In this document: one piece after another, positions 1 to 64,000 of the stretch | Position numbering within the stretch: the stretch's first letter is position 1 | Layout of the letters: each line of letters starts with the position of its first letter | DNA from: Serendipita indica DSM 11827 | Taxonomy: Eukaryota > Basidiomycota > Agaricomycetes > Sebacinales > Serendipitaceae | NCBI GenBank assembly: GCA_910890315.1 | Contig: CAJVGD010000016.1 | Location: forward strand, 310,001 to 374,000 | Reading direction: 5' to 3' | Length of the DNA: 64,000 nt | The notes under the pieces: generated by a model | The model's input: only the letters and a program-made list of their open reading frames with translations | Databases searched by the model: none | Told to the model about the DNA's origin: nothing | Position numbers and translations under genes: made by a program

Positions 1-310
1 CAGCATAAGTCCACCATTCGCTAAGCCATTTACTCCTCCCAGCACTCTTTTCGCTGGCTGCGCGTTCCCCGGGGGGCGTTTGTGGACGAGCGGGAACAAA
101 ATACAGTCGCTGACGGCGAGGGCTGCGTCGTCCGGAATTGAGACGGTATCAGGTATGGACAAGTCGTTTCTGGAGACTTTTTGCTGTAGACTGGATGCTC
201 AGAATGGGGAGTCCAGGCAGCTTCGTGTGAAAGCATAGGGGTAACGGATGCAATTTGCGCAATGGTCGGAATGACCTCAGTCTCTTCTGAAACCTCCACC
301 GCTCGAAGAC
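1..310 (-). pseudogene. 5' fragment of a carnitine acetyltransferase-like pseudogene (inverted copy of 16,931-17,238)
   Basis: Read on the minus strand this stretch is nearly identical to plus-strand 16,931-17,238: base 1 pairs with 17,238 and base 300 with about 16,939, with a few substitutions and a one-base indel. The right-hand copy continues into recognisable choline/carnitine acyltransferase sequence, so this is the same pseudogene's 5' part in the opposite orientation. Similarity stops near 308-311. The other end of the match is the window edge, so the repeat may run further left. No intact reading frame is present. Confidence 0.7.
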
Positions 311-908
311 GTCATGGATAGTTTGAAGCAAAACACGCGCTCTGAGGGGGCTGACCTCGGTCGCGGTTGGGTTCAAAAGTATATTAATCCGACTGGCCAA
401 GCTACTTGAACCATCTAACCTGTCGGACCGATGTTAAATAAATACAAAATCAATCTGAATACTGAGTCCTGGCCATTGTTTCCCGCTCTCAGCCCACCTC
501 TTGCCTCGGTTTCTCATGGTAGGTTCGATCATGATTAACCCCATGGGACGATGATAACAATAAAGGAATACCGTTTAACAGTATACGAGAAATATTAGTG
601 TTACGAGTATTATCTTCTGATGTGAGAGGTATAGGAAATAAGATAAGACGACAAAGTGAAAGTCAAGTCAAGACCTTATGTTTGTGGAATGATGAATCGA
701 GTTGGCTCAGACAAGATATGGCCTTTGTAACGGTTTTATGTTGCAAACGGTTACTAGGGAGTACAAGCCTACCCTCTGGATCAAAGAACAGGCAAGTACA
801 ACGGTTGATAAAGACGGAGAGGATATTGATCGGATGGAAAGGAGGAAATGAGAATGGAATTTAGAATGAGTGGAAGGCAGTCGACTGCAATAAGGGGGCA
901 AATGAGTG
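311..908. other. Intergenic, no gene seen
   Basis: Only short unrelated open frames; no recognisable protein, RNA or repeat. It separates the inverted pseudogene fragment from the 3' end of the next minus-strand gene. Confidence 0.5.
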
Positions 909-2554
909 TCAATGGTCAAAGGTCCGTGGGGAAAGAAGTGATGGGATATAAATAATGGATACGGTTAGTCCGAGGACTAAAGCGACGAAAGAGATAAAAG
1001 ACGTAGACTTGCATGAGGCTGCGCGTCGCACGGAGTCGACGGAAAGCCTACACATGGTTTCCTTCAGAGCCTGTGTTGGGACTGAGCAGTTCAGACAGTC
1101 GTAAATGTGGGAGACCCATTGCCCAACGGCCCATGGATAATGCTCCTTGATGTATCGATCATAGGCGGCGAAACTAGGGAGTGCCGCAGGAGTCGAAGGT
1201 GCAGGACAAAGTCGATGATAATCCCCAGTTGCCTCGAGCTCCCTGAAGAAGCTTTCCTCGTAAAAGTTTCGAGGCATTTTGGGTTGAACCTTCCTCTGGG
1301 AGTCCTCCAACAAGAAGATCCGCCTCAATTGCTTGGAGGGTTTGGGGACAATATTGATCTGGTATGTTCCCTTAATCTTGCGCTGGTTGGGCTCGATGAC
1401 ATCCAAAGCGTGGAAGAGTGCACCTAGGAGTGGATTGCGCCATGGAAGTTCCTTAACAGCGAGGATTTTTGGGCGATCTCCACCTTCGTTTCCAGTTGTC
1501 GATTCATCTTCTGATTCCTCGTCACTATGCATGGCAGAGTGGACAGAAACGTAGGCCTGGAGGGCCTGGAGGCCGGGTTCCGCCATTGCCACTTTTTGTC
1601 GGGATTTACATTTCTGGTGAATTCGCGTCAGATATATCGATTAAGCAACAAATACATACCTGATAACGGCGTCCAGCTCGTCTCTTGAGTGCTGAAAGCT
1701 GCTCACGTTCCTCCAGGGCTCGGAACACATCGTTTTTCCTTTCGGTAGCGATTCTTGCCTTGACATGGGAAGTGACTCGCGCGAGGACAACGTCCGGTAT
1801 GGAAGCATCAGGCGGGAGATCATAGCCACTCAAGACGCCATCCGCATTTTGTTGAAGGAAGTGGTACACAAATATGATGCGTGCAAGAACGTTGTGCCGA
1901 TATCCCAATGGTTCGTCCATCAGAATTGTGAACTTTGCATTGGGACCTCCAAAGTCCTCAATATTCGCAGCCAAATCTCCGTTATCGAGATCGAGGTTCA
2001 TCCGTGAGAGTGACTTGTCGAGACATCCTCGCATCTCATTCCTGATGGCAGCCTGCAAATACTGAGTCAGCTGGGCCAAATTCTAGAGGACAAAGCGCAC
2101 AAGAAATGCGAGATGAGCCCCTGAAGCCATCTGAACTGGTAGTGCGATACTGTCGGGGTCATTCCTTGCTTGATAGTCATTTTGTACCTCCTCGATGAAT
2201 CCACAGGTTTGGAGACGAAATATTTGCATCTCGTTCAGCCGGAGCTGCTGCGCCTTCCGTTGGATGAACCAGGGCGGAAGCTGCTGCCTCTGGGCTCGTT
2301 GATGGCGCTTGTAGCCTCTTTTGAGACTTAACTTGTACTGCATGGATTCCTCTTTAATTTGGAGTCAGTGTCTTGGCGAGAGGTACGATGAAAACGTACC
2401 CGTGGCGGGAGGATCGGTGAAAAGGGATGGAATCGCCTCGTCCATAATTGCTGAAAATTTGCGGAGTGTCTTGTCAGTATAGAAATTCACAAGACGCCAT
2501 CATACCGTCATTATCTGCCAATCCTTGAAGAGGTTCGTTCGTCGCACTTGCCAT
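909..2554 (-). CDS. Protein of unknown function, 'SDEES-PWR' architecture; one in-frame stop
   Basis: Splice sites and frame give complement(join(909..1613,1660..2351,2400..2450,2506..2554)), about 498 codons, from the ATG at 2554; introns are 46-55 nt. The protein has a short acidic N-terminus, a basic Arg/Gln-rich segment, a central region containing LNEMQIFRL and IEDFGGPNAKF, then an acidic SDEESEDEST stretch, a KELPWRNP motif and PKMPRNFYEESFF. The same order (acidic SDES, PWR, LPxxF) recurs in the plus-strand gene at about 13.9-15.8 kb. One TAG (2083-2085) interrupts an otherwise continuous frame: either a nonsense change or an unusual intron starting near 2150. The last residues, with a possible membrane segment, may belong to an unrecognised intron. 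I do not recognise a function; proximity to a Tnp2 gene and the shared architecture suggest a transposon-associated protein. Confidence 0.55.
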
Positions 2555-4139
2555 TGCGGAGAGAGGAGATTAAAAGTGTTCGAAAATGACCACCAGAGTT
2601 ATGGTCCGCCTGGGTTTAAAAGGAGCAGATTCAATAAGGAGATATCACTTGTTTCGGAACGATTCTAAGAAGAACTCGCTTCTCGACGGACTGCGCAAAA
2701 GTCTCTTTGTATCAATTCTAGGTGCAGTTTGCTGGATGTCGGCCCTCCACCGCCGCGTGAAACACTATCTCCGCGTTCGAGATTAAGCAGCGTCTGAACT
2801 CAAGGTTAAATTGTATCCATTTGGCAACCATATCACGAACCTTCCTAGGCTAGGGACGAAAGGAACGGGCTTCATTCGGGTCAGAGCGCGGCACGATGAA
2901 GCGTAGCGACGTCTTCGTTTGAAACGGCTTGTTCATACACAGACGGAAACATCCACAGACAATTTGGCAGGAAATTCGGGCAACTGCTTGAGAGGTCCTA
3001 CCACAGAGGGAGAGTAGTCATCCTAGGTACTCCTTGATGTCCTAAGCCCCCCCCGCTAATTACAGTAGAATTTAGGATCGGGGACTCGGTTGACAGTGCT
3101 GGGCGGCTCGAACTAAAGACGTCCGTTGCCGCGCATCCTTCTTCATTCCGTGGAGCGGAGTGCCGCTTGATTGCCGAGCAAAGTCATTGAAATGCCTTGA
3201 TATTGTGGTTTGGCCATGATGTTGGCGGCGAGGATGCATGCCTTTTCATTCACCAATACGCCACAGCGGCGCAGACGCACCGACGTGCGGAAAGGGCTTA
3301 GTGGATTGTTAGAGACGAACATGCGCAGCCACCGTAAGTTACTTACATAACAGGACAACTGCTATGACCGAGATCCGGGTAAAATATCGTCTGTCCAGAT
3401 CTGAGTACGCAGGAGGGTGCAAATTCCATGGGTCCCGACGTAAAGTCAATTTCGGTGGCAAACCAAGACAGATATCAGCAAGAAACGCGTAGAAATACGC
3501 GTCCATTACTCACAGAACCTCTTTGAGTCGTGTGGGAGATCCCTGCGATTGACCACACAATGGTAAACCAAACGAACGACGTCCGAACACGAATCGCAAC
3601 ACGTGTGCGCGGAGGTTTGGCGCACTAAAATACCATTGATATGTCTAAAGCGTTCTTTCCGATCGTTTCCTCGTCGTGGCGGACCGGCGGAGAGGTACAC
3701 TGGATGCGGTTGGGTCCAAGTGGCAAAAGTCACCAAGTCCAACCAACGTCACTGCCTGGGCGATCAGTATAGCATCTATTGACATTTAAAATGAGTATTT
3801 GTACTCTTAAAAACATAGATTAATGCAAGATATCTCAACGAGGAGCTCTGCGGCTTGAACCTCTGCTCAAAAAGTAGGGATATCGCACATATGCACTCTC
3901 ACCGCAGCCAAAATAACGTAAAAGTGCACGAAAGGCACGAAAAGCTTTACAAACTCGCATCCAACTGCGTCCATGGTGCGAATGGCTGATGCACACGACT
4001 TGAGCGATTTTGATACGTTCGCAAGACCCCCATTCATTAGCGAGTGAGCCTAAGTGCGTCTTTTATGGACAGAGATATGCATGTTGAACCTCTGGGGCTT
4101 GATCTACGGATCCCCTGTCGTGATACGTTCTGGCATAGG
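2555..4139. other. Intergenic, no gene seen
   Basis: About 1.6 kb with scattered short frames on both strands and no recognisable domain. Confidence 0.5.
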
Positions 4140-4465
4140 TTCTTGATTCCGTGATCTGTCATCGGTGACATACTAGAAGTCGTGAGTAGTTGTGGCATAT
4201 CCACTTGATATCACAACTTGTCGCGACATATCAATGGAGGTCACGACGCGTCGTCACTATGTCATGCCAAACCAATAGCACGTTATGATCAGTCGTAACA
4301 AACTCGTCAATTATTGTGACCAAGTGGTGACAGGCAGTCACCTCGCCATGAGCGGTCCCAACGATGTGCCAGTTGGCCATTACGAGTCAGAACAGGGTCA
4401 TAATACGTCCTCACATCCGTACTTATGTCCTGACTAGACGTGGCATCTGAACTTGGTCACTACTA
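4140..4465. repeat. Cluster of short GTCGTGAC / GTCAC-like words in both orientations
   Basis: At least ten degenerate copies of GTCGTGAC or its complement GTCACGAC, or the core GTGAC/GTCAC, are packed into about 320 bp (for example near 4165, 4179, 4220, 4239, 4250, 4292, 4316, 4325 and 4337). Such mixed-orientation short motifs resemble subterminal repeats of DNA transposons (CACTA/EnSpm type). No terminal inverted repeat was identified, so this stays a pattern without assigned function. Confidence 0.35.
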
Positions 4466-4580
4466 GATTTCGATTTTCTGACGATCGATGCAATTAATGG
4501 CGTGGGAGTGGGTGCAAATGCAGGCTATGGGAATTATGCAAGCAATAGTAGGAAAAGATATGTAATACTCAAAGCATTAT

Positions 4581-5628
4581 TTACAGAGTGTGTGACTTTC
4601 TGCGTTCCTCTTGATCGCTTTGTGCACGTTCAACAAACGGGACCAAATGCTCCTTCAACCAACTCGGCGACCGGCCGCTCGCGGCTACCAGGTGAGCGAC
4701 AATCTCCCATGGAGTTGGCTCTCGAGCCGCACCAATAGGAGAGGTCCAATAAAGTGGCTTCAGCTCTTCGCGACCAATCAAGGATACTTCACTTTTGTGA
4801 TTTTGAAGCTCCCTGCTGCCGAGAAGCCGCAAGGCATCTTTCCAGACCTCAGGGATACCCATCGGTGTGTGTGCTTGATCGAACAGAAGCTTGATAATTC
4901 GATAGCAGTCGGCATCATTTGTATTTAACTGATTGTCTTGTATTCGGATGCCGCAGGGTATATATTTTCCCTCGCGGAGCCATTGCCGTTCACGACGGCT
5001 CCAAAGCTCCTCAACAATCATCAGCGCTTCAGACGTGACTTTGGTGAGCGTCCCTTGTTTGTTTTCGCGGTGCAGGGTATCTCGAAGGCGAACGAAAGGG
5101 TCCTCGTTGTCTGGCCGATGAGGTATGTATGAACGGTACATACGTTCGAGCGATTCGGACAATGTTCCACACATTGTCAACAGCTGTGACCACTCCACGC
5201 CACGTGTATGCGAGATTTCGAACATTGGATCGATTGTTGGTGGGGGCACCTGCTGCCCAGTACGACGCATCAGCTGAGGGAGGCCGGGAGGGGAGAGCGG
5301 TTGGCTACGGGTTGGCGTTTTGGGTGGAGAGACGGCTTTCGTGGGGCGAGGACTGCCTTCAGAAGTCTCAGCGCAAGAGACGGCCTCAATAGTGTTTGGG
5401 GGATCCACAGCTAAAGCATAGGGGGGGGGGTGGAGGATTCCCGAGAGGATCCTCCTCCTTCCCCTTGCCTTTGCCCTTGGCCTTGGCCTTTGTCTTGCGG
5501 GCGCGCCTGTTTTTGGCCTTTTGAGCTATAGCAGGCTTCGACTTCGGCTGGCCTTCGGGCTTCAGAGACGAGGGAGATTTGGGCTTTTGCTCGCGTTTGG
5601 GCCTTTGAGACGAGGCAGTGGGAGCCAT
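4581..5628 (-). CDS. Protein of unknown function with Lys-rich N-terminus; frame break in a C10 run
   Basis: From the ATG at 5628 the N-terminus is Ser/Pro/Lys rich, with repeated KAKGK-type basic clusters that look like a nuclear localisation or nucleic-acid-binding segment, then a proline run. The proline run is encoded by ten consecutive C residues (plus-strand G10 at 5421-5430). With nine C the frame joins smoothly to a 275-residue frame ending at 4581, which starts ...DPPNTIEAVSC and continues through a Ser/Pro-rich linker into a charged, Trp-containing C-terminal half. The break therefore looks like a homopolymer indel. As written, the first frame would end with CFSCGSPKHY, which superficially resembles a zinc knuckle but is probably an out-of-frame artefact. 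No known domain is recognised. Confidence 0.5.
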
Positions 5629-5643
5629 TGGAAAGGATGTCAA

Positions 5644-6422
5644 ATGTTTGCTCGCAGAAATCAGCCTTTTAAGATGTCCAGGTTTGCTTCGTAGCTCACA
5701 TCAAGCATGTGTCGGGTTGGGGCGGCCTCGAGGCCAGGCACTCAACTTTCTACAAGGAAACTGGGCATGTGTTGCCAAATTTTCAAGCGAATGGCATGCT
5801 AGAGGTTGGTGTAATTGGTTTATTTGCCGAACTGGTGGTCGGTGACCATCTTACAACTTGGACCCGTCTCCTTCCAACTAGTCAACCAGGTCGCGTCTTA
5901 CTTGTTTAGAAAGCGACACTCAACGGTCTGCAGTCTCTTGTGTTCTCTTGTTTGGCTTATCAACCGCTCCTACCAGACTGCAACGATATTCTGGGGTTGT
6001 TATTTTAAATAATATATATACCAAGATCGCAGGTTCGTCAATCTTGCTAAACCAACTTTGGTCCTGGTGTCACTGACGTCTGGTGGTCTGTCTGAAGACG
6101 GAAACCTTGAAGTAGTCTTGTCTCTTGTTTGTTGTGCGTAGTGTTGACACTCTGTCTATATTCGACTTGGACAAAAAGACTCTAAGTAAGTGAATTTCGA
6201 CCCCCCTCATTTTGTAAACTGACTCTCCTATAGTCTGTACCAGCGTTGGCGGGCTATTCTGCCTGCGCGCCGTCTGTGCTGCTGGCGTCGCTGAAGTCTG
6301 GGTCCGCCAAATGTACTTTTTCAACGCTCGCAATGGCCTATGTAACTGGTATGTTCTGCAACCTTGGCTATAAGTGACTCACGTGCGTTTGCAGGTCATC
6401 CAAACCCCCCTTGAGCCCACTT
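5644..6422. other. Intergenic, no gene seen
   Basis: No convincing frame. Short pyrimidine-rich stretches with (T)CTG/GTC words precede the satellite array. Confidence 0.45.
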
Positions 6423-7172
6423 GGTCTCAGTCGGTGGTCCATCTCGAGTCGCCTTGATCCCAGTCGTCGTTCGCGTCTTCTGGCTGATCCCGGTGGTGGT
6501 TCATCTCGAGTTACCTTGATCCCAGTCGTCGTTCGCGTCTTCTGGCTGATCCCGGTGGTGGTTCATCTCGAGTTACCTTGATCCCAGTCGTCGTTCGCGT
6601 CTTCTGGCTGATCCCGGTGGTGGTTCATCTCGAGTTACCTTGATCCCAGTCTTCGTTCGCGTCTTCTGGCTGATCCCGGTGGTGGTTCATCTAGAGTCAC
6701 CTTGATCCCAGTCGTCGTTCGCGTCTTCTGGCTGATCCCGGTGGTGGTTCATCTCGAGTTACCTTGATCCCAGTCGTCGTTCGCGTCTTCTGGCTGATCC
6801 CGGTGGTGGTTCATCTCGAGTTACCTTGATCCCAGTCTTCGTTCGCGTCTTCTGGCTGATCCCGGTGGTGGTTCATCTAGAGTCACCTTGATCCCAGTCG
6901 TCGTTCGCGTCTTCTGGCTGATCCCGGTGGTGGTTCATCTCGAGTTACCTTGATCCCAGTCGTCGTTCGCGTCTTCTGGCTGATCCCGGTGGTGGTTCAT
7001 CTCGAGTTACCTTGATCCCAGTCGTCGTTCGCGTCTTCTGGCTGTTCCTGGTGGTGGTTCATCTCGAGTTACCTTGATCCCAGTCGTCGTTCGCGTCTTC
7101 TGGCTGATCCCGGTGGTGGTTCATCTAGAGTCGCCTTGATCCCAGTCGTCGTTCGCGTCTTCTGGTTGATCC
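6423..7172. repeat. 62-bp tandem repeat array (about 12 copies)
   Basis: The unit contains TGGCTGATCCCGGTGGTGG followed by TTCATCTCGAGTTACC, TTGATCCCAGTCGTCG and TTCGCGTCT. The word TGGCTGAT recurs at 6481, 6543, 6605, 6667 and so on to 7101, exactly 62 bp apart; the first and last units are diverged. Copies differ by few substitutions (CTCGAG/CTAGAG, GTCGTCG/GTCTTCG), and the variants recur in blocks, which suggests unequal exchange. 62 is not a multiple of three and no frame runs through it, so it is non-coding. It lies between two minus-strand genes. Confidence 0.95.
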
Positions 7173-8458
7173 TAGGCCCCAGGTAGTTGACTCACTGACT
7201 TTTTCTATAGTTGACTCGTCGATCTTCTCCTCAAATCCAGGCGCCTTCCTGAGTCGTCTGGTCATCGATCTTCTCATATCCAGGTGACTTCCTGAGTCGT
7301 TTCTTCTTTCATCAGGTGTACTGGAGCTCTGGCTGATTCTCCTACTGTCGTAGGTTCCTGTCTCTCGACCCTGGAACTACTGAAGGGCTGTCTCAGGCTG
7401 ACGTTCTAAATCTATTTCCAATCAACGGCGTAGGTGATTCAAGTTTAGCAACCACTAATTTCTTCTAACCGCTCTGAACAGGTCCTCCATGAATTTTCTT
7501 TGTACCATATGGCGGCTCTTACTCTGTATCCCTCACCCAAGCGTCCGTCGGGCACTGGCATCTGGCGAGTTCTGACCCAATGCAACCGCAAGGTTCGTGG
7601 GTGTGTCCCAGCTCCGTGGGTTTATTACCCAGGTGACCAACCTCAAACCGTTCCAAACGGCGACATACAGGCGCAGCAGAGGTTCATCGTCTGGTCTCAA
7701 TCAGCCGGTTCCCTGAGCGCTACTCAGAGTGTATGTATAGTGAATAGATAAAAAATCGGAGCATCATAAGGATCACGTCTATCTATTGCTTACTCGGCGG
7801 TCCTTCGTGCAGCGGGATCCATGTCATTAAACTGTTCCTCGTTGATGTCGCGTTGGTCGTATCGATTGAGTCGAGGGCCTTGAACGTACTCGCTGCCGAC
7901 GGTCACTTTTGAGGGCAGGAGGACGGTCAACAAGCCAGACACGGAGCTCACAAGACGACTATGGGGTGCAAAATGAATACTAGTTTCAGAAACTAGATCT
8001 TTGCGGCTACTAAATGTGGCGTTTCGTGCTCTGAAATGGCCTGAACGGTTGAGGCCAGGGTCGAAAGGTTACTTTGTGACCAAATTAGGCTCGGCGCAAA
8101 CTTATTAGCAACCAGCAATAAGCCCACCAGGTCTGAGTGACCTTACATTATCCGGTTAGCAAGCCACGACAAGGTGCCATGACCTGAATAAGAAGACTGC
8201 TTCAAATTTGAAATTCCTATCATGAAACTATGTCATTGTAAGGGACTATATAAGGTATCTTATAATCTCAAATCCTTACAAGGCACTTTTGGGTTTTGCG
8301 ACAAAACTTGGCCACGCGTTACTATGCACTGTCGCACCGAGTTGAAGTAGTTGGCCAAGAAACCCTTCTCACGGAGTAAACGCTTGTAAATTCTCAATTT
8401 TTATCGGACAATTCTTATGAAGCCCTGAACTTTCTATTTCTCTGCACGAGACGTCTCC
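7173..8458. other. Intergenic; short direct repeat near 7205-7310, no gene seen
   Basis: Just after the satellite a phrase (TCGATCTTCTC ... CCAGG ... CTTCCTGAGTCGT) occurs twice. A plus-strand frame at 7500-7751 has no recognisable features. The rest shows nothing I can support. Confidence 0.45.
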
Positions 8459-9357
8459 TTAGTCCTCGGAAGCCGCATTGGTCATGGCGGAGAGCCTATG
8501 AATGGCTCCGACTACGTCTTCTTCAAATTCCTCTAGGTCGTCCTCACTCGACGCCTCTGAAAAACGCTCGATCAGTGACTAAGGGATTACCAGAAGTATC
8601 AGCGTACCTGAAGCTGGTGAAAGGCTACCGGTGGGGGGTGTCCCAGGTGGCGGGGTCCCGGTACCGTTGGACGACACTAAAATACACGATGAGCCGGTGT
8701 GATATCATTGAAGATACTAGCTTACCTGGGGCGGGATAGTATGTGGGCGAGCCAGGCGTCGAAGGAGGTGCAGTACTGGCGGCGCTGGTGGCATCTAGTG
8801 GTACACCATAAGGCCTCGCATGGTAATAAAGAGAATGACATACTAGAGGCATATGAAGAGGCCAAATCAGGCGTAGACGCGACCTCCTGAGCACTGTCAG
8901 AGTCGCTTGGGGCCTCATCCCCCTCAAAGTCGAGTACCTCCGTAGCGTCGGACGGGGACCCTGGATCCGTCTCAAACAGAGAGACTGGAGGCGAAGAAAC
9001 TTCGGGTGACCACTCCATTTCGTCTGACAGTGCACGAGTGTCGTCTGTCATGTTAGCCAACCGTGTCGTCATGAGCGTCTGACTCTTCATTCTTTCGAAG
9101 CCACTAATCACACGCTTAGCATGCATGCCGACAGCCGTACTCATCAGCGCAATGACTTCAAACAGCATTTCATCGCTGATGCGTCCCTTTGGAATAAAGA
9201 GGACCTTGCCCTGCTTGCTTGCAATAGATGAACCGCTCAATTTGGATGATAGATTTGACTCATAATTTACCCTTGCAACCGCGAGGACAGCATCCACGTC
9301 CGTAGGGACCGTGTCCCTCTCTGATTCAACCTCGACCTCCCTGGCTGGGGGTGACAT
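8459..9357 (-). CDS. Acidic/Pro-rich protein of unknown function next to the Tnp2 gene
   Basis: Splice consensus and phase give complement(join(8459..8556,8608..8676,8726..8794,8844..9357)), 249 residues from the ATG at 9357, with introns of 49-51 nt. The N-terminal half contains a helical-looking segment (RISDEMLFEVIALMSTAVGM and neighbours); the rest is Asp/Ser/Pro rich (DFEGDEAPSDSDSAQE, GTGTPPPGTPP) and ends in an acidic EEFEEDV segment. An upstream exon is possible: a 120-nt intron (9341-9460) would join coding-looking sequence ending near 9461 in the right phase, so the true start may lie upstream. It follows the transposase gene on the same strand and could be the second gene of that element. 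That is inference. Confidence 0.5.
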
Positions 9358-9701
9358 TGAGAATCACATCCATAGGGGGTTATCAACTTCCATTGGGACG
9401 TTTCAACACCCACTTTCATCGCGATATGGTTGGAGTCGTTGGAGTTGGAGCCGGACATACCGATTTGCAAATGTTGGGGAGGGAGAGATTTCGATCAAGG
9501 CTTTGAAGGCATTAGGCTCTGTACACTTGTCTATGTGAATATTTAGCTCACTCTCTTGTCAGTGATGTGCTTTTCTTGGGCAGAGAGGATGACTGCGACA
9601 ATGAGGACTGGCGGGAATGGATAGTCTGATTGAACAAAGTCACAGAATCAAGTTCATCTGTTCTTTCATATCATTTAGGAAAATCAGAAGAGAATATGAC
9701 A

Positions 9702-12700
9702 TTATGCAACTATGACAAGCTGATCTGTAATACTCCAGGGATAAAATACGACCGGCTTCATGGACAGTTTTGACAGTTCGCAGAGATAGCACCCACCAAG
9801 TTCCAGAGAGAATATGTGGGCTTGTGCTTCTTCGGCGCCATAAAATGGCTGACTAGTGGTTTCGGACGGCTTGTACCAAGTGAGGCAAACAATCACTCGC
9901 ACCTCTGAGCCATTTAAGGATTTCTCCTGAATGATGTCAGTGAGATAGCCCAGACATGAGAATATTGTCTGATTGTTCATGTCTGTGCCACTGTATAGCA
10001 CGAGCCGTTTGCAAACTTCTGAGGATCGGCGGGAAATCTTGAGCTCCACCCCGTGATAGTCTATACCAGAAAACAGTTCCCAATTGCGGGTAGAAAACTG
10101 TTTCTTTTCAAGTATTAGCTGTAAAGCCTTGCTGAAGCTCAAAGACTTTCGCAGTGCCCGAGTCAGCGTTGGTTGCGAATGTGAAGTGGACATGATATTC
10201 TGTTCTTTGAGCGTTTCGAATATTGGGTCGGTTTCTACTGTGAGAAACCGATCCATATTTGATAGACGGTCCATTCGATTATCAAAGGTGACCTCGATTT
10301 CACCTATAGCCTATCAGCGCGCATAATATGGAGCATAAGAAGCGCACCAGGCTTGCTATTTGTGTGCGTTCTCTGAATGAAACCGTTGCGACGTTCAAAG
10401 GCAAACGCCCACCAGCCCGGCATAGGCCCATAGAGATGCAGGAACCGCTCAAGGTGAAGGAAGGAATGATGACTTTGCTTCAAGAATGATTCAGGAAATA
10501 TTCCCATTACTCCATGTATGTATGCCATACTCTCTTGTCGAAATTGGTCAATTGTTTCTGATGATATTGATCGTGAGTAGGCTATTTTTATCACTGCGAC
10601 CAGGTGGACAAAGCATTTGAAGAAATTTTGATATTTTTCTTCAGCCTTCTCATTACCCCAATGGCGACCCAGTGTAATCAAGAGCGTAAAGCAATAGACG
10701 CTCCTCCATTGAGCGGCCTTGAGGCTACCATGTCGTTTGCTTCCGAGGTTCGATGGTGGTTTGTCACGAGAGAGATGCTCCGGGAAGACACACCGGGCAA
10801 TATCCCGCCGCATTTCTAGTTTCAGAACTGGGTTAAGCTAACAATGTTAGACAACAGTAGTATAACGGATGGAACGCTTGCCTTGTAGGCAGCATTGTCA
10901 TCATTGTGAGACAGAAGGTCATTTGAGCCCTCCCGGGCCTGCCAGTCTCGAATAATGTCTCCAGCATCAAGTACCGGGGCCTGAAGCTGATAAATTTTTA
11001 TTGAGCAAGGAACTTGAACATAAGTTTTCAGCACTTACGGGACTTTTCCGGTTGATAATTGCAGAAATCATAGAGGCTCGTTGAGGAAAGACCGTTCCTG
11101 ACTGCAGTTTAAACATACTGGTATCAATCTTGAGTCTGACGCAGATGCCATATAGGACATTGACAGTTAGCTGGTCTAATTTGATCTTTAGTTGTTCAGG
11201 GTTTGTATATGTTGACAAGATTTTGTTGGCATGGGTGAGATCGGCCCTTTGGATCTGGCTTTCTTCCCGTTGCATCGTAATCTAGACTTTTGTGAATGGA
11301 AATGTTCAAAATTGACCATAGAAGCTCACCCATTCTCCAAGAAGAACAACCATCGACCACTTTATGGGCCGCTTTCCATGGAATTTCATCTTCCAAGTTG
11401 GAATCTCGCATCGTTTGCAGAGCCGCAAGAGTGCACCATGTTTGAGACTGTGCAATTGATTGAGTATGGAGACGTCAAATCCCTCTCTCCGCAACAGGGC
11501 AAGACCTCGTTGGACCATATGCTCTAGCTCTGACTCTGGACCGATATCATCGATGCCACTCTCAACATCACTGATAGAATCCAGCAAGGCCTCTGAGCCT
11601 TGATAAGCAGGCTCGTCATCCAGCAAAGTAGATGAATCCGGAAGTCCTCTGATCTTACCTCCTATCATCTCTCGGCAATGTGGCTGGGCGATGTTTGCAA
11701 GAATAGCATGAAACGGTTCAATAATAACTTGATTGAAGACGTCGAAATAGGGAAGTCGGATAAGCTCGGTGTACCGAAAACCCCACCGCTCAAAGATTGC
11801 ATCTCGATCGGCCTGTGTTTGGGCATCGCGCCATGCAATGACGATCTGTTTGTGGTCTTCCTTGGTTACTCCCTCTGGCCACGTTCCACAGTTGAAGTCA
11901 TCTTTGAGCTTGTCCAAGGGCAGTCGACAGTATGGACAAAACCACCGGTGACCAACAGCTGCAAAGCCAGCTATACGTCTAGCTGCCAGCTGATCTGCGA
12001 TAACAATTGCCAGCATAACACGGCATAGGGTAAAGCTATTGTTGGGAATACATAGGCCATGTGTATATATTGACTCCAAGTCGCTGATCAGAGGGCGGAT
12101 TATGTTATTTAGATGCTCAGTTGATGGTTCTCGAGGTCCAGGGATGAAAAGGTGGTACATATACTGCTGTTGGTAGCGTAAAACAGGATCGAGGTTGAGA
12201 ATCACTATGTAGATGCCTCCGGTACTATGTTGCCCACCCCTGAGGGAGCTAGGACGAGCATTATACCAATCTATAAAGAGTCCAAGACATAGTCGCAGCT
12301 CCGTTGGAAGCCGTACCGCAAAAGGTTTTCCATCTTGACCTTTGAGCCCCCGCACCATTGCCGACTCCATGATATCATGGATGGTATCTTCATCTATGTT
12401 CATTCCATCGGGCGTTGGCAATCTACATGTAAGGTTTTCACACATGTTAGGGAGGAATAAGAGTTCCGAGAGCCAAGATCCAAAGCTGCGATATGTAAAT
12501 GGAATCGATGACGGGTTTGAGAGGGGGGAAGTGTGTAATTCCTGGTTTGAACAAGTGTCTTCGATGCTATGGGATAGGCTAGGACCATTCGAAGTAAGAA
12601 TTGCTCCACAAATGTCCGCTTCTTGCGTTGAGCGAAAGGTGCAACGTGAGTCCGTTGGGACTGCTCTTCTTTCCTGGTATTGAGACCATTCATTAGTTGG

Positions 12701-13523
12701 TACTGTAGGCATTGGAGCATATGGTTTGCCTTGTCTTGCAGGTGGAGGGTTCGGAAGTGGCAATCGTTCGGAGTCATCTATCGGAGGAGAAAGTGGGATA
12801 AGCTTGTCCGAAGTATATAGGCTATAGCATTCAGCGCAACAGAGATATCTCTGTTTCTCCGAGTCAAGCTCCAGGATGTGATAGATCGACTGTACATCAT
12901 CCGGGGCGAGATCCAACTGCCTCCTGACTACTTGATTCTGGATCGAAGTGAGAGCCAGTAAAGCGAGAGCAAGCCTTTTTAGTAAATCGAAGATAAATTG
13001 GACTTGTGATCGGGAGAGGCCCAGCTTAGTTTGAAGATAGACCGGGATAAACATGATATAAACAACCAAAGAATGCCTCATAAGGCCTTGCATTGAGACC
13101 CTGGGTCGATTTCCTGGAACTATTGAGAGTTGAGCTTATAGGCTCTTCGAGTGGCCTCATCATACCTGCATGTAATCTTTGTCTCTCCCATTCTTGACGC
13201 TTTGTCTCTTCAAGCCAGTTGAAGGCACGCTCGAGCATCCGGAGTCGCAATTCATCTTCCTTGCTGAGTTCCTCAAGCGGACTGTGGAGGATCTGCCGTC
13301 GATAACGCCAGGCTGTAGTTTGAATCCAAAGAAATTCCGCATTCTGAGAACAGTTAGATAGCGAAACTAGGCTCCCATTTGGATCTGTGTCCAGATCTGG
13401 GCTGATATACGGAGGGGATGAGAGAGACGGAGGATAGCGAAAAACCAAAGGGCCTCCGACTCGAAATGAATAGACACGCTTCATAAAGTCGGACCAGGCA
13501 GGCGGGTTGAGTCCTTGGTTCAT
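9702..13523 (-). CDS. Tnp2-family (CACTA-type) transposase, apparently intact
   Basis: The gene is complement(join(9702..10303,10348..10837,10882..10986,11039..11281,11330..13119,13166..13523)), 1,195 residues from the ATG at 13,523; every exon junction keeps frame. Family hallmarks are visible: a zinc-like CC(A)EC..LY motif near residue 213, GLFIDWYN near 400, then GGIYIVILNLDPVLRY, FIPGPREPS and a HRWFCPYC motif, as in basidiomycete Tnp2 proteins. The C-terminal half has LITLGRHWG and PMPGWWAFAFERRNG, matching the region that follows the Tnp2 core (DUF4218-like). Introns are 44-52 nt; the one at 10,838-10,881 has a GC donor. No stop interrupts the spliced frame, so the copy could be active. 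A short upstream exon cannot be excluded. Confidence 0.88.
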
Positions 13524-13889
13524 GGTTGCAAGCTCCGTGATGATGATGCGGCGCAATCTTGAACCGCAACCTCATAACTTGGAAACGAAAAAATGAACAA
13601 GGACTCACAACCTGCTTCTGTTTGTACTTATAAGCTTACTACGCTACTTCTCAAGCTCAATTTCCTACAGGGTGCGTATCGAGATGTTGTATTATGGCTC
13701 AACCCCGACGCAAAGGTCAGAGTTTCTTCATGGCCACAAATATTATCAACTCAGTGTTCAGTTTGACTATACAAGCAATATAGCTAAACAAAACCCAAGC
13801 AAGAAGCGTAGGCAAGAACGGATTGGGACTTCCAACGTAGGTAATAGGCGAGCAAAGAGGATACTCACTCGTCTATATCCAGAGTTTAC
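13524..13889. other. Divergent promoter region between the Tnp2 gene and the next plus-strand gene
   Basis: About 370 bp between two genes transcribed away from each other. Short frames exist on both strands, and one or more small 5' exons of either gene could lie here. Confidence 0.4.
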
Positions 13890-15846
13890 GTGATCCCCTC
13901 AAGCTAAAGCGCACAAATCTTGGCATAGCCCAGAGACGCTCGCTGTCCCGGGCTGGGAGAACTGAAACTCGGCTTAGCCGTGGTAACAGCCAATCAAGCA
14001 GCCAGGCAGCCAGTCGATCGACCACTCCCTCGAGTATGACTACAGGGTCGACTCAATCTACGACTTCTTCGAGCGTGTTTGGAAATTCGTCAGCAAACCC
14101 ACCTCCAACTATCAACACGTCAAGATCCTCGACCCCAAGACCAATAGAAAGTCAAGACACATCAACATCGAGATCCTCAACTCCAAGACCAATGGCCGGT
14201 CAACGCACACCGACATGGCACCATACCCCCCCCGAGACGTGCCAGCCTCTCGGAAGCCATGGTTAATGACAACAGCGAGGAATTGTTCAGAGTATGTAGA
14301 AACCATGTCTTTTTCTAATCTCATACTTACAATCCTGGCAGCAACCTTCCGTGGAACTGTTGGGCTCACCAAACGCCAATACTTCGTATGGTCCATTGTG
14401 GGCTATAATGATGAATAGACCCTATAATGAAGAAGATGATATGGTATGTCAGAGGAGCTCCGCCTTTCGAGTCCAGACCTGTGTTTATCAGGTACCTCAG
14501 CACCAGGTGGTATCGACAGCAAACTCAGCCGGCAACCTGGGTGATGTTGATCGTTTAGATGACATTAAGGTCAGCGAGATTGTCCATTTGGAGTAATCGC
14601 TCTCATCGTTCAATTCAAGCTGGCAGTCTTGCCATTTCAGTTCAACTTGGAGAAGCTGGTATGGTGGATATTTGATTGCTAGTGGTAATCTACTTACATT
14701 CGAAAGAGCCAGGCTGAGGTTGACATGGTCAGTCATCTTTTCTCCTCAAACGTCAACTAACGTGATCAGCTCCATTTATATCACTTCAGTAGCAGGGGGA
14801 TGAAGGTATGCAGCATCTATTTTCTTATGAGTTTTCTAACATGGATATCAGAATTCGCTTCGTGATATCAGTATTGTTGGATTCGCAGGAATTTCCCCGT
14901 ACAGCGTGAGTTTCATCCTTTTGTGCTCTGTGCTTTGTTTTTGCTCCACTTACGCTAATGATAGCACATTATCGATCCGATAACCCTGGAGACGGAATTA
15001 CTTTGCAGCAAGCGGCCTACCACTCAGATGCTATCGCTACCTGTCATTCTCTTCTTTGGAACGAGGCTATAGGCTAATAAACTTCAGACTCGTGTTCATA
15101 TACATCTGCTGGGTATGCGAGGTCTAACTTATTTAGCAAGCGGTGTTTGGTACATGCCGGTTCAGGCACCCCAGAAGTGCGATCGAGACTCCTTTACTCT
15201 CGAACTCTCATCTCCCGACTCGAACCACAATCGCCATGCCGGAACCTTTTTTGCTGCCAACTTTGAAGATGCTCTCGACGCTGGATACTATGGCAAGAAA
15301 CGCTTTCCTACCCGATACAAGACTCAAAGGGCAGCCATTTTGGGGGCCTATAGGGATGTTCTCCGGCTGCAAATACAAGCCCAGCTCGAGGCCCAAGCTT
15401 CTAGGAATGCAAAGGACACTAAAGATGCTGAGAATCGAAGGGACGCCAGGCGAATTGCGGTGCGTGGCAATTAACCATACAATTCGTTATAATTGTTTCC
15501 ATAGAAATGGCTTCGTCTTCTCGACGTCTCGCAGTCTCTAGGAGCTGGACCGCTGTCACAAGCGCTGACCAGGATGGGTGCAGATGGGTGTAGCAGTGAT
15601 GAGAGTGATGAAGAAGGGACCAGCTCGGTCTGTCGAATCAAACCTTGGCGAAGTCAGGAACTGGATAGGTTTATCAATGCCTGCAAAGTATCAGGGCATT
15701 ATCTTCATCTGAAGCCATCAACTAGTGGGCGTGCTCTCGAAAGCAATCGCGTTCTGCCGTTGGACCTTCCTTCAAAGTTTGTGGATGACCAGTGGCGGAC
15801 ACACACAATGATGTTAGCGCAAGGTCTGGGATCTATACTAAAGTAA
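13890..15846 (+). CDS. Intron-rich protein of unknown function, acidic 'SDES-PWR-LPxxF' architecture
   Basis: The start is not settled. A Ser/Thr-rich N-terminal exon (AQRRSLSR ... STPRP repeats) ends before a GTATGT donor at about 14,292. Several small exons with good 45-70 nt introns follow. Near the 3' end an exon closing in ...NRRDARRIA joins through an intron (GTGCGT...TTCCATAG, about 15,466-15,508) in phase to KWLRLLDV... and then GADGCSSDESDEEG, KPWRSQELD and LPLDLPSKFVDDQW, stopping at 15,846. This tail has the same order of motifs as the gene at 909-2,554. A run of eight C near 14,226-14,233 breaks the N-terminal frame; seven C would join the serine-rich part to RRASLSEAMVND. Function is unknown; it is probably associated with the adjacent Tnp2 element. 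Confidence 0.45.
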
Positions 15847-16930
15847 CGAGCTTCAAAATCTAATTTATTGTAGAGTTTAAGATAGCGGGGATGTTGCAGA
15901 GCCCTGTTTAAGGCAACCAGTATTCTTTGGTTGTTGTTATCTAATTTCGCTCTCGTATTGAGACCATCAATCCAACACTGATATACCCAAACAAGGCACC
16001 AGTAAACTGCCAATGGATCAAGAATACCAGGCTTATTCGCTCTGGGTAGAAGTACCACCGAGATGGCTCATTGCATTCACTTTTGATGGTGGACGACTCA
16101 ACAGCAGGAGAGAGTTCAAACGACGAGTAGACTAGTGCCCAAGGGGACAAGCCGAGCTCAGCGCAACATCAACTACGTGAGCTTGTCGACTCGTTGTGGT
16201 CTCTCTAACAATCAGAGTCAAGCGATGTTCCTCAGTCAGTTGACAACGGGCAATCTCCAGTGTGGACAATTATTGGACAGACAAGTACCTCCTTGAATGC
16301 AGAGTTCGTAAGTATGCTAAACCACTCCTGGAGAGCAAATTTGGATAATGGGTCCGCATCCCTCGAGGAATGACACAAGTCCACCTATATCGAACTATCG
16401 GTGCGCTCTTCTCGCCTCTCCTCATAAGGGTGGTGGGGTGGGCGTGATCAGGTTCGAAGACTGGAAATGAGGATCCTCGTCACAAGGGGCATTTGTTGAT
16501 CATGGTAATGGTAAGAACTTCATTTCCAAATCCTAACAATGTTGCAAAGTTGCGAAATGCTGTCTCGACCAGTCATGATCTGGGAGATTAGCAGCCCATA
16601 AGTCTCGATCGACTTGTTGGATTGATTGTATCAGCACGTGTTTTATTCTCGCCAAAAGTTAGGTGTTTGATTGCCTCTTTGGTTATACCATCTGGACAGC
16701 ACGCACGCTCTCGGCAAGGCTTTGGCAAAATTATTGGAACTCTTGCTGGTCTTTCATTGCCGTAATCGAATTCTACACACCGGCACGCCTTGCTAGAGCT
16801 CGATGCAAGGTACGTTTCTGAGAGGCTATGCTCGTAGACTTATCGGATGATAGAAATGCGGGCGTATCTTCATTTGAATATGCTTGGTCTTTCGACGAGT
16901 ATTTCCCCAAGGGCATTGAAGGGGCTGCTG
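15847..16930. other. Intergenic, no gene seen
   Basis: About 1.1 kb of short frames without recognisable similarity. It ends at the breakpoint where the inverted pseudogene repeat begins. Confidence 0.45.
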
Positions 16931-17795
16931 GTTCGAGCAATGGAGGTTTCAGAAGAGACTGAGGTCATTCCGACCATTGCGCAAATTGCATCCGTTACCC
17001 TATGCTTTCACACGAAGCTGCCTGGACACCCCATTCTGAGCATCCAGTCTACAGCAGAAAGTCTCCAGAAACGACTTGTCCATACCTGATACCGTCTCAA
17101 TTCCGGACGACGCAGCCCTCGCCGTCAGCGACTGTATTTTGTTCCCGCTCGTCCACAAACGCCCCCCGGGGAACGCGCAGCCAGCGAAAAGAGTGCTGGG
17201 AGGAGTAAATGGCTTAGCGAATGGTGGACTTATGCTGCATATGTCCCTTATTTCGCTCTTGAGATAGCTGGAGCTAATCTTATGAGGATAGCTACATGGC
17301 ATATCGGGACTCCGTTATCGTTTTCATTAGCTACATCTACGTACACATAGCTATTCAACAAGGAAGAGGACGAGATGTAGGTGCAGCAAAGGTTTTGAAG
17401 GGTCTGCTCATGTTTGGGCAACTCGTCGAAAGCCAGACACTCAAGTCGGAAAGTTCAAGGACTATTACCTCGCCTTGAGCTCGTACAAGTGACTATGCGT
17501 CTCTACCTAATCTCGTTGAAAGGTTGCTCACAAAGCCCTTGGTACAGATTCAACCCAACCCGACTGCCGACCGCCGGTTCCGACACTGCAAAGTATTCCG
17601 GCCGATTCGCGCAACCATGTTGTGCCTATCTGAAAGAGCCGTTTCTGTGAAGTTGCAATTGGTGTCGGCGAGGAGCTCTCCGTGGCAGACTTGGAGGCTT
17701 TGATCACCAAGGTTGTCAGAGCGGCAGACAAGATCGGTGCTGGACATGCTGTTGGTGCACTCACGAGCGATAATAAGACTGGAGGTGGGAGGTCG
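16931..17795 (+). pseudogene. Carnitine O-acetyltransferase-like pseudogene (choline/carnitine acyltransferase family)
   Basis: Pieces in family order: LPGHPILSIQSTAESLQK (compare the N-terminal LPxLPxPxLxxT), SKWLSEWW, then MAYRDSVIVFISYIYVH (the WLEEWW...AYRDSV...SYFYVH block, with a likely 45-nt intron between), AAKVLKGLLMFGQLVESQTL, LALSSYK followed by a stop where the family has Trp, a TRLPTAGSDTAKY block, NHVVPI-stop-KSRFCEVAI, and LSVADLEALITKVV ... AVGALTSDN. The acetyltransferase core with the catalytic His region is not found downstream. At least two nonsense codons and frame changes make it non-functional. Its first about 308 bp are duplicated in inverted orientation at the left window edge. 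Confidence 0.8.
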
Positions 17796-19311
17796 GATTC
17801 ATGAATGTAAACGTCATACCGCCAGATGCAAACTATTGCGCAGATGTATTGGTCCACTCAAAGTGCCGGTCAAGGATACGATGATTGGGCATAATGTGCG
17901 TGAAATGTTCCTTCGGCTCTCAACCTTGCAGGGCAGTCAGAGCCAATTGTCTATGGGTGCGCTTTTCATCCGGCCAGTGGCTTTTCTGAATGCTCTTGTA
18001 GTATCACTGACTTTTCGTTGATTTAGTTATCTTATGGCGAGACGATTATCAAGACCCACGGGCCAAAGTTGACCAAGCTAAACCTCGAGGCAATGCAAAT
18101 GGTCTCAGATGCGTTTACAACTGTCTGGCTCATAGAATTTTCCCCATTCTGTTTGTCGCATAACATACTCATCCACCATTTATTGACATCTTTGTCAGTG
18201 CGCTTCATCCTTACTTGGATGCCAGGCACCTACTTCTGGTTCGCGCTCCGATTTGTTGTTTGCCTATCTAAAACTCTAAAGGTGTCAAGTGCCAAGTCGA
18301 CAGACATAGTCCACCGGATATGAGAGTGGCCATTCCAAATGGTTCTGGATCTCCACCCTTCACTACCTCCCCTTTGCTCACAATAGAGCAGAACAAAGGA
18401 CAACTCGGCCACTGCGTCGCACTTGACTTGATCGAAGAATTTGGACCAATGGACAATGTCTCGTTATTTCCTTACGGAATGGAGCCAGGTCCCCAGACAC
18501 AGTCACTTTCTTAGAAATATAGACGCAAGATGGTAAGATGCTTGTTTATGAGCTCGATGGATAGTTCTTTGATCTATATCCCAGATGCCCACAGTATGGC
18601 GAAGCATGCGTATGCCTACAGCAAAGTTTTTCCCATCATCAGAGAACAGTTATCAGGTTAAAAGCTGGTGGTTAGGCTATTTAATCCATACACACACTCT
18701 CGCTCGCTCGGACCATATTGAAGAGATTGTAGGTACAGAATTGGTGAGCTAAGATCGCAACGGGCAGGCCTCTTTCTTTGTCTACAGTTTCAAATGGACC
18801 CATTTAACTCGCAGACGCCTCTTGTTGCTGAAATATGTGCGTCTAAGCCGAGAATCTCCCCGGTTGGTTTCCCGGGTTGGTTTCCAATTCAGTTTTGGCA
18901 TACCGGAAGCTGTGATGGGTTCTTGTAAAGTATATCGTCCTGAGTGAAGTGAAAAGCTCCTTGATTTGATGTTGGGTGATATAAAGTGATTGCAATCGCC
19001 GATGGTTTGTGTAGTCAGCGTATGTCTTGTTGGGACAATACCGGGCTCAAACAGAAATGGAAAATGTAAGTTACTACGGTAGCCCTACAGGCAATGACTG
19101 AATGAAACCCAGATGATGCCGCCACAAAAAGAGGTGGCTATCTTCCAAAGTTTGCTTGGGATCACTCGCTGAAACAAACACTTGTACGTAAATAGAGACA
19201 TCGAATAAAGACGCCGGTCGGTTACCAATAAGCAGGAGAGTACGCGTAAATGTTTCAAGATTGCGAAAGCTGTCCGTCCCTGCTTACGGCGGTTTAGAAG
19301 GTCGTCCGCCG
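17796..19311. other. Intergenic, no gene supported
   Basis: Several short plus- and minus-strand frames (for example 18,069-18,323) lack features I recognise. Further decayed parts of the acyltransferase could lie here but I cannot show it. Confidence 0.4.
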
Positions 19312-19636
19312 CATCTGTCAGACGGGTCTCCAGACGGATCTCCAGACGGGTCTCCAGACGGGTCTCCAGACGGGTCTCCAGACAGGTCTCCAGATGAGCC
19401 TCCAGACGGGGTTTTAGACCGGTCTCCAGATGGGTCTCCAGACGGATCTCCAGACGGGTCTCCAGATGAGCCTCCAGACGGATCTCCAGACGGGTCTCCA
19501 GAAGAGCCCCCAGATGGGGTTTTAGACCGGTCTCCAGATGGGTCTCCAGACGGATCTCCAGACGGGTCTCCAGAAGAGCCTCCAGACGGGGTTTTAGACT
19601 GGTCTCCAGAAGAGCATCCAGACAAGTATCCGGACT
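19312..19636. repeat. 12-bp minisatellite (about 27 units of TCTCCAGACGGG)
   Basis: Units of 12 bp vary at a few positions (GACGGG, GACGGA, GATGAG, GAAGAG, GTTTTAGACCGG) and are organised into larger blocks that recur two to three times. Because 12 is a multiple of three, frames stay open on both strands: plus gives SPDG/EPPDG repeats (frame 19,261-19,671), minus gives amphipathic ETRLEIRLE repeats (frame 19,085-19,669 with an ATG, 194 codons). Neither frame has independent support as a gene, so I annotate the DNA repeat only. Confidence 0.9.
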
Positions 19637-20006
19637 GTCCTTTAGGCGAGCTTTCAGGGATTGTGACATAGAGGTAAGTTATCCGGTTGATATCCTTGGG
19701 AATTTCTTAGAGGATAAGGTTGATATTTCACTATAATTTACAACGCCCAAAAGGACTGGTAACAGTTGGGCGTTTAGATGTCTCCCATCTGGCCACCACC
19801 GCCGTGGCAGGCAGTGTGGGTGCTCACTGCATCGCCAACAATTCGAGTCCAGGCGACAACGTACCCTAGGCGCTATTTGGATCATGATCTGTGCGTTTAT
19901 GCTATACGGACACAATATAAGACCCAGCTGGCGGCATCAACTCGAGCCGTTTCTCCCTTCCGATCTGGTATCGCCCTTTTGAAATCTTCACCAATTCGTA
20001 ATCGAC
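19637..20006. other. Upstream region of the repeat-peptide precursor gene
   Basis: No gene; contains the TATA-like element listed separately. Confidence 0.5.
19916..19921 (+). promoter_or_regulatory. TATA-like box (TATAAG)
   Basis: Lies about 86 bp upstream of the ATG at 20,007, a plausible core-promoter position for the small secreted precursor. Confidence 0.5.
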
Positions 20007-20417
20007 ATGTTCTCTTTCCGAATAGCCGCAACTTTCGTTTTCTTCGCTAGTCCCTTCCTCCTCGCAAGCGCTGTTCCCATCGAAAAGTGAGTATCCCACA
20101 CAGAATCGTACATGACTGACATCCTTATCCATAGAATGATTCTTCCAGACCTTACAGAGCATTTCGGCAAGCGCGAAAAGCTGGTGCTACCAGATCTCAC
20201 CGAGCACTTTGGAAGACGGGACAAACTCATATTGCCAGATCTCACCGAGCATTTCGGAAAGCGCGATAAACTTGTCTTGCCAGATCTCACTGAACACTTT
20301 GGAAAACGGGAGAAGCTCGTCTTGCCAGATCTCACCGAGCACTTTGGGAGGAGGGACAAGCTCGTCTTGCCTGATCTTACCGAACACTTCGGAAAGCGTA
20401 AAACTCACGAGTCATAA
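20007..20417 (+). CDS. Secreted Kex2-type repeat peptide precursor (six LPDLTEHFG repeats)
   Basis: The gene is join(20007..20086,20135..20417), 120 residues, with one 48-nt intron (GTGAGT..CATAG). Residues 1-22 form a clear signal peptide (MFSFRIAATFVFFASPF..., then AxA-type LASA). From residue 28 the rest is six copies of [V/I]LPDLTEHFG, each followed by KR or RR; five begin with EKL or DKL, giving a 15-residue period, then a KTHES tail. KR and RR after a signal peptide are the classic sites for Kex2-type endoproteases in the Golgi, so the predicted products are 13-residue peptides (E/D-K-L-V/I-LPDLTEHFG). There are no cysteines and no Tyr in the core. This matches the general class of fungal Kex2-processed repeat proteins, which includes alpha-factor-like pheromones, Ustilago Rep1 and dikaritin precursors. 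I do not recognise this repeat. No obvious tailoring-enzyme gene (UstYa/DUF3328) is adjacent. Confidence 0.85.
20136..20399 (+). repeat. 45-bp coding tandem repeat inside the precursor gene
   Basis: Six near-identical units, the first shorter (39 bp), each encoding LPDLTEHFG plus a dibasic site. Copies differ mostly at synonymous positions and at the E/D, V/I and K/R alternatives. Confidence 0.9.
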
Positions 20418-20923
20418 ACCTGTAAAGTAACTCCTTCCCCTCCACGCATGCGTTGGTCTAATTATGCTCGCAGGATGCGGCGTTTGAATAGCAGGATGAT
20501 AAGTTCCGTAGCGTCTACACCTGAAGAGACTGTATTCGAAACAAGACTTCCATGAAACAAGTACTTGCTGCAATGCTGATCGCCAGAAACTCCAAACAGT
20601 CGACCCGAATCTATAGGATGCAGTTCTCTCCAGTAGGCTATTCCATAAGCGTGGTGGCTCCGAGGCAATCGTCCATCCTAAACTTTACGGAGCCAGGTGG
20701 AAGACCCCTCGTCTCCAAGTTCCTTCCTCCTAACAACTTCCTAGGCCAGAAACTTCCGCAAAGGAACGTATATTCCCGAGGACGACTCGTATAAACCCCT
20801 CTAGGATCCTCACCTGTGATATTCAAGAGTAAGCAGCGATTCTGTCGTACCAGCCGATCGGTGTATGCACGAGACACTCGCTAATAGTCACCTAGGGATC
20901 AAATTCTAATCCCTCTCACAACT
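20418..20923. other. Intergenic, no gene seen
   Basis: Short frames only; it forms the 3' flank of the precursor gene and the promoter of the next gene. Confidence 0.5.
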
Positions 20924-22081
20924 ATGGCCATGCTCTTTCGAAGAAGAGGCTCTCAGCCGACCACCAGCCGACCAACCCATCGTCGTGGCCTGAGCAAGGA
21001 CACCATCTCCCGCCCAACAGAAATTCTTCCCTTCGGCACTGGACACAAACTCGATTACGCCCTGATTTCGCTCAAAGAGGCGGCGGCTAGAAAGAGTGAC
21101 GAGCAACCTCGCCCGCCCTTTGAGCAGATCCACAGGCGGAACCGAAGTGAGCCATTGCTCTCACTTCCTGGAATCAAAGATCACGACAAACCAACTTTGA
21201 CGTCGAGCATGATGGTTCAAAGCTATGGGGACACTGCGCTCTCCGACATGCGCCGTCGGCAGAGTGAGAAGCGTGAGTCCGATAGTTTATACTTGGCTAC
21301 TGAAACTTATTATTTCACTATTAGCACTTCCCCCAACGCCGACAACGGGGGCGCCTCCAGCCAGCCAGGTCCGTGTCGTCAGCGACGCCCTTAGCGATGA
21401 GCCACTGTCCTTCGAAGGTTTTATCCTCGAAGCAGACCTCGAGCTCCACGAGTCTGCGAGAGACGATAATTCGTTGATTCGCCCGCTCTCGTTCTTGGAG
21501 CATACATTCCCTCAAGATGAACGTCGCGAGATCGACCAGCGGTTTAAGGCGTACAAACAGAACAGCAAAGAATCGGTGGGATCGAACCTCTCCGATTTTG
21601 AGGGTGGGAGTGACTCTCCATCGACAATGGAAACAGCACTCATCATACCAGTCGAGTCACCCGAGGAAAGACAAGAAGAGGACCATTTCGATTTACGATG
21701 GAAATGGTTCTCACTGCTCTCCGAGACCACGAGCAGGTAATTATGGAGGACGACGCGTCGTCACCGAGTCTTTACCCGGAAGAGGAGAGCACGCCAGTGC
21801 CATTGACGCGGACGGTGGAGGATGAGGTCACCGAAGAAGACTTTGTAGAGCGCGTCCTCCGTGAGAGCATCGTGGTGCGTCGCCACACCCGCCAACGGAG
21901 CGAAGAGGAACAGCGCCTCGTCGAATCAAGGCGAAACGCCGTGCTGATCTCGGACGACGATATGGGATTCTTATCGAGTGTCATCATGGATGGCGCTTTC
22001 TTGGCCGACGAGCCAGATGCTCTCGATGTTGGCGTGGACCAGAATTGCGTCGCCACACATCACCGCAGCTCACGATTCTGA
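20924..22081 (+). CDS. Acidic/Ser-rich protein of unknown function
   Basis: join(20924..21272,21325..21740) keeps frame across a 52-nt intron (GTGAGT..ATTAG) and gives 254 residues: a basic, Arg-rich N-terminus (FRRRGSQPTTSRPTHRRG), a Pro/Thr linker (LPPTPTTGAPP), then an acidic region with SDALSDEPLSFEGF and SNLSDFEGGSDSPS. The frame stops at 21,740, but an overlapping frame (21,698-22,081) continues with the same acidic, charged composition (VTEEDFVERVLRESIVVRRH, SDDDMGFLSS) and ends at 22,081. The two probably form one protein of about 370 residues, linked either by a poorly matching intron or by an indel around 21,700. No domain recognised; likely an intracellular, largely disordered protein. 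Confidence 0.6.
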
Positions 22082-22532
22082 GGGTTTCTCTTATTAGGTT
22101 ATTGGTCTGCGTGTATGCTCTTCTTAATGAATCATCGTGAAGGAAGAATAATTTCTTAGATTAGACAAGTTTCGTCCACACACTCCATTCATCAACGATG
22201 GCAACAGCGGTATCTACATCCAACATTCAACGACGTCGAGTGGCGAAGTTCAGAGAGAGAAGGCGTCGGGACCACAGGGTAGAGAAAGACAGGAGAAGAG
22301 CGCCAATGTCCGGCATCAACGACCAGGAGGTGATCCAGTTTGAGCTCGATAAGCGCAGTCGTTGTCACGGGCAAAAGGGCGTGTGTTCTAGAGAGAGAGA
22401 GAGCCGAGAGGGGTATTGAAGATCAAACGAGCGATAAAAAATGTCCGATTCTATGCTGATCGTCCGTCTCTTCGTCCATTAGACTGTGAAAGTCCGAACA
22501 GATCGAAGATTTCGTCGACTGTGGCAAATAAT
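22082..22532. other. Intergenic; overlapping weak frames only
   Basis: A 73-codon Arg-rich plus frame (22,198-22,419) and a 60-codon minus frame (22,192-22,374) overlap. Neither has recognisable features, so neither is called. Confidence 0.4.
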
Positions 22533-23902
22533 TTACCACCAGCATCCAGGATACCACCACGGGCATTCTCCTGATGGATCTTGGGGGTCGGTGCTCGTCG
22601 GGAAGGGGGAGGGATCTTCAGTGCCCGTGGGCTCTGGAATCTCTGTGTCTGTTGGCTCGGGAATGTCCGTCTCTGTCTTTGTAGGGTCGGGGAGAGTCTC
22701 TGTGTCGGTTTCGGTTTCCGTTGGGCTTGGGACCGTAGCGGTTTCGGTATCGGTCTCCGTTTCGGTGGGCTCTGGGGCGGTCGTCTCAGTCTCGGTTGGA
22801 ACCGTAGTATCGGTCTCCGTAGAGCTAGAGACGGTTTCTGAGCCTGTGGGAGCGGGAGTCGAGCCGCCGGCCTGAATCTTGCGGTAGGTAAGGATCTGCT
22901 CCTGGAAGCGAGTGACCTGGCCGGGTGTGAACGAATTCATGCAAGAGTCGTATCTAGAAAAAGATACGAGTCAGGTACGAGACAACGCGTGCTGGAGATC
23001 CACGTACGAGTAGTCCATAAAGTTGTGAATAGAGTCAGCACCACCACCCGGGCAAGAGTCTTGGCTAGCGGGGCATCCACTGGTTGCAGTCTTCTGGGGA
23101 GGAGTATCGGCAACAAAGTCTCCATTACCGGCTAGAAATCATCTCGTGAGCTCCGAGGGCATCAGAATCGTGCCAAGGAAAACGTACTGCAGCCATCTTG
23201 GAAGACGTGATAGAGACCGAGCCAGTGGCCGACTTCGTGCGTAAGCGTCTTGCCCTCGTCGTAGTTGGTGGTGCTACCGCCTGGCACGCTCGAGTAGAGA
23301 ATGACGACACCGTCATCCTTCGGGTTGCTCTTGTAGTCGGATGGGAAAGTTGCGTATCCGAGAAGGCCCTTGCCAGAGCCAGACTCGAAGCCGACGGTGT
23401 AAATGTTGAGCGTCGACTCGTCGCCCTGGCGGAGCTGGGACTTCATCTGAGTTTGGTTGCTCTCGTCGGGTCCAACGGTGCTAAACCAATCTGCATTGGT
23501 GGTGCGGGTCGTCTTGGAGAGTGCGAACGAAATGCCAGTACCGCTGCCGCCGATACATGAGCAAAATGGAAGCCGATACAAAGACAATAACACTTACGTA
23601 TAGTGCTGGTTCATGGCGTCAATGCTGGCCTTGATCTGCGAATCTGGGACGTTTCCGCCAGCGAGATCGTTGTCCTTCTGGATAACGTGCCAGTAGACCT
23701 GGATGGGGCCGCTAGCGAGTGTGGAGGCGTCCATAACCGACATGATGTTGGCAGAGTCGATTTGGAAACGAGATTCGGCAGCCGCAATGGCCGCGGTATC
23801 CTTGTGGGTGGCGCATCCACGGTAGGGAAGGCTCGTCTCGTTGAAGGGGAGTGCGAGCGCGGTGCCAGAGGCAATGAGGAAGGCAACAATTGTGCTAATC
23901 AT
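22533..23902 (-). CDS. Secreted M43 (pappalysin-like) zinc metalloprotease with Thr/Glu-rich tail
   Basis: The gene is complement(join(22533..22953,23008..23131,23188..23543,23598..23902)), 401 residues, with three introns of 54-56 nt that all keep frame. Residues 1-17 are a signal peptide ([17 protein letters not shown]). The catalytic signature is [11 protein letters not shown] (HExxHxxGxxH): two His and one further His bind zinc and Glu is the catalytic base. The Met-turn follows as NFMDYSYDSC, and the cysteine pattern is that of fungal MEP1-like M43 enzymes. After the protease domain come about 100 residues of Thr/Glu/Pro-rich repeats (TETETD, PTETET), probably an O-glycosylated linker, ending in the short aromatic [10 protein letters not shown]. 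It is expected to act outside the cell in protein degradation. The odd C-terminus may be a wall or surface anchor; that is inference. Confidence 0.92.
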
Positions 23903-25428
23903 CTTGAAATGTTCAATGAAGGTCGTCAAAGATAAAGAATGTCGATTTGGCGAGTGAGTGTGGTTGTTCGTCGAGGGGCGCGCGCGCAAAGTTGGGGGCC
24001 TGCTCGGAAAGTTGTAACGTTGAAAGGAAGGAGGGCGTCGCGGATGAAAACACGCAGACGGACGAGTCAAACGACTACGAGAAGGGCAGCAGCACTCTCA
24101 AGCTGTAGAAAGCGAAAGTGGTGGTTGGTTGTCGTGGTCGGACAGAAGTAAGGAAAGACGGAGTGGACAAACGGTGGGGTTTTATACGCACGAGATTGTT
24201 TGGATCCAGAAGTGGCTACCGGCCACTCGTAGTTGTCGTCTCGCTCATGACTGAATTGGAAACCATCATGGACGCGTTTCGGGGCCGGCCTAGATGAGCA
24301 GGATGTGACACCGGCCGTTAGTTGCCATGCGGGTCTCTGCGTTCTCCGGACGGGAAACGTAATTCCCAGTGGCAACAAAGGCCACACGGCCTATGGATTC
24401 GAAGTCGCCGGCCCAAATGGCTCGCGGATTCGGATTGGAGGCGGGCTGGTGACGGACCCACATGGTCTCCGACTAAGCGTTTTTCCTTTTCGAACTATGT
24501 TTTTCGACACGGCGCGACCCTCGACGACCCTTGCGACTGTGTCAAAATTTTGCAGACGCCGTTGGTCCGGTCAAGTTCAGGCTGAGGCTGGGGTTGCTGC
24601 GCGAAGATCTTAGACGCTCGCGGCTTCAAGTAAATTGCGGATAATATCGAAATTGGTATGAACGTTACCGAAAATGGCCGACACGGGGCGACATGCTCGG
24701 GTTGACCAGCAAACGTTGCTCTGTGCGGCATCACGGCTGGTGAGCCATGGGACTGGTCCCGCTATTGACCACACGGATCAAGTTGAAGAAGTTGGAGTAT
24801 CTCTGGCGAGCGTTGAACTGTCGTCGTTCGAAGCCCCAGCGTTGCACTTCCCAAATGTCGCCTCCAAGGGCCACAATGCGGTCATATCCAGTTTATTTTG
24901 GTACCTAGAAACAATCAACTTCTTGTGAGAATGGATAGCCCTAAGCGAAGTGGAGTGCCCCTCGCGGTTGTCAATACCCATACACCAGATCTGCATATGC
25001 ATATGTCAGATAAGGCGAGAGGTAGACACTCTCTTGATACAAGACGATGCTCAGCGGCTCCATTAGATGCCATACGTTCAGCATGTCGGTTCCCTTAACC
25101 CGACGCTCCACCCGTTACGCGGGTCAGCTGAATGCGAATGTCCCATCAGAGATGCAGTGGTATGAAAAGCACTTGATTTATAGAATGATTTATTATTCTG
25201 CTTCAAAGAATAAGCGCAACGGAGCGCACTCAGGGTAAACGTACACCTATATCGAGGATGTTCATGCTTATTCACAGCCCTATGACTCGATTAGAACAAT
25301 CAACGCGTATATGCACACTGGCAACCCACCAGGCGCTCCACATGTCGCACACCCAGACGCGCATCCTCCAATGGCATCTTTGTACTTGGTCGCTCCGTAG
25401 AACCTGAGCACAAGATCAGTTCCACTCT
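23903..25428. other. Intergenic, including the promoter of the M43 gene
   Basis: No supported gene in 1.5 kb. Short frames on both strands lack recognisable similarity. Confidence 0.45.
24180..24187 (-). promoter_or_regulatory. TATA-like box (GTATAAAA on the minus strand)
   Basis: About 280 bp upstream of the M43 ATG at 23,902. The distance implies a long 5' UTR if it is used. Confidence 0.35.
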
Positions 25429-27733
25429 TTATCTGTCAAAGGATCCATACCCATGTGGTACATTCGCCGAGACGCCCCAATACGCGTAATACGGACCATC
25501 GACCCCTTGGCGCGTCGTAAACGCTTCGCGATGATCGCTCCGTCGCTCCTTTCTCTCGGATTGAATGCGCCTCCAAAAGTCACTGGGTATCTTCTTGATG
25601 AGAGCCGACCGTGTTCTGGCTTCCACGTCTCTCGTTACGAGATCTCGATCCAGTCTCGTCGAAACCGGTGCGGTACTGACATAAAAGTTGTGTTCGGAAG
25701 GATGGGAAGTATCTGCTTCAGAGATATCGAGACTGACAAGCGAACCACCGTCACGACTTGATGTGGCTGGCGCATGGAGAGCCGAAGTAGAGGAGCGGCG
25801 AACAGAAACGATCGTCGCAGCCATCATCAAAGAGCACGGGACAAACGTCTTGATCGACCGACTCGCCTTGTCCTTGCCTTTGTCCGCTTTGACCTTTCCG
25901 GTGGTAGGCGGATCCGGCATGCATCCACAAACGCTGTACGGAACACCGTAGCGCACTCTCCATGCGGCGGCAGTCGTGTCGTAGGCAGCTTGAAGTGTTG
26001 TAGACTCGACATTGTCATCGTGATTGGGGACGCGCAAGAGCAGCCGGAGGGTGTCTGATCGGTAGGCTGTAGCTGCGAGCTGGTGGGTGTGCCAAACAAG
26101 GTCCTATTTTGCGTTAGAATGTAATAGTTCATCAAATTGACATACAATATCCTAAAAAGAATCAGTGAAATTTCCACGACAACATCGACGGACGTACGAG
26201 GGTAGGAACAAGTAAGCTCTGACTCTTCGATGACATGAGGTCGAGAAATGCATGATATCGCGCAATAGCGCGCAGAAGTGCTGGTGTTCGTCCCTCTATC
26301 GCACCGTCCATAGAGCATAGCCAACCCATCTCCTTGAGTTTGGTAACGAACCCCTCTTGGCGGAGTACGGCGGTAACGAGGTCGAGCGATGCATGACCTG
26401 GCGTACTGTATGCAGCTATAATTCGCTGTACTCTAAAAAAACATCAATAACTGACGAATAAGAGGGGAGGAACAAACCGTGGTAAAGGTTCGCTCTCCTG
26501 GTATTGTGTCTTTCTCGGACGCAACCCTTGATGGATCAGATCAGAAAGGTTACTTGCCTCCCACTTCAACGTCGTGGAAAGGTCAACGGCTTCTTGTATT
26601 ACGTTTTCCTCTTTGCAGTCGGGCTCCAGAGCGTATCGCGCATATATTCCCTGGAGCAGTATCAGGATATTCGATGCTTCAGGGTCAAGACGTACTGAGA
26701 TTATCCTTTTGGTTAGAGCAACTCCTCTTGCCTCGTCTACCCTCCCAGATCGAGGCTGGAGCAGGGTTTCCCTGCACATAAGCGTCAGTAATCTGAATAT
26801 CACACCCAGCAATACGCACGCAAAAAATACTTTGCTCCCTGCACGCCTTTCGGTTACCTCGTCACAAAACCTTCGGACACCCATAATTGAACGGGTGAAT
26901 GATCGCTCACACCAGTCACATTTATGACGAAACAGCGGCTCAGCAAAGCCTATTCCGCCACCACCACTTTCCCCCTCTCGAGTGACCCAACGCACATAAT
27001 TGTTCGTCGTATTGCAGCACGGACAATCCAGACTGAGAACCTCATCGAAGCTCGTTGCGAGGGTGTACATGAACGCAAGTCCGGATGTACTTTCGAAAAA
27101 GGCTTCTCGTTCTGGGGAGGGTAGATTGGGTTCAAAGGTTGTTGGATGAATCGTGGACGCGACGAGGGTGAGGGGCATCGATCTGTAGGGGCTGAGAGGC
27201 GCAATGATGCATAGCATCGACATACCCCATTGCTGCTAATCTGCGTGCAAAATTTGTCGAACGTCTAAGACTGTCTTCATGGTATATCCTCGGATTCTGG
27301 CCAAATGAGCCTCATAAGCAAATGAATCCAGAGACGGACATACTAGGAGATACGTGTGCCAGACCATGATGACGTCCAGCGGGGGAATGACGGTCTCTGA
27401 CCACACCGGTACGTCCTCTGACCAACTGCCACTCATGAACCGGTCGAATCGATGGACAGCCCTATTCACGAATACTACCCATGCACGATTGGGGTCGGTA
27501 GGGCAACTAGGTGCTGCATCCTGGTGGTGAAGATGCGACGTCGCTGGGGAGGCGCAAGCATTTTGGACGTCTTGCTTGAGTTTGGCGAACGCGGAGAGCA
27601 GTATTAGATGAGCTTCAACGTCTGTCATTGTTACCAATGGCGGTATGTCCTCGTTTGAGACGCGAAACGTCGGTGGAAGGTGCATCGAAAGGTCGTCGTA
27701 ATGGGGAGGAAGGTCTTCATGGGGTGAATCCAT
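25429..27733 (-). CDS. GRDP/DUF1399-like (glycine-rich domain-containing) protein with a 6-nt microexon
   Basis: The N-terminal exon starts at the ATG 27,733 and has HRFDRFM...VIPPLDVIMVWHTYLL. A second unit has LLRAIARYHAFLDLM...LVPTL-DI-DLVWHTHQL, and a C-terminal CGC follows ...AWRVRYGVPYSVCGC. These duplicated PxLDxxxxWHxxxL motifs are the hallmark of the GRDP family. The middle exon has a possible zinc ribbon (CPCC ... HKCDWC). Exons from the 3' end are 25429..26103, 26146..26151, 26198..26432 and 26478..about 27,224; the junction to the first exon (27,247-27,283 region) is not settled. The 6-nt exon supplies Asp-Ile in VPTLDIDLVWHTHQ. The last ~150 residues are Ser/Arg/Lys rich. The cellular role of fungal members is not established. 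Confidence 0.8.
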
Positions 27734-29277
27734 TGGGAGGAGACGATGGGGAGCTCGATGCGTCGACGATGATACCGGCGTGAAGGGCCTTTATCAGTGC
27801 TTGGATGTGAAGACGACATCGAGTCCCTTTGCCATGGTCCGCTGGATTACCAATCACGAGGTCGGTAAGTAGTCGGCGTACATGATCTATTCGCTCATTC
27901 AGCAAGTGGCCAAACAGCTATGTCAGGCAGTGAGTGTCAGGGCGCCTTTGCCATGAAAACGCCGTTCGTCCAGATACTGCGCGTACAGGATGGAACAAGA
28001 TCCACAATGTTTGCCCAGAGACTTCTGTGATTCGTCGAAAAGCGTCGGACCAGCTTCTCCGCAGTCAGCAGCCTCCTCGTCGGGACCGCAGTGTCAGATG
28101 AATGGTATATCGATACCGTACGCGAGTCACCGCATTCAGCATTTGTCAGAACTACAGCGAGTGTGTTAGATTTTGGGGCAGATGCAGTCAGGGTGGAAGT
28201 CAAGTTTGACCCACGTGCCTTGTCCGAACATTGGCTCTCCTTTCCCTTGCATCAGAGTTTGGATAACTCCTCGAATTAGATCAGGAGTAGTATCTAGTTT
28301 ACGACACCGTCTTATAAATGAGTTGAAGGTAATGGTCGGGATTAATAGCATTACAGGGACCACTAATAGAGACTTATGGAGATATCAATTGTCCCTGGAC
28401 GTTGTTGGCAATTATTGACCTGAAGATCGAGGAATATGGTCATGGAAAGTGAGAAATGCACTCACGGGTGTCTCCTAGATGGGTTCTGGACAATTTTCCG
28501 TCCTGAAGAATGGGGACTGACATGAAGGAAGTGTTTTCGAGCGAGTGGTGGTTCTCGCTGTATTGTTTTCTTCCGAGGACTTCCAGACGAGGGGATCCTG
28601 GGACCTTTTATGCCTCTATGATTGATCTCTACTAAGGTGTTTTGGGTACAGCTCGTACGGGCGATGTATAGTGACCAAATCTGGACGTATCTACTGAGCA
28701 CGACGTCGCGAAATGTGTAGTGGCTCAATACAAGTATTCTAAATGATTTAAATCGCAAGAAGAAGTTAAAAACAAGCGCAAAACCACTGCTACAGATAGA
28801 GAGATAGCAGCGATAGTTATTGGAGAACGCTTTGGCATAAATGCGAGATGTGGGTGTGGCGAAAGCGCCGAGTCGGCGCTTCTCAACGTTGGTGAGCCTT
28901 TTATGTTTATTGTCCCGGTATTTGATAAAACTATTCAATCAGACAACTGATAGGCCTCTATGTAATGGCGCGAGTTAGGTAGCTCACGAGTTATTGTCCA
29001 TTTTGTCGTGGCAATATCCTTTGCATTAAAGTTAGCTGTGACTACTAACATTATCATCGTCTCCTTTCATCACAGTGAGATACGAATGGCACGGACAATA
29101 TACGTCGCGCAATTCCGCCGCGGATAGTGATCAGAGTCAAAGGGAACGAGCAATATGCATTTGCTCCATGATTATAGGCAAACTGAATGTAATTTCCGAC
29201 AGATATTTGAGCCTAAGCCGCGAGCGGTTTGGACTAGGCGCTACTGCGGGTCAAGATTTGCAGACTTGGAACTGACG
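27734..29277. other. Intergenic, no gene supported
   Basis: Contains the divergent promoters of the GRDP-like and F-box genes. A minus-strand pair of frames (27,937-28,363) and one at 28,462-28,938 are open but lack recognisable features. Confidence 0.4.
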
Positions 29278-31161
29278 ATGACCACTTGGTTGAAGCGAAC
29301 CGTCGTAGTGGTGCTGAGAGCGTTTATATTCCTGCCACTTTTTCTCATACTCTACCTCGCTGTTGACATTGTAACTTGCCTGGTGCTCACCGCGGGATTC
29401 GTTGGGCCCGCGCTGTTGTTGACGGGCAGGATACCGTGGTTGACTCTATTCAAAATTATCGGCCTTTTTATGATCTCAACACTGGCTCTGACGCTGATAA
29501 TCGTCTCTCTGACCTTCTCAGTATATCATCTTCGCACACATCCATTGTCAGAGGCAAGCACAATCCACAAATGGTCCGGTCTATGGCTGCTACGATATAC
29601 GACACCAACCATGAAGATTTATAGACTGTTACAGAAAGCTGGGATTGTCCGTTATCGGCTATCGCATCTCCCCACGGAGATCTGGGAAAAGATCCTCGAG
29701 TTTACACTCGATATACCAGAGGCTCTGGGGACTACCTGCAACCCCGAGAATATTTTCGAATATCTGTATTACCACCGCTTTCAACAGTATACACAGCCCG
29801 GTATACGGGCTCGTACCTGCACAAAACCGCCTACAGCCGCTTCTGGGTCGTATACTAGCGACCCGAACCATCCCTATGAAGTCTACATCCGACAGAGGGT
29901 GATCATTAGCCTGGTGTGCTCCCAGTGGAATACGATGGTCCGTCAGAGTCAACCTGCATGGTCATTTGGAGCCTCGCATTCGAATTTCCAGAAGGTTGAG
30001 CGCCTTGAGTTAGAATCCGCGTATCGTCAAACTGCATCATCCCATGAAAGATCCTCTCACCATGTAGCTGAGGACAATAACTGGAAGAGATTACGCATTC
30101 TTGCCATAAACAATCGCTTTTATGGGCCGCTTCTGACTCAAAATGCAAACGACGTAGAAATCGCATTGTCTGGTTCGCTTTTGTATAATTCGGAGATTAT
30201 GGGAAACCTCGAGTGCTTCTCGTATGCCGGATCATATCTACGCCAGTTTGACCTAGTCTGCAAACTGTTTAACAACTTGACGACGCTTATCCTCGAGGTG
30301 ACAAATACACCCAATCTGAACTTGGAACTCCCTAAAGTGAATGTATTGATGCTCAAAGCGTCGACTATCAATGTGAGAGGATGGTATTGTCCCGCTTTGC
30401 AACATCTTGTGCTAATATATAGAGAGAAAAGTGATCTAACGACGCTTTTTGAAACGCAGCCTATCATTCTGCCTAGCGTTATTCTCTCTCTTATTGTATA
30501 CAACCGGCACATCACGGTAGACGAGGCATTCTGGCAAAGCTATTCATCGCTCGTGCACATTGGGGCCTCATCCCTTGTCTACCATTCACCACCGCCGCCG
30601 AACCATCCACTCTCCTACCTTAGCATCCTTGACACAGTTCATTGCGACGACCTGCCCACAGGATTTATCGCTCTTACCACCTCTGGGCATCCACTAAAGT
30701 CGGTGCGGTTTTCTCCGCGCGATAACCATAGTGCCAAGCATCGATCCGAGGACTGGGTTCAGCTCTATTGGTTTGCTCAACGCCGTGGAATTCTGGGACG
30801 TCCTGTGCCAGCAGACCTAGTGGATACTCCAGAAACCCCAGGCATAAGTCGTAGATGCTGGAAGTGCGGGACGTTATTCCCCCGACAAGGCTATGCACCA
30901 AGGCCCCGTGAACCATGGCGAATCGAGGGCTGGTGTCCGGAGCTGTTTGCTCCGTCTGATGCAAGTGTCAACTGTGAAAATCTTTTACCTACAGTCTCCC
31001 AGCTTGGTCACGGTATGGGCCTATTTCACCTATGGCAATTCTTCGGTCCGAAGCAATACACAATCTGGCGAGTTTGCATTGAAATTTTCCAGTCGGAGTT
31101 GATTGGAATGAGTATTGTCGCACTCATTGTAATCATTCACTTCATTTACTGGGAGTGTTGA
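29278..31161 (+). CDS. Membrane-anchored F-box-like protein
   Basis: Single-exon gene, 627 residues from the ATG at 29,278; an in-frame ATG at 29,155 would add 41 residues but the later one places the hydrophobic region at the terminus. Residues about 6-85 contain two or three transmembrane segments (VVVVLRAFIFLPLFLILYL, TLFKIIGLFMISTLALTLII). An F-box-like motif begins near residue 128 (LSHLPTEIWEKILEF ... IISLVCSQWN), as in the many basidiomycete F-box proteins that recruit substrates to SCF ubiquitin ligases. The middle has leucine-rich repeat-like stretches, then a possible zinc pair (CWKCGTLF ... WCPELF) and a final hydrophobic segment (IGMSIVALIVIIHFIYW). Combining membrane anchors with an F-box is unusual. 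The small membrane-protein cluster begins 0.5 kb downstream. Confidence 0.75.
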   Translation: MTTWLKRTVVVVLRAFIFLPLFLILYLAVDIVTCLVLTAGFVGPALLLTGRIPWLTLFKIIGLFMISTLALTLIIVSLTFSVYHLRTHPLSEASTIHKWSGLWLLRYTTPTMKIYRLLQKAGIVRYRLSHLPTEIWEKILEFTLDIPEALGTTCNPENIFEYLYYHRFQQYTQPGIRARTCTKPPTAASGSYTSDPNHPYEVYIRQRVIISLVCSQWNTMVRQSQPAWSFGASHSNFQKVERLELESAYRQTASSHERSSHHVAEDNNWKRLRILAINNRFYGPLLTQNANDVEIALSGSLLYNSEIMGNLECFSYAGSYLRQFDLVCKLFNNLTTLILEVTNTPNLNLELPKVNVLMLKASTINVRGWYCPALQHLVLIYREKSDLTTLFETQPIILPSVILSLIVYNRHITVDEAFWQSYSSLVHIGASSLVYHSPPPPNHPLSYLSILDTVHCDDLPTGFIALTTSGHPLKSVRFSPRDNHSAKHRSEDWVQLYWFAQRRGILGRPVPADLVDTPETPGISRRCWKCGTLFPRQGYAPRPREPWRIEGWCPELFAPSDASVNCENLLPTVSQLGHGMGLFHLWQFFGPKQYTIWRVCIEIFQSELIGMSIVALIVIIHFIYWEC

Positions 31162-31650
31162 TCCTGTCCAGTTCAACTTGCCATGGTGCCGTTCAAAAGT
31201 GCAGAACAATATAACCGAGATAGATCCAAGTTTGAATGAAGTTATGAATTCACAAACCGAAAATAGCATTGTGTTAGCAGTTGATATATGGATTTAGGTC
31301 ATATGTATTCATATAAATGGCAGCGGGAGTAAATATTGGTATACGACATGAGCTGCCCCGGCTTAGATATGGTTGGAGATAAGAGTTGAAGTTGGTAGTA
31401 TTATAGTGAGCACCAGAGGCTTCTGGAAGAAATCCGTTGTCTCTAGTTAGTTTGGACTCAAAGATTAATAATATGGTCAGAGAGAACTCTCCCAATAAGT
31501 GGATAAAAGGCAGCGTATATCGGACCGACGAGTGGAACCTGGCTCGATAACATTTGCGCGGTTATTCGAATTTGCGTTATTGCCCTTAGGAAGCTCCAAA
31601 CAAGGGGATCCCGAATACAAAGCCTCGGGAATCGATAACTCCTGATGAAC
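31162..31650. other. Intergenic, or possible second exon of the first YELYP gene
   Basis: If the splice donor overlapping the YELYP stop at 31,651 is used, an acceptor about 80 nt downstream on the minus strand opens a 41-codon frame here ending at 31,458. Otherwise nothing is seen. Confidence 0.35.
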
Positions 31651-31869
31651 TCACGGATATAACTCATATGCGAGACTCGCAGCAGTAATCTCTTTACGCA
31701 TTCGTCGCATTCGTCGAATGCGCTGTTGGTTGCGGCGTCGCGAAAGCTGCCCTGGCATAATGAGCACGAGCCAGGTGATGTACAGCGCAGGAACAACTAC
31801 AAGGAAGAGTAGCATCATTGCCACGACTATGGCAACAGCATCGACTGTTCTTCGAGTAAGCATTGGCAT
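31651..31869 (-). CDS. YELYP small membrane protein, copy A
   Basis: 72 residues starting MPMLTRR. One strong hydrophobic segment (AVAIVVAMMLLFLVVVPALYITWLV) is followed by a very basic stretch (RRRNQQRIRRMRRMRK) and the terminal SLAYELYP. The MP start, single membrane pass, basic juxtamembrane region and YELYP end are shared with copies B, C and E, which argues for a real family although each gene is short. By the positive-inside rule the C-terminus should be cytosolic. The stop codon lies inside a GTGAGT splice-donor consensus (CC|GTGAGT), so the transcript may be spliced into a downstream exon instead of stopping here. I know of no named family with this motif. Confidence 0.65.
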   Translation of the reverse strand: MPMLTRRTVDAVAIVVAMMLLFLVVVPALYITWLVLIMPGQLSRRRNQQRIRRMRRMRKEITAASLAYELYP

Positions 31870-32139
31870 ATGCCGGGAGGTGTACGTGGTCAAGCACTGA
31901 CTGTTGCCTCCCGTGAGAAGCAACCTTTTCTATCAAACCATATTTCGAGACACTGAGGATGACCTATATTCCTGTATATGGGTACCTCCATCTCGCTTTC
32001 CTCTGGCTCGTCAGTGGTTGATTGCTGCTTGTAAAGTCGAAGAGCCATTAGGTTACTGGTGTAACGCCTAGGCAGATTGGGTAGATATAACACAGGCTAT
32101 CTAAGCCTCATGAGTGGATACATAAATGAGTGCAAGGAC

Positions 32140-32352
32140 TCACGGGTAGAGTTCATACGCCAGTTCTCTCAATCTTCTCTCTCGCCTATCTTGAACCATT
32201 GTTGGCCCGTCGGTGTATCGCAACGTCCTTCTTCTCCAACTCGTCGACTTGAAGGCATCCGAGTGTAGGTGAAAGATGATACAGAAGATTATGCCAACTG
32301 TGACGAGGACATTGACGACAATGATCAACAAAATACCAATAGATAATGGCAT
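32140..32352 (-). CDS. YELYP small membrane protein, copy B
   Basis: 70 residues from MPLSIG (an in-frame start 22 codons upstream is also open). The N-terminal membrane segment is IGILLIIVVNVLVTVGIIFCIIF. A charged region ending RRERRLRELAYELYP follows, the fullest form of the shared C-terminal motif. The stop again overlaps GTGAGT. An acceptor about 40 nt downstream on the minus strand would give a stop at once or a short extension, so the protein probably ends at or just after YELYP either way. Confidence 0.65.
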   Translation of the reverse strand: MPLSIGILLIIVVNVLVTVGIIFCIIFHLHSDAFKSTSWRRRTLRYTDGPTMVQDRRERRLRELAYELYP

Positions 32353-32898
32353 GGCTAGTGACTTGCGACCGCGAGAGTTGGATCGAGCGATCCGTGAGTC
32401 TAGATATACCACCTGCAATCGGAGAAATCTGTATGTAGCGCAGACTATGCCCGAGCGCGCGAGGAATTTGAACGGCGTCTGCTAGGTGAGGGAACGTGCA
32501 TGGGCGTGCGCTGCGTCATAAGGTATTTCTTCTTTATATTTACCTACTAGGAACACTGATATAAGCACTGGAAGTATCTCCGCCAACATTTGGTAGCAGA
32601 TGGCAGAGGCCTCCAGCTTGAGGTGAAGTAGTAAGTGCGGCACTGAGTAGATTGAATATGTCGATGAATATGATTATATATATTTATCTGCGACGGAAGG
32701 TTTACTTGCAAAAAGTGATGCTGGACTATTCGCATACAAGTGCTTGGGTGTCTGCATCAACCATAACATCGAAGATAAGTCAAATATGAAGAGGTATAAT
32801 TGGTTTGTATTTTGACCTCACGCAAGGTATGGAACCTGTGCTACGACAGATGGTTATCTAGTACCTGTCAGTCGCAGTGCTGTAACAAGTCAGGCCAC

Positions 32899-33090
32899 TC
32901 ACGGATACAACTCGTATGCGAGTTCCTTAAGTCTCTGTTCTCGCCATAAACTTTCCCTCTCCACTACTATTCTCCCTCTTGACGCTCGTCTGGCAAAGTA
33001 CGGACGAGAACCAACGTAGGATACAAAGAAAAGAGGAGTAAGAAGAAGAACACCGATAATGGAGAGAATAGCAATAGGTGCGTTTGGCAT
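32899..33090 (-). CDS. YELYP small membrane protein, copy C
   Basis: 63 residues, intronless. MPNAPIAILSIIGVLLLTPL begins the membrane segment, then YVGSRPYFARRASRGR, and the end is WREQRLKELAYELYP. The YVGSRP motif just after the membrane segment is shared with copy E and with decayed copy H, so these three are the closest relatives. The stop overlaps CC|GTGAGT as in copies A and B. Confidence 0.7.
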   Translation of the reverse strand: MPNAPIAILSIIGVLLLTPLFFVSYVGSRPYFARRASRGRIVVERESLWREQRLKELAYELYP

Positions 33091-33373
33091 GACGAGCGGA
33101 CTGGACTAGCGTCTGGGGCAACTGGGAATTGGTGGATACGCTCATATGGGTGGACATACAAATTTGGGTCATGAATACGTGTCCTTATATTTCAAACTGT
33201 GAAGTGGCCGGGTGGGCGGAACTTCTACGGCACTGGTGAGGCGCGGGTGATGCCAATCGGCACGTGCACTCGGTCGAGGTCGATATGTCTAGTGGTTAAG
33301 ATCAATTATGTGAAATTTTTTTGGCAAAAGTTATCTATGTCTCGTTATCTCGTTCAATAACGAGTGGGGCCAT

Positions 33374-33508
33374 TCACGGATACATTTCGTATGCAAGCTC
33401 TCTCAGTCTCTCCTCTCGCCGTGCAGTTCTTGCCTTGACCGAGGCTCGTATGTCGACTCCCAGACCATAAAATAGGTAAAATATTATGAGAGTAGGAGCA
33501 GCGAGCAT
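33374..33508 (-). CDS. YELYP small membrane protein, copy D (short)
   Basis: 44 residues from the only in-frame ATG (MLAAPTLIIFYLFYG...). The frame is open upstream for about 15 more codons of hydrophobic sequence without an ATG, so the 5' end may be lost or lie on another exon. It ends TARREERLRELAYEMYP; the stop is followed by CC|GTGAAT, a weaker donor. Confidence 0.5.
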   Translation of the reverse strand: MLAAPTLIIFYLFYGLGVDIRASVKARTARREERLRELAYEMYP

Positions 33509-33889
33509 GAGGCAGCAGAGAATGAGGGGGAACAAGGCGGCCGTTTTACATGTGGGCGCAGCACGATTTGACTAGTACACACTCACAAAAATGAAATACT
33601 TCAATTTATGGTGATTTTCGCAACCTAAAGGGATTGGAGACGCCTAAGTTCGGAATCCACATGTGCCAAGCTTGCATGCCAGCATGGTTGGGTTATTTGT
33701 ACCAGTCAATAACTTCAAGCTAGCTACTAATGTAATCCGAAGGGAGCTCGTATCTCAACCGTCGTATTCAAACTCATCGTATGATTGTTCCCTCTTCTGT
33801 AGGGTTTGCCCGGTGTATAACATATCATCCACGGGAGTAGGAAAGTGTCGAGAAGACCAAATATCGCCGGGATAGCCGTGTCGTAGATC

Positions 33890-34060
33890 ATAGTATGTAA
33901 ACTCCCTCAACCTTTGACTCCTCATATGCTGCACCACTCCTTGTATCTAATTTCTCATTTATTACCCGTCCCTGTGTCCATTTCTGCTTGGCAGACCCTT
34001 GATTTCTTTTTGATCCTCCTGTCGCCTTTGGTATAGCAGGAACCGGAGACGCAAGAGGTA
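33890..34060 (-). pseudogene. YELYP family relic, copy G
   Basis: The C-terminal motif is recognisable as RSQRLREFTYYDL but runs on without the usual ending, and no membrane segment is found in frame upstream. Best read as a decayed member on the same strand as its neighbours. Confidence 0.4.
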
Positions 34061-57783: not shown

Positions 57784-58360
57784 TAAACTATTTCCATCTC
57801 AGGACAGCCACACTAGCTCTTCTATCAGTCTTCCTGGTAGATCCCACAGCCTATGTCCACCCCAGGATAGTACCCTCAGCTCGCACAATATTAACCTTCC
57901 CAACGATCTCCACTGGCTCATTAGCCCGTACATAATTGATAACAAGCTTTGAGATCTCGATTACAGTCGTAGCGCTGTGGCCTCCGAAGGATGGGCCCTT
58001 AATTGTTCGTGATTTTCACATACTTGTTGTTGGATATACGGAGGGAGCACTATTCAATGCATTAAATGTAGCATTTTGATTGCTATTGTGCTGCTAAATT
58101 TGGACGTTCCGGGCGTAGTACAGCGCCGATGGTAAAGTCTCATCATCACGAACCTGACTGCACCGACGTAATCAAGAACACCTCTACACGGATCATTCCC
58201 ATCTTCCCGGTTAGCTTCTGCATAGAGATCTCGGGCTGGCTACGGATATGGCCGACTCATCGCGTGAGACTATTCTAAGTGCCTAAATATCCTCTGCGAC
58301 GATAGATTGCCTCTTGGAATCCTCCTTGGCCCCTTCCCTTGAATTTCGAGGCAATCTACA
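57784..58360. other. Intergenic, decayed tail of paralog 2 and duplicated promoter
   Basis: Shares blocks with 55,700-56,080; no independent gene. Confidence 0.55.
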
Positions 58361-59751
58361 ATGGTCAATCCTCATCTTTCTTTCTTTCCGCTGCTCCTCT
58401 TCGTCGTGGGTTCAATGGCCAAAGGCCGAGGCGGCGGTTCTAGTGGAAGTGGGAGTGGTTCCATTCACGACGTGAGCCCTCCCGCGTAGCTACTCACACT
58501 GAGTTCTAAGTTTCATCAGAGTTGGAGTGCGCCAGGAACGATCAAGGCCGCTATGGCATTCGAGATCATCTGTGAGTTAGACTCTTATTCCCTGGGGAGG
58601 TATACTGACTCTTGGGAGACTTTGTCGTCATCCTCGGCGAGTTTATCATCATCTGTCGACGTCTCCGGCTCGTCCCGCCTGGCCGGTATACACGCGCGCC
58701 ATACATCCTCCTCGCGATCGGTATGTGACATGTATACGCTGCTTTGCACGCTTTTCGTTGACTCTTACCTGCTAGTCGCGGGTGCATTGGCCTTATCATA
58801 CCTTGTCTCGGCAATTGTTACCAGAATCAGTTCTTACGAGCTCGGTATACCGGACCACGACTATCCAATCGAGACTATGCGAGGCTTGAACACGTTCGAT
58901 TGGTTCTTGAAAAACATTGACGCTTCTTTCCGACCCGCAGTCTGCCTCTGGCTTATCCATCTTCGTGTCAATCTGGCAGGAAAAGCCGAGGGTAGTACGT
59001 CCACTCCGTGGATGGAACATTTATGGAAGCGCATTGTCGACTGGTCGCTCGTAGCGATCAACTTCATTATCGATACTTGCTGGATGGGAATCATAGCGGA
59101 TGGCTACATCTTCTACACCTCAAATTATCTGGTTCCCGCCAATTTTTTCTATTACACGCGCTCTTGGCGTGAACTCAACTTGGCAGATCTCTCTATAGAG
59201 CTGATCCTAACACTCAACGTGATTGTGTCTTTAATTGGGCTGGGAGTCTCCCAGAAGAAGAAGAAATTCAACGACGCGGTTTGTAGACAGATGCAACATA
59301 CAATAGGGTCACTAAAGTCGCATAGATATCTACAAGACTTCTTGCAATAGTCTTGCCTTTCCTGATCATCGGCTTTTTGGAAACTCTTATCATTCCCATC
59401 CACTGGCAGACAACCGCACACACCATACCCGGCTTGGTGGGCACTTTCCACTTGGACTCCTACCTCCCGATATTTCTCGGCACCCCGACGGAATTTTTCC
59501 CCACGGAGTTGGCCGGTATTATTATCAGTGGTCTGTGCAGAGTTGGTATCATTGGCGGTCTTCTCTCTACGATGACGATTCCCAACACAACGTGGTCTCC
59601 AGCAATCCCGTCTGATTCAGTTGAAGCCCCTGGATCCATGTCGCAGAAGCCGTCGCAATCGTTGCATCAGCCATCCTGGCAGATGGCGCCTTTTGCCCAG
59701 GGACGAAACCCACAATATCAACCGCCGCAGTACCCACCACCCACCCGTTAA
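58361..59751 (+). CDS. Signal-peptide, Gly/Ser-rich, multi-pass membrane protein (paralog 3 of 3)
   Basis: join(58361..58471,58520..58571,58619..58720,58776..59278,59326..59751), 397 residues. Signal peptide MVNPHLSFFPLLLFVVGSMA, a GRGGGSSGSGSGS stretch, then the membrane core with RGLNTFDWF, FRPAVCLWLIHLRVNLAGK, NVIVSLIGLGVSQKKKKF, ISTRLLAIVLPFLIIGF and GLCRVGIIGGLLSTMTIPNTTWSP. The core is more diverged than between paralogs 1 and 2, but the internal exon sizes are the same. It retains a full Pro/Gln/Tyr-rich cytoplasmic tail (QPPQYPPPTR end). Family function unknown. Confidence 0.78.
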
Positions 59752-59993
59752 ATCGTCTGGAATCGACAACAAGCGTCGACCACCGTCATGGCTCGGAAAG
59801 ATGCATGCTTTGATCTTGGTTATCTCCTAATCTATGCGAGGAATAGGGAAATCTCTTTGCTAGGTAGCGCTTTCTCTGTCATGTCATCGGCTTTTGTACT
59901 CTAGGTAGAACCAATGTCCCAAACTGTAAACCGCCCTGCAATCATCGAGTTGGGGAAATCGTATTTCGTAGCTAGCGACAGAGGAACCAAACA

Positions 59994-62900
59994 CTAGAAC
60001 AGGCCAACTACTCTACCCGTCTCCTCATCCAGTCCGACCTCCCAGAATCCAGGTCTTGTAGAAAGACCAGGCATCGTCTGCATATCTCCAAGAAGCGGAT
60101 AAAGGAATCCAGCGCCCGCAGAAAGACGAACGGCTCGAATCGGCACAGTAAAGCCTAGCGCCCAGTTAGCACTGTCCAAATTTCAATAAAGCAACGCACC
60201 AGTCGGGGTTCCTTTGAGCTTTGGATCGTGCGAGAAAGAGTACTGCGTCTTCGCCATGCAGACTAACCTCGTCAGCAACGACAACAGCTACCCAGAAGAT
60301 ACACGTACTAGGCAAGTTTCCATACCCCTGCTTCTCGTAAAGCTCGACCTGGCTCCGCGCAAGTTCACTAAGCTCAATCCCATCCGCACGGTAAATCTCC
60401 TTGGCAATCGCCGAAATTTTGTCAACGATGGGAATGTCCAGCGGATACAGAAACTTGAATGTTGACTCGCCCTCACACGCAGCGACAACGGCCTCGGCAA
60501 GATCTTTGGCTCCAGCACCTCCGAGTGCCCAATGGTTCGAGACGACCGCCGCGTCCGCGCCAGCTTGCATGGCACGCGAGCAGATCAATTCGAGCTCAGC
60601 GGATGAATCCGACCTAATTCTCCTCAATACCCAATGGAAGCATCGAAGAAAGCTACGTACGAGAATTGGTTGACGCCAACGATGACTTTCAACCCAAACT
60701 TTTTCGCATTTTCGATATGTCGCTCGAGATTTCCAATTCCCACACCAAGTGTTTCGAGATCCTCTTTCGTATACGTATCCGCAAGAGGTTTCCCTGGCGT
60801 GACCTCGGGCCCACCGCCATGCATCTTGAGTGCCCTCGTCGTTGCGACGATGACGACCGCGTCTGGCGTCAGGCCACTCACGCGGCACTTGATATTGCAA
60901 AACTTTTCCATGCCCATGTCGGCGCCGAAACCACCTTCGGTGAGCACGTATCCTTCGCGTGTCGAGTCGGTTTCGCCGGGTTCTGTGCCTGCGAGTTTGA
61001 GTGCGATGCGATCGGCAAGGATTGAGGAGTTGCCGTGCGCAATATTGGCAAACGGTCCGGCATGTACGAAGACGGGTGTGCCCTATGAGAGTTAGCAGGC
61101 TCGAGATGACTTGAGGAGATCCTACCTCCAGGGTCTGCATAAGATTCGGTTTGATTGCATCCTTCATGAGTACCGCCAGCGCCCCTCCAACGCCAATATC
61201 GTCAGCAGTAATCGGTTCACCGCGCTTGCTCGTCGCGACGACCATGGCACCGAGTCTGTAGCCGATGAGCTAAATTAACATCCAAACTATATACGCACCT
61301 CTCGCGCATGTCTTTCAGGTCCGTGCTGAGCGCAAGGACCGCCATACATTCGCTCGCAACAGAGATATCAAACCCAGTATCACGCTCGAAGCCTTTTTCT
61401 GCCTCTCCCTTTCCAACGACAATCTTCCTCAAGAACCGATCATTCGTATCAACGACACGATTCCACGTAATTGTCGCTGGGTCAACATCGAGACGCGCAA
61501 AGCGGTTAATCTCCTCTGGCGTGAGCTCGTTGGGATCCGTCTTGTCGATCCCGAGCTTTTTCAGACGCTTGAACATGAGCGGTGCAAAGGCACGCTTGCC
61601 CTTGACTGTCGGGACGAGACGATTGTAAAGAGCCTTGTCTGTTTGTGTCGACTCGTGGAACATGCGCGCATCCAGAGCGGCGGCTAATCATGTCTCAGTT
61701 TCTGTAACGATTGAGTAAGAAGAGCGTACCGAGTAGGTTGTTTGCCGCAGATACCGCGTGAATATCGCCCGTGAGGTGAAGATTGAATTCGTCCATTGGG
61801 ATGACCTGACTGTATCCTCCACCAGCAGCACCCCCTTTGATACCAAAGGTCGGACCTTGACTTGGCTGACGGACACAAGCAAATGCTGGACGTCCCAGAT
61901 GGGCGCCAATGGCCTGAGCCAGGCCAATTGTCGTCGTCGATTTGCCTTCTCCGAGAGGCGTGGGCGTGATACTAGTCGAAGATAAGAACCTGAAGCTGAC
62001 GAAAATGTAATTATCTACCCAGATATGACGATATATTTGCCATCCTTTCTCTTTGCGAGACGATCCAGGATGGAAAGCTCGACTTTGGCTTTGTACTTTC
62101 CATACGACTCGAGCTCGTCTGGTCGGATCCCAATCTCCGTCGCCAGGTGAGTAATAGGCTTTGGTGTCTGAGCGACCGCAATCTCGATATCGCTATGAAA
62201 TGTCAAGAATTGTCGTTGATCCACGACTAGCGCATACCTGGGCACCTTTTCCAGAACGTTGAGCTTGAGGGGGACAAGTTTACGCGCGCGTTCTTTCTCC
62301 CATAGGCGTTCAGAACTCTTGAGAGTGTTCGAGATGAGCATTGCGACGGTCATCGGTCCAACGCCACCTGGGACGGGGGTGATATGAGACGCAACGCCCG
62401 ATGCTTGCGAAAATTCGACGTCGCCGACGAGTCGCTGACCACTCTTCTTCGTCGAATCTACATATCAATGAGAAGGGGAGCGAGTTTGAGCAGTATGCGT
62501 ACCTGGGATATAGTTCGTGCCAACATCAATGACTATGGTTCCCGGTTTGAGCCACTCGGCTTTGACGTATTCAGGTTTTCCAATGGCGGATACAACGACG
62601 TCTGCGTTTCTCAACTATGCAAGTCAGCACCGCCAATGTCGAAAAGAGAGAAAGCGTACGGCGTTGATCATCGTCTCCTGGGGGTGCGGCTGTGACATTG
62701 TGTGACAGTTGCATCCTTCTTGCGAAGCATTGCAGCAACAGGATTACCGACAATGTCGCTACGACCGAGTACGACCACGTTGGATCCCGCCAAGTTGAAA
62801 CCGGTGGTGGTGAGAAGATGAATGACTCCAGAGGGCGTGCATGGAGTAAAGAGTGGTTCTGACGAACGCGAAGAAAGGTGTCCGATGTTGTAGGCGTGGA

Positions 62901-64000
62901 ACCTAGATTGTTGAGAAGCGATAGCAGTGATTGGTAAAGCACATACCCATCCACGTCCTTCATAGGACTAACACTCTCCATCACTTGACGTTCACCTTCC
63001 AGACCGACATTCTCGCCAAGCGGCATCTGTACGAGGATGCCGTGTACTGAGCTATCATGGTTCAGCTTTTGCACCTCTTCGATAATCTGGGCAGCGGTCG
63101 CGTCGGCTGGCATCTGACGAGAATTTGTTAACTCATAAAGGAGAGCACATTTGGGGTCATACCGCGACGTGTGCATAGTCTATGCCGACCTCGGCACATG
63201 CCTTTGCCTTCATCTTAACATAGGTGGTTGAATCTGGGCGCTCACCCGCTTGGATAATGACGAGCTTTGGAGTAGGGAAGGTAGGATTCGTCTTCTTGAG
63301 AGCCTCGATTCGATCTCGAACAGAGGTTCGGATCTCCCTGTAGAAGGGGTCAGTGAGACGACCTTTGCTCAGAAAAGAAAGTTGGAGTGAAGCAGGGATA
63401 ACTAGTACTACCTCAGCCTCGAGGCCTATAACCCTCGGGCAGGGTGTCGAAACCGCTCACTGCGCGTTCGGAGCACGAGTTCGGACAGAATAGTATACGA
63501 ATCAGCAGCAACAGAGACTAGGGACGAGAGCAATCTATCAAAAGATTGTGACTCGAACTCACTTTGCAATCGCCGTCCCATCAATGATCTTTGCCTGACT
63601 ATCGCTCATGTCGTGCACAACCTTTTCGACGATTCGATCACCCTCGTACGCGTCTTCTTCTGACCCGAGCTGAAACTGCTGCAACGGATAGTCGTCTTGG
63701 ATTGTCTGTGCGGCCGCTGCTGCTGCGAGTACTGCCGCGTGCTTTGACTGTTGTTTTGTGTCGTCTAACGCCTTTTCTGCAAGAGATAGGTCGTCTGTGC
63801 TCGTTGAGGGTGTCGACGGCGCGGGTGGCGGGTGTTGTGGTTTGTTCCAAGTCGTGTATAGACGGCGGGAGAGATTACTGGTAGATAAAGTGGTCGTACG
63901 ATAACCCAGCTGCTGTTTGTGAGTGAAAGGAGCGTGAGCATGTGCTGTGTGCAGAAGTCTTCGGTTCCCAGCAAAGGCGCGGCTGTCAACCGTGCTATTC
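59994..64000 (-). CDS. ADE3/MIS1-like: Trifunctional C1-tetrahydrofolate synthase, 5' end beyond the window
   Basis: The spliced frame has a methylenetetrahydrofolate dehydrogenase/cyclohydrolase domain ([58 protein letters not shown]) and a formyltetrahydrofolate synthetase domain (P-loop [44 protein letters not shown], and the end ...[22 protein letters not shown], stop 59,994). Together these interconvert one-carbon folates and make 10-formyl-THF for purines. About 12 introns; the first is 225 nt (63,338-63,562), the others mostly 43-50. Upstream of [16 protein letters not shown] (ATG 63,609) the frame stays open to base 64,000 with an Arg/Ser/Thr-rich, presequence-like segment, so the protein starts outside the window and may be mitochondrial. 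A C5 run near 62,681-62,688 is one base short of keeping frame, probably an assembly error. Confidence 0.95.

Follow-up and report, generated by a model that had tools for sequence, protein, structure and literature searches.

A gene of two exons was identified on the forward strand of the window (i.e., the whole stretch of 64,000 nucleotides that was analyzed), and its open reading frame translation, as read from the DNA, gives a spliced product of 120 residues. The coding sequence, including the stop codon, spans positions 20007-20417, which is the interval that a first-pass annotation had assigned to a candidate fungal repeat-peptide precursor. The features of the gene, together with candidate processing enzymes encoded in the genome, are compiled in Table 1.

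Table 1. Features of the precursor gene (window positions) and paired protease domains on contig C1 (contig positions).
Feature	Position	Strand	Basis or remark
TATA-like element TATAAG	19916-19921	+	91 nt before the start codon; read by eye
Exon 1: signal-peptide-like start MFSFRIAATFVFFASPFLLASA and VPIEK	20007-20086	+	sequence reading, hydropathy
Predicted intron, 48 nt, phase 2, in-frame TGA inside	20087-20134	+	GTGAGT...CTGAC...CATAG
Exon 2: six repeat units, KTHES tail, stop TAA at 20415-20417	20135-20417	+	sequence reading
Unit 1, MILPDLTEHFG-KR	20136-20174	+	without a dibasic site on the left
Unit 2, EKLVLPDLTEHFG-RR	20175-20219	+	repeat analysis
Unit 3, DKLILPDLTEHFG-KR	20220-20264	+	repeat analysis
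Unit 4, DKLVLPDLTEHFG-KR	20265-20309	+	repeat analysis
Unit 5, EKLVLPDLTEHFG-RR	20310-20354	+	repeat analysis
Unit 6, DKLVLPDLTEHFG-KR	20355-20399	+	repeat analysis
S8 protease and P-proprotein domains, pair 1	C1 950566-951363 with 951747-951917	+	domain matches
S8 protease and P-proprotein domains, pair 2	C1 971683-972291 with 970802-971104	-	domain matches

Exon 1 encodes MFSFRIAATFVFFASPFLLASAVPIEK (27 residues), the last codon of which is finished by exon 2. A signal-like start had been claimed for this protein, and the N-terminus is indeed hydrophobic, with a mean Kyte-Doolittle value of 2.11 over the best 15 residues of the precursor start and a signal-like stretch that ends in A-S-A. 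The 48-nt intron that had been proposed between the exons is likewise plausible, since introns of similar size occur in the genome. Specifically, a phosphate-transporter gene on the same contig (C16; contig positions 223362-224696) has three introns of 48, 49, and 51 nt, one of which ends in CCATAG like the precursor intron. This suggests that an intron of 48 nt is normal in the S. indica genome. The translation of one exon of the phosphate-transporter gene was identical, by eye, to PDB 7sp5 at 191 of 192 aligned residues, with the sole mismatch located at the exon edge; we take PDB 7sp5, which is titled 'Phosphate transporter', to be PiPT of Serendipita (Piriformospora) indica. This match most likely places the window in S. 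indica or a species very close to it (Sebacinales, Agaricomycetes).

Exon 2 comprises six 45-nt units with the core LPDLTEHFG, followed in order by KR, RR, KR, KR, RR, and KR, with a single dibasic site at each unit boundary. The six repeats and the 120 residues described in the first-pass annotation were thus recovered, but the description of each repeat as bounded by KR or RR does not extend to the left side of unit 1, which is preceded by the signal-like start and VPIEK rather than by a dibasic site. The number of fully bounded 13-mers is therefore five and not six. These start with E/D-K-L, as had been stated, and the predicted Kex2 products are EKLVLPDLTEHFG (two copies), DKLVLPDLTEHFG (two copies), and DKLILPDLTEHFG (one copy). 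The last of these was omitted from the two peptide masses put forward earlier; DKLILPDLTEHFG and EKLVLPDLTEHFG share a computed mass of 1496.7874, and that of DKLVLPDLTEHFG is 1482.7718. Computed masses of modified forms are 1424.7663 and 1438.7820 for the des-Gly amides and 1478.7769 for pyroGlu. Kex2 cutting would also leave the KTHES tail and a longer piece from the N-terminus, which would read VPIEKMILPDLTEHFG assuming signal cleavage behind ASA. The ends of the units (E/D, L/M, V/I, and K/R) are looser than the nine-residue core, and Tyr and Cys are absent from every unit.

The peptide in the sense frame is the most likely target of selection, because variation within the core is synonymous and because synonymous differences are in excess in this frame. 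Comparison of the units shows variation at 10 of the 27 nucleotide sites of the core, and these sites are distributed across all nine codons; all of the changes are synonymous, with zero residue changes. When the same variable columns were placed randomly over the core, the protein was unchanged in 0 of 20,000 trials. Pairwise codon differences between units comprised 107 synonymous and 37 nonsynonymous differences in the sense frame (six units), 53 synonymous and 32 nonsynonymous differences in the open antisense frame -2 (five units), and 1 to 5 synonymous versus 78 to 141 nonsynonymous differences in the four remaining frames (five or six units). These counts bear on the alternative that the locus is a non-coding tandem repeat (minisatellite) or, instead, an antisense gene at 19991-20404 (-). 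The antisense frame is open over 138 codons and a 12-bp minisatellite ends approximately 400 bp upstream of the precursor gene, but the differences among units are more synonymous in the sense frame than in the antisense frame, core sites change while residues do not, and the relative described below (P0001) retains the sense protein. We consider this alternative to be extremely improbable. The upstream minisatellite (19319-19610) consists of about 24 copies of 12 bp with a 72-bp higher-order unit, and several of its frames are open.

All six frames of the window were also screened, in open stretches of 50 codons or more, for any four residues that occur at least three times before KR or RR. 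Three stretches were recovered, namely the precursor gene (EHFG, six times), a frame of the WD40-repeat region at 39307-41292 (DYGM, 14 times), and a stretch at 19209-19394 (RRVS, three times).

The core pattern was identified in the S. indica genome (24,708,602 bases in 55 contigs) in the six precursor units only (control, 0), and a protein search of the same genome returned the precursor locus alone, with two matches that correspond to one per exon. Contigs of prokaryote genomes and viral contigs yielded 56 and 19 pattern matches, respectively, and tblastn detected no relatives in them. A comparison of the LPDLTEHFG repeat with relatives had been proposed in the first-pass annotation, and one relative that shares the core and the spacing of the dibasic sites does exist. 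This single relative, P0001 (152 residues; ENA, two contigs, the longest of 3467 bases), was recovered from a database of 5.8 billion proteins, in which searches with differing queries (3, 260, and 1 candidates) returned only P0001 at E values of up to 10. The precursor itself is missing from that database, which suggests that fungal proteins are thinly covered there, and a single relative is a poor guide to how widely the repeat precursor occurs.

P0001 carries three units, compared with six in the window protein, and reads ...LVLPDLTEHFGKR-DKLVMPDLTEHFGKR-DKLVLPDLTEHFGKR-ELKTSTAHKDTIEC..., with one departure from the core (VMPDL for VLPDL). The N-terminal half of P0001, in its own frame, has no resemblance to the window protein. 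When positions 41-67 were subjected to degenerate back-translation in a shifted frame, 22 of the 27 residues of MFSFRIAATFVFFASPFLLASAVPIEK were allowed, a number that was reached by 0 of 20,000 shuffles of MFSFRIAATFVFFASPFLLASAVPIEK (best 20, mean 14.3). GAAAAGT, which is the end of exon 1 plus the donor in the window, is allowed by the codons of P0001 at one place only and yields an intron of 49 nt in the same phase; overall, the codons allow three phase-2 donors, with introns of 55, 49, or 40 nt. These codons also permit CTGACATCCTT of the window intron, at a distance of 20 nt from the acceptor compared with 19 nt in the window, while random 11-mers from the window were allowed anywhere in that 60-nt stretch of P0001 in 10 of 5,000 cases. 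An ungapped comparison of the two introns showed agreement at 1 of 16 codons, which suggests that the rest of the P0001 intron has diverged or shifted.

Through this degenerate back-translation we infer an exon 1 and an intron for P0001, the N-terminal part of which was probably mis-predicted, with exon 1 and the intron translated in the wrong frame. Such a change of frame is expected from an intron-blind gene caller that reads through an intron. P0001 differs from the window gene in repeat number, tail, and intron, which suggests that it derives from another species rather than from another strain.

The architecture of the window protein matches that of a named class of fungal proteins, the Kex2-processed repeat proteins, or KEPs (named in 2019; PMC6339444). 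KEPs are defined by a signal peptide, called with SignalP, and by at least three tandem repeats of at least 8 residues, with a limit of 100 residues per repeat, between KR, KK, RK, or RR (PMC7329392). The precursor, with six dibasic sites, five fully bounded 13-residue units, and a signal peptide predicted here from hydrophobicity and the A-S-A end, appears to fit this definition, as was anticipated when its design was first likened to fungal Kex2-processed repeat proteins. Like KEPs, it has a signal-like start, three or more near-identical units, and KR/RR boundaries, and 13 residues falls within the 9-24-residue class, which is reported to outnumber the other size classes in Dikarya if yeast-like Basidiomycota are set aside (PMC6339444). 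A census of the class counted 7878 members, spread over 1345 of 1461 strains, with 2560 members lacking homologs (PMC7329392).

The precursor had been called a candidate new fungal repeat-peptide precursor. This holds in part, in that its core is without a match in the texts searched, but its architecture is that of the KEPs (PMC6339444, PMC7329392, PMC9769878). A literature text search for 'LPDLTEHFG', the scope of which did not extend to supplementary KEP tables, returned 0 papers. The strings lpdl, hfg, and lteh had 0 occurrences in the main texts of the same three papers, as did 'Serendipita' and 'Piriformospora', and supplementary tables may list the precursor. Only the core is thus possibly new. 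The best matches of the precursor to Pfam (HIF-1a_CTAD, 21.8 bits, under the cut-off of 25) and to NCBIfam (18.9 against a cut-off of 50) were taken as meaningless, and a single match to PDB sequences (E value of 0.27) was disregarded.

Candidate enzymes for processing of the precursor were identified in the genome. On contig C1, S8 protease and P-proprotein domains are paired at two places in the right order and on the right strand (from domain matches), which is the make-up of kexins and suggests kexin-like processing enzymes. S10 carboxypeptidase, a candidate source of Kex1, had 17 exon-level matches in the genome. Glycine precedes the dibasic site in all six units (HFG-[K/R]R), so that the released peptides would end in Gly, as had been predicted. 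Animal prohormones carry Gly before a dibasic site as a signal for amidation, and an amidated peptide was therefore entertained. This possibility was set aside as the less likely one, since PAM is reported to be missing throughout fungi (PMC6529398) and since the PHM-type domain Cu2_monoox_C (PF03712) had 0 matches in the genome, a result without a positive control in that the 14 control genomes also had 0. The reported absence of PAM makes a free C-terminal Gly more likely than an amide.

UstYa (PF11807) also had 0 matches in the whole genome and, as with PF03712, 0 of the 14 control genomes matched, leaving this search without a positive control; the control genomes named elsewhere in the domain searches are bacteria and archaea. 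A linear peptide is expected because the units have neither Tyr nor Cys and because UstYa was not found. According to the KEP census, a DUF3328 gene lies close to 103 of the 1680 KEPs of Basidiomycota (6.1%; PMC7329392), so that cyclisation by UstYa is not what would ordinarily be expected.

Collectively, it is quite probable that the locus is a KEP gene of a basidiomycete, from which a secreted precursor is cut by kexin and trimmed to release five linear 13-mers. Following splicing of the 48-nt intron, as predicted from the DNA, the precursor would enter the secretory pathway via its signal peptide, kexin would cut after each KR or RR, and a Kex1-type carboxypeptidase would trim the basic residues. 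The predicted outcome is five secreted, presumably linear peptides of 13 residues, [E/D]KL[V/I]LPDLTEHFG, each with a free C-terminal Gly, and the repeats would provide dose in the form of several peptide copies per translation. A constant nine-residue core with looser ends is the pattern expected of a ligand for one partner. We lean slightly toward the 13-mer being an extracellular signal of some kind, with a specific partner in either the fungus itself or the plant root.

Several known systems share elements of this design. In precursors of dikaritins (ustiloxin and phomopsin), a signal peptide likewise precedes Kex2 repeats, and on a dikaritin-type reading UstYa-type or other tailoring enzymes would cyclise the present core or modify it in another way. 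Tyr is described as mandatory for cyclisation in ustiloxin, phomopsin, and asperipin-2a (PMC7329392), but it is found in 0 units here, Cys is also missing, and UstYa was unmatched in the genome (an uncontrolled result). No recognisable tailoring enzyme was evident among the 30 of the 76 long window frames that were scanned against Pfam. The contrast with dikaritin precursors drawn in the first-pass annotation is thus upheld, and a dikaritin-type origin of the peptide is improbable. An alpha-factor-like mating pheromone precursor appears very improbable. Precursors of ascomycete alpha-pheromones also consist of a repeated short peptide between Kex2 sites, and KEPs resembling them have been reported in Basidiomycota (PMC6339444), but the spacers here are EK or DK instead of the XA/XP spacers removed by STE13, and the host is a basidiomycete. 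The earlier comparison to alpha-factor precursors therefore stands for the repeated Kex2 design and fails for the spacers. Structural or surface peptides like those of Rep1 in Ustilago maydis would also be Kex2-cut repeats of a basidiomycete. However, Rep1 yields ten amphipathic peptides of 35-53 residues and one of 228 residues (PMC4617103), whereas the peptides here are 13 residues in length with several charges, and we regard a Rep1-like role as very unlikely.

More room is left for a special case of the preferred reading as a KEP gene, in which release would take place in roots and the peptides would have a target in the plant, a role that has been proposed for MiSSP8. MiSSP8 of Laccaria bicolor, a root-associated basidiomycete, is similar in design, in that it likewise derives from a repetitive Kex2-cut precursor, and its knock-down is reported to strongly impair mycorrhization (PMC7329392). 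Moreover, the likely host of the gene is a root endophyte, and 110 small secreted proteins of S. indica without Pfam domains are reported to have internal repeat-rich sequences (PMC3708536). A core conserved in two species would fit a self-signal equally well, however, and a plant-directed effector is therefore possible but doubtful. More speculative, and rather unlikely, is that the Serendipita lineage uses the peptide as a signal that plant roots perceive, i.e., a ligand conserved among root symbionts. If true, such a signal would help to account for the colonisation of many hosts by a single fungus.

S. indica is in wide use as a model for the beneficial colonisation of roots, and the KEP gene proposed here is found at a single locus. 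The defined sequence of 13 residues is under strong selection and is easy to synthesise, which makes the question of peptide signalling in the S. indica symbiosis directly testable. The value of the system rests on its host and on this testability, since its kind is already known. In Coprinopsis cinerea, fruiting was normal in all kep knock-outs, although some kex1 and kex2 mutants had growth or fruiting defects (PMC9769878). The normal fruiting of the kep knock-outs suggests that deletion of a single KEP gene may show nothing.

Of the 76 stop-to-stop frames in the window with a length of 130 codons or more, 30 were scanned against Pfam and 8 of these 30 matched at E values of up to 0.001; domains split by introns could escape such a scan. 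Upstream of the precursor gene, a DUF4218 match at 10307-10837 (-) scored 19.4 bits (under the cut-off of 27), and a tnp2 transposase-like stretch at 11309-13135 (-) scored 27.9 bits (under the cut-off of 28.6). Downstream, an exon of an M43-type metallopeptidase lies at 23165-23593 (-), and a long open frame at 37485-41318 (+) encodes a WD40-repeat protein with 14 WD40 matches. DYGM precedes a dibasic pair in a frame that overlaps this gene, where the underlying DNA repeats seem to be near-identical. Four frames at 60169-63179 (-) make up a C1-tetrahydrofolate synthase-like gene. Frames at 54683-55486, 56995-57780, and 58490-59347 (+), for which Pfam gave no match, may form a tandem gene family; YDGPDRGLHGLN is common to the first two, and the third is grouped by position alone. 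Adjoining frames at 46218-46838 and 47875-48507 (+), also without a Pfam match, both contain RLNPYYGQA and perhaps represent a duplicated gene.
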